From positions 248,001 through 312,000 of the forward strand of contig NZ_LR215979.1 of assembly GCF_900683735.1 (NCBI RefSeq): a stretch of 64,000 nt of DNA, given 5' to 3'. The notes below the pieces were generated by a model. The model saw nothing but the letters and a program-made list of their open reading frames with translations, searched no databases and was not told the origin of the DNA. Of the stretch, positions 1-64,000 are shown one piece after another. Each line of letters starts with the position of its first letter. The stretch's first letter is position 1. The translations under genes were made by a program, and so were the position numbers. The DNA comes from Fusobacterium ulcerans ATCC 49185. Lineage in GTDB: Bacteria; Fusobacteriota; Fusobacteriia; Fusobacteriales; Fusobacteriaceae.

Positions 1-474
1 GTAGCTTTAAAATTTAATGAAATGGTAAGAAATGGAGAAATAGGACCAGTTATGCTGGGAAGAGATCATCATGATGTATCAGGAACTGACTCACCATTTA
101 GAGAAACATCAAATATAAAAGATGGAAGTAATATAATGGCAGATATGGCAACTCAATGTTTTGCAGGAAATGCAGCAAGAGGAATGACTATGATAGCTCT
201 TCATAATGGTGGAGGAGTGGGAATAGGAAAATCTATCAATGGAGGATTTGGAATGGTTCTTGATGGGAGTCATAGGGTAGACGAAATACTTATGCAGGCA
301 ATGCCTTGGGACGTAATGGGAGGCGTAGCAAGAAGAGCATGGGCTAGAAATCCTCATTCAATAGAAACAGTAATTGAGTATAACAACAATAATAAAGGAA
401 CAGATCATATTACACTTCCATATATAGCCAGTGATGAATTAATAAAAAAACTTGTTGCTGAAAAAATAAAATAG
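1..474 (+). CDS. hutU: Urocanate hydratase, C-terminal part (cut by the window start)
   Basis: The reading frame is open from base 1 and encodes the last ~157 residues of urocanase, which converts urocanate to imidazolonepropionate with tightly bound NAD+ in histidine degradation. The visible part carries the conserved glycine-rich C-terminal block (GRDHHDVSGTDSPFRET, then LHNGGGVGIGKSINGGFG), which is very typical of the family. Full-length urocanases have roughly 550-680 residues, so most of the gene lies upstream. The next gene, imidazolonepropionase, starts 25 bp downstream and catalyses the following step, so the two form a hut operon. Confidence 0.95.
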   Translation, partial: VALKFNEMVRNGEIGPVMLGRDHHDVSGTDSPFRETSNIKDGSNIMADMATQCFAGNAARGMTMIALHNGGGVGIGKSINGGFGMVLDGSHRVDEILMQAMPWDVMGGVARRAWARNPHSIETVIEYNNNNKGTDHITLPYIASDELIKKLVAEKIK

Positions 475-499
475 AAAGTCATACAAGGTGGAGGAAAAA

Positions 500-1765
500 A
501 TGAAAGCAGATTTGCTATTATATAATATTGGAACTCTGGTAACTTCCAGAGAATTAGACAAAAAAGACTTTGGTAATACTATGGAAAATATAGAAATATT
601 AAAAAATGCTTATCTGGCTGTAGAAGATGGAAAAATACTTCAAATTGGAATAGGAGATGTTCCCCAAAATTTAAAATCAGAATGGACAAGAGTTATAGAT
701 GCAGAAGGAAAAGTAGTAACTCCTGGAATAATAGATTCACACACACATCTTGTACATTATGGGTCTAGAGAAAATGAACTTCCTATGAAATTAAAAGGAG
801 TGCCTTATCTTGAAATATTGAGAAATGGTGGTGGAATTCTCAGTACAGTAAAGGCTACAAGAAAGGCTACAAGATATGAACTTTTTGATAAAGCATATGA
901 AGTGTTAGACAGAATGCTTTGTTTTGGAGTAACTACAGTAGAAGCAAAAAGTGGATATGGACTTGATTTGGAAAATGAAATAAAGCAATTGGAAGTAAAT
1001 AAAAAGCTTGATGAAAAACACCCTATTGATATAGTTTCAACATTTATGGGGGCACATGCTATACCAGAAGAATTTAAAGGAAATACAGAAGGTTATATTG
1101 AAGAAATAATAAAAATGTTTCCTGTAATAAAGGAAAAGAAACTTGCAGAATTTTGTGATATTTTTTGTGAAGATGAAGTATTTTCAGTAGAAGAAAGCAG
1201 AAAAATATTGAATGAAGCTAAAAAACAGGGGTTTATGTTGAAAATACATGCTGATGAAATAGTATCTCTTGGTGGAGGAGAGCTAGCAGGAGAGGTTGGA
1301 GCTGTTTCTTCAGAGCATCTTATGGCAGTAAGTGATGAAGGAATAAAAAGTTTGGAAAAAAATGGTGTAATTGCTGATATTCTTCCTGCTACATCTTTTA
1401 ATCTAGGAAAAGCCTATGCTCCAGTAAGAAAGATGATTAATGAAGGAGTGAATGTAGCTGTTTCAACTGATTATAATCCAGGTTCATGTCCTTGTGAAAA
1501 TATGCAGCTGGTAATGCAGATATGCTCTTCCCAACTTAGAATGACTCCACCTGAAATATTTAAAGCTGTAACTCTTAATGGAGCAAGGGCAGTAAAAAGA
1601 GAAGACAGTATAGGGAGTCTTGAAATTGGAAAAAAGGCAGATTTTGTAATATTTGATACAAATAACCTAAATTATATATTCTATAATTTTGGAATAAATC
1701 ATGTGAAGGATGTATTTAAAGAAGGGAAACAAGTAGTAAAAAACAGACATATCTGCTATAAATAA
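500..1765 (+). CDS. hutI: Imidazolonepropionase
   Basis: This amidohydrolase-superfamily enzyme opens the imidazolone ring to N-formimino-L-glutamate, the third step of histidine breakdown in the cytoplasm. The product has 421 residues, the usual size. Visible metal-site motifs are the HxH in IDSHTHL (about residues 80-83), the histidine in FMGAHAIPEE, the histidine in KIHADEI and the aspartate in STDYNPGSCP. The frame could be extended to a GTG at 488, but the GGTGGAGG ribosome binding site lies inside that extension and is correctly spaced from the ATG at 500, so 500 is the start. It follows hutU closely and ends before a strong terminator. No hutH, hutG or ftcD is in the window. Confidence 0.95.
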   Translation: MKADLLLYNIGTLVTSRELDKKDFGNTMENIEILKNAYLAVEDGKILQIGIGDVPQNLKSEWTRVIDAEGKVVTPGIIDSHTHLVHYGSRENELPMKLKGVPYLEILRNGGGILSTVKATRKATRYELFDKAYEVLDRMLCFGVTTVEAKSGYGLDLENEIKQLEVNKKLDEKHPIDIVSTFMGAHAIPEEFKGNTEGYIEEIIKMFPVIKEKKLAEFCDIFCEDEVFSVEESRKILNEAKKQGFMLKIHADEIVSLGGGELAGEVGAVSSEHLMAVSDEGIKSLEKNGVIADILPATSFNLGKAYAPVRKMINEGVNVAVSTDYNPGSCPCENMQLVMQICSSQLRMTPPEIFKAVTLNGARAVKREDSIGSLEIGKKADFVIFDTNNLNYIFYNFGINHVKDVFKEGKQVVKNRHICYK

Positions 1766-1820
1766 AAAAAATTTTTTATTGTAGAATATCTTTAAAACAA
1801 AAAAATATCCATTATAATAA

Positions 1821-1857
1821 AAAAGGAGAATCAAAAGTTATTGGTTCTCCTTTTATT
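1821..1857 (+). terminator. Rho-independent terminator of the hut operon
   Basis: Perfect 10-bp arms AAAAGGAGAA / TTCTCCTTTT (1821-1830 and 1845-1854), extendable by three more pairs, are followed by a T-rich tract. It lies 56 bp after the hutI stop. Confidence 0.85.
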
Positions 1858-1904
1858 TTAGTGTAAAATAGAGAAGGGAGGAACAATATCAAGGGGATGA
1901 TTAT

Positions 1905-2216
1905 ATGTGGATATTTATTTTAATAATAAGTAATATGATAAATTTAGTACTGGGGTTTATTCTGCAGCCTTGGATGGAACTTTCATTTAGAACTATTAAT
2001 GGAAAGGCTATAGGAAATTATGAAATACTAGAATCAGAAATAAAAACATACATGGCATTAGGTTGGGCGACTGTGGTTGTATATATTGCTATATTTATTC
2101 TTTTTAATATAATATTTTTGAAACTGAGTAAATTAAAATTTTTTAAATATATAAAATATAACTGGATAGCTTTTGCTGTAGGAATTATAGTTTCTGTTAT
2201 TGGAAGAATGCTTTAA
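1905..2216 (+). CDS. Small three-helix membrane protein of unknown function
   Basis: This is a 103-residue protein that I do not recognise. It has three hydrophobic segments: residues ~2-24, ~50-73 and ~84-101. A short polar stretch (residues ~28-48) lies between the first two, and a Lys-rich turn (KLSKLKFFKYIKY) lies between the second and third. That pattern suggests a small integral inner-membrane protein. A GGGAGG lies 25 bp upstream and an AAGGGG closer to the ATG at 1905. The gene stands alone between two terminators, so it is probably monocistronic. Nothing in the context indicates function. Confidence 0.7.
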   Translation: MWIFILIISNMINLVLGFILQPWMELSFRTINGKAIGNYEILESEIKTYMALGWATVVVYIAIFILFNIIFLKLSKLKFFKYIKYNWIAFAVGIIVSVIGRML

Positions 2217-2227
2217 TAAAAATATTA

Positions 2228-2270
2228 AAGAGAAGATAAAAACCAAATAATTGTTTTTAAATCTTCTCCT
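2228..2270. terminator. Bidirectional terminator between convergent genes
   Basis: GAGAAGAT (2230-2237) pairs with ATCTTCTC (2261-2268), with further AAAAC/GTTTT pairing inside. A-rich and T-rich flanks allow termination in both directions, serving the small membrane protein and the PPOX-fold gene. Confidence 0.75.
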
Positions 2271-2277
2271 TATTTTC

Positions 2278-2694
2278 TTATAGAGTTATTTTGTATTCTT
2301 CATATTCCATTGTGATAGTAGCTTCTTTAAAAGAAATTTCATATAAGACAAGTTTATCTGCAAAGTTATCTATTATTTCTTTGTAATCAGGTATTTTTTC
2401 ACAAATTACCTGTTCAAAATCAGACATAGAGAGATCACTTTTTTTAACTATTCCACAATTTGTACGTACAAATTTTTCACTTTCTTTTGGAATAGTTGTA
2501 AAAGATACTTTATTGTTTTTTTCAAATTCTTTTGTTTTTACTTCATCTTTAAAAGTACCAAAATATAGAATATTTTTATCTGGACAGAAATAAAAACTTA
2601 CTATTCTGACATTTGGTATATCATTTACACTTGTAGCTAATGCAATATCAACCTGTTTTTCCATTATTTCATAAAATTCTTTAAGCAAATCCAT
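2278..2694 (-). CDS. Pyridoxamine 5'-phosphate oxidase-family (PPOX fold) flavoprotein
   Basis: This 138-residue protein looks like the small split-barrel FMN-binding proteins of the PNPOx-like family. It starts with a helical segment followed by VDIALATSVNDIPNVRIVSF, the typical first strands. The block ILYFGTFKDEVKTKEFEKN, then KVSFTTIP, matches the conserved core in which contact to the FMN phosphate is expected. The substrate cannot be predicted. Members act as flavin/heme reductases, FMN-binding antioxidants or uncharacterised oxidoreductases. It is transcribed divergently from a WYL regulator across a 115-bp gap holding two palindromes, so that regulator probably controls it. The start has a GGAGG site 6-7 bases upstream. 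Confidence 0.75.
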   Translation of the reverse strand: MDLLKEFYEIMEKQVDIALATSVNDIPNVRIVSFYFCPDKNILYFGTFKDEVKTKEFEKNNKVSFTTIPKESEKFVRTNCGIVKKSDLSMSDFEQVICEKIPDYKEIIDNFADKLVLYEISFKEATITMEYEEYKITL

Positions 2695-2720
2695 TTTTTA
2701 CCTCCATAAATTTTTTGTTT

Positions 2721-2775
2721 CAATAGATCTATTGTTACTTAAGTATAGCATTAAAAAGCTGACATCAGTATGTCA
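2721..2775. promoter_or_regulatory. Two palindromes in a divergent promoter region (candidate WYL-regulator operators)
   Basis: The 115-bp gap between the PPOX gene and the WYL regulator holds a perfect 14-bp palindrome CAATAGATCTATTG (2721-2734) and the dyad TGACAT-CAGT-ATGTCA (2760-2775). A leftward -10 candidate, TATACT on the minus strand (2742-2747), lies between them. The second dyad would therefore overlap the -35 region of the leftward promoter. Binding by the adjacent regulator is inference. Confidence 0.5.
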
Positions 2776-2809
2776 TAGTTTAAAAATAAAATTTAGGAAG
2801 TGATAAAAT

Positions 2810-3736
2810 TTGAAAATTGACAGACTCCTTTCTATTGTAATAGTACTTCTTGAGCAAAATAAAATAAGTGCAGCTAAATTAGCTGAGATGTTTGAAGTAA
2901 CTCCAAGGACTATTTATAGGGATATAGAAGCAATACAGGCAGCAGGAATACCCATTGTTACTTATGCTGGTGTCAATGGAGGTATTGGTATTTTAGAAAA
3001 ATATAAAATAGATAAAAAATTTTTTACTAAAGAAGATATAACTACCCTTATGACAGGATTAGGAAGTATATCTTCATCAGTTTCCAATGTTGAATTAAAT
3101 AAAGTGCTTACAAAATTACAAAGCCTTATTCCAGAAGAGCATATTCAGGAGATAAAGCTGAAATCAGGGCAGATAATAATTGATTTGACTACATGGAGCG
3201 GGAATAAGAAGCTCCAAAGTAATCTTAATAAAATAAAAGAAGCTTTAAATGAAAGAAAATATCTCGAGTTCCATTATTTAGATGGAAATGGAAGAAGTTC
3301 AAAAAGAAAAGTAGAACCTTATCAGCTTTTATGGAAAGAGGAAAAATGGTATATGAATAGTTATTGTATTTTAAGAAATGACTTTCGGCTTTTTAAACTG
3401 GCAAGGATTTCTCATTTGAAAGTACTTGAAGAAACGTTTTCTTTAAGAAAATTTGATATAAAGGATTTGGAAATGAACTGGATAGAAAAAAGGATAATAA
3501 ATATAAAACTTCTTGCTGATATTTCTCTAAAAGAAAGGATACTTGAAAGATGTGAAGAAGATAGAATAATTTATTGCAATGAAAATAAAATGATAGTTGA
3601 CTTTCCCTTTGTAGATGATGATTTTGATTATGAGGAACTTCTTAGTTATGGAAATAGATGTGAATGTCTGGAACCAGCAGAAGTACGAGAAAAACTTATA
3701 AAAATGATAAAAGATATGATGAAGGTGTATGAATAA
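2810..3736 (+). CDS. YafY-type transcriptional regulator (HTH + WYL domain)
   Basis: This 308-residue DeoR/YafY-like regulator has an N-terminal winged helix (residues ~5-60, with the recognition segment VTPRTIYRDIEAIQAAGIP). A central WYL ligand-sensing domain (~140-215) follows, including VEPYQLLWKEEKWYMNSYC and the downstream FRLFKLARI. The signature tripeptide is W-Y-M rather than W-Y-L. The C-terminal ~80 residues form the usual WYL-extension (WCX-like) region. Translation begins at a TTG with AGGAAG ~10 bases upstream. It is divergent from the PPOX flavoprotein and probably controls it. WYL domains sense nucleic-acid or nucleotide-like ligands in some characterised members, but the ligand here is unknown. 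Confidence 0.9.
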   Translation: MKIDRLLSIVIVLLEQNKISAAKLAEMFEVTPRTIYRDIEAIQAAGIPIVTYAGVNGGIGILEKYKIDKKFFTKEDITTLMTGLGSISSSVSNVELNKVLTKLQSLIPEEHIQEIKLKSGQIIIDLTTWSGNKKLQSNLNKIKEALNERKYLEFHYLDGNGRSSKRKVEPYQLLWKEEKWYMNSYCILRNDFRLFKLARISHLKVLEETFSLRKFDIKDLEMNWIEKRIINIKLLADISLKERILERCEEDRIIYCNENKMIVDFPFVDDDFDYEELLSYGNRCECLEPAEVREKLIKMIKDMMKVYE

Positions 3737-3741
3737 AAAAG

Positions 3742-3796
3742 GAGAATGACTTATTTCTAAGATTTACTTTAGTTTTTAGTCATTCTCATTTTTTTA
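3742..3796. terminator. Bidirectional terminator
   Basis: Perfect 10-bp arms GAGAATGACT (3742-3751) and AGTCATTCTC (3778-3787) are flanked by an A run on the left and a T run on the right. It lies between the convergent WYL regulator and permease genes. Confidence 0.85.
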
Positions 3797-3804
3797 GCTA
3801 TAAA

Positions 3805-5127
3805 TTAAAAGAAAATTTTTTGTCCAATAAAAGACCAAAGGAAAATATATACAAGAATAATCATAGAAACACACCAGCCTGAAATAAGCATAGCTTTAAT
3901 ATTTTTTGAACGTGCTATTCCCATTTGTCCAACCATGTTAGCAGTAGGATAAACATTTGTAGTTATTCTTGAAGCTGCAATAAGAGCAATAGCCCACATT
4001 TCCATAGGCAATCCTATTCTGTTTACAAGGTCTATAAACAGATCATTTGTGATTTTAAGCTGAGCAACAACAGCACCATCTACTCCAAATCCTCCTACTA
4101 AACTTCCCATCATCATAACAGTTAAAGAATTAGGATTAGGAAAAATGTTCAATAAGAATTTAGAAAGGGCTTCAAACCCACCACTTACAACTATCAAATT
4201 AATAAAAGGTTCAAGAAGTATAAATAGTAAATACATTTCTGTCATTTTTCCCATTCCCTGTGCCATTTCTCCAATTATTGCATCTAATTTCATTTTTGAA
4301 GATATACCTAAAATAAGAGCAAGAAGGATAATAAAAAGTATTACATAATTAGTTCCCTGTTTAGTAATTATTCCATATATTATAAATAAAAGAAAACTTA
4401 CAAGGAAAATAACAGTAGTTCGTTTTTGAGCAGCGCTAGGAGTAAATTCTTCCACTACTTCTATATTTTCATATTTTTCTCCTTTTGCTTTAGTACTTTT
4501 TTGTATTCTTTGTGCTACAAAATATGTAACTATTATCCAAATAATTCCATAAGGAATAGCAGCCCAGATCATCATTTTTCCATATGATAATCCAGTAATA
4601 GCCATAAGACCTATAACAGGTGGAGTAAAAGGTCCCCAAATTAAACCAGTTTCTCCCATTGCCTGAAATATCACTCCTACAGTACTTGGAGTAATTCCAA
4701 CAGCAGCAACAACTGGTATTATAATTGGAGCAATTATAGCATTACCACCTGCTAGTGTGCCTAGCAAAGCAACTATTACAAGAGAACAGATCATAGTAAC
4801 AACTATACCTTTTTTCTCACTATTTACTCCTATTTTGTTTACAATCCAATAAACAATTGTTTTAGCAACTCCACTTTTTGTCATTACATAACCAAGTCCA
4901 CTTCCTAACATGATTATAAGTCCTATTATTCCAAGGAAAGAACCAGTAGCTTTAGCAATCATAGTAGAAATGCTTGAAATAGACTGACCAGTGAGTATAC
5001 ATCCAGCAGTTAATCCAACAGCAACAGCAGTAGTGGCTTTATAACCTCTGAAAACAAGAAATAGATAAAGAACAAGAGGGATTAATCCCAAAAGTGATGG
5101 TGAATCAATAAGTGACCAGCTTCCCAT
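3805..5127 (-). CDS. NhaC/YuiF-like secondary transporter (ion transporter superfamily)
   Basis: This 440-residue polytopic protein has roughly 11-12 hydrophobic segments and a charged cytoplasmic loop near residues 210-235. Two re-entrant-like Gly/Ala-rich motifs occupy comparable places in the two halves: LLGTLAGGNAIIAPI and GSLVGGFGVDGAVVAQ. This is the layout of NhaC/GntP/CitM-type carriers. It is the last gene of an operon that begins with DUF3870 and an N-acyl-D-amino-acid deacylase, with a 15-bp gap to the deacylase. It therefore more likely brings in the deacylase substrate, or exports a product, than acts in bulk Na+/H+ exchange. The start has an AGGAGGAG site. The exact substrate is unknown. 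Confidence 0.7.
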   Translation of the reverse strand: MGSWSLIDSPSLLGLIPLVLYLFLVFRGYKATTAVAVGLTAGCILTGQSISSISTMIAKATGSFLGIIGLIIMLGSGLGYVMTKSGVAKTIVYWIVNKIGVNSEKKGIVVTMICSLVIVALLGTLAGGNAIIAPIIIPVVAAVGITPSTVGVIFQAMGETGLIWGPFTPPVIGLMAITGLSYGKMMIWAAIPYGIIWIIVTYFVAQRIQKSTKAKGEKYENIEVVEEFTPSAAQKRTTVIFLVSFLLFIIYGIITKQGTNYVILFIILLALILGISSKMKLDAIIGEMAQGMGKMTEMYLLFILLEPFINLIVVSGGFEALSKFLLNIFPNPNSLTVMMMGSLVGGFGVDGAVVAQLKITNDLFIDLVNRIGLPMEMWAIALIAASRITTNVYPTANMVGQMGIARSKNIKAMLISGWCVSMIILVYIFLWSFIGQKIFF

Positions 5128-5142
5128 AAAATCTCCTCCTAA

Positions 5143-6720
5143 TTAAATTATTTTTCCATTAGTTACTTGATTGTAAATTCCATTTGCTACAGTTATTTTT
5201 CCATTAACTATTACATATTCTATTCCAGAAGGCTTTTCAAAAGGATTAGTAAAAGTAGAGTTATCTTTTACTTTTTCAAAATCAAATATAGTTATATCAG
5301 CAAAAGCTTCCTCTTTAATTATACCTCTATTCTTTATATTAAAGACTTTAGATGGAAGTAATGTTATTTTTTTAAGAGCATCTTCAAGAGAAAGAATATT
5401 TTGTTCTCTTACTATTTCTAAAAATTTTGGAAAAGTACCAAAATTTCTAGGATGAGGAAAACCAAATCCTTCTGGAGTTTCTACTGGATAAGAATACCCA
5501 TCACTTGCTATTATTCCATACTTTTGCTTCATTATATTTTCTACATCATTTTCACTCATTGAGAAATAAATAGCACTGATTTTTCCAGTAGATTCTTTTA
5601 TAAGTTTGACAACACACTGTTCTGGAGAAATGTTCCACATTTTACTTATTTCTAATAGATTTTTTCCTTCAGCCTCTTTAAATTTTTCTATAACAGAAGC
5701 TACAACAACCCTATCAGCTCCACCTCTTTTTTCTATTTTATCATTAATTTGACCAAGAAGAGATTTATCATTAATATCTAATCCTTCAATCATAGCTTCC
5801 AGTCCAACTACAAATAAGTTAGAAGGGATAAGTACAAATAAGCTTGTAGCAGAAGCAATATAAGGATATTGGTCAAAAGATATTTGAATGCCATTTTTTC
5901 TAGCTTCATCTAACATTTCTATCAATTTATCAGAAGTATTCCATAGTGGTTTATACATTATTTTAAAATGAGATATTTCAACTTTTGCACCGCTTTCTTT
6001 AGCAATAAGAAGGATTTCTTTAACTGATTCCAGAATCTTTTCTCCTTCATTTCTCATATGAAAAACAGCTATTTTGTCATATTTTTTTATAACTTTCAGC
6101 ATTTCTATTATTTCTTTAGTATAAGTAAAGGAACCAGGTGGATAAATAAGTCCAAAGGAAATTCCATATGCACCAGATTTTAATTCTTCTTCTAAAAGAA
6201 GCTGCATTTTTTTTATTTCTTCAAAAGAGGCTTCTCTGTCATCAAATCCCATGACAGCTATTCTAACAGCACCCCCTCCAATAAGATATCCTTGATTTAT
6301 ATTGAAAGGATAATCTTTCATTAAATTTTTTAATTTGCTGAGTGAATTGATATTTTCAAAATCAAAATTTCTGTTTGTTACAGAAAGATTATCATTCATA
6401 TATTTTCTTGTAAGTTCTACAGTTTCTTTTGAAGAAGGAACAGGACCAATTCCGCAGTTTCCATTTATTTCAGTAGTAACCCCCTGATAAAGTTTACTAT
6501 TATAATTTCTCCCTAATAAAGGAATAAGATCAGAATGTCCATGAATATCAATAAAACCAGGAGATACGTATTTATTAGAAGCATCAATGATTTTTTTACC
6601 TGTAATAGGTAATTCAGTTATGATAGAAATTTTGTCATTGGTAATACCAATATTTGCTTTTTTAATAATCCCATCACTGCCACTAAAAACTTTCCCATTT
6701 AAAATTACTAAATCATACAT
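5143..6720 (-). CDS. N-acyl-D-amino-acid deacylase (D-aminoacylase family)
   Basis: This 525-residue amidohydrolase-superfamily enzyme is predicted to hydrolyse N-acyl-D-amino acids to the free D-amino acid and a carboxylate in the cytoplasm. The N-terminal beta domain leads into the metal motif FIDIHGHSD. The GVTTEINGNCGIGPVP segment follows, with the family's conserved cysteine. Further on are the His motif AVFHMRNEG, HFKIMYKP, and the aspartate/glycine block IIASDGYSYP near the C terminus. The frame remains open upstream to 6831, but the GGGGGA ribosome binding site next to the ATG at 6720, where family homology begins (MYDLVILNGKVF), sets the start. A second, diverged copy lies at 22595-24181. 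The side-chain specificity (D-Glu, D-Asp or neutral) cannot be read from sequence. Confidence 0.88.
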   Translation of the reverse strand: MYDLVILNGKVFSGSDGIIKKANIGITNDKISIITELPITGKKIIDASNKYVSPGFIDIHGHSDLIPLLGRNYNSKLYQGVTTEINGNCGIGPVPSSKETVELTRKYMNDNLSVTNRNFDFENINSLSKLKNLMKDYPFNINQGYLIGGGAVRIAVMGFDDREASFEEIKKMQLLLEEELKSGAYGISFGLIYPPGSFTYTKEIIEMLKVIKKYDKIAVFHMRNEGEKILESVKEILLIAKESGAKVEISHFKIMYKPLWNTSDKLIEMLDEARKNGIQISFDQYPYIASATSLFVLIPSNLFVVGLEAMIEGLDINDKSLLGQINDKIEKRGGADRVVVASVIEKFKEAEGKNLLEISKMWNISPEQCVVKLIKESTGKISAIYFSMSENDVENIMKQKYGIIASDGYSYPVETPEGFGFPHPRNFGTFPKFLEIVREQNILSLEDALKKITLLPSKVFNIKNRGIIKEEAFADITIFDFEKVKDNSTFTNPFEKPSGIEYVIVNGKITVANGIYNQVTNGKII

Positions 6721-6827
6721 AGAGCATTCCCCCTTATAAAAATAAAAAAATCCAAAATCCAACCTAGTACAATTTACAGGTGGAATTTCGGACCTCATTT
6801 GCGTGAACAAGTAAGTGTATAAAATTC

Positions 6828-7142
6828 TCAATGAATATTTTCATATTTTTTTAAAGCGTCTTTATAAGCTATAATAAGTGCTTTTTGTGATCTTCCAAAA
6901 TATTTATTTTCAAATTCTTTAATAATAACATCTTGATCTTTTATAAAATTTTTTCCTATGAGTAAAGATTTGATAAATCTATTACTTAATTCTAGAATCA
7001 TTGTTACTTCTACATCAACTATTTCATTTGTATTTTTATCAAGAAGAAACCCAACAAATAACATATTGTAATTTTTAGTTATAGCATTATCAAAGTTTGT
7101 TTTAGAAACACCTAAAATATATATACAATTATTATTTATCAT
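6828..7142 (-). CDS. DUF3870 domain protein
   Basis: This 104-residue protein matches the DUF3870 family in length and pattern. It has an N-terminal beta strand (YILGVSKTNFDNAITK), the stretch LLDKNTNEIVDVEVTMILELSNRFI, and a C-terminal block YFGRSQKALIIAYKDALKKYE. The SQKA (residues ~88-91) near an invariant Tyr/Gly is the most conserved part. The family has no assigned activity; members usually sit beside amidohydrolases and amino-acid transporters. Here it is the first gene of the operon with the deacylase and permease, behind a near-consensus promoter. A role as a small sensor or accessory enzyme for the D-amino-acid pathway is only inference. Confidence 0.75.
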   Translation of the reverse strand: MINNNCIYILGVSKTNFDNAITKNYNMLFVGFLLDKNTNEIVDVEVTMILELSNRFIKSLLIGKNFIKDQDVIIKEFENKYFGRSQKALIIAYKDALKKYENIH

Positions 7143-7226
7143 AATTGATTCAACTCCAGTAATTATATTTTAAATTAATTATTTTTTAAAAACCTATAAA
7201 GAGCTTATATACTTTTTTCTAATCTA

Positions 7227-7254
7227 ATTATATAACATTTTTTTTGTTTGTCAA
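7227..7254 (-). promoter_or_regulatory. Sigma-70 type promoter of the DUF3870-deacylase-permease operon
   Basis: On the minus strand TTGACA (complement of 7249-7254) and TATAAT (complement of 7227-7232) are separated by 16 bp. Both hexamers match the consensus. The predicted 5' leader before DUF3870 is about 80 bases. Confidence 0.8.
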
Positions 7255-7266
7255 TGAAATAATAAA

Positions 7267-7306
7267 AAAATGGAGGAAATCCAACTGTTGAATTTCTCCC
7301 CATTTT
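7267..7306 (-). terminator. Terminator of the dpaL-ygeY-hydA-ridA operon
   Basis: An imperfect hairpin (AAAATGGAGGAAATcCAAC against GTTGaATTTCTCCcCATTTT) lies 13 bp after the ridA stop, followed on the minus strand by a T-rich run. Confidence 0.8.
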
Positions 7307-7318
7307 AATCATATATCA

Positions 7319-7696
7319 CTATTTTACAGCAATAACTTCTATTTCAACTTTTACATCTTTTGGAAGTCTAGCAACTTCTACACATGCTCTTGCAGGTTTT
7401 ACATCTCCAAGATATTCAGCATAAACTTCATTTACAGCTGCGAAATCATTCATATCTTTAATAAATACTCCAGCTCTTACTACATCTTTAAAAGTATATC
7501 CAGCAGCTTCAAGTATAGCTTTAATATTTTCTAGAGATTGTTTAGTTTGAGCTTTTACACAGTCAGAAACTAGAGTCATTGTTTCAGGAACAAATGGAAT
7601 TTGTCCAGATACATAAAGAGTTCCATTAACTTCAATAGCTTGTGAGTATGGTCCTAAAGCAGCAGGTGCTTTTTCAGTGTGAATTATTTTTTTCAT
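7319..7696 (-). CDS. ridA: RidA-family enamine/imine deaminase
   Basis: This 125-residue protein is a classic RidA (YjgF/YER057c/UK114). It speeds hydrolysis of reactive 2-aminoacrylate and related enamine/imine intermediates to 2-oxo acids. It shows [30 protein letters not shown] at the N terminus. The catalytic arginine is in [14 protein letters not shown] (about residue 104), and the conserved glutamate sits in the C-terminal EIEVIAVK. Being the last gene of an operon that starts with diaminopropionate ammonia-lyase makes sense, because that lyase releases 2-aminoacrylate. This is an informative local pairing of a producer of a toxic enamine with its scavenger. Confidence 0.95.
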
Positions 7697-7715
7697 TAAT
7701 TTTTCCTCCTAGATT

Positions 7716-9053
7716 TTATATTCTTTTTATAAACTTACCTGATGATTTCTTAATAAGTTTATTGTTTCTTATTATTATATCTCCTCTCAAGATAACAGTG
7801 TCTATTACTACTGAAAGAGGAAAATCTTCATAGCAGCTATATCCAGCAGCAGTATGCATATTTTCTATTTTTGAATCTTTTTTATCAAATATTACTATAT
7901 CAGCATCACTACCTTTTTCTAATATACCTTTTTTAGGGAACAATCCAAAGATTTTAGCTGGATTTTCACAGACTGTTTTTAAAAATATCTCTACAGAAAG
8001 TCTTCCGTTAATAACTTCATTAAACAGCAGAAGTATTCTCTCTTCTACTCCAGGAATACCATTGGGACATAGCTTAAAATCATTTTTTCCTTTTAATTTG
8101 TCCTCTAAAGTAAAAGAGCAGTGGTCAGTTGCTATAACATCTATCTTGTTGTTTATTAAAGCTTTTTTCATATATTCAGTATCCTCTTTTTTTCTTAAAG
8201 GAGGGCTTAGTATATAGTCAAGAGCATTTTTCTCTTCATATTTTTCTTCTGTAAGGAAAAGATATTGAGGACAAGATTCTACAAAAAATTTTACTCCTCT
8301 TCTTCTGAAATCTTCAATTATTTCCATTGATTCTCTTGATGAAATATGCACCAGATACAATTTTTCAAAACCAGTTATTTCAGCATAAGAGAGAAGCTTG
8401 TATACAGAACATCCTTCAATAAAATCAGGTCTTGATTCAGCATGATATATAGGAGAAAGTTTATTTTCTTTAGTAAACTTACCTCTTAAGAATTCTATTC
8501 CTTTATCATCTTCAGAATGTACACATACAACCATATCTAATTTTTTAGCATATTCAAACATTCTTAAAACATCATCATCAGTCATCTTATAAGCATATGT
8601 CATATATATTTTGACACTGTTGATGCCTCTTTTTTTCAAATCTTCCATCTGTGAAAATATATCACTGTATACTTCCTGTACTACCCCATGAAAAGAATAA
8701 TCAATATTAGAATTTTCAGCATCTTTCAAATATTTATCTATCTGATAATCCAGTCCACATCCCTTTGGACCAAATCCTGGGTGGTCCACAATAGTTGTTG
8801 TTCCACCAAAAGCTGCCGCTGCACTTCCAGAATAAAAATCATCAGCTGACATTATCCCTACATCAATATTAAAATGAGTATGAACATCAACTCCACCAGG
8901 AATAATATATTTTCCTTCAGCATCAAATATATTATCACAAATATCTTTAGAAATATTTTTATCTATTTTTTTTATTTTTTCATTTTCTATTAAAATGTCT
9001 AGCTTCTCAATTTTGTTTCCTATTAATATATTTCCATTTTTTATCAACAGCAT
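7716..9053 (-). CDS. hyuA: Dihydropyrimidinase / hydantoinase-type cyclic amidohydrolase
   Basis: This 445-residue amidohydrolase opens cyclic amide (hydantoin or dihydropyrimidine) rings. Metal-site motifs are GGVDVHTHF (about residues 52-60), the carboxylatable lysine in VKIYMTYAY (about 148), the histidines in VCVHSED and LVHISSRE, and the aspartate in VIATDHCSF. It is slightly shorter than the usual ~460 residues but looks complete. In E. coli and in anaerobic purine-degrading gut bacteria a homologue (HyuA/HydA/YgeZ) travels with ygeX, ygeY, ssnA and xdhD. It is thought to act on ring-opened or partly reduced purine products. The gene lies 30 bp after ygeY and 19 bp before ridA. Confidence 0.9.
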   Translation of the reverse strand: MLLIKNGNILIGNKIEKLDILIENEKIKKIDKNISKDICDNIFDAEGKYIIPGGVDVHTHFNIDVGIMSADDFYSGSAAAAFGGTTTIVDHPGFGPKGCGLDYQIDKYLKDAENSNIDYSFHGVVQEVYSDIFSQMEDLKKRGINSVKIYMTYAYKMTDDDVLRMFEYAKKLDMVVCVHSEDDKGIEFLRGKFTKENKLSPIYHAESRPDFIEGCSVYKLLSYAEITGFEKLYLVHISSRESMEIIEDFRRRGVKFFVESCPQYLFLTEEKYEEKNALDYILSPPLRKKEDTEYMKKALINNKIDVIATDHCSFTLEDKLKGKNDFKLCPNGIPGVEERILLLFNEVINGRLSVEIFLKTVCENPAKIFGLFPKKGILEKGSDADIVIFDKKDSKIENMHTAAGYSCYEDFPLSVVIDTVILRGDIIIRNNKLIKKSSGKFIKRI

Positions 9054-9083
9054 AAAAATACTCCTTCTTAAAGAAAATAGAAT

Positions 9084-10268
9084 CTATTTTGTTAAATAAG
9101 CTTTTAAAATTGCATAATATCCTTCAGTTACATTATATAGACTATCTAGTTCTATGTATTCATCTATTGTATGTGCTAAGTTTTCTCTTGATGGTCCATA
9201 TCCTATTGTTTTTATTCCTGCTTCTCCTGCATAATGAGATCCATTTGTACAGAAATTATAATGAGTGATTGTAGGAGTCTGTCCTATTTCTTTTAAAGCT
9301 TTCAATGCTTTTTGTACATATTCATCTTTTTCTTCAAACAGCCATCCTGGGAAGAATCTTTCTCCTTCTATTGTTGCTCCTGTCCAGCATTTTTCCACTC
9401 CTTTTGCATATGATACTTTTGCTTTGAGAGTGTCATCTTCTTTTGACATTTCATCTAATAGTTTTTGAATAGGTGCTAGTACACTTTCAGGAGTTTCTCC
9501 TACTAAAAGTCTTCTGTCATAAGTTGCTCTGCAGTAATCAGGTACTACTGATGCTCCTGGGTATGGAGATGATTTTACATCTGTTAATTCAAGTATTCCA
9601 TATCCTAATGTATCATGATGAGTCATTGGAAGTTTTTGAATATTTTCAATTATCTTCATCATTTTATATACTGCATTTATTCCTTTTTCAGGGTTAGCTG
9701 AGTGAGCTGGTTTTCCAAAAGTTTCTACTACTATTTCCCCTCTTCCTCTTTGCCCTATTTTAAGGTTAAGCTGAGAAGCTTCTCCTATTATTACATAATC
9801 AGGTTTTACATATTTGCTGATTTCTCTTGCTGCTACTCCTTCAAAACACTCTTCATGAACTACACCAGCTATGAATATTTCTCCAGCGAATTCTTTTTTT
9901 AGGTCTTGAGCTAAATATGCCCCTGCTAAAAGCATTGCGCACACAGCACCCTTCATATCAGTAGTTCCTCTACCATATAGTTTGCCATCTTCTATATTTC
10001 CAGCAAAAGGCTTCTTAGTCCATTTTTCCTCATCTACTGGAACAGTATCTATATGACCATCCATAAGTACTTTTGGTCCTTCATATTTTCCCTTTACAGA
10101 ACCAATAACATTTCCATATTTATCTATATGTACAGTATCATATCCTACTTCAAGACATAACTTTTTAATATATTCTGCTACTTCTTTCTCTTCTCCTGAA
10201 TAACTTCTTCTTTGAATAAGGTTTTGAAGTACTTCTACTATCTGTTCTTTTCTTTCATTAGTCAACAT
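9084..10268 (-). CDS. ygeY: YgeY-family M20 metallohydrolase
   Basis: This 394-residue M20 peptidase/deacylase-type hydrolase is of the YgeY family, which is linked to selenium-dependent molybdenum hydroxylase clusters. Zinc-site features are the HxD motif in LMDGHIDTVPVD (about residues 72-76), the bridging aspartate in YGRGTTDMKGA (about 105) and the catalytic Glu pair in VVHEECFEG (about 138-139). A dimerisation domain (~180-290) follows, and the C-terminal metal His is in ENLAHTIDEY. The chemical step is not settled; a deaminase- or amidase-type hydrolysis of a diaminopropionate-like intermediate is proposed from context. It is directly downstream of dpaL (32 bp). Confidence 0.88.
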   Translation of the reverse strand: MLTNERKEQIVEVLQNLIQRRSYSGEEKEVAEYIKKLCLEVGYDTVHIDKYGNVIGSVKGKYEGPKVLMDGHIDTVPVDEEKWTKKPFAGNIEDGKLYGRGTTDMKGAVCAMLLAGAYLAQDLKKEFAGEIFIAGVVHEECFEGVAAREISKYVKPDYVIIGEASQLNLKIGQRGRGEIVVETFGKPAHSANPEKGINAVYKMMKIIENIQKLPMTHHDTLGYGILELTDVKSSPYPGASVVPDYCRATYDRRLLVGETPESVLAPIQKLLDEMSKEDDTLKAKVSYAKGVEKCWTGATIEGERFFPGWLFEEKDEYVQKALKALKEIGQTPTITHYNFCTNGSHYAGEAGIKTIGYGPSRENLAHTIDEYIELDSLYNVTEGYYAILKAYLTK

Positions 10269-10300
10269 TTAAATTCCTCCTGAATTTTTTATTTAAAATA

Positions 10301-11521
10301 TTATTTATTTGGATAAGCTCCATTCCACACCACATTTTTGAACCCTTCTACATCTGTATCTCCTTCAGTGCTGATACATAATATTCTTGAGTTTTCATCA
10401 ATTTTAAGTTCATTCATAAGTTCTTTGTATTCTTCTTTCTTTTCTGAAAGAATAGTAAACAGTCCTAACCCTACAGCTCCAGATTCTCCAGAGATAACTC
10501 TTGCATCATTTCCAAGAGGACTTGAAAGTACTCTCATTCCTCTAGCTGCAACCTGGTCATCACATGACACAGAGAAATCTGCATTATCTCTTAATATTTT
10601 CCAGCTGATAGTATTTGGCTCTCCACAAGCAAGGCCAGCCATTATAGTAGTAAGATCTCCAGTTACATTATGAGGATTTCCATCATCAGCTTCCATAGAT
10701 TTATATATGCAGTTAGCTCCATGAGGTTCACAAATAACTGTTACTGGTCTGTCATCTCCATAAAGATGAGCTAAATATCCCTGTACTGCTCCTGCAAATG
10801 ATCCTACTCCAGCTTGGAGAAATACATGAGTCGGTTTTTCTTCTTTAGCTGCTTCAAGCTGTTCTACAACCTCATTTATTATTGTTGAATATCCCTGCAT
10901 TATCCATAGAGGTATCTCTTCATATCCGTCCCATGCAGTATCTTGTACCATTATCCAACCATGATCCTGCGCACCTTTGTTAGCAAGTCTTACAGCATCA
11001 TCATAGTTAAGATCAGTTATACTTACATCTGCTCCTTCTCTGGCTATTGCATCAAATCTCATTTGAGCAGAACCTTTAGGCATATATACAACAGATTTCT
11101 GCCTAAGTCTTGCAGCCATCCATGCTACACCTCTACCATGATTACCATCAGTAGCAGTAACAAAAGTAACATCTCCAAGCTGTTTTTTTACTTCATCAGA
11201 GATAAGAACATTAAAAGGAAGATCCTTCATATCTCTATTAAGTTTTTTACTAAGATATTTACCAATAGCATATGAACCTCCAAGTACTTTGAAAGCATTA
11301 AGTCCAAATCTTTTAGATTCGTCTTTCAGCCATACTTTTTTAACTCCATAGTATGAAGCAAGAGTTTTCAAATCAACTAAAGGAGTAGCACAATAGTCAG
11401 GGAGACTTTTATGAAAGTCGTAAACCTCTCTCATTTCTTCAGAGCTAAATCCTGAAAGTTCAGATTTTTTATATTCAGCATCTCTGCTTTTTTTATTATG
11501 TACCCATTTTAATAATTCCAC
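10301..11521 (-). CDS. dpaL: Diaminopropionate ammonia-lyase (PLP fold type II)
   Basis: This 406-residue PLP enzyme (YgeX family) converts 2,3-diaminopropionate to pyruvate and two ammonia through 2-aminoacrylate. The PLP lysine is K78 in GLNAFKVLGGS, equivalent to the E. coli active-site lysine. The phosphate/substrate loops TATDGNHGRGVAW and QAGVGSFAGAVQG are present, and a C-terminal serine/glycine stretch (LCISTEGDTD) contacts the pyridine ring. It is first in the leftward catabolic operon, preceded by an AGGAGG site and a sigma-54 promoter about 50 bp upstream. In purine-degrading gut anaerobes this enzyme belongs to the uric-acid catabolic gene set. Confidence 0.95.
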   Translation of the reverse strand: MELLKWVHNKKSRDAEYKKSELSGFSSEEMREVYDFHKSLPDYCATPLVDLKTLASYYGVKKVWLKDESKRFGLNAFKVLGGSYAIGKYLSKKLNRDMKDLPFNVLISDEVKKQLGDVTFVTATDGNHGRGVAWMAARLRQKSVVYMPKGSAQMRFDAIAREGADVSITDLNYDDAVRLANKGAQDHGWIMVQDTAWDGYEEIPLWIMQGYSTIINEVVEQLEAAKEEKPTHVFLQAGVGSFAGAVQGYLAHLYGDDRPVTVICEPHGANCIYKSMEADDGNPHNVTGDLTTIMAGLACGEPNTISWKILRDNADFSVSCDDQVAARGMRVLSSPLGNDARVISGESGAVGLGLFTILSEKKEEYKELMNELKIDENSRILCISTEGDTDVEGFKNVVWNGAYPNK

Positions 11522-11567
11522 TTTAAAATCCTCCTCAATATATTATTTTTTATTTTAACTATATAAT

Positions 11568-11585
11568 AAGCAATTTTTATGCCAG
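11568..11585 (-). promoter_or_regulatory. Sigma-54 (-24/-12) promoter of dpaL operon
   Basis: The minus strand reads CTGGCATAAAAATTGCTT. The -24 GG (complement of 11582-11583) and the -12 GC (complement of 11570-11571) are separated by exactly 10 bases, as the sigma-54 consensus TGGCAC-N5-TTGCW requires. It lies just upstream of dpaL, in the same intergenic region as two enhancer-like dyads. Confidence 0.82.
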
Positions 11586-11662
11586 AACCAAAATTTTTTA
11601 AAAGTATTTATTTCTAAAGAAAAAGTGATTTTTTATATAAAAATTTGATTATTAAAAAAAAT

Positions 11663-11699
11663 ATTATCATTCTGATAATTTCAATATCATAATGATAAT
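11663..11699. promoter_or_regulatory. Paired 17-bp dyads: candidate enhancer sites for the YgeV-like activator
   Basis: The 317-bp gap 11522-11838 contains ATTATCA-TTC-TGATAAT (11663-11679, perfect 7-bp arms). It also contains AATATCA-TAA-TGATAAT (11683-11699). Their centres are 20 bp apart and lie about 90-125 bp upstream of the dpaL -24/-12 promoter. The same WTTATCA-N3-TGATAWT pattern occurs twice before ssnA (13683-13721). Spacing by two helical turns is usual for sigma-54 activator binding sites. Confidence 0.7.
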
Positions 11700-11760
11700 A
11701 AATATAGTATGCTAATTAAGGGAAAAATTTTATAGTAATTTAAATATTATAATTAAAAAA

Positions 11761-11828
11761 TAGGATGACACAGAAGCAGAGGTATAATTTTAAAACTTCT
11801 AAAATTTAATCTAGCTTTTTAGCCATCC
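11761..11828 (-). terminator. Possible terminator after the YgeV-like regulator
   Basis: On the minus strand AGGATGGC (complement of 11821-11828) can pair with the segment ending CATCCT (complement of 11762-11767), followed by a T run. The loop is long (~50 bases), so this is a weak call. Confidence 0.4.
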
Positions 11829-11838
11829 TTTAGAATAT

Positions 11839-13599
11839 TTACTCCTCATTTAATTTATATTTATCTATTTTTCTATAAAGAGTAGCAATTCCTATTCCAA
11901 GTTTGTTGGCAGCTTTATTTTTACAATTTGAATCATCTTTATATAAATCTAAAGCTTTTTTTATAAGAATTTTTTCCATTTCTTCAATAGTACATATATC
12001 TTCACTATCATTTAAAGATATAGGTTTATCATTTTTTATATTCTGCTTAGTTTTTAAAATATTATCATAAAGCATATTCTTAGTTATTCTTCCTGAATCA
12101 TCAGCCATATTTACCATGAACTCTATTATGTTTTCAAGTTCTCTGACATTTCCAGGCCATGAATAATTTTTTAATATTTCTTTTACATCATCATCTATTG
12201 TATGAACATATTTATTGAAAATGTTGTTGTATTTTTCTATAAGCTTATCAATAATAAGGAAAAGATCATATTCTCTTTCACAAAGAGGAGGAATTTCAAT
12301 AGGAATTACATTTAATCTATAATAAAGATCTTCTCTGAATTTATTTTCCTCTACCATTTTTTTTAAATCCATATTGGTAGCAGCTATTACTCTAAGATCA
12401 AGATTAATAAGTTTATTTGATCCTATTCTTACTAGGGTCCTTTCCTGCAATACTCTTAAAAGTTTTACCTGGAGAGAGTAAGGCATTTCTCCAATTTCAT
12501 CCAAGAATATATCCCCAGTATTTGCAAGTTCAAACTTTCCTACTCTACCTTCTGAACTGGCACCGCTAAATGCACCTTTTACATAACCAAAGAGTTCACT
12601 TTCTAAAAGAGAGTCAGGAATAGCACCGCAGTTGATTGCTATAAAAGGTCTGTTTCTTCTTTCACCACTGTCATGAATGGCTCTGGCTACTAATTCTTTC
12701 CCCGTTCCACTTTTTCCAGTGATAAGGACAGTAGATTTAGTATCTGCCACTTTTCTTATTTTATTTTTCAAACTTTGCATAACTTCGGATTCCCCAATTA
12801 TAGCATCTAAAGCTGATGATTCATTGTTTCCCTTTGTACTTTTTGGAATATCAGTATTTACATTATCAAAGATAAATATAGTATAAACTTTTTCATTTAT
12901 TGAAGATATTGGGATAGAAACTCCTACCATATTGAAGTATTTATCATCAATTGTTATTTCAAATATATCTTTTCCCAGAATAGTGAGTTTTTTAGATACA
13001 ATATTTACCTGCTTAGAGATATAATCTGCTCCTAATTTCAAAGTTTTCATTGCAGATTTATTTGCATTGACAATATAATTATTAGCATCTAAAGAAAGGA
13101 CACATTTATCCATATTATTTAATATTTGCTTAAAAATATCATTTACTTCCTGAGTTTTTATTTCATTTTGATATTCATATACTTTTCCAGATATAAAATC
13201 TCCTATTTGTTCAAGAAATTTAAGATAAGAGTCAAGGTTGTTGAGAACTTTGTTCTTTTGTGGATCTGTAGTACAGATAAGACCAATTACACCAATTACT
13301 TCTTCCTTATATAATATAGGAGAAGAGAGCTCAAGTTTTTCTTTACATTCTTTTTTATAATCACATTTTTTGCAAAGATTATGTTTTCTTGGCTCAGTAA
13401 TCAAAAGGCTTTTTTTAGTTTTAATTACTTCTTTATATACAACACCACTTACTATTTCATTATTTTTATCTTGAAATAAACCAGTTCCAGCTATTCTTAC
13501 AAGATCAGCATCAACTATTTCTACTTCTGCCTCAATGACATTAGCTATTATATTGGCATATTTTTTCACATGATTTTCTATGTTTTTCAGTTTAGACAT
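11839..13599 (-). CDS. ygeV: YgeV-like sigma-54-dependent transcriptional activator
   Basis: This 586-residue enhancer-binding protein has an N-terminal GAF-like sensor (~15-140), a PAS-like segment (~150-250), an AAA+ module (~265-500) and a Fis-type helix-turn-helix at the end (NKAANKLGIGIATLYRKIDKY). The AAA+ module shows Walker A GKSGTGKE (295-302), Walker B GDIFLDEIGEM, and a sigma-54 contact loop reading GAFSGA (342-347) rather than GAFTGA. The sensor carries cysteines 76, 79 and 85 (CKKCDYKKEC) and C109, suggesting metal, Fe-S or redox sensing. It sits between the two halves of the purine-type island, each with a -24/-12 promoter and paired dyads, as E. coli ygeV sits in its cluster. 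Control of both operons is a strong inference; the ligand is unknown. Confidence 0.9.
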   Translation of the reverse strand: MSKLKNIENHVKKYANIIANVIEAEVEIVDADLVRIAGTGLFQDKNNEIVSGVVYKEVIKTKKSLLITEPRKHNLCKKCDYKKECKEKLELSSPILYKEEVIGVIGLICTTDPQKNKVLNNLDSYLKFLEQIGDFISGKVYEYQNEIKTQEVNDIFKQILNNMDKCVLSLDANNYIVNANKSAMKTLKLGADYISKQVNIVSKKLTILGKDIFEITIDDKYFNMVGVSIPISSINEKVYTIFIFDNVNTDIPKSTKGNNESSALDAIIGESEVMQSLKNKIRKVADTKSTVLITGKSGTGKELVARAIHDSGERRNRPFIAINCGAIPDSLLESELFGYVKGAFSGASSEGRVGKFELANTGDIFLDEIGEMPYSLQVKLLRVLQERTLVRIGSNKLINLDLRVIAATNMDLKKMVEENKFREDLYYRLNVIPIEIPPLCEREYDLFLIIDKLIEKYNNIFNKYVHTIDDDVKEILKNYSWPGNVRELENIIEFMVNMADDSGRITKNMLYDNILKTKQNIKNDKPISLNDSEDICTIEEMEKILIKKALDLYKDDSNCKNKAANKLGIGIATLYRKIDKYKLNEE

Positions 13600-13616
13600 C
13601 TAGGACCTCCATAAAA

Positions 13617-13637
13617 GATCATTCAATTATAATGATC
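13617..13637. promoter_or_regulatory. Inverted repeat just upstream of the ygeV-like gene
   Basis: GATCATT-N7-AATGATC (13617-13623 / 13631-13637) lies directly upstream of the regulator's start codon. A minus-strand TATAAT (complement of 13646-13651) precedes it, so the dyad would be in the 5' leader or initially transcribed region. It shares the ATCA/TGAT half-site but not the spacing of the enhancer dyads. Autoregulation is possible. Confidence 0.4.
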
Positions 13638-13682
13638 GTTTTAAACAATTATACCATATAACTTAAAAAACTGAAACGGAAG

Positions 13683-13721
13683 TTTATCAAAATGATATTT
13701 ATTTTTTATCATTATGATAAT
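13683..13721. promoter_or_regulatory. Second pair of 17-bp dyads upstream of ssnA
   Basis: TTTATCA-AAA-TGATATT (13683-13699) and TTTATCA-TTA-TGATAAT (13705-13721) have centres 22 bp apart. They lie about 120-145 bp upstream of the ssnA -24/-12 promoter, the usual range for enhancer sites. They match the pair at 11663-11699, which supports one activator serving both operons. Confidence 0.7.
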
Positions 13722-13822
13722 GAGAAAGAATTTATTGATTAAATTTTATAAAATTTAAATGATTTTTATATTAATATTGAAAAATAAAGTGGCTGTGAAG
13801 GAATTTGTATATTTTTATAGTA

Positions 13823-13840
13823 TTGGCATACATATTGCTT
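13823..13840 (+). promoter_or_regulatory. Sigma-54 (-24/-12) promoter of the ssnA operon
   Basis: TTGGCATACATATTGCTT has GG at 13825-13826 and GC at 13837-13838 with 10 bases between, the exact sigma-54 geometry. The ssnA start is about 40 bp downstream with an AGGAGGG site. Confidence 0.85.
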
Positions 13841-13877
13841 TTAAAGTTAACAAGTAAATAAAACAGGAGGGAATATT

Positions 13878-15203
13878 TTGATATTAATCAATGGAAGAAT
13901 AATAACTCAGGATATTGAAAGACCATACATAGAAAATGGAAGTATAGTTATAAGGGGAGAAAAAATAGTAGATTTAGGTAATACTGAAGATATGATGAAA
14001 AAATATCCCACTGAAGAAATTGAAGATGTCAAAGGAAAAATAATAATGCCTGGACTGATAAATACTCATCATCACATTTACAGTGCATTTGCTAGAGGAA
14101 TGAAATCTAATGGAAAGCCTTCAAAAGATTTTGTAGAGATACTTGAAAATCTTTGGTGGAAACTGGATAAGAAACTAAATCTGGAAGATGTTGAATACAG
14201 TGCTCTTACAACATATATAGATTGTATAAAAAATGGAGTAACAACAGTATTTGATCATCATGCAAGTCCTTATTCTATAACTGGAAGTCTGGAAACGATA
14301 GCAGAGGCAGCAAATAAATTAGGAGTAAGAACATGCCTTTGTTATGAAGTTTCTGATAGAGATGGAATAGAAATAATGGAAGAGGGAATAAAGGAGAATA
14401 TAGACTTTATAAAAAAATATAACACAGATTCTCAAAATATGATAAAAGGAATGTTTGGACTTCATGCTTCTTTCACACTGTCAGATGCAACTTTAAAAAG
14501 ATGTAATAAAGAAATGGAAGGACTTAATGCTGGATATCATGTACATACAGCAGAGGGAAAAGCTGATTTGGAAGATTCATTGAAAAAATATAATAAGAGA
14601 GTAGTTGAAAGATTGAGAGATTTCAATATTCTTGGAGATAAAACCATAACAGTTCACTGTATACATGTAGATGAAAATGAAATGAATATCCTTAGAGATA
14701 CTGAAACAAATGTGGTACATAATGCAGAATCTAATATGGGAAATGCAGTAGGATGTTCACCATTTTTGGAAATGTTCGCTAAAGGAATAAATATAGGAAT
14801 AGGAACAGATGGATATACAAGTGATATGTTTGAGTCTATGAAAGTAGCTAATATATTACATAAACATGAAAAGAAAGATCCATCAGCTGCATGGGGAGAA
14901 GTACCAGCAGCACTGTTTGAAAATAATAGAAAAATAGCTGAAAAATATTTCAAAGGAGCTATTGGAATAATCAAACCAGGAGCTTTGGCTGATGTTATAG
15001 TAGTAGATTATGATCCTCTTACTCCAATGGATGGAAATAATATTAATGGACACATACTTTTTGGAATGATGGGAAGAAGTGTTGTGACAACTATAATTAA
15101 TGGAAAAATAATAATGAAAGATAGAAAATTATTTACAGCAGATGAAAAAAGAATATTTGGACATTCAAGGGAAACAGCACAGAAATTATGGAATAGAATG
15201 TAA
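13878..15203 (+). CDS. ssnA: SsnA-type amidohydrolase (putative aminohydrolase, selenium-linked purine cluster)
   Basis: This 441-residue amidohydrolase-superfamily protein is close to guanine deaminases and chlorohydrolases. Visible metal/active-site motifs are LINTHHHIYSAFARG (about residues 60-74), FDHHASPY, YHVHTAEGKAD (about 220), TVHCIHVDENE and GIGTDGYTSDM. Translation starts at a TTG with a perfectly placed AGGAGGG. SsnA is named from E. coli and is found in clusters with selenium-dependent xanthine dehydrogenase. Its substrate is thought to be a purine or purine breakdown product, with deamination or ring hydrolysis as the reaction. It is the first gene of the rightward sigma-54 operon, followed by the NCS2 permease. 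Confidence 0.9.
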   Translation: MILINGRIITQDIERPYIENGSIVIRGEKIVDLGNTEDMMKKYPTEEIEDVKGKIIMPGLINTHHHIYSAFARGMKSNGKPSKDFVEILENLWWKLDKKLNLEDVEYSALTTYIDCIKNGVTTVFDHHASPYSITGSLETIAEAANKLGVRTCLCYEVSDRDGIEIMEEGIKENIDFIKKYNTDSQNMIKGMFGLHASFTLSDATLKRCNKEMEGLNAGYHVHTAEGKADLEDSLKKYNKRVVERLRDFNILGDKTITVHCIHVDENEMNILRDTETNVVHNAESNMGNAVGCSPFLEMFAKGINIGIGTDGYTSDMFESMKVANILHKHEKKDPSAAWGEVPAALFENNRKIAEKYFKGAIGIIKPGALADVIVVDYDPLTPMDGNNINGHILFGMMGRSVVTTIINGKIIMKDRKLFTADEKRIFGHSRETAQKLWNRM

Positions 15204-15230
15204 TATAAATTATGGGTTGGGGGTATTTTA

Positions 15231-16583
15231 ATGATGGACATCAAAACAGCAAATATAGGACAAATTAGCTTGACAGATGTGATGCTGAGCCCAAAAGAGC
15301 TTTTTCTTTTTGGAATGCAGCATATAGCAGCAATGTGTGCAGGAGCTATGGCAGTTCCTATCATTTTAGGAAATTCTTTAGGAATGACATATGATCAAAT
15401 CAGTATATTGGTAGCAGCATCTTTTATGATGGCAGGATTGGGAACTATCATACAGACCTTAGGTATTGGAAAAAATATAGGTTCAAAACTTCCAATGGTG
15501 GAAGGAGTGAGTTTTGCAGGAGTAGCAGCTCTTTCAGCTGTAGGAGTTGCCTATAGAGATGCAGATCCTGTAATGGGAATACAGGTGATGATGGGAGCAA
15601 CTATTATTTCAGGAGTATTCTGTATAGTTGTAGCTCCAGTATTTGGAAAATTATTGAAATTTTTTCCACCTCTTGTATCAGGAGTAGTAGTTACATGTAT
15701 GGGATTATCTCTTATACCTGTAGCTATAAAATGGATAGGAGGAGGAAATCCTTCAGCAGAGAATTTTGGAAACTTTAAAAATATTCTTCTGGCTGGAATA
15801 ACTTTGATAATAATAGTGGGAATTCAAAAAATATCAAAGGGATTTCTAGGAAATATAGCTATTCTTTTGGGAATAATTGCAGGGACATTAATAGCTATCC
15901 CTATGGGCATGGTAGACTTTTCAAATGTTTCTGAAGTAGGAATTTTTAATCTCAATACACCATTGTATTTTGGTATGCCAAAGTTTGATATAACAGCAGT
16001 ACTGTCATTGTTTTTGGTACAGTTGGTAATTATGACAGATGCAACTGGAAATCAGCTGAATCTAAGTAATATTTGTAAGGTTGATGAAAAAGATGAAGGA
16101 AGACTGGTAGCTGGATTGAGAGCCCATGGACTTTCTTCAGTATTAGGTGGAATATTTAATACATTTCCACACTCACTTTTTGGTCAGAATGTAGGAATAG
16201 CTGCAATAACAGGAGTATCAAGCCGTTTTGTAGGAACAGCAGCAGGAGTAATGCTTCTGGCAGTGAGCTTTTTTCCTAAACTTATAAATATACTTACATC
16301 TATTCCAGAACCAGTATTAGGGGGAGCAGGAATAATAATGTTTGGTATAGTTGCAGCTAATGGAATAAAAAGACTGGGAGAAGTAAACTACAATGGAAAT
16401 AAAAATCTTATGATAGTTGCTGCTAGTATAGGAATAGCTCTTATACCAATAGCAGTACCAGAGTTTTTTAAACATTTTCCAGGATGGGGAAAAATTCTTT
16501 TTCAAAGTCCTGTAACTTTAGGATGTCTTTCAGTATTGATACTGAATATAGTTTTTAATGAACTAGGGAAGAGCGAAAAGTAA
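15231..16583 (+). CDS. NCS2-family nucleobase (xanthine/uric acid) permease
   Basis: This 450-residue membrane protein of the nucleobase:cation symporter-2 family brings purine bases across the inner membrane. It has about 12-14 hydrophobic segments. Family features include FGMQHIAAMCAGAMAVPIILG in segment 1, LPMVEGVSFAGVAAL, and the motif TDATGNQLNLSNIC in the middle. The QNVGIAAITGVSSRFVG signature follows in the second half. Two adjacent ATG codons (15231, 15234) follow a GGGG-rich site. Its place between ssnA and the PreA/xdh genes indicates uptake of xanthine, urate or a related purine. Which base it prefers is not visible. Confidence 0.92.
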   Translation: MMDIKTANIGQISLTDVMLSPKELFLFGMQHIAAMCAGAMAVPIILGNSLGMTYDQISILVAASFMMAGLGTIIQTLGIGKNIGSKLPMVEGVSFAGVAALSAVGVAYRDADPVMGIQVMMGATIISGVFCIVVAPVFGKLLKFFPPLVSGVVVTCMGLSLIPVAIKWIGGGNPSAENFGNFKNILLAGITLIIIVGIQKISKGFLGNIAILLGIIAGTLIAIPMGMVDFSNVSEVGIFNLNTPLYFGMPKFDITAVLSLFLVQLVIMTDATGNQLNLSNICKVDEKDEGRLVAGLRAHGLSSVLGGIFNTFPHSLFGQNVGIAAITGVSSRFVGTAAGVMLLAVSFFPKLINILTSIPEPVLGGAGIIMFGIVAANGIKRLGEVNYNGNKNLMIVAASIGIALIPIAVPEFFKHFPGWGKILFQSPVTLGCLSVLILNIVFNELGKSEK

Positions 16584-16677
16584 GAAAGAATTAGGAAGTA
16601 AAGAATAGAAAAGTAAAAAATTAGAGAAAATAAAAAAATTAAAATATAAAAATTAAAATGTAATTTTAGGAGGAAAA

Positions 16678-17775
16678 ATGGCAGATATAAGAGTTAAAAT
16701 AGCAGGTTTAGAATATGAGAATCCAGTGATAGTGGCAGCAGGACCACCTTCAAAAGATGCAGAAGCATGTAGAGCATGTGTAGAAAATGGAGCAGCAGGA
16801 GTAGTTGCAAAAACTGTATCAGCAGTTCCAGCAAATGTGCCAAAACCATGTATGCATGATTTTAAAGGGAAACTATTTCTTAATACAGAATTATGGTCTG
16901 AGCTTTCAGTGGAACATTGGGTGGCAGAAGAATATGAAAAATGTAAAGTGAATAATGAACCATTAATAATAGGAATGGGATATGTAGAATCTGATATTAG
17001 AACCCTTATACCTATGCTTGATAAATATGCAGATGCTTATGAAATTTCAAGTCATTATGTAGGAAGAGATCTTACTCCTATGCTGAATACATTGAGAGCA
17101 GCAAAGGAACTTACTAAAAAACCAGTATTTATGAAAGTATCTCCAGGAGTAGAGAATTTAGGAGAAGTAGGAAGAATTTTAGAAGAAAATGGAGCAGATG
17201 GATTAGTAGCTATTAACTCAGTAGGTCCTTGTCTGTCAATAGATATAGAAACTGGAAAACCATTTATGGGAAGTGCAACAGGGTATGGTTGGATGTCAGG
17301 GGCAGCTATAAAACCAATAGCATTAAGAGTTGTATATGAACTTGCAAAAGCAGTAAAAATCCCAGTATTTGGTGTAGGTGGAGTTACTTGTGGAGCAGAT
17401 GTTATAGAGATGGTAATGGCAGGAGCAGCAGCAGTTCAAGTATGTACTCAGGGAATAATTGAAGGACCTAAAGCTTTTGGAAGAATAGCAAAAGAAACAA
17501 ATGAGTGGCTTGATAAACATGGATATAATTCTTTAGATGAAATAAGAGGAGTAACAATAAAATACTTAGCTGAAAGAGAAAAAGCTAACTATATTACAAA
17601 TCCTCCAGTTGTATCAGCAGATAAATGTATAGGATGTGGAGTCTGTAAAACTGTGTGTGGATATAAAGCAATAGAAATAATTGAGAAAAAAGCTGTTATT
17701 AATAAGGATAAATGTTTTGGATGCGGAGTATGCGTTTCTAAATGTCCTACAAAAGCTATGGATATAGCTAGATAA
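16678..17775 (+). CDS. PreA-like dihydroorotate/dihydropyrimidine dehydrogenase with C-terminal 2[4Fe-4S] ferredoxin domain
   Basis: This 365-residue protein has an FMN-type TIM barrel of the dihydroorotate dehydrogenase family (residues ~1-300, with MGYVESDIRT and GVGGVTCGADVIEMVMAGAAAVQV). A ferredoxin domain follows, with two CxxCxxCxxxC clusters at C317/320/323/327 and C346/349/352/356. That is the layout of the PreA subunit of NAD-dependent dihydropyrimidine dehydrogenase. It starts at an ATG with AGGAGG. It sits between the purine permease and the xanthine dehydrogenase, where related clusters usually carry the larger Fe-S flavoprotein YgfK. No PreT partner is in the window. It may reduce a purine-derived ring or shuttle electrons for the molybdoenzyme; both are inference. 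Confidence 0.88.
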   Translation: MADIRVKIAGLEYENPVIVAAGPPSKDAEACRACVENGAAGVVAKTVSAVPANVPKPCMHDFKGKLFLNTELWSELSVEHWVAEEYEKCKVNNEPLIIGMGYVESDIRTLIPMLDKYADAYEISSHYVGRDLTPMLNTLRAAKELTKKPVFMKVSPGVENLGEVGRILEENGADGLVAINSVGPCLSIDIETGKPFMGSATGYGWMSGAAIKPIALRVVYELAKAVKIPVFGVGGVTCGADVIEMVMAGAAAVQVCTQGIIEGPKAFGRIAKETNEWLDKHGYNSLDEIRGVTIKYLAEREKANYITNPPVVSADKCIGCGVCKTVCGYKAIEIIEKKAVINKDKCFGCGVCVSKCPTKAMDIAR

Positions 17776-17792
17776 AAATAATGGAGGGAAAT

Positions 17793-20363
17793 ATGGGAGA
17801 GGTATACACTTTTATAGTAAATGGGCAGAAGATAGAAACTTCCCAAGATAAAAATTTATTAGACTTCCTTAGGGACGATTTGGGACTTATTTCAGTGAAA
17901 AATGGATGTAAAGAAGGTGCCTGTGGTACTTGTACAGTACTTATAGATGGAAAGGCAATGAAATCATGTATATTTACCACTAAGAAAATAGATGGTAAAG
18001 AGATAGGAACTATAGAAGGGTTTTCAGAAAGAGATAAATCAGTTTTTGCCTATGCTTTCACTGAGTGTGGAGCAGTGCAGTGTGGATTTTGTATTCCAGG
18101 AATGGTTATAGCAGCAAAAAGTCTTTTTCTAAAGACACTTGCTCCTACCAGAGAGGAAGTAAAAAAAGCTCTGGTTGGAAATATCTGCAGATGTACAGGA
18201 TATGTTAAGATAGAGGAAGCAATACTTTTAGCAGCAGAATTGTTCAGAGAAAATAAAGAAGTTCCAGAAACACAGTGTGCAGGCTTAGTAGGAACACATG
18301 TACCAAGGGTAGATGGAGCTGTAAAAACATTAGGAACAGCAAAATATGCTGAGGACTACAAAGAAGATGGAATGTACTATGGAAGTGCAGTGAGAACAAA
18401 ATATCCTAGAGCAAAGGTACTGTCTATCGACTACAGTGAAGCTTTGAAATTAGATGGAGTTCTTGGTGTACTCACAGCAGCAGATGTTCCAGGAAAAAAT
18501 AATATAGGACATTTGGAATTTATCTCTGACTGGGATGCCCTCATACCAGTTGGAGGTATAACAAGATATATTGGTGATGCAGTAGCATTGGTTGCTGCCA
18601 AAGATAAGAAAATATTGGAAGAAGCTAAAAAACTTGTAAAAGTAGAGTATGAAGAACTTGAGGGATTGTTCACAATAGAAGATGCCATGGCTGACGGAGC
18701 TCCTCTTATCCATTCTAAACCTAATAATGTTTTGGTAAGAGAGGTATTGAAAAGAGGGGATTATGAAGGGGCTCTGTTAAATTCAAAATATAAGGTAACA
18801 AATGTATATGAAACACCTGCAACAGAACATGCTTATTTGGAGCCTGAGTCAGCTCTTGCTATGCCATATGGAAATGGAGGTATAGAAATACATACTTCCA
18901 GCCAATCAGTATATGATGAACAAAGAGAAATAGCAAGACTTCTAGGATTGGAAAGAGATCAGGTAAGAGTAAAATCAGCATATGTAGGTGGAGGATTTGG
19001 TGGAAAAGAAGATATGTCTGTACAACATCATGCAGCTCTTCTTGCATATGTTTTGAAAAAACCTGTTCAGGTAACTTTGAGTAGACAGGAAAGCATAAAT
19101 ATAAGTACTAAAAGACATCCTATGAAAATAGAAATGACTACATGCTGTGATGAAAATGGTATACTTACAGGAATGAAATGTAAGATATATGCTGATACAG
19201 GAGCTTATGCTTCATTGGGAGGTCCTGTACTGCAAAGAGCCTGTACTCATGCAGCTGGACCATATAATTATCAGAATATTGATATAGAAGGAATAGCTGT
19301 TTATACAAATAATCCTGTAGGAGGAGCATTCAGAGGATTTGGAGTTACCCAATCAGCTTTCGCTATAGAGGCAAATATAAATCAGCTGGCAGAACTTACA
19401 GGACTTTCTCCATGGGAAATAAGATACAGAAACGCTATCAGACCAGGACAGGTACTTCCAAATGGACAGATAGCTGATGAGGGAACAGCTCTGGTAGAAA
19501 CTCTTGAAGCTGTAAAGGATGAATATTTTAATAATAAGATAGTAGGAATTGCATGTGCAATGAAAAATGCAGGAGTAGGAGTAGGACTTCCAGACATTGG
19601 AAAATGCAGACTTACTATAGAAAAGGGAAAAGTAAGAATAAGAACATCAGCAGCTTGCATAGGGCAGGGAATGGCAACAGTTTGTCTGCAGATGTTGTGT
19701 GAAACTACAGGACTTACAGCAGATAAGGTAGTAGTTGATTCTCCAGACACGGGAATAACTCCTAACAGTGGAACGACAACAGCTTCAAGGCAGACAGTAT
19801 TTACAGGGGAGGCAACAAGGGTAGCTTCTCTTGAACTAAAGAAACAGCTTGAAACAAAAACATTGGAAGAACTAGAAGGCTGGGATTATGAAGGACAGTA
19901 TTCAGGAATTACAGATAAAATGGGATCAGATAAGCCTAATCCTGTAAGTCATGTGGCTTATGGATATGCTACTCAAATAGTGATATTGGATGAAAATGGA
20001 AAAGTTCAGAAAGTGACCGCAGCTCATGATGTAGGCCGTGCTATCAATCCAAAAGCTTTAGAAGGACAGATAGAAGGTGGAGTAGTTATGGGACTTGGAT
20101 ATGGACTTACTGAAATTATGCCTGTGGAAAAAGGAGTACCTAAAGTAAAATTTGGAACTCTTGGATTATTCAGAGCTACAAATACTCCAGAAATTGAAGC
20201 TGTAATAGTAGAAAAAAATAGAGCAGAATTAGCTTATGGAGCAAAGGGTGTAGGAGAAATAGTTGTTATCCCTACAGCACCAGCTGTTCAAAATGCTTAT
20301 TTTAAGTATGATGGAGAGTTTAGAACTTCTCTTCCTCTACAAAAAACAGCATACAGAAAATAA
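17793..20363 (+). CDS. xdhD: Selenium-dependent-type xanthine dehydrogenase (fused [2Fe-2S] + molybdopterin subunits)
   Basis: This 856-residue molybdenum hydroxylase has an N-terminal plant-type [2Fe-2S] domain (cysteines 39, 44, 47, 59) and a second [2Fe-2S] helical domain (C97, C100, C132, C134 in NICRCTGY). The molybdopterin part runs from ~165 to the end, with GGGFGGKEDM, GGAFRGFGVTQ, a GQGMATV loop and the catalytic Glu in GAKGVGEIVV. The length fits the fused selenium-dependent XDH/XdhD type, which lacks an FAD domain. A start at 17781 would place the GGAGGG site inside the gene, so ATG 17793 is chosen. No in-frame TGA occurs; selenium in this family is a labile cofactor rather than selenocysteine. 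No FAD subunit is nearby, so the electron partner is unclear. Confidence 0.88.
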   Translation: MGEVYTFIVNGQKIETSQDKNLLDFLRDDLGLISVKNGCKEGACGTCTVLIDGKAMKSCIFTTKKIDGKEIGTIEGFSERDKSVFAYAFTECGAVQCGFCIPGMVIAAKSLFLKTLAPTREEVKKALVGNICRCTGYVKIEEAILLAAELFRENKEVPETQCAGLVGTHVPRVDGAVKTLGTAKYAEDYKEDGMYYGSAVRTKYPRAKVLSIDYSEALKLDGVLGVLTAADVPGKNNIGHLEFISDWDALIPVGGITRYIGDAVALVAAKDKKILEEAKKLVKVEYEELEGLFTIEDAMADGAPLIHSKPNNVLVREVLKRGDYEGALLNSKYKVTNVYETPATEHAYLEPESALAMPYGNGGIEIHTSSQSVYDEQREIARLLGLERDQVRVKSAYVGGGFGGKEDMSVQHHAALLAYVLKKPVQVTLSRQESINISTKRHPMKIEMTTCCDENGILTGMKCKIYADTGAYASLGGPVLQRACTHAAGPYNYQNIDIEGIAVYTNNPVGGAFRGFGVTQSAFAIEANINQLAELTGLSPWEIRYRNAIRPGQVLPNGQIADEGTALVETLEAVKDEYFNNKIVGIACAMKNAGVGVGLPDIGKCRLTIEKGKVRIRTSAACIGQGMATVCLQMLCETTGLTADKVVVDSPDTGITPNSGTTTASRQTVFTGEATRVASLELKKQLETKTLEELEGWDYEGQYSGITDKMGSDKPNPVSHVAYGYATQIVILDENGKVQKVTAAHDVGRAINPKALEGQIEGGVVMGLGYGLTEIMPVEKGVPKVKFGTLGLFRATNTPEIEAVIVEKNRAELAYGAKGVGEIVVIPTAPAVQNAYFKYDGEFRTSLPLQKTAYRK

Positions 20364-20371
20364 AAATTAAA

Positions 20372-20426
20372 AATGAACTGCACCTGAAATCTTAGATGGT
20401 AAGAAGAAAGGTGCAGTTTATTTTTG
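20372..20426 (+). terminator. Terminator of the ssnA-permease-preA-xdh operon
   Basis: Perfect 10-bp arms AACTGCACCT (20376-20385) and AGGTGCAGTT (20409-20418) are followed by TATTTTTG. It lies 12 bp after the xdh stop. Confidence 0.85.
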
Positions 20427-20466
20427 TATATATAATTGAAAAAATATGAATCTCAAAATAAAAACA

Positions 20467-20505
20467 CTCTCTAGCTTAGTTGTCTAAGATTTTGGGTGAG
20501 TATAT
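20467..20505 (-). terminator. Weak terminator-like hairpin after the PrpR-like regulator
   Basis: On the minus strand a CTTAG-ACAA-CTAAG hairpin with outer ACTC/GAGT pairing is followed by TTTTTATTTT. The stem is imperfect. Part of it (minus-strand CACCcAAAATCTTAGA) is nearly identical to plus-strand CACCTGAAATCTTAGA at 20381-20396, so the two stretches form a long imperfect inverted repeat. Confidence 0.4.
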
Positions 20506-20512
20506 TTTATTA

Positions 20513-22576
20513 TTAATTGGATGAAATTATTTTTTTAATAATGCTATTTCCTTTTTCAGTTAAATAAGTTCCACTTCTTCCCTTATTTACTTTTACATAT
20601 TTTTCTTTTTGAAATTTTTTTAATATTTCACGAACTTCATGCTCAGTGATAAGACAGCCTATTTCTTCACATGCTTTTATAATTCCTTTTCTTCCAAATC
20701 CTTTTCCATATGAATAACGATTTTCTAAGACTTGTAAAACAGCCAGTTCTTGAGGAAGAAGTTTTAAATTGGAACTGCTGTTTCCTGATTTTTTAACATT
20801 TACTTTTATATGATTTTGGATTAAGCTGTTTTGAAATGCTTCTGGCAAATGAGAATAATCTATCTTAGGAATATTTAAACAAGAAAAATATTCAATTAAA
20901 TTTCGCAGTTCTCTCACATTACCCTGCCATGGATAATTTAAAAATATAGATTTAACTGTATCAGTTAATTCAAAGCTTGTATTTAATTCATTTTGAAAGT
21001 ATTTGATAAGTGAAAAAATATCCTCTTTTCGTTCTTTCAATGATGGAATGCGAATTGGGATTACATTTAAACGATAATATAAATCTTTTCTGAATTTTGA
21101 CTGCATAATTTTTTCAACTATATTTTCATTGGTAGATGAGATTATTCTTACATCTATACTGATTGGTTCTGTAGCTCCTATTTTAACTATTTCTTTTTCT
21201 TGTAAAACTCTCAATAATTTTACCTGCATCATAGGGCTCATTGATTCAATTTCATCTAAGAATAATGTTCCTCCATTTGCAAATTCAAAAAGTCCAATTT
21301 TTCCTCCTTTTTTTGCTCCTGTAAAAGAACCTTCAGTATATCCAAAAAGTTCACTTTCCAGAAGGGTTTCAGGAAGAGCAGCACAATTTATTGCAACAAA
21401 AGCTGCATTTTTTCTGGGAGAAGCATTGTGGATAGCCTGAGCAAACATTTCTTTTCCTACACCACTATCTCCTTCGAGAATTATAGAGCCATTATTAGCA
21501 GCCATTCGTATAGCTATTTCTTTTATTGACTGGATAGCAGGACTTGTTCCAATAATATCATCAAATGTAAATCTAGCATAAGATTTTTTTTTGATTTTTT
21601 GAATCCGCAAAGCATTTTGCTTTTTTTCAGAAATATCAAATTTTTCTAATAAAACAAAATTACCAAGAATTTGATTTTTTAAAAGGAGGGGCATTATAGA
21701 CACACTGATCTCATTATTTTCTATTTTGATAAGCTTTGAATTTTCATCAATAAGTACAGGTAAAGGGTCAGTTGTAAGCCACGGAAAAACTTCTTTGATA
21801 GATTTTCCAATAATATTAGAATTAAGTTGTAAAAGATTTTTTGCTGTTTCATTTATCATAGAAATATCATTTTTTTCATCCATAACAATTACTCCTGAAT
21901 CTAAGGAGTTAAGTATAGCCTCAAGTTTCAATTCAGTAGTAAGATTGTTGTATGAAATCTTTTGAAGGGAATAATCTTTTACAGCCAAAGAATTGACATA
22001 GTTTTCAAACTCTCTACCCTTTAATACAAAATTAAGATTTAATTTTAGAGCTATTTCATAAATAGTATTGATTGATAATTTTCTGCATCCTAAATCTACA
22101 CAATTAGTTATTTTAGCTGGAATAAGTTCCTTTTCACCAGTAGCAAAAGCAAGATCAACTGGAGGTACTTTTTTCATTTTGGGATAGTAGAGAAAAAATT
22201 CGATGTTGGATATTCCCAGATGAGTTAACTGAGATAGACTTTCCATTGTCATATGTTTATTCTGATTTACTATTAATGCTTTTGTACCAATAGGATATTT
22301 TCTTAAAATATCAACTGCCTTTTTGGAGAAAACAATATCAGCTCTAACAGTTTTAGATTCTGGAGGTAAAAATGGTTCTGCCCATTTATTTTTTTTAATA
22401 TCATCACTAGTAGCTGATAAAAGATATAAATCACAGTTATGAATCATTCTCAAAGTTTTTTCTTCAATACTGTAAGTATATATATCAATATTATCAGTAA
22501 AAACCTGAGATAAGATATCTTTATAAAAGTTGGCAATAGAACTAGCTTTAGAAATTATACCTATTGATTTTTTCAT
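20513..22576 (-). CDS. PrpR-like sigma-54-dependent activator
   Basis: This 687-residue enhancer-binding protein has an N-terminal PrpR_N-like sensing domain (residues ~1-195) and a PAS domain (~215-310). An AAA+ module (~340-570) follows, with Walker A GDSGVGKE (369-376), a GSFTGA loop (416-421, instead of GAFTGA) and Walker B GTLFLDEIESM. The C terminus is not a Fis helix-turn-helix. It looks like a winged helix (residues ~600-680, with TEHEVREILKKFQKEKYVKVNKGRSGTYL split around the wing). It is the last gene of a leftward operon with a D-aminoacylase and a PLP enzyme. The divergent NhaC gene has a perfect -24/-12 promoter, its most likely target. PrpR_N domains bind small organic acids in known cases; the effector here is unknown. 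Confidence 0.88.
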   Translation of the reverse strand: MKKSIGIISKASSIANFYKDILSQVFTDNIDIYTYSIEEKTLRMIHNCDLYLLSATSDDIKKNKWAEPFLPPESKTVRADIVFSKKAVDILRKYPIGTKALIVNQNKHMTMESLSQLTHLGISNIEFFLYYPKMKKVPPVDLAFATGEKELIPAKITNCVDLGCRKLSINTIYEIALKLNLNFVLKGREFENYVNSLAVKDYSLQKISYNNLTTELKLEAILNSLDSGVIVMDEKNDISMINETAKNLLQLNSNIIGKSIKEVFPWLTTDPLPVLIDENSKLIKIENNEISVSIMPLLLKNQILGNFVLLEKFDISEKKQNALRIQKIKKKSYARFTFDDIIGTSPAIQSIKEIAIRMAANNGSIILEGDSGVGKEMFAQAIHNASPRKNAAFVAINCAALPETLLESELFGYTEGSFTGAKKGGKIGLFEFANGGTLFLDEIESMSPMMQVKLLRVLQEKEIVKIGATEPISIDVRIISSTNENIVEKIMQSKFRKDLYYRLNVIPIRIPSLKERKEDIFSLIKYFQNELNTSFELTDTVKSIFLNYPWQGNVRELRNLIEYFSCLNIPKIDYSHLPEAFQNSLIQNHIKVNVKKSGNSSSNLKLLPQELAVLQVLENRYSYGKGFGRKGIIKACEEIGCLITEHEVREILKKFQKEKYVKVNKGRSGTYLTEKGNSIIKKIISSN

Positions 22577-22594
22577 TAGTATATCCTCCCCATC

Positions 22595-24181
22595 TTAATG
22601 AAGAACTTCTCCATATTTTCCAATTAACTTTTCATCTTTCCATGTAATTTCTCCATTAACAAGGACATAATTCATTCCTGTAGAAAGATGATTAGAATTG
22701 TCAAAAGTTGCATTATCTCCAAGTTTATCAATATCAAAAATAAGTATGTCAGCAAAATTTCCTTCAGCTAAGACTCCACGTTTTTCATAACCTAGCCTTT
22801 TAGCAGGCATTTGTGTAATTTTATGTATACCTTCTTGTAATGAAAGAATTTTTAAATCTTTAATATAGTATTTAAGAAAATGAGTAAAAGCAGCCATTTT
22901 TCTAGGATGAGGAGTATCACTCTCATCATACAAAGCATCTGAAATTACAATTGAGTAAGGAAGTTTAGCAATTTTTATGATGTCATCTGGAGAAATATTA
23001 AAACCAACAATTCCTACTTTTCCATTTTCACTTTCAAGTAAACAAGATATAAATTCTATCTCATCTTTAAAGCCAGATTCAACAGTACATTGATGAATAG
23101 TTTTTCCTATATATTTTTTATTTTCTATTTTAGAAAGACTACTGATCATAGAATGTGACCAACGAAAATCAGGGTTGATATTCTCATCATTTGGACCTGG
23201 ATTTTGATAGCAATAACGCATCTTTTCCATGCTTTCTTTTGAGGTAATATTTTTTAAAATATCATCAAAATTTCTATCAAGAAAAGAAACTGGAAGAATT
23301 GCTGCTAATGTAGTGGCTGTTCCATGATAAGGATAAAAATCCACTGTAATATCCATTCCATTCTTTTGAGCATTTTCTATTAAATTAATTGCTTTAGTAA
23401 GTATTGTATTCCAGTTTTCTGGTCCCAATGCTTTTAAATGACTTATATGAAGAGCCATATCATTTTCCTGTGCAATCTCAATACTTTCTTTAACTGCTTC
23501 TACAAGCTTGGAAGCTTCATCACGCATATGAGGCATGTAAATCATATTTTTTCCTTTGCATGGAGCAAAAAGCCTTTTCATTTCTTCAGTAGTATTATAG
23601 ACTTCAGGGAGATATACTAAACCAGATGAAACCCCCTTTATTCCAAGATCAACAGCTTCTTTTATATATTCCTGAGCTTTAAGCATTTCTGTTTCAGTAA
23701 AAGGAGAAGTATCATATCCTTTTACTGCAAGCCTCACAGCTCCAGTACCTTGCAGTGTTGAAATATTAACAGGTTTGTCTATAGACTTCAAGTCACTGAT
23801 GTAGTCACTTAATTTTGAATATTTTGTATCCTTAACTGGATAGCCATGTGTTGGGACAGAATAATCGTATAAACCTTTAGATTTTTCTGTATATGGAGCA
23901 AAGGAAAAGCCACAGACACCAGTTCCAATAGTGGTTATTCCTTGAGCTAGTTCAATTTTTCCAAAATCTTCCTTGAAAATTGCTAAGTCACAATGTCTGT
24001 GAATATCAATAAATCCTGGAGTGACAATTTTATTTTTCGCATTTATGATTTCAGCATTTTCAAACTCTATATCTTTATCTATTTTTTCAATAATATTATC
24101 TTTAATGAGAATATCTCCAATAAAAGGTTTATTTTCCAGTGTTCCATCATAAATTAAACCATTTTTAATTAGTTTATACAT
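22595..24181 (-). CDS. N-acyl-D-amino-acid deacylase (second D-aminoacylase)
   Basis: This 528-residue amidohydrolase of the D-aminoacylase family resembles the gene at 5143-6720 in length and motif order but is clearly diverged. Motifs are FIDIHRHCDLA (metal HxH, with Arg in place of Gly between), GITTIGTGVCGFSFAPY (conserved cysteine), YMPHMRDEA, HISHLKALG, DFYPYHGTAT and IVISDALYDESDTPHPR near the C terminus. It should free a D-amino acid from an N-acyl or N-carbonyl derivative. The upstream partner is a PLP enzyme of the D-cysteine desulfhydrase/ACC deaminase fold, which could act directly on the released D-amino acid. It lies 11 bp from the PLP gene and 18 bp from the activator. Confidence 0.85.
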   Translation of the reverse strand: MYKLIKNGLIYDGTLENKPFIGDILIKDNIIEKIDKDIEFENAEIINAKNKIVTPGFIDIHRHCDLAIFKEDFGKIELAQGITTIGTGVCGFSFAPYTEKSKGLYDYSVPTHGYPVKDTKYSKLSDYISDLKSIDKPVNISTLQGTGAVRLAVKGYDTSPFTETEMLKAQEYIKEAVDLGIKGVSSGLVYLPEVYNTTEEMKRLFAPCKGKNMIYMPHMRDEASKLVEAVKESIEIAQENDMALHISHLKALGPENWNTILTKAINLIENAQKNGMDITVDFYPYHGTATTLAAILPVSFLDRNFDDILKNITSKESMEKMRYCYQNPGPNDENINPDFRWSHSMISSLSKIENKKYIGKTIHQCTVESGFKDEIEFISCLLESENGKVGIVGFNISPDDIIKIAKLPYSIVISDALYDESDTPHPRKMAAFTHFLKYYIKDLKILSLQEGIHKITQMPAKRLGYEKRGVLAEGNFADILIFDIDKLGDNATFDNSNHLSTGMNYVLVNGEITWKDEKLIGKYGEVLH

Positions 24182-24192
24182 AGCAACACCCC

Positions 24193-25287
24193 TTATAATT
24201 TCATAACTGTCACATGATCTTTTTCTTCATCTGACCATAATAATTTTTGTAAAGAATCACAATGTTCTTTTCCAAATAAACCAGGAGCACCTCCAGAATG
24301 AAGTAATACAGCATTTTCATTTGCTGGAATTATTTCTTTTTCTATTAAATCCACAAATCCTCTGAAAACTTTTCCAGTATAGCAAGGGTCAAGTATAATT
24401 GCTTCAGTAGAAGCCATAAGTTCTATATTTTTTTGAGTTTCTATATCAGGTTCATTGTAATTAGTACCCCCATAAGGAATTGCCTCATTACCTATTTCGA
24501 GATGAATATCTTCTTTTTTACATGTGAATCCCATATCAAAGAATTTACTGATTTCATTGATTGATTTTGCAGTATCTTCTATAGGAGTATAATCAGGTTC
24601 TATTGGAATACCAATAACCTCAAAAGGAGCATTGAAATATTTTGCTCCAGCCCATAAACCAGCAAAGGTACCTGTTGAACCATAGCCACATACAAGATAT
24701 TTAGCAGTGATATCCTGCTCTTTCATCTGTTTCATGATTTCAGGGACAAACATTGCATATCCTGCAGAGCCAATAACTCCTTGACCTCCTACAGGAATGC
24801 TCAATATTTTTTCTCCCTGCATTTCATATTTTTTTACAATTTTATCTGCACATTCCTGTAAGAATTTTTTTTCAGCAAAGTGACGTTCATCTTTTGGCAG
24901 ATTTTCAGCAGATGAGTAATCAACAAAATAAATATCTGCTCCCATCAATCTATCAAGCAAAAGATTTCCTGACAGATAATCAGGTTTCTTACCTTTTAAA
25001 ACCAAAATAGGTTTTAGTCCATATTTCACAGCTGCTGCAACAGTAAGCCTTCCATGATTTGTTTGAACACCACCAAATGTCATAAGTGCTGTATATCCAT
25101 TATCAATAGCATACTGAACCAGATATTCAAGCTTTCTGGTTTTGTTTCCTCCTAAAGCAAGTCCAGACATATCATCACGTTTAATATATAAGTTTCCTTT
25201 GCCAAGTTTTTTAGAAAGTTTTTCCATAAATTCAAGAGGAGTATTAGTATACCCAACATTAGCTTTTTTTAAATTTTCTATTTTCAT
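24193..25287 (-). CDS. PLP-dependent D-cysteine desulfhydrase / ACC-deaminase-like enzyme
   Basis: This 364-residue fold-type II PLP enzyme has its lysine at K49 in LALGGNKTRKLEYL. Other features are TFGGVQTNHGRLTVAA (substrate-binding Asn/His), SIPVGGQGVIGSAGYAMF, the phosphate-binding YGSTGTFAGL, and a C-terminal LLHSGGAPGLFG. Family members deaminate or desulfhydrate D-cysteine, D-serine-like substrates or ACC, giving a 2-oxo acid and ammonia. A first ATG at 25296 abuts the GGCGG site, so the ATG at 25287, nine bases from it, is the likelier start. It is first in the operon with the D-aminoacylase, which supports a two-step route from N-acyl-D-amino acid to 2-oxo acid. The exact substrate is inferred only. 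Confidence 0.85.
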   Translation of the reverse strand: MKIENLKKANVGYTNTPLEFMEKLSKKLGKGNLYIKRDDMSGLALGGNKTRKLEYLVQYAIDNGYTALMTFGGVQTNHGRLTVAAAVKYGLKPILVLKGKKPDYLSGNLLLDRLMGADIYFVDYSSAENLPKDERHFAEKKFLQECADKIVKKYEMQGEKILSIPVGGQGVIGSAGYAMFVPEIMKQMKEQDITAKYLVCGYGSTGTFAGLWAGAKYFNAPFEVIGIPIEPDYTPIEDTAKSINEISKFFDMGFTCKKEDIHLEIGNEAIPYGGTNYNEPDIETQKNIELMASTEAIILDPCYTGKVFRGFVDLIEKEIIPANENAVLLHSGGAPGLFGKEHCDSLQKLLWSDEEKDHVTVMKL

Positions 25288-25346
25288 TATAATCATCCGC
25301 CTTTAAAAAAATATTAAGGCAAATATTTAAGTTTATGTTCAACTGT

Positions 25347-25375
25347 ATTATAAGTGGGAAAAAATAACATGTCAA
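25347..25375 (-). promoter_or_regulatory. Consensus sigma-70 promoter for the PLP enzyme-deacylase-activator operon
   Basis: On the minus strand TTGACA (complement of 25370-25375) and TATAAT (complement of 25347-25352) are separated by exactly 17 bp, a perfect match in both hexamers. This operon therefore need not depend on its own sigma-54 activator. Confidence 0.85.
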
Positions 25376-25389
25376 GGGTATTTTATTAT

Positions 25390-25407
25390 ACAGGTTAAAT
25401 ATCCTGT
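25390..25407. promoter_or_regulatory. Inverted repeat, possible activator site in the 379-bp divergent region
   Basis: ACAGG-TTAAATAT-CCTGT (5-bp arms, 18 bp) lies about 160-175 bp upstream of the sigma-54 promoter, a suitable enhancer distance, and 15 bp upstream of the leftward -35. ATCCT or TCCTTATT elements recur to its right (25402, 25420, 25433 and 25462 regions). The rest of the gap 25288-25675 is AT-rich with nothing else recognisable apart from the two promoters. Confidence 0.4.
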
Positions 25408-25564
25408 TTAATTTTATTTTATCCTATTTATATCCTTATTACTCCAATTTATATTTTTATAATCCTTATTTTTGAAGATACAGTTATATATTTTTGGAAA
25501 AAAATAGATTGTTGATTTTAATTTAATTTTTAATTTCTTCTTTAATTGAGAAATCTAATAAATT

Positions 25565-25582
25565 TTGGCATAAGAGTTGCTT
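25565..25582 (+). promoter_or_regulatory. Sigma-54 (-24/-12) promoter of the NhaC-type gene
   Basis: TTGGCATAAGAGTTGCTT has GG at 25567-25568 and GC at 25579-25580 with 10 bases between. It closely resembles the ssnA promoter. The gene start is about 95 bp downstream. The divergent operon encodes the matching PrpR-like activator. Confidence 0.85.
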
Positions 25583-25675
25583 ATATAATAGACAAATGGT
25601 AAATAGAAAGTTTATGTTCAAAATTTTCTAACAAAGTAAAAGAATTATATAAAACATATAAAAGGAGAGATATTT

Positions 25676-27013
25676 ATGAAAGAAAAGAAATTAGGGGGTT
25701 CTGCTTTTATTCCTATGTTGGTTTTCCTTATTCTTTACTTGGGAAGTGGATGCTATTTTACAATAACTGGTGTAAGTAATGCATGGAATCTATTTCCACG
25801 TCATGCTGCAATATTTATTGGAATTATAGTAGCCTGTTTAATGTATAGACAGATGCCTTTCGAAACTAAAATGAAAAAGTTTTGCGTTGCAGCAGGTAAT
25901 GATGGTGTAGTAATGATGTGTATGATTTTCTTGGTTGCAGGAGCTTTTGCAGGGGTTGCAAAACAAATGGGGGGAGTAGCTAGTGTTGTAAATATGGGGC
26001 TTTCTTTTATACCAACAAGCTTTGTGCTTCCAGGAATATTTATAATTTCATCACTTGTTGCAACTGCTATTGGAACATCTTCAGGGACTCTTGTTGCAAT
26101 AGCTCCAATTGCTTTAGCAATTGCAGAAACAACAGGAACAAGTATTCCAATGTTTTTTGGAGCTGTTTATAGTGGAGCATTATTTGGAGATAACTTATCT
26201 ATTATTTCAGATACAACCATAGCAGCAACTAAAGGTGCTGGATGTGAAATGAAAGATAAATTTAAAATGAACTTTACTATTGCTTTACCTGCAGCTATAG
26301 TTTCTGCAATACTTTACTATATGGTGGGAAGTCATGTAACAATAAGTTCAGAAACACTTCCATATAATATATTGCTTATTTTGCCTTATATTTATGTAAT
26401 AGCAGCAGCAGTTAAGGGAATGGATGTATTTGTTGTTCTTGTTTCAGGAACATTCTTTGCAGGAATTGTTGGTATGTTTGCTGGAACTATGACAATGATA
26501 ACATTTGTTCAGTCTATTGGGACAGGAATGTCTGGAATGATGTCTACTGCAATAGTGGCAATGCTTTTAAGAGGTCTTATTGGATTGATTGAGGAATATG
26601 GAGGAATTGAATGGCTTATAAAAGTACTTCGCAGAAATGTTAAAACTCGTAAAGGGGCGGAATATTGTATTGGAGCTATGGCAGGAATATTGGACTTTGC
26701 ACTTATTAATAATACAATTGCAATAATGATAACAGCACCTATAGCAAAAGATATTGCAGATGAGCATCATATTTCTCCTAAACGTAATGCAAGTTTGATG
26801 GATATATTTGCCTGTGCAGTTCATGGACTTGCTCCACATGCTGGAGGTATGCTGACATTATCTGGATTCTATGCAGCATTGAATCCACTTGAAGTTGTTA
26901 AGTATAATTTCTATTGTTACTTCTTACTTTTAGCAGTAATTATTACAATACAGTTTGGACTTCTTCGTACTAAGGAAGAGAAGGAATATATAAAAAGTCA
27001 GGCAGGAGTTTAA
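25676..27013 (+). CDS. NhaC-family Na+/H+ antiporter-like transporter
   Basis: This 445-residue polytopic protein has 11-12 hydrophobic segments. It carries the NhaC hallmark AVYSGALFGDNLSIISDTTIAA (GDN and SDTT elements, residues ~165-185). The preceding GTSSGTLVAIAPIALAIA matches the family's re-entrant region. Known NhaC proteins exchange Na+ for H+, some coupled to amino-acid or malate/lactate exchange. Control by its own sigma-54 promoter, divergent from a D-aminoacylase/PLP operon with a dedicated activator, suggests it imports the pathway substrate rather than serving general pH control. The start has AAGGAGAG eight bases upstream. A bidirectional terminator follows. Confidence 0.82.
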   Translation: MKEKKLGGSAFIPMLVFLILYLGSGCYFTITGVSNAWNLFPRHAAIFIGIIVACLMYRQMPFETKMKKFCVAAGNDGVVMMCMIFLVAGAFAGVAKQMGGVASVVNMGLSFIPTSFVLPGIFIISSLVATAIGTSSGTLVAIAPIALAIAETTGTSIPMFFGAVYSGALFGDNLSIISDTTIAATKGAGCEMKDKFKMNFTIALPAAIVSAILYYMVGSHVTISSETLPYNILLILPYIYVIAAAVKGMDVFVVLVSGTFFAGIVGMFAGTMTMITFVQSIGTGMSGMMSTAIVAMLLRGLIGLIEEYGGIEWLIKVLRRNVKTRKGAEYCIGAMAGILDFALINNTIAIMITAPIAKDIADEHHISPKRNASLMDIFACAVHGLAPHAGGMLTLSGFYAALNPLEVVKYNFYCYFLLLAVIITIQFGLLRTKEEKEYIKSQAGV

Positions 27014-27079
27014 CAGTTAGGATAATATAAAATATTGTAAAAAGTTTTAATTTTACTTATACAAGTGTTGATAATATAA

Positions 27080-27119
27080 AAAATGGTGACAAAAAGATAA
27101 ATTAATTTGTCACCATTTT
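27080..27119. terminator. Bidirectional terminator between NhaC and ggt
   Basis: Perfect 14-bp arms, AAAATGGTGACAAA (27080-27093) and TTTGTCACCATTTT (27106-27119), enclose a 12-base loop. A-rich and T-rich flanks allow use in both directions. Confidence 0.9.
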
Positions 27120-27136
27120 CTTATTAAAATTTTATT

Positions 27137-28744
27137 TTAGTATAAAGCAATATGTCCATCTGTTCTAGGTTCAGTTCCTCCTACAAGAACTCCATTTTCC
27201 ATTCTCCAGATGATCTCTCCTCTTCCCATCATAAGTGGATCATAAAGAACTTTTATATCATGTCCCATAGCCGCAAGCTCATATGCTATATGCTCAGGAA
27301 CTCCATGTTCAAGTTCTATATTTTTCTTTCCTACCCATTGCCATCTTGGTGCATCTAATGCTGCCTGTGGATTCATTAGGAAATCTACTGTATTAGTTAC
27401 TACCTGTACATGTCCTTGCGGCTGCATAAATCCTCCCATTACTCCAAATGGGCCTACAGCTTTTCCATCTTTTCCAAGGAATCCAGGAATTATTGTATGA
27501 TATGGTCTTTTTGCTGGTCCTACACAGTTTGCACTTTCAAGGTCAAGGTTAAAGTTATTTCCTCTGTTATGAAGAGCTATTCCTGTTCCTGGTACTACCA
27601 TTCCAGAACCAAATCCCATATAGTTGCTTTGAATATATGATATCATATTTCCTTCATTATCTGCTGCTGCAAGATATACAGTTCCTCCACAGAATGGATC
27701 TCCTGCTTCTGGCATTATTGCTGTATTTCCTATAAGTTTTGCTCTATCCTCTGCATATGCTTTAGATAGCAGCTGCTCAACTGTTACTTTCATAAATCTA
27801 GGATCAGCTACATATTTTTGTACATCTACAAATGCAAGTTTCATTGCTTCTATCATTGTATGATATGATCTTACTGTTTCTCTCGCTTCAAACTGGAATC
27901 TATCAAGAATATTAAGTGCCATAAGAGCGCTTATTCCATGTCCATTTGGTGGAAGTTCATAAACATCATATCCATGATATTTTACAGAAATAGGTTCTAC
28001 CCATTCTGCTTCAAACTCCTCTAAGTCATCTTTTCTAAGGTATCCATTATATTTTTTAGAGAATGCATCTATTTTATCTGCAAGCTCTCCTTTGTAGAAA
28101 GCATCTGCATAAGTATCACCTATCATTTCCAAAGTATCTGCATGATCAGGAAGTCTTACTATATCTCCTATCTCAGGACATTTTCCATCTTGAGTAAAAG
28201 TATCAAACCAAGGTTTAAATTCTTCTCCCTCTTCTTTTCCAAAGTTAACAGCTGCTTTCTTCCAAAGTTTAGCAACATTTACAGGTACAGCATACCCTTC
28301 TCTTGCTAACTTTACAGCTGGAGCTACAACTTCACTTAAAGGAAGTTTTCCAAATTTCTTGCTTAATTCTGCCCAAGCTTTAGGTATTCCAGGTACATTT
28401 ACAGGAATAAATCCATATTTAGGCATCTCTTTCAATCCTTTGTTTAAAAGGTCTTGAGCTTCAATAAGCTTTGGTGAAGGACCGCTGGCATTAAGTCCAT
28501 ACATTTTATTATTTACACTAAGGATAGCAAATCCATCTCCACCTATTCCATTACCTGTAGGCTCTACAACAGTAAGAGCAGCAGCAGTGGCAATAGCAGC
28601 ATCGATTGCGTTTCCTCCTTTTTTTAGTATTTCAAGTCCAGCCTGTGCAGCAAGTGGAGATCCAGTTGCCACCATACCATTTTTAGCATACATCACATTT
28701 CTTCTTGATGGATATGGATAAATAGTAGAATCAAATTTTAACAT
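27137..28744 (-). CDS. Gamma-glutamyltransferase family protein (no signal peptide)
   Basis: This 535-residue Ntn-hydrolase of the gamma-glutamyltranspeptidase family cleaves gamma-glutamyl bonds in compounds such as glutathione. The likely autocleavage nucleophile is Thr355 in FCGGTVYLAAADNEG. Upstream are NGIGGDGFAI and the ELPPNGHGISALMALNIL block (about 263-280). Downstream is the substrate-binding GSGMVVPGTGIALHNRG. Unlike periplasmic GGTs, the N terminus (MLKFDSTIYPYPSRRN) has no signal sequence, so it probably works in the cytoplasm on imported peptides. It is the last gene after a permease and a solute-binding lipoprotein, so those two may supply its substrate. Gaps in the operon are 51 and 33 bp. 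Confidence 0.88.
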   Translation of the reverse strand: MLKFDSTIYPYPSRRNVMYAKNGMVATGSPLAAQAGLEILKKGGNAIDAAIATAAALTVVEPTGNGIGGDGFAILSVNNKMYGLNASGPSPKLIEAQDLLNKGLKEMPKYGFIPVNVPGIPKAWAELSKKFGKLPLSEVVAPAVKLAREGYAVPVNVAKLWKKAAVNFGKEEGEEFKPWFDTFTQDGKCPEIGDIVRLPDHADTLEMIGDTYADAFYKGELADKIDAFSKKYNGYLRKDDLEEFEAEWVEPISVKYHGYDVYELPPNGHGISALMALNILDRFQFEARETVRSYHTMIEAMKLAFVDVQKYVADPRFMKVTVEQLLSKAYAEDRAKLIGNTAIMPEAGDPFCGGTVYLAAADNEGNMISYIQSNYMGFGSGMVVPGTGIALHNRGNNFNLDLESANCVGPAKRPYHTIIPGFLGKDGKAVGPFGVMGGFMQPQGHVQVVTNTVDFLMNPQAALDAPRWQWVGKKNIELEHGVPEHIAYELAAMGHDIKVLYDPLMMGRGEIIWRMENGVLVGGTEPRTDGHIALY

Positions 28745-28795
28745 CTTATTCCTCCTAGAGATTAATTTTAAAGTTTATATGAAGATATGTTTTTA

Positions 28796-29977
28796 TTAAA
28801 GAAGCTCAACAAATATTCCTGCAATAATTATAGAAATAGTGGTTACTGAAGCAAGTCCTGCAACAACATATGCTGGAATTATTCTTTTAAGTATAGCATT
28901 TTTTTCCTCTTCATCATCTGTAAGAGCAGTAGCTATTTCATTAGCAATAAGATAAGTAGCTGGGAATCCAAGAAGTTGTGCCATTGCAATACCCATTGCA
29001 AGATCTCTTGATCCAACTATTTTCCATGTAGGAAGTAAATAAATAAGTAGATATGTTCCTACAACAAATGCAGCAAAGATTATTAATAATTGGAATCCTA
29101 AAGTAGTAAGATCTCCAAAAGATATTTTAGCAAGAGATGGAATCAAACTTGCAAAAACAGCAAATGAAAGGAATCCAGAAACTTTTGCTTTATCAAGAAT
29201 AGCATTAGGAACAGCTCCACTGTATGAAAGTATAGTTCCTAATAAAAGTGCAGTGATACTTGCATTAAGTCCAGTTTTTTCCTGAACTAGTCTTGAAATG
29301 AAAGCAGCAGCAGCAGCAATAGCCATGCAAGTAAAAGAAGTAAAATATTTTTCATTCTTTTTAGCAAAAGTTATTCTAGCTTCTTTAACAGGAGCTTTTT
29401 TTTCATCAGTTGCAGCTTGAATTTTTCCTGCTCTGAATTGCTCAAGAACTTTTCTTCCTTCTCTCATACCAAAATATGACGCAGGAGGAGTTCCAACAAA
29501 TTTTTGAATAGCATATACCAAAGTACCAAGTGCAGCAACAGTTTGGAATCCTTTTTCCATAGCAGCACCAGTCATTATTTGAGTAGCAATAATTCCACCA
29601 TTGATAATAGGAATAGAAACAACAGCAGCTTCTTTTCCTACCAGAGGAACAACAGCAAAGACAGCAATAATTCCAACTATCATGGAAATAATAGCCATAA
29701 CTACAGTTCTCCATTCATCAATAAGTTCTTTTATATTGATCATAGTTCCCATATGGAAAATAAGTAAAGGAGCACTCCAAGCAGCTGATTGAGATAAACC
29801 TGCTTTTTGAATCATATCAGCTGGAATCATTTTAGTCATAAATCCTACTAAGAATAAAAACATTGCAACAAAAACTGATGAAAGCTTAGCTTTTGTAAAA
29901 ACTCCTAAAAAGTCACCTATTGCAAAGAATAGTACCGTTAAAAATAAAAATAAAAACATGTAACCTGCGTTCGTCAT
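28796..29977 (-). CDS. Uncharacterised secondary permease (about 10 membrane segments)
   Basis: This 393-residue integral membrane protein does not belong to a family I can name with certainty. It shows two halves of about five helices each. A polar, Lys-rich cytoplasmic loop separates them (residues ~180-215). Motifs include PIINGGIIATQIMTGAAME in the first half and GIAMAQLLGFPATYLIANE in the second. Both have the small-residue and polar breaks expected in a transport core. The general look is of GltS/LysO/2-keto-gluconate permease-type carriers. It lies between a peptide-type binding protein and a cytoplasmic GGT, suggesting uptake of a glutamyl compound or export of a product. Confidence 0.6.
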   Translation of the reverse strand: MTNAGYMFLFLFLTVLFFAIGDFLGVFTKAKLSSVFVAMFLFLVGFMTKMIPADMIQKAGLSQSAAWSAPLLIFHMGTMINIKELIDEWRTVVMAIISMIVGIIAVFAVVPLVGKEAAVVSIPIINGGIIATQIMTGAAMEKGFQTVAALGTLVYAIQKFVGTPPASYFGMREGRKVLEQFRAGKIQAATDEKKAPVKEARITFAKKNEKYFTSFTCMAIAAAAAFISRLVQEKTGLNASITALLLGTILSYSGAVPNAILDKAKVSGFLSFAVFASLIPSLAKISFGDLTTLGFQLLIIFAAFVVGTYLLIYLLPTWKIVGSRDLAMGIAMAQLLGFPATYLIANEIATALTDDEEEKNAILKRIIPAYVVAGLASVTTISIIIAGIFVELL

Positions 29978-30010
29978 AAATTTTCCCCCTTAATCGCATT
30001 TTTTATTTAA

Positions 30011-31528
30011 TTAAAATTCAATGTCTTTTATAACATGGAAATATGTAGATCTAAATTTAAAGTTTTTGATATTTTTTCTCATAACCATATTATCCATTGA
30101 ATAATAAAGTGGGACACAAGCAATATCATCTTGAATCATTTGTTGAGCTATTTCATAGTTATGTTTTCTTTCTGCTGGGTCAGAAGTAGCTCTTCCAGCT
30201 TCTATATATTTATCAAGTTCAGGATTTTTATATCTTCCATGGTTACCAGCTGCTCCAGCTGAACTACTGTGATATAGTGGGAAAAGGATATTATCAGAAT
30301 CTCCAGTTCCTCCGCTCCAACCCCCAAGTTTCATCTCAAAGTTTGCATTAGCAAGATCTTGAAGATAAGTAGCCCATGCTACAACTTCTATTTCAAGTTC
30401 TAATCCTATTTCTTTAAGATTTGATTGAATAATTTGTGCTACTTGTACTCTTGATGGATTATCATTAGTTATTATTTTTAATTTAGTTCCAGTTAAACCA
30501 TTTTCTTCAACTATCTGTTTAGCTTTTTCCATATCCCTAGGAAGACCAGTTACTTTATCTGAATATCCAAAAGCCACATTACTAACTGGTGAGTTTGCTT
30601 CAATAGCAAGACCATTATAGATGGCATCTATAATCCCCTTTTTATCTATAGCCATAGCAATAGCTTCTCTAAGAGCTTTGTTATGGAATTTTTCTTTATC
30701 AAAGTTAAATGTAATTGCTTCAGTAAGAACTACAGGTTTACTTATAATTACTAAATCAGGATTATTTTTAAGATTTTCTAAATCAATAGGTGCAACTGTA
30801 TAAGCAATGTCTATATCTTTTGCTTCTAGTGCCATAGCTCTCGCAGTATTTTCTGTTATAGTTTTAACTAGAAGCTTGTCAAATTTAGGTGCTCCTTGGA
30901 AATGATCTTTGAAAGATTCTAAAGTAATCTGTTCCCCAGTTCCCCATTCAATAAGCTTGAAAGGTCCAGTTCCAATACCAGCTATAGAAAGATCATCATT
31001 TTGTTCTTTTACACTTCTCTCATTCAATATAGAAGTTCTTGGATGAGCAAGATTATACAATATTGATGAGAAAGGTTTTGACAGAGTAATTTTTACAGTA
31101 TAGTCATCAAGTGCCTCTACTCCTGAAATAGGATCAACCATAACCATACTTGCTGGTTTATTTTTCATTCTATTAATACTGAATACCACATCTGAAGCTT
31201 TTAATTCATCACCATTGTGAAATTTAACTCCTTTTTGCAATTTGAATATAAGTGTAGTAGGATCTTTAAATTCCCAGCTTTCAGCTAATTCAGGAACTAT
31301 GTTTCCATTTTCATCTATCTCTACCAGACTGTTAAAAATCTGTTGAGACATTATTCCCCCAATTACTTCTGAATACATGTGTGGATCAACACCTTTTGGT
31401 TTTCCATTTAATCCGACTCTTAAAACTTGTTCCTTTTTAGGTTTTTCAGTTCCTGCTGTTTTTTCTGCTTTATCAGAACATCCTATGAGTCCCAACATCA
31501 CCAGAAAGATAAAAAATATTTTTTTCAT
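30011..31528 (-). CDS. Solute-binding lipoprotein, peptide/nickel ABC type (family 5)
   Basis: This 505-residue extracytoplasmic binding protein of the oligopeptide (SBP family 5) type has the lipobox in LGLIGCSDK, so Cys17 should be lipidated. Typical elements are QVLRVGLNGKPKGVDPHMYSE at the mature start, LVEIDENGNIVPELAESWEF, FKLQKGVKFHNGDELKASDVVFS, and GWSGGTGDSDNILFPLYHSS near the C terminus. Such proteins normally deliver di- or oligopeptides to an ABC permease, but no ABC permease or ATPase genes are here. The next gene is a secondary permease. It may share a transporter encoded elsewhere. The gene follows a structured leader with a small reading frame and a terminator hairpin. Confidence 0.9.
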   Translation of the reverse strand: MKKIFFIFLVMLGLIGCSDKAEKTAGTEKPKKEQVLRVGLNGKPKGVDPHMYSEVIGGIMSQQIFNSLVEIDENGNIVPELAESWEFKDPTTLIFKLQKGVKFHNGDELKASDVVFSINRMKNKPASMVMVDPISGVEALDDYTVKITLSKPFSSILYNLAHPRTSILNERSVKEQNDDLSIAGIGTGPFKLIEWGTGEQITLESFKDHFQGAPKFDKLLVKTITENTARAMALEAKDIDIAYTVAPIDLENLKNNPDLVIISKPVVLTEAITFNFDKEKFHNKALREAIAMAIDKKGIIDAIYNGLAIEANSPVSNVAFGYSDKVTGLPRDMEKAKQIVEENGLTGTKLKIITNDNPSRVQVAQIIQSNLKEIGLELEIEVVAWATYLQDLANANFEMKLGGWSGGTGDSDNILFPLYHSSSAGAAGNHGRYKNPELDKYIEAGRATSDPAERKHNYEIAQQMIQDDIACVPLYYSMDNMVMRKNIKNFKFRSTYFHVIKDIEF

Positions 31529-31556
31529 TTTCTCCCCCTTAAAAAAATTTAATAAA

Positions 31557-31595
31557 AAAGCTTAGGTCTATAAATATAGAATAGGCCTAAGCTTT
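31557..31595 (-). terminator. Intrinsic terminator in the leader of the binding-protein operon (candidate attenuator)
   Basis: On the minus strand the perfect 10-bp arms AAAGCTTAGG and CCTAAGCTTT (complements of 31586-31595 and 31557-31566) are followed directly by a T-rich run, and the gene's AAGGGGGAG site comes next. It therefore sits inside the 5' leader, not after a gene. Upstream, CAAGCCT and AGGCTTG (complements of 31643-31649 and 31612-31618) form a 7-bp stem. The AGGCTT strand can alternatively pair with the AAGCTT of the terminator arm. This permits competing terminator and antiterminator structures. Confidence 0.7.
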
Positions 31596-31690
31596 AACCC
31601 CTTTTTAATCCCAAGCCTCTTTGTATTTTGTATACTGAAAACAGGCTTGATTAACATAAGAAATATTATGTGAAAAATCAACCCTTTAAA

Positions 31691-31750
31691 TCATGATATG
31701 AGTAGTGTATGTATATATATTATGACTTTTTTTAAAGTGTTGCTTAACAT
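31691..31750 (-). CDS. Putative 19-residue leader peptide
   Basis: A short reading frame, MLSNTLKKVIIYIHTLLIS, follows an AAAGGAG site at ideal distance. It begins about 45 bases downstream of the predicted promoter start. The stop lies about 40 bases before the first leader hairpin. It contains four Ile and four Leu codons, including CTA and CTC, which look uncommon here beside TTA and CTT. Together with the downstream hairpins this looks like a translation-dependent attenuator peptide. The composition is not extreme, so it could also be a chance frame with a good ribosome binding site. The remaining bases of the gap 31529-31839 are the promoter and the hairpins described separately. Confidence 0.5.
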   Translation of the reverse strand: MLSNTLKKVIIYIHTLLIS

Positions 31751-31792
31751 AAAATATCTCCTTTTTCAATTGAATTTTTGTTTATGGTATTA

Positions 31793-31842
31793 ATAGTACT
31801 ACTTTTTTTTTCATGTGTCAATATTTTTTTATTGTAGTACTA
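31793..31842 (-). promoter_or_regulatory. Promoter of the binding-protein operon flanked by two TAGTACTA operators
   Basis: On the minus strand TTGACA (complement of 31816-31821) and TACTAT (complement of 31793-31798) have a 17-bp spacer. Two copies of the self-complementary octamer TAGTACTA (31794-31801 and 31835-31842) lie with centres 41 bp apart. One overlaps the -10; the other is upstream of the -35 and overlaps the stop codon of the DUF554 gene. With the adjoining C/G they form a 9-bp inverted repeat. Occupation of both by a dimeric repressor, possibly GntR type, is inference. Confidence 0.65.
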
Positions 31843-32526
31843 AAAAAATGATATGATAACTTTATATATAATAGGAATGAATAATGCTGGCATAAGATTT
31901 CCTATTTTTATATCTTTATTGAATAAAAGATTTATTCCTAACCCTATCATCATAAGACCTCCCACAACAGATATCTGATTGATGACAGCATCATCTAATC
32001 CACTTTTTATAAAAAAAGCAAAAAGAAATATGGACCCTTGATATACAAATACAGTAACTGCAGAGAATAAAACTCCTATTCCATATTTTGATGAAAAAAT
32101 AAGTGAGGCAACTCCATCAAGAAGTGCTTTTATGAAGAGGATTTCATTATTACCAGAAAGTCCACTTTTTATAGAACCAACAATAGCCATTGCTCCTACA
32201 TTAAACATAATACTGGTGGTAACAAAACCCTTAACTATATCATTTCCACCATTTTTAGAAAATCTTTTTTCTAAATAAACGCCAAGCATAGTAAGTCTTT
32301 CATCTATTCTCAAAAGTTCTCCAATGATTCCACCAATAACCATAAATAATATTATGAGCATACCATTATCAAAGTTTATTCCATCTTTAATTCCTAAAGT
32401 TAATATGGAAAGTCCCATAGAAGTCATTATTATATCTTTTATTCTGTCAGGAATACCTTTTTTCAGCCACATACCAAGTAGGCTTCCAAGAATGACAGCA
32501 GCTGTATTTACAATATTTCCCAGCAT
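31840..32526 (-). CDS. DUF554 family membrane protein
   Basis: This 228-residue integral membrane protein matches DUF554 (YdfK-like): about seven hydrophobic segments, starting MLGNIVNTAAVILGSLLGMWLKKGIP. The conserved central block FVTTSIMFNVGAMAIVGSIKSGL (residues ~103-125) follows, then KALLDGVASLIFSSKYGIGVLFSA. The C terminus has the GLMMIGLGINLL segment. Family function is not established; a transporter or channel role has been suggested. It is 24 bp downstream of a HAD phosphatase and probably cotranscribed. Its stop codon overlaps a TAGTACTA operator of the next transcription unit. The start has a GGGGGAAT site. Confidence 0.85.
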   Translation of the reverse strand: MLGNIVNTAAVILGSLLGMWLKKGIPDRIKDIIMTSMGLSILTLGIKDGINFDNGMLIILFMVIGGIIGELLRIDERLTMLGVYLEKRFSKNGGNDIVKGFVTTSIMFNVGAMAIVGSIKSGLSGNNEILFIKALLDGVASLIFSSKYGIGVLFSAVTVFVYQGSIFLFAFFIKSGLDDAVINQISVVGGLMMIGLGINLLFNKDIKIGNLMPALFIPIIYKVIISFF

Positions 32527-32550
32527 TTTATTCCCCCCTGATATTTTGTT

Positions 32551-33327
32551 TTAAAGTTTAAAAAACTTTTCTAAATATAAAGCTACACCATTTTCAATAT
32601 TTTTAGGTGCAGTATTATTTATCTCCCTTTTTACTATTTCCTGAGCATTTTCCATAACTACTGGATGACCAACTTTTCTAAGCATATCAAGATCATTTTC
32701 TCCATCACCAAAAGCCATGATTTTATTCATATCTATTCCAAGCTGTTGAGCTATAACTTTAAGTGCATTTCCTTTACTGCACTCCTTAGGAACTATATCA
32801 ATACATTCAGGATCAGAAATAGTTATTTCAACTACATCAGAAAATTTTTCTCTCAGCTCTTTGTTTACTTTAAGAATGATATCAGCATCTTCTACTATTA
32901 TTATTTTATGAAGGGCAGGACAATCTTCAATATCACCAAGAATGTGTTCTACAAAGTCAAGTCTTCTGCTGTAATCATTTTTATCATATTCATCTCGGTA
33001 GAAATCATCATCAATAAATCCATTATATGCTATTTTTCTTTCTCTTAAAAGTTTTATTATTTCTTGAGATGTTTTTTTATCAATAATTTTTTCAAATATA
33101 CTTTTTTCTTCTTTATCATATATGTTGGCACCATTGTTACAGATAAGATAAATATCTAATCCTATATCTTTTTTCAATCTTATAGCAGAGGCTCTTCCTC
33201 TTCCAGTAGCTATAGCGAACTCAACACCATTATTGACTAGTTTTTTTACAGCTGTTTTTGTATAATCAGTGATCTGACTTTCCATATTTAAAAGAGTTCC
33301 GTCTAGATCTGATACAACTAATTTCAT
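32551..33327 (-). CDS. Cof-type HAD-superfamily phosphatase
   Basis: This 258-residue HAD subclass IIB hydrolase has motif I VSDLDGTLLNME (nucleophile D8, acid D10), motif II IATGRG (about 40-45), motif III Lys near SKGNALK (about 190), and motif IV FGDGENDLDML (about 212-222). The C2-type cap lies between residues ~80 and 185. Cof-like enzymes dephosphorylate sugar phosphates, PLP or FMN-type small molecules in the cytoplasm; the substrate here is open. It is followed by the DUF554 gene. The start has a GGGGGAAAC site. Confidence 0.9.
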   Translation of the reverse strand: MKLVVSDLDGTLLNMESQITDYTKTAVKKLVNNGVEFAIATGRGRASAIRLKKDIGLDIYLICNNGANIYDKEEKSIFEKIIDKKTSQEIIKLLRERKIAYNGFIDDDFYRDEYDKNDYSRRLDFVEHILGDIEDCPALHKIIIVEDADIILKVNKELREKFSDVVEITISDPECIDIVPKECSKGNALKVIAQQLGIDMNKIMAFGDGENDLDMLRKVGHPVVMENAQEIVKREINNTAPKNIENGVALYLEKFFKL

Positions 33328-33437
33328 TTTTTGTTTCCCCCTGTCCTATATCTGATTTATTTTTTTCAAGTATTATTTTTATATTTTAACCTATTATGAT
33401 AGTGAAAGTAAAGAGAACAATTAATTAAAGAAATGAA

Positions 33438-33468
33438 AAAGAGACTCAAAATGTTTTTGAGCCCCTTG
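33438..33468 (-). terminator. Terminator after the His/Met-rich exported protein
   Basis: On the minus strand GGCTCAAAA-ACA-TTTTGAGTC (complement of roughly 33443-33463) is followed by CTTTTTC. It lies downstream of the gene at 33508-33870. Confidence 0.75.
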
Positions 33469-33507
33469 ATATTTTTTAATGGTTGGAAGTTATTATTTTT
33501 ATCTTAA

Positions 33508-33870
33508 TTATTGTGGTTTGTTTACAAGATTTTGGTCGTATTCAACTCTTGTTCTCATTGCTGCTGTTCTCATTCTTCCTTGTTCATTTGCAATTTCTGT
33601 ATTTAGTTTCTCAACTTTGTTCCAATCAGGTTTATCTTTGATAAGTTCTTTTCTGATTTCTAATCTTTTTTCATCCATAACAAGTCTTGATCTTTCCATT
33701 TCAGGACTTCTCTTAAATCCATTTTGATTAGTTCCAATACCACCACAGTATGAACCAGAGTGATGTCCTCTTTTCATCATATTATTTCCATCCCAGTTTT
33801 GGTGTCCTCTTGCAAATGCAGTAGCTCCTAAAGCTAATAACATAATTCCTACTATTGTAAATTTTTTCAT
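33508..33870 (-). CDS. Small exported His/Met-rich protein (Spy/CpxP-like size)
   Basis: This protein has 120 residues with a signal peptide (MKKFTIVGIMLLALGATAFA). The mature part starts with a metal-ligand-rich stretch, RGHQNWDGNNMMKRGHHSGSYCGG by composition (His, Met, Cys, Asp). A charged helical region follows (residues ~55-115: RLEIRKELIKDKPDWNKV, then EIANEQGRMRTAAMRT). Size and helix pattern recall periplasmic LTXXQ/Spy/CpxP-type proteins, but the motif is not clear. ATG 33870 is chosen because the GGAGG site abuts the upstream ATG (33879) and is 10 bases from this one. It lies 57 bp downstream of a histidine kinase, suggesting an envelope- or metal-stress role with that system (inference). 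Confidence 0.75.
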   Translation of the reverse strand: MKKFTIVGIMLLALGATAFARGHQNWDGNNMMKRGHHSGSYCGGIGTNQNGFKRSPEMERSRLVMDEKRLEIRKELIKDKPDWNKVEKLNTEIANEQGRMRTAAMRTRVEYDQNLVNKPQ

Positions 33871-33927
33871 ATTTATCATCCTCCATGTATTTTGTTTATC
33901 TTTATGTAAGAAAATAATATCATGTGA

Positions 33928-35256
33928 TTATGACCTCAATATGTCAAACCAAAAAGTAAATTTTTTATTCTTTAAATTTATACCACAGGCAATTTTATTT
34001 AACTCCATAATTTTTTTTACAATAGAAAGTCCCAATCCATTTCCTTCTATACTTAATTCATTAGCATTGCTCCCACGGGAAAAGGGTTCCCATAGTTTGG
34101 AAATATCTCCAGTACTTTCTCCAGCTATACTGTTTTCAATACATATTTTTCCATTATCTTCATAGACAGAGATGATGTTATTTTCTTTAGAATATTTTAA
34201 GGCATTTTGAATAATATTATCAAAAGCTATTTTAAATATTTTTATATCACAGAAAACTTTTTGATCTTTGATTTCTATATCCCATTCTATATCTTTTTCT
34301 AATTCAAGCATTTCATATTTTTCAATACTTTGTTTTAAAATCTCCAGAATTACAATTTCTTTCATTTCTAATTTTATTCCTGGAGAAGAAAGTCTTGAAA
34401 TAGTGAGAAGATTTCCAACTAGTTCATTCATATCCATACTTTCTTTTGCTATTGCTCTATAGTACTGAGATTTTTCCTGATCAGTCTTAACTATTCCATT
34501 AATAAGAGCTTGTGCATAAGTGCTTATAACTGTAATGGGTGTTCTTAATTCATGTGAAGCATTAGAAGCAAAAGCTTTTAAATTTTCAATGGAAAGAGAA
34601 AGATTATCAGACATTTTATCAATGCTTTGACTTAATTCTCCTATTTCATCTCCACTTTTAATTTCAGTTTTTTCAGAAAAATCCAGCAGAGATATTTTTC
34701 CAGCTACTCTATTTAGTTTTTTGATATTTTTAGTTATCTGTTTAGAAAAAACTCTTCCTATTACCATACTTAGAAGTACTGATGTTATAGTAGTAAGCAA
34801 ATTAAATATATACATTTCATGCTTGTGTGCACTCATAACAGACAGAGAAGTTCTTAAACCAAGTATACGCCCATCAGGGAGTACTTCATTATATACAAGG
34901 AGCTTTATATTTGTTCTTGAAATATTTGTAACATTAAAACCCGTAGGAGGAAGTGAATTATTATGCATATCTTCTCTTTTACCTCTCATCATTTTATGCA
35001 TATTATTTCTTTTAATTATGGCTATATCTATACCTTCCTTATCTCTGAGGTCTTCTGCATATTCTTTGAAAATCTCATCATCATTTATAAAAGATTTAGA
35101 AATATTAACTGCTTCCATCATTTTTTCTTTTTTTCTATATACATAGAAATCATCCAAGAAAAATATATTGAGGATATATCCAGTTAAAACAGTAAATATA
35201 ACTATAAAAATTGAAAAGATAAAAATTTTTTGGAAAAAATTAACTTTTATTTTCAT
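33928..35256 (-). CDS. Sensor histidine kinase
   Basis: This 442-residue membrane kinase has TM1 (~10-33), an extracytoplasmic loop (~34-148) and TM2 (~150-170). HAMP (~171-225) follows, then HisKA with the phospho-accepting His (about 235) in NASHELRTPITVIS, and HATPase_c (~320-440, with FDNIIQNALKYS and GNGLGLSIVKKIM). The sensor loop has a Met/His cluster (MHKMMRGKREDMHNN, ~87-101) similar in composition to the downstream exported protein. The ATG at 35256 lies inside the 3' end of the response-regulator gene (17-bp overlap), so the pair is translationally coupled. The stimulus is unknown; metal or envelope stress is inferred from the cluster and neighbour. Confidence 0.92.
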   Translation of the reverse strand: MKIKVNFFQKIFIFSIFIVIFTVLTGYILNIFFLDDFYVYRKKEKMMEAVNISKSFINDDEIFKEYAEDLRDKEGIDIAIIKRNNMHKMMRGKREDMHNNSLPPTGFNVTNISRTNIKLLVYNEVLPDGRILGLRTSLSVMSAHKHEMYIFNLLTTITSVLLSMVIGRVFSKQITKNIKKLNRVAGKISLLDFSEKTEIKSGDEIGELSQSIDKMSDNLSLSIENLKAFASNASHELRTPITVISTYAQALINGIVKTDQEKSQYYRAIAKESMDMNELVGNLLTISRLSSPGIKLEMKEIVILEILKQSIEKYEMLELEKDIEWDIEIKDQKVFCDIKIFKIAFDNIIQNALKYSKENNIISVYEDNGKICIENSIAGESTGDISKLWEPFSRGSNANELSIEGNGLGLSIVKKIMELNKIACGINLKNKKFTFWFDILRS

Positions 35257-35905
35257 CAAATATGTACCCCATTCCTCTTACAGTCTTAATCATCTCACTA
35301 TAGTTTCCAAGCTTTTTTCTAAGCCTTTTTACTAAAGTGTCCACCACTCTGTCATCACCTTCAAAATCAAATCCCCAGACTTCATTTAAAAGAACATCTC
35401 TGGAAAAAATTATTCCTTTATTTTTTATGAGGTATTCTAAAAATTGAATTTCTCTTCTTGTGAGTTCAATACTTTCACCATTTACTGTAAGTTCTCCACT
35501 TCTAAAATCAAAAGAAAGATCATTAAATTTATAAGAGCTGTTTTCATCTATTTTAAGCATTTTTTTAATTTTTACACTTAAAACTTTTAAACTAAAAGGT
35601 TTTGTTATATAATCATCAGCTCCAATACTCAAACCTTTTAACTCATCAATTTCAGAATCTCTTGCAGTCATCATTATTATAGGAATATTTGATTCTTTTC
35701 TTATGTTCTGGCAGACTTCCCATCCATTCATCTTAGGAAGATTTATATCAAGTAATATAAGATCAGGATTATGTTCATAAAACATATCTAGAGCAGTTTC
35801 TCCATCTAATGCTTTATAAGTAAGAAAAGATTCTTCCAGTAAAGTATCTTCTATTACTTTAATTAAATTTTTTTCATCTTCTACTATCAAAATTTTTTTT
35901 GTCAT
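35240..35905 (-). CDS. OmpR/PhoB-family response regulator
   Basis: This 221-residue regulator has a receiver domain (1-115) with phospho-acceptor D53 in LILLDINLPKMNG, the acidic pair E9/D10, Thr in MMTARDS and Lys in DYITKPFS. A winged-helix DNA-binding domain (~125-220) follows, with ELTRREIQFLEYLIKNKG and VVDTLVKRLRKKLG. It overlaps the kinase gene and lies 14 bp after the very large protein gene, so all three may share one transcript. Targets probably include the exported His/Met-rich protein (inference). Confidence 0.93.
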   Translation of the reverse strand: MTKKILIVEDEKNLIKVIEDTLLEESFLTYKALDGETALDMFYEHNPDLILLDINLPKMNGWEVCQNIRKESNIPIIMMTARDSEIDELKGLSIGADDYITKPFSLKVLSVKIKKMLKIDENSSYKFNDLSFDFRSGELTVNGESIELTRREIQFLEYLIKNKGIIFSRDVLLNEVWGFDFEGDDRVVDTLVKRLRKKLGNYSEMIKTVRGMGYIFDENKS

Positions 35906-35919
35906 ATTTTATCTCCATA

Positions 35920-38900
35920 TTATTTTAATTTTTTATTATCAGTATGGGCAGAAATATGATTTAAATCATATAAAATATCTGATAAAATTCTGTTAGGTAT
36001 TTTTGAGAATGGTTCAGCTTTATTTTCTTTAATATTAAGAAAATCTACAGATGAAATATATGCTGTTTTATTATCATCCTTAGAAGTAGAATACCCGATT
36101 TCTAATTTAATAGCCAGATTATCTTGAGGATATGGTTTAATAAAAATATTTTCATTAATTTTTTCCCATCTATTATTAATAAGAAATTCATATATAGTAT
36201 TATAACAAAGGTATTTGTCAAGAAAATGACTTATCTCTTTTTTATAAGTATCTTTGTTTTTTAGTTTGTATACTTCTATATCAAGCTGTTTGAACTCTTG
36301 GACAATACCGTTTTCTTTAAAATAATTTTTGAAATTTTTTAAAATTTCTCGAGGCATTTCCATAGGATGAGCTATTTTAACTTTATTTGATTTTAAAATA
36401 GAAATCATTTTACCTTCCAATGTGAGAAAAGAGTTAGCACGTGTAAATCCATAATTATGCTTATCTATTTCAAATATAATATTTTTTGTAATAAAAGATG
36501 TAAGAGGATTTTTGCCTAAAGAAAATATTTCAGAATGTATTAATTCTTTTCTCGTATTCATAGCATATTTTAGATATTCTATTAAATCTTTTATAAGGAT
36601 ATTATAGTTTCTAACAGCTTCATAAGCCTTCATTATATATTTTTCCCTTTGAAAACTCTGTAATTCTCCAGCATTATATTTTTTTAAAACAAGTTTATCT
36701 GGAGGAATAAAAGTAATATATGCTGCAGTGATACCATCATCTTTTGTAAAATTTCTCAATAATGGCTGATGTTCTTTATCCAATTTCAATTCTAAAAATA
36801 TTCTTGAAGAGAATCCAATGTTGTCTAAAAAATTGTTTAATGCAATATTAGTTATTTCAGACTGAGTTCTTGTCATCAAATCATCAGTTTTAGCATGATA
36901 TCTTATAGTATCATAAACATTTTCAATAGATTTATCTAAAATTTTTCCATAAGGGAGAAGAGAATAGCAAAGCAAAGCTTTTTTATTCTGTTTTTTTATC
37001 TCCTTTTCTAAAGAATCAATATCTTTAAAGTTAAAAATACCAGCTAAAGAGGCTACAAATCTTTCTAAAACTTCAGATTTTGGAAGACTGTTTTTATAAG
37101 AGTCATAAATTTGTTCGAACTCTAATTCTCCTAATAAATTTTGAAGTTGTTTAAACCAATTTATATCAAATCTTCCTTTTTCAAACTCTTCAGGTCTTAT
37201 AGAAGTATACTTTAAAATATTCATTCTATTCTCAAGATTTTTTTCATAATTTAAATGAGCTTTGAAAAACCAGTATACTTCATCTAAATATGGATAATTA
37301 AGATATTCAGATAACAATGGTCTCCATTTAGGAAAATGAACTGCTGTAAATAATAGAGATTTTTTAAGTGAATAAGGATTATCTAATAAAGAAGCCAGCT
37401 CTCTTATAGTTTCCACTGTATCGTTTTTAAGTGGAGATGAGATAGATAAAAAATAATTTAAAGTGTCTTTTTTAGATGAAGGTTTTGATGAAAAACTAGT
37501 TGAAATATCAATTCTTTCATATTCCATCAATTCTAATATAGAGAAAAGGAGAGAAGCTCCTTTTATCTCTTTTATTGCAGGAACTAGATGAGTGAGATCA
37601 CTTTTTCTTATTTCATTTTTTCTGCTTATTTCAGATTTTACTATGGTTGAAATTATTTTTGTTTTTGCATTAGGGTCAAAAGAATATTTTCTTCTTTCTT
37701 CAGGAGACATATCAAAAAAATCTGAAAGCAGATTAAAGCTATTTTCTTTTTCAATAAGCTCTTTATATACCCCATCTGTTGAAATAAGCTTCATATCAAA
37801 AGCTCTTAAGAAATGAGTTATATTTAATCTTTTTGTTTCATAAAGCTCAACAGTATGAGAAAAAATGTAATAACTATAGAAAAAGACTCTGAACATATTT
37901 ATATTTTTCAAATCTTTTTCAGATATAAGATCAAATAAGGCTTCCATAAAATGAAGTATTTGAATATTTTGGAAATCTTCTTCAGACAAAGTTTTAAAGA
38001 AACAATTTATTATATCCATTTTTACATTAAATATTTCTTTAGAATCAAACTTAGAATAGAGTTTATTCATTTTTTCTAATATTTTTTCAGAAGTAATATC
38101 TTTTTTTCTTGTGAGAGCAGAAATTTTTTTCATTTTTTTTAAATTAAAGTTATTAGACATTAAAAAGTAAAAAGCAGAAGAATCATCATCAACTGATTTA
38201 GGATTTAAGTCAAAAAAATTTTCAAAATTTAAGGCAAAATCTATCTCCAATAGATTCTTTAATGAAAAAATTTTTGAAAAATTCCTAGATGAAAAATTAT
38301 TTAATTCAGCTTCCCATTTTTTTAAATCTATATTAAAAAATTCTTTAATGGAAGAAATTTCACTAGTAATTACACTTGATGGATCAAAAAGAAAGGGTGT
38401 TTTTTGTGAATTATATATTCCAAATCCACCTTTTCTTGCTAATCTTTTTAAGAAATTTTTTTCTTTTTCAGTTGCTTCTTCATAATCTTTAAATTCATGA
38501 TTATTATTTATTTTTTTTCTATTTAGAATAGCATCTTTTTTTCTCTTATATTCTTGAAGATAAGAATTGAAAGTGTTGTCATTACGAAGACGTTTTAAAA
38601 ATATTTCAGCTGCAATTTTTTTTAGAGAATCATTTCTAGTAAGAACAATTTCACTTACAATTTCCATCATTAAATCTTTTTGAAATCCTAGAATATGTGT
38701 GGCAATAAATACTCTATGTGAAGTTCTTAAAGGAGTACTGAAGATATTTATAATAACTTCTTTTTCTTCAGAAGTAAGATTCCTTTTAGACTTTTTTATA
38801 GTAAATACTGCTCTTTCTTTTAAGAGAGAAGATCCCTCTTTTAAAAGAAAAAGAATGAATTGTTTTTGTCTTTCACTTCTTCCTTCTTTTACAAAATTAA

Positions 38901-40269
38901 TGAAAAAGAAATAAATTGTTTCATCAGTTGAATGCATTACAATATCACATAATCTATCAATTTTTTCTTCAGAAAATCCATCATAAGCGATAATATCAAA
39001 AAGCTTATAAAATATAGTATTGGGATCTTTTATATATTCAGACCAGCAAAATGGTTTTTCATAAGAGTATATATATTGATTCATATCAATTGCTAAATTA
39101 TAAAGTGCTTCAAAGTGCTGTTCTAAAGATGCCTTATCCTGTAAAAACATATTTTCAGAGAGAATTGTTGCATCTCTTTGCTCTTTAATTGAAAATTTTA
39201 GAACTATTTGTTGTTTTGGATAAGTAACTGAGGTTATATAGTTTTGAATAACATAATAAGCATATAGAGGTTCTATTTTCTTTTTTAATCTGTATACAGC
39301 AGCTTCCATTCTCTCATCTTCAGTTCCTACTAAATAAAGATAGTGAAGAGCATTTAAAACTTCTGTATTATTTCTACTTTTGTTTAAAAGAAACAGTTTT
39401 TCCTTCATCAAAGAAAAATCTTTTAAACCTTCAGCCCATAAAGAAAAAAATATATATTCTGATTCGTTTCCATAAGAATAGATTATATTTTTTTTACTTC
39501 CATCAGTAAGAACATCATTTATTGTAGTAAAAAATAATTTTATTTCTTCAGTATATAAAAATATTAATTTAACACCAGTCCAGCCGTATATAGAGTCTAC
39601 AACTTCATTAGAAGAGTATAAACCATTTTCAAGAATAAAACTTATTAAGATTTTAAAGGCTTCAATATTTCCACATGAAGCATTCAATAGAATAGATTTT
39701 TTTAATTCAGGGAGTATATCTTCATTGAGGATAAGAGCAAATAATTTTAATTGAAGAGAAGAGTCAGAACTTTTTACTATTCCTCTCACTATATCATTTG
39801 TAATATCAGAATTACTTTCCTCAATATATTCTGATAAAAGAGATAAAAGCTTTTCATTGCCATTATCAATTTCATAGGCTATTATGTCCTCAAGAGTACA
39901 GCCATGAGGAACACTTTTTGATATGATAAAATTTAAAATGTTAAATTTATCATTCCATAATTTCAAAAGATTCCAAAGTTTAGATATTGCAGGATAAAGA
40001 TAAAGTTCTGTATTTTTAGCATCTCTAAAAGCAGGTTTTAGAGGATCTGATTCATAAGTGAAATTTAAAGTATCTTCCCATATTTTAGTTAATATTTTTA
40101 TAAATTTATCTCCATATATTATTTCAAGCTGTTTAAAAAGATTACTGTCAATTATGTCTAATAGGGAAGTGTGTTTATCCTTAAGTATCAATTTTTTTAT
40201 AAAATCGAAAAATTTATTTTTATTTTCTAATTTTTGGTTTAATTCAAGCTGCAATTTATTAGTATTCAC
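35920..40269 (-). CDS. Very large protein of unknown function (possible DUF4132/DUF5724-type)
   Basis: This product of 1449 residues has no signal peptide or membrane segment. It is Lys/Glu/Leu-rich and almost wholly alpha-helical in appearance, with many short repeats of the amphipathic, HEAT/ARM-like kind (for example residues ~450-590). The end (PNRILSDILYDLNHISA) recalls the C-terminal segment of large DUF4132/DUF5724 proteins, but I am not sure of that link. The frame opens with a TTG at 40281, yet the GGAGGG site lies inside; the GTG at 40269 is better placed. It precedes a two-component system by 14 bp, an unusual partner. The base composition looks like that of the neighbours, so nothing indicates recent transfer. 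Confidence 0.75.
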   Translation of the reverse strand: MNTNKLQLELNQKLENKNKFFDFIKKLILKDKHTSLLDIIDSNLFKQLEIIYGDKFIKILTKIWEDTLNFTYESDPLKPAFRDAKNTELYLYPAISKLWNLLKLWNDKFNILNFIISKSVPHGCTLEDIIAYEIDNGNEKLLSLLSEYIEESNSDITNDIVRGIVKSSDSSLQLKLFALILNEDILPELKKSILLNASCGNIEAFKILISFILENGLYSSNEVVDSIYGWTGVKLIFLYTEEIKLFFTTINDVLTDGSKKNIIYSYGNESEYIFFSLWAEGLKDFSLMKEKLFLLNKSRNNTEVLNALHYLYLVGTEDERMEAAVYRLKKKIEPLYAYYVIQNYITSVTYPKQQIVLKFSIKEQRDATILSENMFLQDKASLEQHFEALYNLAIDMNQYIYSYEKPFCWSEYIKDPNTIFYKLFDIIAYDGFSEEKIDRLCDIVMHSTDETIYFFFINFVKEGRSERQKQFILFLLKEGSSLLKERAVFTIKKSKRNLTSEEKEVIINIFSTPLRTSHRVFIATHILGFQKDLMMEIVSEIVLTRNDSLKKIAAEIFLKRLRNDNTFNSYLQEYKRKKDAILNRKKINNNHEFKDYEEATEKEKNFLKRLARKGGFGIYNSQKTPFLFDPSSVITSEISSIKEFFNIDLKKWEAELNNFSSRNFSKIFSLKNLLEIDFALNFENFFDLNPKSVDDDSSAFYFLMSNNFNLKKMKKISALTRKKDITSEKILEKMNKLYSKFDSKEIFNVKMDIINCFFKTLSEEDFQNIQILHFMEALFDLISEKDLKNINMFRVFFYSYYIFSHTVELYETKRLNITHFLRAFDMKLISTDGVYKELIEKENSFNLLSDFFDMSPEERRKYSFDPNAKTKIISTIVKSEISRKNEIRKSDLTHLVPAIKEIKGASLLFSILELMEYERIDISTSFSSKPSSKKDTLNYFLSISSPLKNDTVETIRELASLLDNPYSLKKSLLFTAVHFPKWRPLLSEYLNYPYLDEVYWFFKAHLNYEKNLENRMNILKYTSIRPEEFEKGRFDINWFKQLQNLLGELEFEQIYDSYKNSLPKSEVLERFVASLAGIFNFKDIDSLEKEIKKQNKKALLCYSLLPYGKILDKSIENVYDTIRYHAKTDDLMTRTQSEITNIALNNFLDNIGFSSRIFLELKLDKEHQPLLRNFTKDDGITAAYITFIPPDKLVLKKYNAGELQSFQREKYIMKAYEAVRNYNILIKDLIEYLKYAMNTRKELIHSEIFSLGKNPLTSFITKNIIFEIDKHNYGFTRANSFLTLEGKMISILKSNKVKIAHPMEMPREILKNFKNYFKENGIVQEFKQLDIEVYKLKNKDTYKKEISHFLDKYLCYNTIYEFLINNRWEKINENIFIKPYPQDNLAIKLEIGYSTSKDDNKTAYISSVDFLNIKENKAEPFSKIPNRILSDILYDLNHISAHTDNKKLK

Positions 40270-40345
40270 ATTTCCCTCCAAAATTATTCTGTAAGTATCT
40301 TATTATATGAAATATTATAACATAGAATAGTTTATCCATAAATAA

Positions 40346-40388
40346 AAAATAAGAATGTTCTGAACTGTTTAATATTCAGAACATTCTC
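40346..40388 (-). terminator. Terminator of the abgB-gltS-regulator operon
   Basis: Perfect 12-bp arms GAATGTTCTGAA (40353-40364) and TTCAGAACATTC (40375-40386) are followed on the minus strand by TTATTTTTTATTT. It lies 12 bp after the regulator stop. Confidence 0.88.
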
Positions 40389-40399
40389 ATTTAAAGTTA

Positions 40400-41605
40400 T
40401 TAAAAATTTAATTTATATTTTTTAGAAGGTCTTCCAATAGAACCTTCTTCTAAAGTCATATCAGCTAAATTATTTTCTCTAAGTTTTGTCAATATTCTGC
40501 TGGCAGTTCTTCTGCTGAGCCCGATATATTCAGCTAGCTCTTCTGCTGTTATCCAGATATTTTTTTCATAGATTTTTAAAAGGGTTTCAAAGAGAGCTTT
40601 GGAAATATTTAATTTTCTTAATTTTTCATATATTCCAAAATCCCTGACATCTTTTTTTCTTAATCTTTTTAAAGCTGTAAACTTTCCTTTTTCAAGAAAA
40701 TAACTGATTTCTTCCCCATATATTTCACTTTTTTCATAGGCTTTTTCTGCATTCAGTCTAGCTTCTGAGATACTATCCCCACATCCCCAGCCTACTGTTA
40801 TCATACCTATTGTTGAAAAAATTTTTCCAGATAGATTTTCTGTAAAATCAGTGAAATCTTTTTTAATCATTATTATCTCGATTTCATTTCCTAGTTCATA
40901 AATTATTGAATTTTTAACATATTTTTCTAATATAGATTTATAATTTTTGTTGGTATCAAAATGTTTTAATTTTCCAACCACTATTTTTTTATCATCTAAC
41001 CCTGCTATTTTTATTTCAGATATCATATGTTCTATGGTATCTTTTATATTATCTTCAGAAGGAAAAAGAAATATAAATGGAATTTTTTCCTTTTCAAGTT
41101 TTTCTGTTAGATTACTTAGTCTGGTAATAGAAAGCTGTATTTTCTTTTCTTTATGGAGAATAAAATGATTATGGAGTATTCTTTCATAAAGAATAGGATC
41201 TTCAATATTGAATTCAGTAGTAAAAGGCTCATCCCCATCAAATATATTTTTAAAATAAAAATCTTTGTTGCTTTTATCTATAAAATCAATATATACTTTT
41301 GAAAAATCTATATCATGTTTATTTTTCAGAATTTTAAAAAGTATTTGATAAAGCTCCTCTCTTTTTATTTCTAGAGAATATATAGGTTTAATAATTTTTT
41401 TTAATTTTCCCTCAAGAAATGTCTTTCCCAATTCACCACTTGTAAGGAAAACATCAAATTTGTGGAAATTTTTTTTATAGATATCCACAGTTTCTTCTAA
41501 TTTTTCATAGATAAAGTATTCTACACAATATTTATCTGATTTATTTATTCCTTTCTTTATAAAAGGAAGAGAATTTTCAGGAGAAATTACTCCAATTTTT
41601 ATCAT
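40400..41605 (-). CDS. Transcriptional regulator with C-terminal winged helix, coupled to GltS
   Basis: This 401-residue protein has an N-terminal part (~1-230) that I cannot assign. A middle segment (IGMITVGWGCGDSISEARLNAEKAYEKSE by pattern, ~265-295) resembles the degenerate GGDEF/cyclase-like domain of some regulators. A C-terminal HTH (~345-400: WITAEELAEYIGLSRRTASRIL, then a wing ending GRPSKKYKL) is present. The frame is open upstream to 41719, but the ATG at 41605 overlaps the gltS stop as ATGA and has AAAGGAAAG in front. That overlap implies translational coupling with the transporter. It probably regulates its own operon and may bind the palindromes at 44.4-44.5 kb (inference). Confidence 0.75.
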   Translation of the reverse strand: MIKIGVISPENSLPFIKKGINKSDKYCVEYFIYEKLEETVDIYKKNFHKFDVFLTSGELGKTFLEGKLKKIIKPIYSLEIKREELYQILFKILKNKHDIDFSKVYIDFIDKSNKDFYFKNIFDGDEPFTTEFNIEDPILYERILHNHFILHKEKKIQLSITRLSNLTEKLEKEKIPFIFLFPSEDNIKDTIEHMISEIKIAGLDDKKIVVGKLKHFDTNKNYKSILEKYVKNSIIYELGNEIEIIMIKKDFTDFTENLSGKIFSTIGMITVGWGCGDSISEARLNAEKAYEKSEIYGEEISYFLEKGKFTALKRLRKKDVRDFGIYEKLRKLNISKALFETLLKIYEKNIWITAEELAEYIGLSRRTASRILTKLRENNLADMTLEEGSIGRPSKKYKLNF

Positions 41606-42972
41606 GCGGTCTTTCCTTTTTTGTCCAGTCCAACTATGATTCCAAAGAATATTATTATTAGTCCAAGATTCAATAATACAGGAATCAGAGGACCATAAGC
41701 CAGACTGAGAGTGATACATGTTACCATAAGGATTGGTCCCATTAATGCTGTAAGAGAGAATCCAAGTGAATAATCTCCTAGTACAGGTGTAGAAAATTCT
41801 GGATCACATATCCTTAATAACAAAAGACCAGTAAGAAATACTCCAAGACAAGTTCCAAGCATTGCAACTGCTCTTTCAAAAGCATAGTTTCCTTTATAAT
41901 ATTTATATGAGAAGTATTTTATACACCACCATGTAGCTATGAATCCAAGTATCATCATTGCCATTATTGGAATAAAGTATGAAAATACTGCTCTTAAAGG
42001 AAGAGTAGCCACAGCACTTACAACTGCAAATTCAGTAAGCATACTTGTTATTTTACTTTTAACTTTAGTATCAACACACCATTCTAAGCCCCATTTTTTA
42101 ATTACCTTCCATACAAGTATCATTATTACCATTGCAAATGCCCAAACAGAAAATGATGAAAGTACAGGAATTTTATATTTTTTTACAAGTGTAAGAATTA
42201 TATATGAAACCCCACATACTGAAAATATTATTGCCACATGAAAAGCAAGAACATCAATTGATGAAGAAAGCATAGTTTCTCTTCCAATACTTGCTTGTTT
42301 GCTGATATCTGTATAGTAACCTCTTTTTAATTCCATAGGTATATCAGAAGGCTTTCTTAAAAGAGAAGTTTCTCCTTTACGGCATGCTCTATTGATTAGA
42401 AATATTCCAAATAATATTCCTCCAATAAGGCCAAAAGTAGCAGTAGTAGTAGCAATCCCTTGTGCTAAAGCCCAGTATTCCATATTCATTTCTTGGAGAG
42501 TTCTTCCTATCATACCAGCTGTTCCATGTCCTCCAGAGAATCCAGCATTCAATTCAACTCCAAAAGAACCATACAAATCAATATTGAAAAATCTTGTACA
42601 CACAAAATTTACAAAATATCCTACTATCTCTTGCAAAAACGTTACAATAAAAAGTATTCCTCCCATTATCCCTACATCTCTTACCACGCCTTTTCCATTG
42701 CTACCTTTGAATTCCAGCCCTAAAGGAACTGCAGCAACTACTGGAACTATTAACAATCCAGGAAGAAGAGCCATCTCTTTTAACCAGGCAGCAGGAAGAG
42801 AGAAAGAAAATACTCTTCCTAAAACTTCTGGACCAAATATCAATCCAATAAATCCTCCTATAACAGAAGCAGGAATAAAGAGATTTTGGAATATTTTTAC
42901 TTTAGATTTAATAAAAACTCCTAGGATAAGAAGAAAACTTAAATAACATAATACATAAAATATTTGCTGCAT
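41602..42972 (-). CDS. GltS-type sodium/glutamate symporter family protein
   Basis: This 456-residue polytopic protein is of the glutamate:Na+ symporter (ESS/GltS) type, somewhat longer than the ~400-residue E. coli protein. The first-half signature GVELNAGFSGGHGTAGMIG (GGHGTA, about residues 145-152) is clear, with LFIPASVIGGFIGL near the N terminus. The second-half core includes LGTCLGVFLTGLLLLRICDPE. It lies between an AbgB-like aminoacyl-glutamate hydrolase (21 bp) and a coupled regulator. The imported compound may therefore be a glutamate conjugate cleaved by that hydrolase, or the carrier handles the released glutamate; the substrate is not proven. Confidence 0.85.
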   Translation of the reverse strand: MQQIFYVLCYLSFLLILGVFIKSKVKIFQNLFIPASVIGGFIGLIFGPEVLGRVFSFSLPAAWLKEMALLPGLLIVPVVAAVPLGLEFKGSNGKGVVRDVGIMGGILFIVTFLQEIVGYFVNFVCTRFFNIDLYGSFGVELNAGFSGGHGTAGMIGRTLQEMNMEYWALAQGIATTTATFGLIGGILFGIFLINRACRKGETSLLRKPSDIPMELKRGYYTDISKQASIGRETMLSSSIDVLAFHVAIIFSVCGVSYIILTLVKKYKIPVLSSFSVWAFAMVIMILVWKVIKKWGLEWCVDTKVKSKITSMLTEFAVVSAVATLPLRAVFSYFIPIMAMMILGFIATWWCIKYFSYKYYKGNYAFERAVAMLGTCLGVFLTGLLLLRICDPEFSTPVLGDYSLGFSLTALMGPILMVTCITLSLAYGPLIPVLLNLGLIIIFFGIIVGLDKKGKTA

Positions 42973-42993
42973 TATAACCCCCCTTTTTAAATT

Positions 42994-44394
42994 TTATAGT
43001 TCTATTGGCACTTTATCATACTTTAAAGGTGAAACATATTCCTCGTAATTTTCATCAAATTCTTTTTTAATTTTTTCATAAAGATCAGGATTTTCAAAAA
43101 TATCAATAGCAGTTTGACCTAGTACCTGCCCTGCATATTTCATTCCTTTCATAGCAATACTATTTTTTCCTTGAGCTACCATCTGCCAAGAATGAGAAGG
43201 AGTCCCAAGGGCATAACATGCTGTGAATATCTGCCCTGTAGGCATTTTTTTACTTACATCTCCTACATCAGTAGAACCTGATAAAAGATAATTGAAGTTT
43301 TCATCATAAGGAATATTTCCTTTAAAAATGTATTCATTTAACATCATATCTTTAATATTTTTCCACTCTTTTCCACTAGCTTTTTCTATCCATCCAAATT
43401 CAGAAGTTATTTCTTTTTCAGAAAGGGTATCTTTAAATTTTTTAGCATAAGCAAGTTCTTCTTCAGTGTATTCTATATTTTCAAATTTTTTCAAATTTTT
43501 GAACATTATTTTTTCTATCTCTTTATTTCCTTTGTATTCATTAGTTCCTCTGTCAAAAACCATTTTTACTTTAGTTTCTGTCATTAAGGCAGCTCCTCTT
43601 GCAATGTTACATATTCTTTGAAATATATCTTCCACTTGATTTAATTTTGGAGCTCTTATAAGATATAATACTTCAGCATCAGGCTGTACAACATTTGGAG
43701 ATATTCCACCAGTATTAGTCACAGCATAGTGGAATCTTGCTTCTTGTATTACATGTTCTCTTAAATAGTTAGCTCCTACATTCATCAACTCTACAGCATC
43801 AAGAGCACTTCTTCCAAGCTGAGGACTTGCTGCAGCATGAGAACCTCTTCCTTCAAATCTGAAATAAACCTGATAATTTGCCAATGTAGCTAGAGAAAAA
43901 ACTCCATTATATGGAAATGGATGCCATGTAAGAGCTAAGTCTACACCTTCAAAAGCTCCATTCTTCATCATCCATGTTTTTCCTGAACCTCCCTCTTCAG
44001 CAGGACAACCATAAAATACAATAGTTCCATTTAAATTATTTTCTTTTAAATAATTTTTTACTATTTCTGCTCCATAAAGGGCACCAGCACCTAATAAATG
44101 ATGTCCACATCCATGACCATTCATTTCCTGCTTCCCTTTTTCTTTGTGAGTAGAATCTTCAGCTTGTGAGAGTCCTTGAAGAGCATCATATTCCCCAAGA
44201 ATTGCTATCACAGGATGTCCATTGCCATAAGTAGCTTTAAAAGCAGTTTCTAATCCTCCTACACCCATTTCAACTTGAAATCCTGCTTCTCTGGCATATT
44301 GAGCTAATTCTTCTGCTGATTTATATTCCTTAAATCTTATTTCAGCATATTCCCAGATATTTTTTGCAACATCTTCAATAGTTTTTTTACTCAT
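42994..44394 (-). CDS. M20D amidohydrolase, AbgB-like (aminobenzoyl-glutamate hydrolase type)
   Basis: This 466-residue zinc hydrolase of the M20D amidohydrolase family is near the size of E. coli AbgB (481). Metal-site features are GHGCGHHLLGAGALYG (Cys/His pair, about residues 114-120), the Glu pair in YGCPAEEGGSGKTW (about 153-154), TWHPF, and the C-terminal GTPSHSWQMVAQG. The dimerisation domain spans ~195-310. AbgB-type enzymes split p-aminobenzoyl-glutamate or related acyl-amino acids. No abgA partner is present, so it may act as a homomer on another acyl-glutamate. It is first in the operon with GltS and the regulator, downstream of an operator-like palindrome at 44418. Confidence 0.85.
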   Translation of the reverse strand: MSKKTIEDVAKNIWEYAEIRFKEYKSAEELAQYAREAGFQVEMGVGGLETAFKATYGNGHPVIAILGEYDALQGLSQAEDSTHKEKGKQEMNGHGCGHHLLGAGALYGAEIVKNYLKENNLNGTIVFYGCPAEEGGSGKTWMMKNGAFEGVDLALTWHPFPYNGVFSLATLANYQVYFRFEGRGSHAAASPQLGRSALDAVELMNVGANYLREHVIQEARFHYAVTNTGGISPNVVQPDAEVLYLIRAPKLNQVEDIFQRICNIARGAALMTETKVKMVFDRGTNEYKGNKEIEKIMFKNLKKFENIEYTEEELAYAKKFKDTLSEKEITSEFGWIEKASGKEWKNIKDMMLNEYIFKGNIPYDENFNYLLSGSTDVGDVSKKMPTGQIFTACYALGTPSHSWQMVAQGKNSIAMKGMKYAGQVLGQTAIDIFENPDLYEKIKKEFDENYEEYVSPLKYDKVPIEL

Positions 44395-44417
44395 TTTTAC
44401 CCCCTATATTTTGGACA

Positions 44418-44435
44418 TTATTTTGGTCAAAATAA
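44418..44435. promoter_or_regulatory. 18-bp palindrome next to the abgB-like start
   Basis: TTATTTT-GGTC-AAAATAA has 8-bp perfect arms when the adjoining G/C is counted. It lies 24 bp upstream of the abgB-like start codon, so in or near the leftward promoter/leader. Its outer 14 positions are identical to the core of the palindrome at 44483-44514. Confidence 0.65.
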
Positions 44436-44482
44436 CACTTTGTTTATTTCAAAAGAAGTATACTATATTTTTTTCTAATGTC

Positions 44483-44514
44483 AATTATATTATTTTAATT
44501 AAAATAATATAATT
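44483..44514. promoter_or_regulatory. 32-bp perfect palindrome in the divergent promoter region
   Basis: Bases 44483-44514 read the same on both strands over all 32 positions (all A/T). The core 44490-44507 is TTATTTT-AATT-AAAATAA, matching the 44418-44435 site. The centres are 72 bp apart. The rightward promoter is about 65 bp further right. This could be a high-affinity regulator site or a cruciform-prone element. Confidence 0.65.
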
Positions 44515-44578
44515 AATATATTTTTGTTCATATAATTATATTTTTTTAATATATATTTCTTTGTTATTAATATCTTTT

Positions 44579-44606
44579 TTGAGTTAATCTAAAAATATGA
44601 TATAAT
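44579..44606 (+). promoter_or_regulatory. Promoter of the unknown protein-Crp regulator operon
   Basis: TTGAGT (44579-44584) and TATAAT (44601-44606) have a 16-bp spacer. The first gene starts about 35 bp downstream with a CAGGGGG site. Confidence 0.7.
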
Positions 44607-44641
44607 ATAAAACAAAGTAAAATTCAGGGGGCATAAAGTAA

Positions 44642-45013
44642 ATGAGCACCAGAAGAGAATACTATGAAAAAGAGAAAAGTAAACTTAAAGAACTTATGAT
44701 AACACTTCACTCTATTATAATTAAATCTCCTTATGCAGTTTCAGTAAAAGGAGCAGAGATAAATGTGAGTATAGCTTATGGAGTTTGTTTAAAATTTATA
44801 AAAAATATATTAAAAGAAAATGATGAAGTAGATTATATCAAAGTAGTAGATATAATAGATTTTGTCAAAAGAACAGCACTTTATCCAATGGTAGATAAAA
44901 GCAGTATAGATGAGAAAAAATTTGATATAGTGATAAAAGATATTGAAACTATTTTAAAAAATTGCAAATATATATCTGAATTTAGCCAAAAACAAATTAG
45001 GAGGGAAAAATGA
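44642..45013 (+). CDS. Unknown 123-residue protein coupled to a Crp-family regulator
   Basis: This is a small soluble, Lys/Ile-rich protein with no membrane segment or signal peptide. It appears mainly helical: a charged N-terminal helix (EYYEKEKSKLKELMITLHSIIIK), then a mixed region with INVSIAYGVCLKFIKNIL, and a final helix ending YISEFSQKQIRREK. I do not recognise a family. Its stop codon overlaps the start of the Crp-family gene (ATGA), so the two are translationally coupled and probably work together. A partner, anti-factor or sensor subunit for that regulator is one possibility. Confidence 0.65.
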   Translation: MSTRREYYEKEKSKLKELMITLHSIIIKSPYAVSVKGAEINVSIAYGVCLKFIKNILKENDEVDYIKVVDIIDFVKRTALYPMVDKSSIDEKKFDIVIKDIETILKNCKYISEFSQKQIRREK

Positions 45014-45681
45014 TTAATTCAGAAAATGAAAGATTTTTTTCTGAGTCATTTCCATTTTGGAAGGAGCTTTCTTCTTCTGAAAAAAAACTTGTAAAGAACA
45101 ATACAGAATTAAAATTATATAAGGCTGGAAGTACTATTCATGATTCTACAGAATGTACAGGAGTTCTTTTAATAAAGACAGGTGAATTAAGAGTATATAT
45201 TCTCTCTCCAGAAGGAAGAGAAGTTACCTTGTATAGATTGGGAGCAGGGGAAACATGTCTTTTAACTGCATCATGTATTTTAAAAAATATTACATTTAGT
45301 GTTATGGTGGATGCTGAGGTAGACAGTGAAGTATTTCTTATAAGTTCTTCTGCATTTAAAGAACTGAAAAATAATAATATACAAGTAGAAAGCTTCAGCA
45401 ATGATATAATAAATTGTCATTTCTCTGAAACTATGTGGGCAATGGAGCAGATACTTTTTATGAGTTTTGATAAAAGACTGGCTCTTTTTCTTTTAGAGCA
45501 GAGTAAGGAAAAAGGAAGCGAAATTCTTAATTTTACTCATGAATATATTGCTAAAAATCTTGGAAGTGCAAGAGAGGTTGTTTCTCGTATGCTGAAATAT
45601 TTTCAGACAGAAGGAATAGTATCTTTGTCCAGAGGAAGTATTATTATAAAAGACAAAAGTAAATTAGAAAAGCTAAAATAA
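45010..45681 (+). CDS. Crp/Fnr-family transcriptional regulator
   Basis: This 223-residue regulator has an N-terminal cyclic-nucleotide-like beta-roll (residues ~15-125: LYKAGSTIHD, LLIKTGELRVYILSPEGREVTLYRLGAGET by pattern). A long dimerisation helix and a Crp-type winged helix follow (~165-223: HEYIAKNLGSAREVVSRMLKYF, then EGIVSLSRGSIIIKD). Cysteines occur at ECTG, ETCLLTASC and NCHF, but the N-terminal FNR iron-sulfur cysteine spacing is absent, so it is not a canonical FNR. It resembles the Crp/Fnr members of Gram-positives and Fusobacteria whose ligand is undefined. It could bind the nearby TTATTTT-N4-AAAATAA sites (inference). Confidence 0.88.
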   Translation: MINSENERFFSESFPFWKELSSSEKKLVKNNTELKLYKAGSTIHDSTECTGVLLIKTGELRVYILSPEGREVTLYRLGAGETCLLTASCILKNITFSVMVDAEVDSEVFLISSSAFKELKNNNIQVESFSNDIINCHFSETMWAMEQILFMSFDKRLALFLLEQSKEKGSEILNFTHEYIAKNLGSAREVVSRMLKYFQTEGIVSLSRGSIIIKDKSKLEKLK

Positions 45682-45708
45682 AAAAAGGAGGCATTGTACC
45701 TCCTTTTT
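45682..45708. terminator. Bidirectional terminator
   Basis: AAAAAGGAGG (45682-45691) and CCTCCTTTTT (45699-45708) enclose a 7-base loop, between the convergent Crp-family gene and the thioredoxin gene. Confidence 0.9.
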
Positions 45709-45715
45709 GATTATA

Positions 45716-46030
45716 TTATTTTTTTCCTAATTCAATAACTTTATCTTTTGATACAAGTCCTACAGACTTTTCAACTGGCTGTCCATTTTTGAAAAGTAAT
45801 AATGTAGGGATACTCATTACTCTAAATTGAGCAGCTAATTCTTCTTGTTCATCTATATTTATTTTAGCTATTTTTACTCCTGGAGCTAATTCACTTTCTA
45901 CTTCTTCAAGGATAGGTCCCAAAGCTTTACAAGGTCCACACCAAGCTGCCCAGAAATCAACTAATACAGGCACTTCTGATTTTAAAACCTCTTTTTCAAA
46001 ATTTTCTTTTGTTATATGTAAAATTGCCAT
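45716..46030 (-). CDS. trxA: Thioredoxin
   Basis: This 104-residue thioredoxin has the active site WCGPC (residues 30-34) in DFWAAWCGPCKALGPIL and the cis-proline in MSIPTLLLFKNG. It reduces protein disulfides in the cytoplasm with thioredoxin reductase, which is not in this window. It is a single gene with its own promoter and an AGGAGG site. Confidence 0.96.
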   Translation of the reverse strand: MAILHITKENFEKEVLKSEVPVLVDFWAAWCGPCKALGPILEEVESELAPGVKIAKINIDEQEELAAQFRVMSIPTLLLFKNGQPVEKSVGLVSKDKVIELGKK

Positions 46031-46072
46031 ACCATTTCCTCCTTTAATATATTTTTTCTTATTTATGTTTTA

Positions 46073-46101
46073 ATTATACACCATATTTTAAAATTTGTCT
46101 G
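46073..46101 (-). promoter_or_regulatory. Promoter of trxA
   Basis: On the minus strand CAGACA (complement of 46096-46101) and an extended -10 TGTATAAT (hexamer complement of 46073-46078) have a 17-bp spacer. The -35 overlaps a TGTGA-N5-TCACA dyad (46100-46114). Confidence 0.65.
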
Positions 46102-46191
46102 TGACTAAATCACATTAAATTAAAATTATATTTGAAATTTTTACATGAATAGGATATAAATTAATAATCAGAACTTTTTAAGGAGGAAATT

Positions 46192-47136
46192 ATGAAAATC
46201 GTTATTTTAGATGGGTACACAGAAAATCCTGGTGATCTTTCTTGGGATATGTTCAAAGAGCTGGGGGATGTAACAATATATGACAGAACTCCACAGGAGG
46301 AAGTACTGAAAAGGATAGGAGATGCCGAAATTGTAATTACTAATAAAGTTCCTTTTGACAGAGAAAGAATGCTGCAGCTTCCTAATTTAAAGCATATAGC
46401 TGTAACAGCAGCAGGATATAATATTATAGATATAGAAGCAGCAAAAGAATTAGGAATAATAGTAACAAATACCCCTAATTATGGATCAAGTGGAGTGGCA
46501 CAAATGACATTTGCTCATATACTGGAGATAACTAATAATGTTGCTCTTCATAGTGAGTCAGTAAAAAGAGGAGAATGGGCAAATAATATAGAATGGTGCT
46601 ACTGGTATAAACCAATTATTGGATTAAATGGAAAAAGAATAGGAATAATAGGTTATGGGAATATTGGTAAAGAGGTAGGAAATATAGCAAAAGCTTTTGG
46701 AATGGATGTAGCTGTTTATGATAAAAATACTCATCCAGATGTAATTAATTTATCTCTTGATGAAATTTTTAAAACATCAGATATAATTACTCTTCATTGT
46801 CCTCTTCTGCCAGAAACTAAAAATCTTATCTGCAGAGAAAATATAGAGAAGATGAAGGATGGGGTAATAATAATTAATACATCAAGAGGACCATTAGTAA
46901 ATGGAGAAGACCTTGCAGAAGCTGTCAAAAAAGGAAAAGTATATGCAGCTGGAGTAGATGTCCTGAGCAATGAGCCTCCTGCTTTAAATGATCCAATGGC
47001 AAACTGTGAAGGGATAAATGTAACACCTCATATAGCATGGGCAGCTATAGAATCAAGACAAAATATAATGGATATCTGCTTTGATAATTTAAAATCATAT
47101 TTAGAAGGAAATTCCAAAAATGTTGTAAATAAGTAA
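46192..47136 (+). CDS. D-2-hydroxyacid dehydrogenase (glycerate/hydroxypyruvate type)
   Basis: This 314-residue NAD(P)-dependent dehydrogenase interconverts a D-2-hydroxy acid and the 2-oxo acid. The nucleotide-binding GYGNIG (154-159) in RIGIIGYGNIGKEVG is followed by an acidic residue in AVYDKNTHP, which favours NAD over NADP. Catalytic residues are the Arg in INTSRGPLVNGEDLA (about 233), the Glu in LSNEPPALNDP (about 262) and the His in NVTPHIAWAA (about 280). The substrate (hydroxypyruvate, glyoxylate or another oxo acid) cannot be fixed. It is monocistronic with AGGAGG at the start and a terminator after it. Confidence 0.9.
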   Translation: MKIVILDGYTENPGDLSWDMFKELGDVTIYDRTPQEEVLKRIGDAEIVITNKVPFDRERMLQLPNLKHIAVTAAGYNIIDIEAAKELGIIVTNTPNYGSSGVAQMTFAHILEITNNVALHSESVKRGEWANNIEWCYWYKPIIGLNGKRIGIIGYGNIGKEVGNIAKAFGMDVAVYDKNTHPDVINLSLDEIFKTSDIITLHCPLLPETKNLICRENIEKMKDGVIIINTSRGPLVNGEDLAEAVKKGKVYAAGVDVLSNEPPALNDPMANCEGINVTPHIAWAAIESRQNIMDICFDNLKSYLEGNSKNVVNK

Positions 47137-47140
47137 TATA

Positions 47141-47187
47141 AAAAGAGGATAAGTGAAAAGTTAATCTAACCTTCACTATCCTCTTTT
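47141..47187. terminator. Bidirectional terminator
   Basis: AAAAGAGGATAAGTGAA (47141-47157) pairs with TTCACTATCCTCTTTT (47172-47187), with one bulge. It lies between the convergent dehydrogenase and TetR genes. Confidence 0.85.
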
Positions 47188-47195
47188 GCATTAAT

Positions 47196-47768
47196 TTAAT
47201 TTTTTTTACTGTAATCTCTCAATCTTTTATACAGCATAGTTGCTGCTCCCTCTACCAGTCTTTCTTTTATAAAGTCATCTGATACATCTTTGAAATAATT
47301 AGTAGCTATCAATGTAGAAAAACCATGAGCATACATCCAGCAGTCTAGGAAAAGTTTTGTCTTAAACTCTTCATCCAGTTTATCAAATCTGCTGTCTTTA
47401 GACATTTCAACTTTTATCAGATCTCTAAATTCTCTCACAAGTCCACTGTATGAACTGTCTTTTAGGAAAATCGTATGGAAAAGCTGTTTTTCCTCTCTTG
47501 CAAACATACATACACCTATTCCTATATTGAGAAATATATATTCTGTATTAGGCTTTTTTACATATTCCATGAATACATCTTTAGCTTTATTTATCAGATC
47601 TTTTTTTAAGATATCCAATGAAGTATAAAAACTGTATATTGGAGCTGGAGAGGAATTCAGAGATTTTGCCAGATTTCTAGCAGTTATAGCTTCCAATCCA
47701 TTCTGCTTGAACACCTCAAAGGCTTTCTTAAATATTTGTTCTTTTGTAAATATGGCTTTTTTAGGCAC
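47196..47768 (-). CDS. TetR/AcrR-family regulator
   Basis: This 190-residue TetR-family repressor has its helix-turn-helix at residues ~8-52 (EQIFKKAFEVFKQNGLEAITARNLAKSL by pattern, then SSPAPIYSFYTSLDILKKDL). A variable all-helical ligand domain follows. It lies 22 bp after the FadL-type porin on the same strand, so it probably regulates that operon, including itself, in response to a hydrophobic ligand (inference). The start has a GGAGGAATACA site. Confidence 0.9.
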   Translation of the reverse strand: MPKKAIFTKEQIFKKAFEVFKQNGLEAITARNLAKSLNSSPAPIYSFYTSLDILKKDLINKAKDVFMEYVKKPNTEYIFLNIGIGVCMFAREEKQLFHTIFLKDSSYSGLVREFRDLIKVEMSKDSRFDKLDEEFKTKLFLDCWMYAHGFSTLIATNYFKDVSDDFIKERLVEGAATMLYKRLRDYSKKN

Positions 47769-47790
47769 TGTATTCCTCCTCCATTTTTAA

Positions 47791-49161
47791 TTAAAATTTC
47801 TTAGTAAATCCTAGTCCAACAGCACTTATGCTCTTATCATATTTTTGTTCAACAACTTGTGTTTTACCAGGGTATTTTTCTACATAGTTACCAGTTTTTC
47901 CATCATAGAAGAAGTGAGAAACTGTAGCCACCCATTCCATGGTATCATTTGGTTTATACTTTAATCCTGTACCTACCATGATAGAGTTTAAAGCATATTC
48001 TATATCATCATATGAATTTTTTTTAGCTCCAGTATCGGCATAGTTGACACTTCCTATCCAAGTCCATTTATCAGTCAGCTTATATTCTGTTCCAACTGCA
48101 ATTTCCCAACCATTATCATATTCAGGGTCAAAGTGTTTAGAACCAAGAGTAGCTAGAACAGTACTTCCTTTAGTTTTATCCATTTTAGCATCTTTATTAA
48201 AATAGTAGTTTCCACTTAGAGCCATAGTCCATCTGTCAGTTACTTTATATGAAGCACCAGCTGCTAAAATAGCGGGTAAATCTCTTCTATATTTTGCTCC
48301 ATCAGCATATTCAGGATAAAAATCAGAAAAACCAAGATTTCCTAAATTAGGAAATGAGGGATTAAGAGTAGAAAAATTTAGGTCAGCTTTATTTTCTGTG
48401 CCAGAAGCTTTAAAATTCATTTTTATTCTTGTATCATATCTTAAAGCTAGATTTAATCTGTCAGAAGCTTTATAGTTGAATCCAATCTGTCCCCCAAATC
48501 CCCAGGCAGTTCTTTCAGAATCAATATCAGCATGAAGAAGTCCATTGTTAAAATTAGTATTACCATGAGATACATTTAAATCTCCTTTAAGATTTCTCAT
48601 TCCTAATACAGCTCTTGCAGCTATAGACATAGATAGTTTATCATTTATCATCCAAGCTCTACCTAAAGTATTTTGTACATACATATTTGTTCCTTCAGCT
48701 GAAGATCCTATATCTTTAGTATTTGGCAATAAACTATTCAGAGGAGAAGTACTTCCAATAATATCTGGAACTACAGCAATTCCTGCAACTCCATCTTTAT
48801 ACTCAAGATCTCCACCTCCACCTATTGCACCAAATGTCCAGAATATAGCTCTCTCATCTCTTACACTATATAATGCAAAGTTTGGAATAGGTTGGAATAA
48901 ATCGGCTTCATAAGTTTTTCCTTTATATTTCATTTCTTCAGTACCAAATGCAATCTGCATTCCAGCATGAAAATATGCTCCTCTTTCTAATTGCATAAGA
49001 CCAGCAGGGTTATAGTAAACTGAAACATTGTTAATCATACCGTTTTGTGCTTGGTTACCTAAATATTCAGGGGTATAAGTCTGAATATGGTCAATTGATG
49101 CAGCGTAAGCTCCTGTCCCCAATACAGCAGTTAGTGCAAGTATAACTAATTTTTTTCTCAT
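47791..49161 (-). CDS. OmpP1/FadL-type outer-membrane transport protein
   Basis: This 456-residue outer-membrane beta-barrel has the signal peptide MRKKLVILALTAVLGTGAYA. The N-terminal hatch region NQAQNGMINNVSVYYNPAGLMQLERGAYF is characteristic of FadL-family proteins. Alternating hydrophobic strands follow, and the protein ends with a C-terminal Phe (GLGFTKKF) for barrel insertion. Such proteins pass hydrophobic molecules such as fatty acids across the outer membrane. A longer frame to 49191 exists, but the GGGAGG site and signal peptide set the start at 49161. It is in an operon with a TetR regulator; an 18-bp dyad lies between the promoter region and the ribosome binding site. Confidence 0.9.
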   Translation of the reverse strand: MRKKLVILALTAVLGTGAYAASIDHIQTYTPEYLGNQAQNGMINNVSVYYNPAGLMQLERGAYFHAGMQIAFGTEEMKYKGKTYEADLFQPIPNFALYSVRDERAIFWTFGAIGGGGDLEYKDGVAGIAVVPDIIGSTSPLNSLLPNTKDIGSSAEGTNMYVQNTLGRAWMINDKLSMSIAARAVLGMRNLKGDLNVSHGNTNFNNGLLHADIDSERTAWGFGGQIGFNYKASDRLNLALRYDTRIKMNFKASGTENKADLNFSTLNPSFPNLGNLGFSDFYPEYADGAKYRRDLPAILAAGASYKVTDRWTMALSGNYYFNKDAKMDKTKGSTVLATLGSKHFDPEYDNGWEIAVGTEYKLTDKWTWIGSVNYADTGAKKNSYDDIEYALNSIMVGTGLKYKPNDTMEWVATVSHFFYDGKTGNYVEKYPGKTQVVEQKYDKSISAVGLGFTKKF

Positions 49162-49182
49162 TTTTCCTCCCACGAATTTATT

Positions 49183-49200
49183 ATATAACATATGTAATAT
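49183..49200. promoter_or_regulatory. 18-bp dyad upstream of fadL-like gene (candidate TetR operator)
   Basis: ATATAACAT|ATGTAATAT is a palindrome with 8 of 9 pairs matching, 21 bp upstream of the start codon. The distal TetR gene is its likely ligand (inference). A neighbouring TAACACTAGTTAGTTA stretch is also partly symmetric. Confidence 0.5.
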
Positions 49201-49223
49201 AACACTAGTTAGTTAAAATAAAA

Positions 49224-49259
49224 TGAATAAAGCATTAAAAATTTTTAATGCTTTATTCA
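49224..49259 (-). terminator. 36-bp perfect palindrome overlapping the fbp stop codon (terminator)
   Basis: Bases 49224-49259 form a perfect palindrome whose stem includes the fbp stop codon (49253-49255). As RNA it gives a long AU-rich hairpin followed by TTTTATTTTAAC on the minus strand. It is the end of the ccpN-ppdK-fbp operon. Confidence 0.75.
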
Positions 49260-51217
49260 TCATTACTCTTTATTATTCCTTTTCTGTAGGCATTCAGTAG
49301 CTTTTTCAAATCATTAATCTGATTTTGCAGCTCCTTACCTATATCTGTATCTTTAACTCTTATTCTATTCTGACTAGTGTTAACTATACGGCTGGAAGAG
49401 ATTATATCTTTTCCTTCCTTTATAGCTTTTTCTGTTGATTCAAAAGGTGCATGAGAAACTAATTTCAATCCATATGAATTGTATATTAGAGTATATCCTG
49501 CAATACCTGTTTCAGGCTGATAAGCTCTTGAAAAACCGCCATCTATAATATACAGTTTTCCATTTGCTTTTATAGGAGATTCACCTTTTTTTACTTTTAC
49601 AGGGACATGCCCATTTACTATATGAGAAATTTTAGGATTCAAATCGAATTCTTCCAGTAACATATTACAAGTTGCTTCCTCATTATAGAAAGTATAGTAG
49701 TTATTTTTCTTTTCAGTATGAGTAGCCTTATCCTCTATAAAATATCTTTCAAAAGTTTTCATAGAATCTTTACCAAACATAGGTGAATTTTTACCACACC
49801 ACATATACCATACATAATCACAATTTAATTTTTCTTTGGCACTATTGGCTCTGTTAAAATATGCTTCTCTACATATTTTTTCAGCAAGATCTAAATACTT
49901 TCTTCCTTTAACTTTTTGACCTCTCACATTGACTGTTTCTAATTTGCCATCTTCAGTTAATGGAATACATCCATGATAAAGAAGGTTGGAATTACATCTT
50001 AGATAGATACTTCCCTTAGCAAAAAGAAATCTGATATGCCTTTGTAACTTTTCACTTCTCAAGAAAGCAAGTCTAAGGTTTTCCATAATTTCACTTTCTT
50101 CTGGAGTTAATTTTAAAGGGTTGTTAATATCAACAGTTGGAAAATTTTTATCTCTTAACTCATATTCTGTTCCACCAATTACTACAGTACCTTTTTGAAA
50201 ATCAGTTTTCCTAAACATATTTCTATGACTCATTTCAAATTCTGGATTTCTCTCTATTACATTTCCCTCTATTTTCATCTGTATAACAGTAATAGCTTTA
50301 TGTATTTGAGCTTTTAAAGGAGTAGTTTTATTCGTTTTGATTTTAAAATATTCACAAGGATCATTTGCATATTTTTCCATGGCAAAAGCTGCAAGAGGAA
50401 GAAGATTTATTCCATATCCATCTTCTAAAATGTCATTATTTCCATATCTTGCACATATCCTTATGACATTGGCGATACAGGCCTTGCTCCCAAGACCTGC
50501 ACCCATCCAAAGAATGTCATGGTTTCCCCATTGAATATCCACATTATGATAATCTATAAGAGTATCCATTATGAGATGAGGACTAGGTCCTCTATCGTAT
50601 ATATCTCCAACTATATGGAGCCTATCTATTATAAGTCTTTGAATTAGATTGGAAACAGCTATTACGAAATCCTTAGCTCTTCCTATTGAAATGATAGTAT
50701 CAATAATATTTGCTATATATTCTCTTTTATTTTTGAGTTCCTTTCTTTCATATATTATTTCCTGAATGATATATGAGAAATCTTTAGGCATAGCTTTTCT
50801 TACTTTAGAACTTGTATATTTTGAAGATACAACACTGCATACTTCAATTAAACGGTATATGATAGTCTTATACCATTTATCCATATTTTTAAGCTCTTTT
50901 GCAAGAAATTCTATCTTCTCTTTAGGATAATATATGACAGTAGCCAATTCTTTTTTTTCAAAGATGTTCAGGTCGTCCCCGAACACCTCATCTATTTTTT
51001 GTCTTACTGCACCAGATCCGTTTTTCAACACATGATTAAAAGCTTCATACTCTCCATGGATATCTGTAAGAAAATGCTCTGTTCCTTTAGGCAGATTCAT
51101 TATTGCCTGGAGGTTGATTATTTCAGTAGCAGTTTCTCCAATATTTTTAAATTTAGTAGAAAGAAGAGTCAAATATTTTTTTTCTTGTTCTGCTATTTCT
51201 TTTTCTAATCCACTCAT
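49253..51217 (-). CDS. fbp: Fructose-1,6-bisphosphatase, class III
   Basis: This 654-residue enzyme removes the 1-phosphate of fructose-1,6-bisphosphate in gluconeogenesis. Class III enzymes are large and carry a calcineurin-like metallophosphatase core: here LTDIHGEYEAF near residue 42, GDIYDRGPSPHLI (about 200) and WGNHDILWMGAG (about 223). Family-specific stretches such as GTEYELRDKNFPTVD and HIVNGHVPVKVKKGE are present. It is the last gene of an operon with ppdK and a CcpN-like repressor. The gap to ppdK is 28 bp. The start has AAAGGGGAT seven bases upstream. Confidence 0.96.
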   Translation of the reverse strand: MSGLEKEIAEQEKKYLTLLSTKFKNIGETATEIINLQAIMNLPKGTEHFLTDIHGEYEAFNHVLKNGSGAVRQKIDEVFGDDLNIFEKKELATVIYYPKEKIEFLAKELKNMDKWYKTIIYRLIEVCSVVSSKYTSSKVRKAMPKDFSYIIQEIIYERKELKNKREYIANIIDTIISIGRAKDFVIAVSNLIQRLIIDRLHIVGDIYDRGPSPHLIMDTLIDYHNVDIQWGNHDILWMGAGLGSKACIANVIRICARYGNNDILEDGYGINLLPLAAFAMEKYANDPCEYFKIKTNKTTPLKAQIHKAITVIQMKIEGNVIERNPEFEMSHRNMFRKTDFQKGTVVIGGTEYELRDKNFPTVDINNPLKLTPEESEIMENLRLAFLRSEKLQRHIRFLFAKGSIYLRCNSNLLYHGCIPLTEDGKLETVNVRGQKVKGRKYLDLAEKICREAYFNRANSAKEKLNCDYVWYMWCGKNSPMFGKDSMKTFERYFIEDKATHTEKKNNYYTFYNEEATCNMLLEEFDLNPKISHIVNGHVPVKVKKGESPIKANGKLYIIDGGFSRAYQPETGIAGYTLIYNSYGLKLVSHAPFESTEKAIKEGKDIISSSRIVNTSQNRIRVKDTDIGKELQNQINDLKKLLNAYRKGIIKSNDE

Positions 51218-51245
51218 ATGTTATCCCCTTTACTGAATAAATTTT

Positions 51246-53837
51246 CTATTTTTTGCTTTTGATATAGCTTTGAGCAGCAGCCACAATAGCTACAAGTACT
51301 CTAAATGGAGAACAGCTTACATAGTCAAGTCCAGTTTCTTCAAAGAAGTTAATACTCTTAGGATCTCCACCATGTTCTCCACATATACCAATTTCAAGCT
51401 CAGGATTAGCTTTTTTACCTAATTCAACACCAAGTTTAACAAGTTTTCCAACTCCTCTTACATCAATAGATGCAAATGGTTCAAGTTTGAAAATTCCATG
51501 CTCATGATATTCATCCATGAATTTAACAGAGTCATCTCTAGAAAGACCCATTGTAGTTTGAGTAAGGTCATTAGTTCCAAATGAGAAGAATTCAGCTTCA
51601 CCAGCTATTTCATCTGCAAGAAGACAAGCTCTTGGAGTTTCCATCATTGTTCCTATTTTATATTCTACTTTCATTCCTTGCTCTTCAAAAACTTTATCTA
51701 TTTCAGCTTTGATATTACCTTTGATAAATTTAAGTTCTCCAACACCTATGATAAGAGGAATCATGATTTCAGGTTTAACTTTTATTCCTTCTTTTTCACA
51801 TTGAATAGCAGCTTCAATTATTGCTCTAGCCTGAGTATTGTAGATTTCAGGATAAGTAACAGCAAGTCTACATCCTCTATGTCCTAACATTGGGTTTTCA
51901 TCTTTCATATTTCTTATTCTTCTCTCAATTTCTATTAGAGGAAGATTTAATATCTCAGCCATTTTTTCTTTATCTTTTGGTTCTTTTGGCAAGAACTCAT
52001 GTAGAGGTGGATCAAGAAGTCTAACTATTACTATTTCATCTCCAACTATTTTGAAAATGTTATAGAAGTCTTCTCTCTGCATTTCCAGCATTTTTTTCAA
52101 AGCTTCTGCTCTTTCTTCAGGATTATCACTCATAATCATTCCTCTGATAGTCCAGATCTTATCTTTTTGGAAGAACATATGCTCAGTTCTGCAAAGTCCG
52201 ATTCCCTCTGCTCCAAATCCTTTTCCTAAGAAGGCATCAGCAGGAGTATCAGCATTCATTCTTACACCCATTCTTTTTATTTCTTTACACCAAGAAACAA
52301 ATTCTTTAAGATTATCATCAAATTGTGGTTCAGTAAGTTTTACTTTACCTAAGAAAATTTCACCAGTGTATCCACTTATAGAGATGAAATCTCCCTCTTT
52401 AACTGTGTATCCACCAATATACATTTCTCTTTTTATGTCATTGATTTGAATTTCTCCGCATCCAGTAACACAACATTTACCCATTCCTCTTGCAACAACC
52501 GCTCCATGAGATGTAGCTCCACCTTTTACAGTTACAATTCCCTGTGCAAGACTGATACCTTTAATATCTTCAGGAGAAGTTTCTTCTCTTACAAGGATAG
52601 AAAGTGCTCTAGTTTCAACTCTTTCAGAAGCGAACATTACTCTTCCTATTGCCACTCCAGCTGATCCAGGAAGTCCTTTTCCAAGAAGTACAGCAGTTTT
52701 AGTAGCTTCTGGGTCGAAGTTTCCATGTAATAATTGAGGAAGTACACTAGGGTCAACTTTCATTATAGCTTCTTCTTTAGTAATGATTCCTTCATTAACC
52801 ATATCAACAGCAATTTTTACAGCTGCATAAGGACTTCTTTTACCATTTCTTGTTTGAAGAAGATATAGTTTCCCATTTTCAATAGTGAACTCAATATCTT
52901 GCATATCTTTGTTATGATCTTCTAAAACTTTAGCAAGTTTAATAAACTGATCATATATTTCAGGAAGCTGTTCTTTTAATTTAGATATAGGTTCAGGAGT
53001 TCTTATACCAGCAACAATATCTTCTCCCTGAGCTTTTAACAAATATTCACCAAATACTTCTTTGTCACCATTAGAAGGGTTTCTAGAGAAAGCAACACCT
53101 GTACCAGATATTTCATTAAGATTACCAAACACCATCTCTTGAATTACAACAGCAGTACCCATAGCATCATCTATTCCATTTATTTTTCTATAAAGGATAG
53201 CTCTGTCATTTTCCCAAGAATTAAATATAGCATTTACTGCCATAAATAATTGTTCTTTTGGTGATTCAGGAAAATCTTTTCCAGTTTCTTTTTTGTATAA
53301 CTCTTTAGATGCTTTAATTATCATTTTATATGTTTCTATTTTATCTTCGTCTTTTCTTTCAGCAAAAAACTCTTCTTTTAATTTAAAGAAATGTTCTTTT
53401 TCGATTCCCATTACTATGTCAGAGAACATTTGAATAAATCTACTATATAATTCATAAACAAAAACTTTATCTTTGAATATAGCTATCATTTTTTCTGCTG
53501 TATTATCATTCATTCCAAGATTTAATATAGTGTCCATCATACCTGGCATAGAAACAGGAGCACCTGATCTAACAGATACTAATAGAGGATTTTCACCTTC
53601 AAATCTTTTTCCAGTTACTTCTTGTAAATATTCTAATTTTTCTAGAATTTCACTCTCCAGCTCTTTTGTAATTTTCTTTCCATCTTTAAAAAATTCTTTA
53701 CATGCAGTAGTAGAAACAATAATACCTTCTGGTATAGGAAGGCCTATTTTTTTCATTTCAGAAAGGTTACCACCTTTTCCACCTAATATGTTTATTAAAT
53801 CCTTACCACCTTCATTAAATGCATAAACTTTTTTCAT
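51246..53837 (-). CDS. ppdK: Pyruvate, phosphate dikinase
   Basis: This 863-residue enzyme interconverts pyruvate + ATP + Pi and PEP + AMP + PPi. The N-terminal ATP-grasp domain begins AFNEGGKDLINILGGKGGNL. The swivelling phosphohistidine domain has the catalytic His444 in GGATSHGAVVARG. The C-terminal PEP/pyruvate barrel includes GAEGIGLCRTEHMFF and IGICGEHGGDP (catalytic Cys just before GEHGG). Length matches clostridial PPDKs. The regulatory kinase/phosphatase PDRP, which often accompanies ccpN, is not adjacent. The CcpN-like gene is 9 bp upstream and fbp follows, so the operon serves PEP formation and gluconeogenesis. Confidence 0.97.
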   Translation of the reverse strand: MKKVYAFNEGGKDLINILGGKGGNLSEMKKIGLPIPEGIIVSTTACKEFFKDGKKITKELESEILEKLEYLQEVTGKRFEGENPLLVSVRSGAPVSMPGMMDTILNLGMNDNTAEKMIAIFKDKVFVYELYSRFIQMFSDIVMGIEKEHFFKLKEEFFAERKDEDKIETYKMIIKASKELYKKETGKDFPESPKEQLFMAVNAIFNSWENDRAILYRKINGIDDAMGTAVVIQEMVFGNLNEISGTGVAFSRNPSNGDKEVFGEYLLKAQGEDIVAGIRTPEPISKLKEQLPEIYDQFIKLAKVLEDHNKDMQDIEFTIENGKLYLLQTRNGKRSPYAAVKIAVDMVNEGIITKEEAIMKVDPSVLPQLLHGNFDPEATKTAVLLGKGLPGSAGVAIGRVMFASERVETRALSILVREETSPEDIKGISLAQGIVTVKGGATSHGAVVARGMGKCCVTGCGEIQINDIKREMYIGGYTVKEGDFISISGYTGEIFLGKVKLTEPQFDDNLKEFVSWCKEIKRMGVRMNADTPADAFLGKGFGAEGIGLCRTEHMFFQKDKIWTIRGMIMSDNPEERAEALKKMLEMQREDFYNIFKIVGDEIVIVRLLDPPLHEFLPKEPKDKEKMAEILNLPLIEIERRIRNMKDENPMLGHRGCRLAVTYPEIYNTQARAIIEAAIQCEKEGIKVKPEIMIPLIIGVGELKFIKGNIKAEIDKVFEEQGMKVEYKIGTMMETPRACLLADEIAGEAEFFSFGTNDLTQTTMGLSRDDSVKFMDEYHEHGIFKLEPFASIDVRGVGKLVKLGVELGKKANPELEIGICGEHGGDPKSINFFEETGLDYVSCSPFRVLVAIVAAAQSYIKSKK

Positions 53838-53846
53838 TTTTCCTCC

Positions 53847-54452
53847 TTAATTCTTAGATAAAGTTTCCATGAATAATTTTGCTATATTAGTTTTAGTCAA
53901 ACGTCCTACAGTATGATAGATTTTTTTTCCACCTTTTTCTTCGATTCTTACTACAGGGAGAGAATCTATCTGATGCTTAATAAGTTTTTTTACACTTTCA
54001 AGAATTGATTCATTTTCTTCTGCATAAATTATATTCGGCATTCGGGTCATTATGATATTTATTGGAATTTTCTCTATATCAGTTCTTCCAATAGCAATCT
54101 TTAAAAGATCCTTTCTTGAAACAACTCCTACCAGTGAACCTTGATCAGTTATGAAAATAGTTCCCACATCTTTGGAAAATATATTAAGTATAGTTTCATA
54201 AACTGAAAGATTAGTGTCTACAGTAATAGAAGGGCCCATGATGTCTTTTACTTTTTCAGAATCTTTTTTTTCAATGTAACTGTATCCAATTTTAGGTTTA
54301 GATTCCAATATTTTCATTCCAGTAAGTATTGAAAAGTCGGTTCTTAAAGCTGATCTTGTCAAATATAGCCTTTCCCCAATTTCTTTTCCAGTAATTGGTT
54401 GATATTTTTTTACAATATCTATAATCTCTTTTTGTCTTTCGGTTAGTATCAA
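53847..54452 (-). CDS. ccpN: CcpN-like repressor (HTH + two CBS domains)
   Basis: This 201-residue protein has an N-terminal helix-turn-helix (residues ~1-60, ITGKEIGERLYLTRSALRTDFSILTG by pattern). Two CBS motifs follow (~70-125, with DQGSLVGVVSRKDLLK, and ~130-195, with IIYAEENESILESVKKL and DSLPVVRI). In Bacillus the homologue CcpN represses gluconeogenic genes and its CBS pair senses adenine nucleotides. Here it heads an operon with ppdK and fbp, so it probably represses its own operon. It starts at a TTG with GGAGG. Two nearly identical 14-bp dyads flank its promoter region. Confidence 0.9.
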   Translation of the reverse strand: MILTERQKEIIDIVKKYQPITGKEIGERLYLTRSALRTDFSILTGMKILESKPKIGYSYIEKKDSEKVKDIMGPSITVDTNLSVYETILNIFSKDVGTIFITDQGSLVGVVSRKDLLKIAIGRTDIEKIPINIIMTRMPNIIYAEENESILESVKKLIKHQIDSLPVVRIEEKGGKKIYHTVGRLTKTNIAKLFMETLSKN

Positions 54453-54470
54453 AGTTTTTCCTCCTTTTAT

Positions 54471-54484
54471 ATAGTGTTCACTAT
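54471..54484. promoter_or_regulatory. CcpN-like operator 1
   Basis: ATAGTG-TT-CACTAT is a perfect 6-bp-arm dyad just upstream of the ccpN ribosome binding site. It matches the second site at 54560 in the pattern ATAGTGTnCACwAT. Confidence 0.65.
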
Positions 54485-54559
54485 TTAAAAGTGTAGTTAA
54501 TAATATTTGTTGTTAATATTATATTTACCACAGTTTTTAAAATATTTCAACCCTTTTTT

Positions 54560-54573
54560 ATTGTGCACACTAT
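54560..54573. promoter_or_regulatory. CcpN-like operator 2
   Basis: On the minus strand this reads ATAGTGTGCACAAT, matching operator 1. It lies upstream of the likely -35 (minus-strand TTGAAA) of the ccpN promoter. The centres of the two sites are 89 bp apart, which would permit a repression loop (inference). The rest of the gap 54453-54663 holds a promoter (TTGAAA to TAAATATAAT region) and the yfcE terminator. Confidence 0.65.
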
Positions 54574-54584
54574 AAAAAATACAA

Positions 54585-54632
54585 AAAATAAAAAAACAGA
54601 AAGGGATGTGACAGTGTCAAAACCTCTCTGTT
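54585..54632 (-). terminator. Terminator of the lpxK-yfcE operon
   Basis: On the minus strand AACAGAGAGG pairs imperfectly with CCCTTTCTGTT, with an inner TGACA-C-TGTCA hairpin, followed by TTTTTTTATTTTTTG. Confidence 0.8.
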
Positions 54633-54663
54633 GTTAACTCTGTTAAGTCTTATTTAACAAAAA

Positions 54664-55206
54664 TCAAATTTCAAATTTTTTTATAATTTTTTCTTCAAGA
54701 TTTTTTATAATGAAATAATCATCTTGAAAAATTCCATAACTATTTTCAAAATTTTCTTTAGGTAGAGATATAGAGCCAGGGTTTAAAAATATTTTTTCAT
54801 TTATTTCTTCTGCCATAGGAATATGAAAATGACCATATAAAAGGATATCACCATTCTCCATAGGAGGAGTGTTGTCCTTATTGAATATATGTCCATGAGT
54901 CATTATTATCTTTCTATTATTCCAAAATAAAATATTATAATCACTCATGATAGGATAGTTAAGTACCATTTGATCTACTTCACTGTCACAGTTTCCTCTT
55001 ACAGCAATTATTTTATCTTTATATTTATTTAATATTTCTATTACTTCCTTAGGGGAATAACCTTGAGGAAGAGGATTTCTAGGACCATGATAAAGCTCAT
55101 CCCCAAGGATAAGTATTTTATCATATTTCTCTTTTTCAAATATTTTCATAACTTTTTTTAAATAATATAATGATCCATGAATATCTGATATAACAAATAG
55201 TTTCAT
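54664..55206 (-). CDS. yfcE: YfcE-type metallophosphoesterase
   Basis: This 180-residue calcineurin-like phosphodiesterase of the YfcE/MJ0936 family has the metal motifs SDIHGS (about residues 7-12), GDELYHGPRNP (about 36), RGNCDSEV (about 71), THGHIF (about 103) and YGHFHIPM (about 129). Members hydrolyse phosphodiester or phosphomonoester substrates in the cytoplasm with Mn or Mg/Ni; the true substrate is not known. It is the last gene of the lpxK operon, 22 bp after nadD. Confidence 0.9.
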   Translation of the reverse strand: MKLFVISDIHGSLYYLKKVMKIFEKEKYDKILILGDELYHGPRNPLPQGYSPKEVIEILNKYKDKIIAVRGNCDSEVDQMVLNYPIMSDYNILFWNNRKIIMTHGHIFNKDNTPPMENGDILLYGHFHIPMAEEINEKIFLNPGSISLPKENFENSYGIFQDDYFIIKNLEEKIIKKFEI

Positions 55207-55228
55207 TATTCTCCTTTCAAGATAAAAA

Positions 55229-55795
55229 TTACTTATATAAATTATTTTCTTCTATAATTTTTTTTACTTTTTCAGGAACAAGATTAGTAATATCTATTTT
55301 ATTTTTAATTTTTTCTCTTATTTCAGTAGAAGAAACGTTGAAAAAAGGACTTTCAAGATAAAGCATATTTTCATGCTGAATTTCTCCAATATATCCTTTT
55401 CTTCTAAGAACAACAACTTTGCTTAATTGAAGTATTTCCTCATAATTTTTCCATTCCTTAAAATGAAAAGCAGAATCTTCACCTATTATTTCATAAAATT
55501 CATTTTTATTACCATAAATTTGTATAATTTTTTTTAATGTATTTATTGTATATGATGTTTTATCTTTAGCAATTTCTATTTCTGAAACTTCTACATTATG
55601 AATATTTTCAAAAGCTGCTCTGCACATCTCAATTCTTGATGCAGCAGATTCCAGATTATCTGCTCTGTGAGATGGTTTTCCTACAGGAATAACAATAATT
55701 TTATCGAGTTTTAATTGGTTAAGAATATATTTCACTATATTTAAATGTCCATTATGAACAGGATTAAAACTTCCTCCATATATACCTATTTTCAC
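55229..55795 (-). CDS. nadD: Nicotinate-nucleotide adenylyltransferase
   Basis: This 188-residue enzyme transfers AMP from ATP to nicotinate mononucleotide in NAD synthesis. Nucleotidyltransferase motifs are YGGSFNPVHNGHLNI (HxGH, about residues 5-19) and the ISSTEIREKI-like segment VSSTEIREKIKN (about 155). Its start overlaps the ptsN-like gene by 4 bp (ATGA), implying translational coupling. It is normal in length. Confidence 0.95.
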   Translation of the reverse strand: MKIGIYGGSFNPVHNGHLNIVKYILNQLKLDKIIVIPVGKPSHRADNLESAASRIEMCRAAFENIHNVEVSEIEIAKDKTSYTINTLKKIIQIYGNKNEFYEIIGEDSAFHFKEWKNYEEILQLSKVVVLRRKGYIGEIQHENMLYLESPFFNVSSTEIREKIKNKIDITNLVPEKVKKIIEENNLYK

Positions 55796-56244
55796 TTTTT
55801 CAGCTCCGCAAGTATACCAATAAGTTCTTGTTTATCAGCAGCTTCAAAAATAGATGTTCTTGTTTTAGGGTTTCTAAAAGCTCTTACTAAATTAGAAACA
55901 AGAGTTAAGTATTCTTTAGCAGATTTTTTAGGAGCTCCTACTAAAACTACAAGTTTTACATTTTCTCCATCAAGAGAATTAAAATTCACACTTTCTTTTA
56001 AAAGTCCCACAGCAACAACAATTTTTTTTATATTTTCACATCTAGCATGAGGCAGAGCGATTCCCATACCTATTCCAGTACTTCCGATTTCTTCTCTGGC
56101 CAGAATATTATCATAAAAATCAGTTTCATTATTTAAGGCATCAGTATTTTCCCTGATAAGATCTACTAATATTTTTAATACTTCCTCTTTAGAATGCTTT
56201 CCTTCTATTGTAGTTATGAGTTTATTATTGAAGTACTCTAACAT
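55792..56244 (-). CDS. PTS EIIA (fructose/nitrogen PtsN-type) protein
   Basis: This 150-residue EIIA domain of the fructose/mannitol class has its phosphohistidine at H66 in GMGIALPHARCENI. Most of the domain is regular (KHSKEEVLKILVDLIREN near the start, VVLVGAPKKSAKEYL in the middle). It stands alone without EIIB/EIIC, so a regulatory PtsN-like role in phosphate-relay signalling is more likely than sugar uptake. It is coupled to nadD on one side and 11 bp from the unknown gene on the other. Confidence 0.88.
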   Translation of the reverse strand: MLEYFNNKLITTIEGKHSKEEVLKILVDLIRENTDALNNETDFYDNILAREEIGSTGIGMGIALPHARCENIKKIVVAVGLLKESVNFNSLDGENVKLVVLVGAPKKSAKEYLTLVSNLVRAFRNPKTRTSIFEAADKQELIGILAELKK

Positions 56245-56255
56245 CGTTTCCCCCT

Positions 56256-57068
56256 TTATAAAAAAGCTGCTGATAATTTTTTTGCGGTTTCATCTAAGAC
56301 AGTCAGACTTTTTAACATTCTGATTTCATCATTTATTTTTGATAAAAATTTATCAAAATTTTTAAAATCATACATTTCCAATGCTTTTAACGTAGAAAGA
56401 ACTTCAAGTCCTTCCATACTTTCTAAAAGATTTTTATTAAGAATTATACTTTCTTTTAAGTTTTTAACTTCAACAAAGTTGTCATCTTTTTCACAATTTT
56501 CATAGAAATAAAAATTATCTCTATATTTAGTGAGATAAGAAATTAAAAGAAAAAATACATTTTCCTCATACTCTGCATTTTCAAAAAGCTTTTTGAAAGA
56601 AAGAATTAAAAGAGGTTTTAAACTTTTCATATCTCCTAAAAGGCTAAATTCTAAAACAATTTTATAAAATTCTTCTCTATCTCTTAAAAAAAGTTCTTTT
56701 CCATATTTTTTTGAAAAATCTAAATTTCCATTAACTAAAGTTTTCATTAATTTTTCTTTAAGTTTAGAAACTTCTATATTTGAAAGTCTGTTTATATCAC
56801 TTATTTTTTCTCTTTCTTTTAAATCAGAAAAATTAATTATAGAATCAGCTAAATAATTGAAATCATCAGAAAAAGCAAATATTGGAATAATGTAATTTAA
56901 TTTTTTTCTTTTAATTGTCCCTTCACTATCTAATGTAAAATAAGCTCTTTTATCTAATACTTCAGCAAAAAATGAAAGTGTTTTTATTTTTCCATCTGTT
57001 TTAAGCATATTAATTATTTCATTCTTATTCTTTTCCTTTATTATTGTAAGTATCTTATCATTACTCAT
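56256..57068 (-). CDS. Unknown helical protein between lpxK and ptsN
   Basis: This 270-residue soluble protein belongs to no family I recognise. It is Lys/Leu/Glu-rich, predicted mostly helical, with no signal peptide or membrane segment. Notable stretches are KEKNKNEIINMLKTDG at the start, a Phe/Tyr-rich middle (FFLLISYLTKYRDNFYFYENCEK), and a final helix ending DETAKKLSAAFL. The ATG at 57068 follows a GGAGG by 11 bases and overlaps lpxK by 8 bp. A TTG start at 57086 would put that site inside the gene. It is conserved enough in operon context to be real, but its function is unknown. Confidence 0.75.
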   Translation of the reverse strand: MSNDKILTIIKEKNKNEIINMLKTDGKIKTLSFFAEVLDKRAYFTLDSEGTIKRKKLNYIIPIFAFSDDFNYLADSIINFSDLKEREKISDINRLSNIEVSKLKEKLMKTLVNGNLDFSKKYGKELFLRDREEFYKIVLEFSLLGDMKSLKPLLILSFKKLFENAEYEENVFFLLISYLTKYRDNFYFYENCEKDDNFVEVKNLKESIILNKNLLESMEGLEVLSTLKALEMYDFKNFDKFLSKINDEIRMLKSLTVLDETAKKLSAAFL

Positions 57069-58080
57069 TATCTGTTTTTCCTCCAATATCTTTGAGACTG
57101 TTGTCTTCCAAAACTGTAAATTCTATTTTCAATACAAAAAGATTTTCTATATTTAAATCTCTAGGTAATTTTACAAGATCTTTTTCAGTAGTTATAATAA
57201 AAGAAGCTTGCATACTATCTGCTCTTTTTTGTATAAGTTCAAGATCTCTTTTTTTAAAATTATGGTGATCCATAAAATCGACTCTTTCTATATAAGAAGG
57301 TTCTAAGGATATAACTGTTTTTTCAAAATTTAATGGATTAGCTAAACCAGAAAATAATAGAACTCTTTTTCCTTTTATCCAAAAGAGTGGCTTAGGATTT
57401 CCTTTTAAATCACAAAGTGAGGTTACTCCATGCTTAGCTGTCGAAACCTCTTTTTCTAATTTTTTTCTTAAATATTTTTTTATTCTTTCTACTTCTCTGT
57501 CACTTACAAGATCAGATTTTGTTATTATAAATTCACTGGCTCTCTTGGCAGCCTTTTTAAAATCTTCTCTCAACATACCTTTAGGAAGCAGCTCTCCCCA
57601 TCCAAAAGGATTTGTTGCATCTATAAGGACTATATCTCTATCTCTTGAAAGTTTTCTATGTTGGAAACCGTCATCAAGGACTATAGTATCCACTCCAAAA
57701 TGTTTTTTGGCAAAAAGACATCCCTTATATCTGTTTGAACTTACAATAACAGGCACTTTTAAATTAAGAGCATGTATGAAAGGTTCATCTCCACTTTCTC
57801 TTGTAGTAGCAAATATCTCTCGACCATCACTGACTAAGAGAGGTTCTCTTTTTCTTTTTCCTCTATATCCTCTGGAAACAACTGCTACTTTTCTTCCCAT
57901 TTTTTGAAGTTTTTTAGTAAAATATTGAACTGCTGGAGTTTTTCCTGTTCCACCAACTGTTATATTTCCTATACATATCACTTCAACATCAGAGATTTTT
58001 TTTGCAGGAAGTATTCCCTTGTCATAGAGAAAGTTTCTAAAAGAAGTTATTAAATAATATATAAATGATAATATCCTCAT
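57061..58080 (-). CDS. lpxK: Tetraacyldisaccharide 4'-kinase
   Basis: This 339-residue inner-membrane-associated kinase phosphorylates the lipid A precursor at the 4' position. An N-terminal hydrophobic helix (MRILSFIYYLITSFRNFLY) anchors it. The P-loop is IGNITVGGTGKTPAVQYF (about residues 44-58), followed by VAVVSRGYRGKRK and the DDGFQHRKLSRD motif typical of LpxK. The GAGGG site seven bases before the ATG at 58080 sets the start over an upstream ATG at 58104. It heads the operon with the unknown gene, ptsN-like, nadD and yfcE. It shows that the organism makes lipid A. Confidence 0.95.
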   Translation of the reverse strand: MRILSFIYYLITSFRNFLYDKGILPAKKISDVEVICIGNITVGGTGKTPAVQYFTKKLQKMGRKVAVVSRGYRGKRKREPLLVSDGREIFATTRESGDEPFIHALNLKVPVIVSSNRYKGCLFAKKHFGVDTIVLDDGFQHRKLSRDRDIVLIDATNPFGWGELLPKGMLREDFKKAAKRASEFIITKSDLVSDREVERIKKYLRKKLEKEVSTAKHGVTSLCDLKGNPKPLFWIKGKRVLLFSGLANPLNFEKTVISLEPSYIERVDFMDHHNFKKRDLELIQKRADSMQASFIITTEKDLVKLPRDLNIENLFVLKIEFTVLEDNSLKDIGGKTDNE

Positions 58081-58346
58081 TATTCCCTCACATATTGTTA
58101 TCATGATAAAATCATGTTCAAATTTGATTTTTGGTCTTTAAATAATGTTTTTAGCAAATAGAATTTTAATATTGAAAAAACGAAATAGATAAACTAGACA
58201 AAATATGTATTTTATTACGTTAAATCGGTATTTAAATCTAATTCATTATATAAAAAGCAAAAGGTTTTAGAATTAAGTTTTATTCCACAATTATAGAGTT
58301 TTCTACAAGAAAAGTCAATATAATATTTAAATGGAAAAACATAACA

Positions 58347-58808
58347 TTATTTCCTTCTTTCAATAAATATCTGCACCCAGTAATTTTTTCCATCCTTGTC
58401 TACAGCTTTTCCAATTCCTATTTCATTATAGTTTTTATTTAGAATATTATCCCTATGTCCTTTGGATTTCATCCATCTTTCCATGACAAATTCTGGAGTA
58501 TCATGCCATCTTGCTATATTTTCAGCAGCAGACTTAAACTTTATATTTTCTTTCTTTATCAGATTGAAAGTCATGCCAAATCTTTTGCTGTCATGAGAAA
58601 GTTTTTCTTCTTTAGCCATATCAGCAGCTTTTATAACTGCTATTTTATTTAATTTTTTATTCATAACAAGAGGTGTAAGTTTTTGAGCTTTTCTCTCTTT
58701 GTTTACATATTTTAATATTTTATTTTGATAATTTTCAGCAGAATATAGATTAGAAACTAAATTAAGGGCAACTGCTGCTATTATAAATATCTTTATAAGT
58801 TTTTTCAT
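58347..58808 (-). CDS. Secreted CAP/SCP-domain protein
   Basis: This 153-residue protein has a signal peptide (MKKLIKIFIIAAVALNLVSNLYSA) and one CAP domain of the bacterial YkwD type. Motifs are ILKYVNKERKAQKLTPL, AADMAKEEKLSHDSKRFG (His about 72), SAAENIARWHDTPEFVMERWMKSKGHRDNIL by pattern (His/Glu pair around 94 and 116), and the final YWVQIFIERRK. CAP proteins are extracytoplasmic; bacterial roles are mostly unknown. It is monocistronic with a GGGGG site. The 266-base stretch 58081-58346 downstream of it and upstream of lpxK is AT-rich with no recognisable feature. Confidence 0.9.
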   Translation of the reverse strand: MKKLIKIFIIAAVALNLVSNLYSAENYQNKILKYVNKERKAQKLTPLVMNKKLNKIAVIKAADMAKEEKLSHDSKRFGMTFNLIKKENIKFKSAAENIARWHDTPEFVMERWMKSKGHRDNILNKNYNEIGIGKAVDKDGKNYWVQIFIERRK

Positions 58809-58982
58809 TTATTCCCCCTTGAGTTTAAAGAAATTTTATTTTTTGCTTAATATATTTTACCATAAATATTATTAAAATATAATCTAACTTTGAAAAAATA
58901 GGGATTTTGATCTATAATTGACTTTTATCTAGCCACATTATATAATTTATTATATAGAAGAAAAAATTAAAAAGGAGAACAT

Positions 58983-60947
58983 ATGTGTGTTTGGGAAGTT
59001 GGGGTTCCTAAATTAGGGGTAACCGTAGAAAATGAAGGAATTAATTTTGCTATATTTGCTAAAAATAAAAAGAAAGTAGTTTTAAATATTTATAGTTCAG
59101 GTTCAGATCTGACTCCCAAAAAGAGTTTTGTTTTAGATCCAACTATAAATAAGACAGGGAATATCTGGCATATATACTTAAAAGATATTCCAGCTAAAAC
59201 TTTATATACTTGGAAATTAGATGACTCTCCTGAACTATTAGACCCCTATGCATTATCTTATACAAATAATAAAAATTATTCAAGAAGAAAGGGTATAACT
59301 GTAAAAAGAGGGCGTACAGGCACGAAGCATTTAAATACAGAATTAGAAGATACAATTATATATGAAGTACATATAAAACTTTTTACTCAAAATTTTAATT
59401 CTATGGTAGAGTTTCCAGGAACTTATAGTGGATTTATTGAAAAAATACCATATTTAAAAGATTTAGGAATAACTGCTGTAGAGTTTCTTCCAGTGTATGA
59501 ATGGGATGATTATACTGGAAATACTGGTATGGCAAATGGAGCAAAGTTAAAGAATGTATGGGGGTATAATCCTATAAATTTCTTTGCACCAACTAAAAAG
59601 TTTTCTAAAGATCAAACTTTAGATTCAAGTAATGAAGTAGTTGAATTTAAAGAATTGGTAAAAGCTCTTCATGACCATGGAATAGAAGTAATTTTAGATG
59701 TAGTATATAATCATACTGCTGAAGGTGGTAATGGAGGAAAAATATATAACTTTAAGGCAATGGATAATAAAACTTTTTATATGCTTGAAAATAAAGATAC
59801 TCAATACAAAAATTATTCAGGATGTGGAAATACTTTTAATTGTAATAACAAAGTAGTAAAAGATATTATTATAGATTCTTTGAGATATTGGTATCTTGAT
59901 ATGGGAGTAGATGGATTTAGGTTCGATTTGGCATCAATTCTTGGAAGGGGAGAAGATGGACAATGGAATGAAGTTTCCCTCTTGAATGAATTAGTACAGG
60001 ATCCTATTTTATCACATTGTAAATTAATTTCAGAAAGTTGGGATTTAGGTGGTTATTATGTAGGAGATATGCCAGCTGGTTGGAGTGAATGGAATGGGAA
60101 ATACAGAGATGTTGTCAGAAAATTTATAAAGGGTGAGTTTGGATTGATCCCTGAATTATTAAAAAGAATATTTGGAAGTCCTGATATTTTTAAAAGAAAT
60201 AACAGAGGACCTATGAGTAATATAAATTTTGTTACCTGTCATGATGGTTTTACCATGTGGGATCTTGTTAGCTATAATAACAAACATAATCTCAGCAATG
60301 GAGAAAATAATAATGATGGAGAAAACAATAACAACTCATATAATTATGGTGTAGAAGGTGGAACTGACGATCCTGCTATTTTGGAAATGAGAAAAAGACA
60401 GATTAAAAATATGTTTTTGATACTTTTCATTTCACAAGGAGTACCTATGCTTCTTATGGGAGATGAAATGGGAAGAACCCAGTTTGGAAATAATAATGCT
60501 TATTGTCAAAATAATCGTTCTACATGGGTAGATTGGGAAAGAGGAAAAAAATTTTCTGAAATAAATAATTTTGTAAAAAATATGATAAAAGTTCGTAAAA
60601 AATATTCTGTTTTTAGAAAGAAAAATTATTTGGAACTTACTGAATGTAAAAATTGTGATGTTGCTCTTCATGGAGTAAAACTTAATACACCAGATTATTC
60701 ATATTATTCCTTAAGTATAGCATTTGTTTTACATGATATTGAAACAGATACATCATTTTATATAGCTTTAAATTCTTATCATGGAGAACTGACATTTGAG
60801 CTTCCAGTGCTCCAAAATAAGGAATGGCATCTGTTAGTTGATACTTCAAAAACAGAAAAAGAAAATTTCAGAGAAGATACAAAAGCTTTAATTGATAAAA
60901 AATATCTTGTAAAGCCAAGAAGCTCTATAATTTTAATGAGTAAATAA
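58983..60947 (+). CDS. glgX: Glycogen debranching enzyme (GlgX/isoamylase type, GH13)
   Basis: This 654-residue alpha-1,6-glucosidase of GH13 is close in size to E. coli GlgX. An N-terminal CBM48/isoamylase domain (~5-110, VTVENEGINFAIFAKNKKKV) is followed by the catalytic barrel. Conserved regions are DVVYNHTAEGG (about 240), GFRFDLAS with nucleophile D315, SESWDLGG with acid/base E351, and FVTCHDGFTMWD (about 420). A C-terminal beta domain ends the protein. It should trim short branches from glycogen or limit dextrins. No other glycogen genes are adjacent. The start has AAGGAGAAC; a terminator follows. Confidence 0.92.
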   Translation: MCVWEVGVPKLGVTVENEGINFAIFAKNKKKVVLNIYSSGSDLTPKKSFVLDPTINKTGNIWHIYLKDIPAKTLYTWKLDDSPELLDPYALSYTNNKNYSRRKGITVKRGRTGTKHLNTELEDTIIYEVHIKLFTQNFNSMVEFPGTYSGFIEKIPYLKDLGITAVEFLPVYEWDDYTGNTGMANGAKLKNVWGYNPINFFAPTKKFSKDQTLDSSNEVVEFKELVKALHDHGIEVILDVVYNHTAEGGNGGKIYNFKAMDNKTFYMLENKDTQYKNYSGCGNTFNCNNKVVKDIIIDSLRYWYLDMGVDGFRFDLASILGRGEDGQWNEVSLLNELVQDPILSHCKLISESWDLGGYYVGDMPAGWSEWNGKYRDVVRKFIKGEFGLIPELLKRIFGSPDIFKRNNRGPMSNINFVTCHDGFTMWDLVSYNNKHNLSNGENNNDGENNNNSYNYGVEGGTDDPAILEMRKRQIKNMFLILFISQGVPMLLMGDEMGRTQFGNNNAYCQNNRSTWVDWERGKKFSEINNFVKNMIKVRKKYSVFRKKNYLELTECKNCDVALHGVKLNTPDYSYYSLSIAFVLHDIETDTSFYIALNSYHGELTFELPVLQNKEWHLLVDTSKTEKENFREDTKALIDKKYLVKPRSSIILMSK

Positions 60948-60960
60948 AATAACGATTTAA

Positions 60961-60998
60961 GGCAGACTCTAAAGTAAAACTTTGAAGTCTGCTTTTTG
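60961..60998 (+). terminator. Terminator after the debranching enzyme
   Basis: GCAGACT (60962-60968) pairs with AGTCTGC (60986-60992), with AAAGT/ACTTT inner pairing, followed by TTTTTGC. Confidence 0.85.
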
Positions 60999-61055
60999 CA
61001 TAGTATAATATATCTAAAATATAAATTTTCCTGTTTTTAGTAGGAGGTAATCAAT

Positions 61056-62831
61056 ATGCTTGATAAGTTAAAAAATTCTTTTTTATATTTTTCTATATTA
61101 TTTATTATTACAGGGATATCATGTTTTATTGCATATAACTGGAATAAAATAGGAAATTTTACTAAGATGTCTATTCCAATGGCTTTGATTCTATTGGGAA
61201 TAATTGGTTGGTTTATTTTTCAAAATAAAAAATCATATAGAGAACTTTCACTTTTTTCATCATCATTTTTTATAGGGACATTATTTGCTGTATTTGGACA
61301 GATATATCAAACAGGAGCTGATCCATATACACTGTTTAGAAATTGGGGGATATTTATACTGATTTTTTCTTTTATAGAAAAATTTTATCCTCTTTGGACT
61401 CTGAATGTAACAGTTTTTACAATAAGTGGAATGCTTTATATGAGATTGTATGGGAATTTTACAATGATATGTATTACAGGATCTATAATTATTTTATTTT
61501 TCTTTCTTATTTATATTGTTGTGATAAAAAAAATGTTAATAGAAGTAAAAAACTGGTTTTTCTATATCCTTGCTTTTTCTTCAACCACTTTAATGACAGC
61601 AGGAATATTCTGGAAGGTTTTAGGTATGGGATATTACAGAAGCTTTGATTTATATGGACCATTGTATTTATTGATATATATTGTATTTATAGGATTGCTT
61701 TTTCTGCTTGGAAAAAAAATAAGGAAGCAAGGATTAAATATTATAAGTATAGTTTCAATGACTTTTGTTATCTCTTCTTATATAATAAGAGAAATATCTG
61801 GGGTGGGCTCAGGTATTATTGGAATTTTCTTGATAATATGCCTTATTATAGGAAGCATTAGAATTATTACTAAAAATTATCTGTCTTCAAATTCAGTAAG
61901 AGTTATTTTAAATTTTTTCAAAGTAATTTTAGTAATATTGACAATAGCATTTTTCTCATTATTGATGTCTTTCTTTAGTCTTGGAGAAGAGGCAATTCTT
62001 GTAGCAGGAGCACTTCTTCTTGCAGCATCTTGCTTTCTTCCAAAGGTTTTAAAATTTAAAGAAGAAAAAAATGAAATAATAACATTCGTATCTGGGTTGA
62101 CTTTAATTCTTGTGTATCTTCAAGAGAGAATGAGATTATCAACAACAACAATAGTTGGAATAGGTTGGATGATATATGGAGGATTCTATATTTTAAGACA
62201 CTCCAAAATCTTAGATTTCTTGATTGTTCCAGCAGTAATTTCTGGATTAATAATGATTTTTCCAGGGACAAAGGAGTATTCAAAAACATTGATACTTGTG
62301 ATACCACTCATTTTTATCTTGGTATCTAGTTGTAATGAAAAAATGAAAATAGCAAAAACGGAAAGAATAAAAAGAATAACTAGAGGAGCAGAGATCACTG
62401 CTTTTATTCAAGCGATAGTAGTTAGCAGTACACTTTTTAGATATAATTATTATGACCCATATATAGTTAATGGAATAATACTTGCAATAGCATTAGGACT
62501 GCTCTATAAAATATTTGCTGGAAAAAACTATTTTGCATTTTTTATTATAGCTGTATTAGTAGGGTTTTTAAGTTTCTTCTGTTTGGGTGCGTATGGAGTA
62601 AACTTAGGAATAATGCTGATTTTATTATATATGTACAGAGATGAAAAATATATGATAGGAGCAGCAGTAATATTTTTAGGAGGAGAAATATCATTTTATT
62701 ACTATAGCCTTCATATAACACTTCTTGAAAAATCTTATCTTATGATAAAAAGTGGGGCTTTATTATTTCTTGGATTTCTCATTTTATCTAAAATTACCTG
62801 TAAAGCAATGGAGAGGGGGGAAGAGCTATGA
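61056..62831 (+). CDS. DUF2157-type polytopic membrane protein
   Basis: This 591-residue protein is nearly all membrane, with about 18 hydrophobic segments. The N-terminal part (GISCFIAYNWNKIGNFTKMSIPMALILLG, then SLFSSSFFIGTLFAVFGQIYQTGADPYTLF by pattern) matches DUF2157. The C-terminal half is likely DUF4401-like. It lacks the soluble N-terminal extension some members have. Its stop overlaps the next gene by 4 bp (ATGA). DUF2157, DUF4401 and GDYXXLXY proteins occur together in many diderms with unknown function, presumably in the inner membrane/periplasm. Confidence 0.85.
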   Translation: MLDKLKNSFLYFSILFIITGISCFIAYNWNKIGNFTKMSIPMALILLGIIGWFIFQNKKSYRELSLFSSSFFIGTLFAVFGQIYQTGADPYTLFRNWGIFILIFSFIEKFYPLWTLNVTVFTISGMLYMRLYGNFTMICITGSIIILFFFLIYIVVIKKMLIEVKNWFFYILAFSSTTLMTAGIFWKVLGMGYYRSFDLYGPLYLLIYIVFIGLLFLLGKKIRKQGLNIISIVSMTFVISSYIIREISGVGSGIIGIFLIICLIIGSIRIITKNYLSSNSVRVILNFFKVILVILTIAFFSLLMSFFSLGEEAILVAGALLLAASCFLPKVLKFKEEKNEIITFVSGLTLILVYLQERMRLSTTTIVGIGWMIYGGFYILRHSKILDFLIVPAVISGLIMIFPGTKEYSKTLILVIPLIFILVSSCNEKMKIAKTERIKRITRGAEITAFIQAIVVSSTLFRYNYYDPYIVNGIILAIALGLLYKIFAGKNYFAFFIIAVLVGFLSFFCLGAYGVNLGIMLILLYMYRDEKYMIGAAVIFLGGEISFYYYSLHITLLEKSYLMIKSGALLFLGFLILSKITCKAMERGEEL

Positions 62832-63304
62832 AAAAAATACTTGTAGTACTTAATCTCTTATTATTGATGATAGCTTTTGGGTATTCAGTAGTAAAAGAGG
62901 AGAGAAATTTAAAACAAAAAACTTTCTATATAAAAACAGCTCCTGTTGATCCTCGTTCTTTAATACAGGGAGATTATATGATTCTTAATTATGATATTAC
63001 AGAGTCAGCCAGAGGAGAAGCAAGAAATTTAAGAAAAGGATATATAAGAGTTAGGCTAAATAATTTGAAAGTAGCTGAATTCATGGAAGTTAGTAAAGAA
63101 TATCTTCCATCATCTGATAATGAACTTTCTATTCAGTTTCATCAAAATGATTCTACTATAGATATAGGTGTTAATTCATATTTATTTCAGGAGGGAACTG
63201 GAAATAGATTTCAAAGAGCACAGTATGCAGAAGTTATAGAATTGAAAAGTGGTAAACTAAGATTAAAACATTTATTAGACAAAGACTTCAATATAATAAA
63301 ATAA
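62828..63304 (+). CDS. GDYXXLXY-domain protein
   Basis: This 158-residue protein has an N-terminal membrane anchor or signal (KKILVVLNLLLLMIAFGYSVV) and the family motif GDYMILNYDI (residues ~49-58) after the equally conserved APVDPRSLIQ. A beta-rich domain follows, with a YAEVIELKSGKLRLKHL end. The role is unknown. It is translationally coupled to the DUF2157 gene, matching the usual pairing of the two families, so they probably form one envelope complex. A strong GAGAGGGGGG site lies inside the end of the upstream gene. Confidence 0.88.
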   Translation: MKKILVVLNLLLLMIAFGYSVVKEERNLKQKTFYIKTAPVDPRSLIQGDYMILNYDITESARGEARNLRKGYIRVRLNNLKVAEFMEVSKEYLPSSDNELSIQFHQNDSTIDIGVNSYLFQEGTGNRFQRAQYAEVIELKSGKLRLKHLLDKDFNIIK

Positions 63305-63308
63305 GAAA

Positions 63309-63344
63309 AAGGCAGTTAAAATTTATAAAAGTTTTAACTGCCTT
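63309..63344. terminator. Bidirectional terminator
   Basis: Perfect 13-bp arms AAGGCAGTTAAAA (63309-63321) and TTTTAACTGCCTT (63332-63344) have A- and T-rich flanks on either side. Confidence 0.9.
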
Positions 63345-63348
63345 CTTT

Positions 63349-64000
63349 TTAACTTTGAGTGTTAGTAAAATAATCAGGGTGAATAAGAACTAATTTTTTT
63401 AGATATCCTTCAACTCTTTCATAGTTTTGCTGTGTATATGATACTAGTTTATCAACTGCTTTATTTCTTATATTTTCAGCAACTTCTCTATGATCTTTTA
63501 TAAAAAATTCTCCATAAAGCTGTTCCTCAAGATAAAGATTTAAAAAACGGTTATATTGAATATTGTTTAAACGAAGTATTTTCCAAACAAAACTAAATCC
63601 ATTGTATTCAAATATAGCTGAGTGGAACATATTATCATAGTCAAAAATTACAGTGCGAAAATTTTTGCTATTTTTATATTTATTTTCAGCCTCATCTAAT
63701 ATTTTATCAAGTTTATCAGCTAAGGGTTTAGTATCTTTTGTAGCGCACATATTAACTAAAACCTCTTTTTCTGCGATGCATCTTAGAAACCTACTTTCTA
63801 TTATCTGTTGATAATCAATAAGAACAACACGTGTCTTTTTTTTAGGTTGCACTTCAACCAAACCTTCATGATCCAATACCGAAATAGCTTCTCTGATAGG
63901 GCTTCTGCTTACATTAAATATTTGCTGTAATTTAGGCTCACTGATTGCTTCACCAGGTTTTATAGTAGCTCTAATAATACTTTCTCTAAGAGAACGGTAT
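63349..64000 (-). CDS. GntR-family regulator with FCD domain (N terminus cut by the window end)
   Basis: The frame is open to base 64000. The visible ~216 residues begin inside the winged helix (RSLRESIIRATIKPGEAISE, then NVSRSPIREAISVLDHEGLV), so only about 10-15 residues are missing. The FCD ligand domain (~75-210) has the metal/ligand residues of this subfamily, with Asp in FDYDNMFHSAIF, a further His in FIKDHREVA, and LIHPDYF near the end. FCD regulators bind small organic acids, often sugar acids or oxo acids, and repress nearby catabolic genes. Its targets are outside the window. It is convergent with the GDYXXLXY gene. Confidence 0.9.
   Translation of the reverse strand, partial: YRSLRESIIRATIKPGEAISEPKLQQIFNVSRSPIREAISVLDHEGLVEVQPKKKTRVVLIDYQQIIESRFLRCIAEKEVLVNMCATKDTKPLADKLDKILDEAENKYKNSKNFRTVIFDYDNMFHSAIFEYNGFSFVWKILRLNNIQYNRFLNLYLEEQLYGEFFIKDHREVAENIRNKAVDKLVSYTQQNYERVEGYLKKLVLIHPDYFTNTQS

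Follow-up and report, generated by a model that had tools for sequence, protein, structure and literature searches.

The leader of about 250 nucleotides that lies on the minus strand between a promoter and a peptide-binding lipoprotein gene of the AT-rich bacterium Fusobacterium ulcerans ATCC 49185 is probably a ribosome-mediated transcription attenuator, in which six competing RNA segments are wired as in the his operon and the decoding of leucine or isoleucine codons may be sensed. The leader, which holds a 19-codon open reading frame (ORF) and a strong terminator, was analysed within a stretch of 64,000 nucleotides (the window, to which coordinates refer), and was compared with its counterparts in three congeneric species. 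A broader reading, in which peptide scavenging (by the lipoprotein, a transporter and a gamma-glutamyltransferase) is placed under a Leu/Ile-codon leader through the six-segment attenuator, as a his-type starvation sensor acting on nutrient uptake in Fusobacteria, is tentative, and we would put it somewhat short of an even chance.

Locus, promoter and distribution of the leader

The good promoter that a first-pass annotation of the window had placed upstream of the lipoprotein gene was found as TTGACA-17-TACTAT (31793..31821, minus strand), matching the consensus at 10 of 12 positions, with TTGACA running from 31821 and the -10 box ending at 31793; from the sequence, a transcript start is predicted near 31785. 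Across the four species the -35 box is identical and the -10 box reads TACTAT or TAATAT. Three genes follow on the same strand: one for a binding lipoprotein of the SBP_bac_5 (oligopeptide/dipeptide) type (30011..31528; Pfam PF00496, E = 8e-96), whose ATG at 31528 is preceded by a Shine-Dalgarno (SD) sequence; one for a hydrophobic protein of 393 amino acids, a presumed transporter, which had no match in searches of Pfam or NCBIfam (28796..29977); and one for a gamma-glutamyltransferase (GGT; 27137..28744), which scored above the cut-off of TIGR00066 and matched PF01019.

The leader was found in three further species of the genus (G001, G002 and G003), each time upstream of the orthologous lipoprotein gene. 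A DNA search detected it in none of the rest of the 61 genomes of the family, the similarity in G063 being limited to the promoter, and public genome and viral contigs, with near genomes left out, yielded no match. In the closest transporter-GGT pair elsewhere (G022), the leader is missing and no lipoprotein gene lies immediately upstream. Within the window's own genome, where a covariance model was also run, the leader is single-copy, which ruled out a repeated or mobile element. Two other identities were tried and rejected. A T-box or other riboswitch or leader of Rfam 15 gave no match in the window at the gathering score, and a permissive scan of the leader returned sub-threshold hits only; and a general leader of oppA-type genes did not fit, since 16 further homologous loci of the genus have unrelated upstream regions that lack it. 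As an internal control, an ilv operon preceded by a comparable leader was sought, but the sole ilvD-family gene adjoins a permease-like gene and carries no such leader.

Leader ORF and competing RNA segments

The leader ORF, which had been marked in the first-pass annotation as a 19-codon frame with a strong ribosome binding site, comprises 19 codons and a stop (31691..31750, minus strand; MLSNTLKKVIIYIHTLLIS) behind the SD sequence AAAAAGGAG. When leaders were generated at random from a Markov model, 1.6% of them held an ORF of 18 or more codons behind an SD. All four species keep the frame with its start, stop and SD, the peptides being MLSNTLKKVIIYIHTLLIS in the window and MSSNTLKTVIIYIHILLIS, MVSNTLKTVIYIHILLIS and MLSNTLKIVTIYTYILLIS in the others. 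The frame tolerates one in-frame deletion of 3 nucleotides, the stop alternates between TGA and TAA, and GGAG stands 6-7 nucleotides from the ATG throughout despite changing surroundings. A substitution test for coding gave p about 0.09, which is suggestive only. Taken from sequence, the evidence for translation of the ORF is moderate.

Ahead of its stop the ORF reads CUA CUC AUA UCA, with UUA CUC in place of the leading pair in G003. CUA and CUC are rare in the window (6% and 4% of leucine codons), and isoleucine, leucine and valine make up 9 of the 17-18 leader residues (p about 0.02 if a background of 25.5% is assumed). Among the tRNA genes that were looked at are one tRNA-Leu(GAG) and two tRNA-Leu(UAG). 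No match to leuA was found above the cut-off, so that leucine probably must be taken up. The conserved rare leucine codons, the content of branched-chain residues and the absence of leuA suggest that the signal is branched-chain amino acids, leucine first; that the ORF has no run of identical control codons counts against the attenuator reading.

When the 237-nt leader was folded, its stability stood well apart from that of dinucleotide shuffles (z = -4.0; 0 of 200 shuffles as good), and six segments, all on the minus strand, could be delineated directly in the sequence. Segment 1 (CAACACUUUAAA, 31731..31742) lies inside the ORF at codons 3-7, which are nearly invariant across the four species, as expected if these codons double as a pairing strand; it forms 4 + 7 bp around one mismatch with UUUAAAGGGUUG, a part of segment 2 (UUUAAAGGGUUGAUU, 31676..31690) directly 3' of the stop codon. 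Segment 2 can instead pair with segment 3 (UUAUGUUAAUCAAGCCU, 31643..31659), GG.UUGAUU...ACAUAA joining UUAUGU.AAUCAA.CC in a hairpin that runs on through ACAUAA at 31666-31671. Segment 3 in turn offers CAAGCCU to the AGGCUUG of segment 4 (AGGCUUGGG, 31610..31618), which is invariant in the four species; this is the 7-bp stem CAAGCCT/AGGCTTG (31649-31643 / 31618-31612) that had been noticed beforehand. All nine bases of segment 4 can alternatively pair with segment 5 (CUUAGGCCU, 31583..31591), which lies in the 5' arm of the intrinsic terminator. The terminator itself (segments 5 and 6 with a U tract, 31551..31595; hairpin 31595-31557) has a folding energy of -15.4 to -16.8 kcal/mol in the four species, with invariant arms and a loop of varying length, and stands, as previously proposed, just before the SD of the lipoprotein gene. 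Its loop is too long for a simple terminator scan, which lists no terminator in the window. The pairings thus form a chain in which 1:2, 3:4 and 5:6 (the terminator) are set against 2:3 and 4:5 (the antiterminator).

Folded alone, the 2:3 hairpin reached -8.9 to -9.6 kcal/mol and the 3:4 hairpin -10.4 to -11.4 kcal/mol. The antiterminator pairing AGGCUUGGG:CUUAGGCCU (9 bp) came to about -10 kcal/mol in each of the four species, where its strands are shared with the 3:4 hairpin and the terminator, and it is mutually exclusive with the latter. The alternative pairing first pointed out, AGGCTT with AAGCTT (6 bp), does exist, but as a weaker variant of 4:5, whose short fragment folds at -4.9 kcal/mol, and not as the best pairing available.

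Conservation follows these segments. Variable columns numbered 3 of 72 in stems and 29 of 100 in loops and spacers (Fisher p = 1.8e-5), no stem contains an insertion or deletion, and the spacers that separate the stems all differ in length among the species. Divergence of the leader is about half that of fourfold-degenerate sites in the downstream gene. Changes in segments 2 and 3 retain most of the 2:3 hairpin in the folds, partly by re-registering in G001 and G003. Covariation in related species, which had been put forward as a check, did not appear in a proper form because the four sequences are too close. The idea of a leader-peptide attenuator has thus gained support, frame, SD and competing stems all being kept in the four species, and the architecture is richer than first described.

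Control sequences gave a mixed picture. A 4:5 pairing of equal strength occurred in 1.0% of controls in which the base pairs of 3:4 and the terminator were permuted (5.0% if pairs were also allowed to flip), and a 2:3 pairing of equal strength in 1.6% of those in which CAAGCC was permuted. The 1:2 pairing was matched by 4-7% of codon-order shuffles in three species, and by 42% in G001, where it is weak. A general score, the cost of freeing the terminator arm, was no more favourable than for shuffled leaders, both observed differences being reached by 90 of 600 shuffles for the window and by 38 of 600 for G003. We count this score as evidence against the switch; one reason why it fails to discriminate is that the arm is covered by a local GGG/CCU hairpin as well.

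Computed switching and alternative readings

The switch is a computed one, based on partition functions for the transcript as far as segment 5, with the ribosome modelled by making unavailable either all RNA up to its leading edge or its footprint only. With no ribosome present, the probability of 3:4 was 0.84-1.0. With a ribosome stalled in the ORF and all RNA up to its leading edge unavailable, the joint probability of 2:3 and 4:5 rose to 0.81-0.98 for codons 1-17 in the window, 0.77-0.97 for codons 1-17 in G003 and 0.67-0.82 for codons 5-15 in G002, and it fell to about zero in all four species once the ribosome had reached the last sense codon or the stop codon. In G001, 3:4 was favoured even with a stalled ribosome, 2:3 plus 4:5 being worse by 1.6 kcal/mol. 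Minimum free energy folds of the growing chain gave the same switch in three species. In these models the position of the ribosome would thus select the fold in three species, G001 being equivocal. When the footprint only was blocked, no switch was obtained for stalls beyond about codon 6 (window), 12 (G002) or 10 (G003), so that a late stall would need trailing ribosomes or steric blocking; this limit to early stalls is awkward for control codons at positions 16-18.

We infer from these pairings how translation of the ORF, stalling, the amino acid sensed and termination could be connected. Were the ORF free of ribosomes, 1:2 and 3:4 would pair, the terminator 5:6 would form and the operon would be off. 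A ribosome that reached the stop codon would cover segment 2, so that 3:4 and the terminator would again form, with the same outcome. A ribosome stalled inside the ORF would keep segment 1 off segment 2 and let 2:3 form; segment 4, freed in this way, would capture the terminator arm (AGGCUUGGG:CUUAGGCCU), and polymerase would read on into the lipoprotein-transporter-GGT operon. Such a stall would most likely come about where leucine or isoleucine codons are read slowly (CUA/UUA-CUC-AUA, close to the ORF's end), and a shortage of branched-chain amino acids would thereby switch on peptide scavenging.

The same six-segment switch could also be set by a ribosome that its nascent peptide arrests in concert with an antibiotic or small molecule, in the manner of ErmCL or TnaC, and not by scarce aminoacyl-tRNA. 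That the computed switch operates for a stall at almost any codon suits such an arrest, as do the conservation of the last codons (LLIS) in both nucleotides and residues and the lack of any long stretch of a single amino acid. Residues in the peptide's middle part are free to vary, however (K/T/I, I/T and H/Y), and the downstream genes serve the use of peptides and not drug resistance; we consider this alternative unlikely.

Next in plausibility, and improbable in our judgement, is a constitutively leaky terminator that lets through a fixed fraction of transcripts, the ORF and hairpins having no regulatory role. It would leave unexplained why segments 2, 3 and 4, which lie outside the terminator, are nearly invariant, why the antiterminator shares its strands with the competing structures, and why frame and SD are kept. 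Its case draws on the fact that regulation rests on computation, on the terminator-arm score that did not exceed shuffles, and on G001, which lacks a switch in equilibrium folds.

Least probable, and in our view very doubtful, is that promoter, ORF and terminator constitute an independent small gene (for a small RNA, a secreted peptide pheromone or a type I toxin-like peptide), with the operon served by its own promoter or by accidental read-through: promoter, SD, ORF and terminator do make a complete unit, a hydrophobic peptide is encoded beside a gene for a peptide-binding protein, and weak promoter-like sites (9 of 12) fall within the terminator region of G002, but many ORF substitutions change the residue, conservation is higher in the hairpins 3' of the ORF than within it, the window has no promoter-like site between the terminator and the lipoprotein gene, and the unit was found only before the lipoprotein-transporter-GGT operon.

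Known attenuators and genomic surroundings

The his-operon attenuator of Escherichia coli and Salmonella has six segments, A-F, of which AB, CD and EF (the terminator) compete with BC and DE. Like it, the attenuator proposed here has a leader ORF with the first pairing strand in or next to its codons, and the register of 1:2, 3:4 and 5:6 against 2:3 and 4:5 matches. It differs in that the his leader has a run of seven histidine codons where branched-chain residues are found here, that his controls biosynthesis and the present operon peptide uptake and hydrolysis, and that the sequences are unrelated. Leaders of the ermC and tnaC types sense a drug or free tryptophan via the nascent peptide, ermC acting on translation and tnaC through Rho. 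They too combine a short ORF with downstream RNA that folds or fares differently according to the position at which the ribosome stalls, whereas the intrinsic terminator found here implies control of transcription.

The his mechanism has been summarised elsewhere (PMC9413887), and leader-peptide attenuators are known mainly from amino-acid biosynthesis operons of Proteobacteria, Actinobacteria and some Firmicutes (PMC2965389, PMC9413887, PMC5794164). In Staphylococcus aureus, the ilv-leu operon is preceded by a leucine-rich leader ORF with isoleucines before an intrinsic terminator, for which sensing of branched-chain amino acids was proposed and is supported by mutants (PMC5794164). A leucine-rich ORF with isoleucine, an intrinsic terminator and a host outside Proteobacteria are shared with our case; the S. 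aureus leader controls biosynthesis and has experimental support from mutants, whereas the case here rests on sequence and folding. The histidine leader-peptide attenuators of Firmicutes hisS/hisZ, found through a search for premature terminators (PMC2965389), likewise lie outside Proteobacteria and Actinobacteria, but have a stretch of histidine codons, precede synthetase-like genes and belong to another phylum.

The first-pass annotation knew of no attenuator described for operons of this kind, and a literature search, being thin on subscription papers and so only weak evidence of absence, similarly turned up none from Fusobacteria and none ahead of an operon for peptide uptake. What we see is probably the well-known his-type mechanism in an unusual place, ahead of a peptide-uptake operon. 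If so, the range of leader-peptide attenuators would be widened both phylogenetically (to Fusobacteria) and functionally (to a peptide-uptake operon), and a way would be suggested in which an amino-acid-fermenting bacterium couples peptide scavenging to tRNA charging.

Some further features of the locus were recorded. An inverted repeat (AGTACTAC / GTAGTACT, with 31 nucleotides between its arms) surrounds the -35 box of the leader promoter at 31783-31853, with a single change in its second half in G002 and G003, and may be an operator or have arisen by chance. The 393-aa hydrophobic protein, a candidate for an unnamed transporter family, is related to proteins from several genera of the Fusobacteriaceae, and its gene is also adjacent to GGT in G022. 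In G001 the transporter gene (L077 8990-10086) falls into two frames of 229 and 148 aa that overlap, as if frameshifted, with intact flanking genes. Neighbours of the operon at 22595-27013 encode an NhaC-like antiporter, a PLP enzyme of the D-cysteine desulfhydrase/D-cysteate sulfo-lyase type and a D-aminoacylase-like amidohydrolase, and possibly constitute a sulfur or D-amino-acid pathway.
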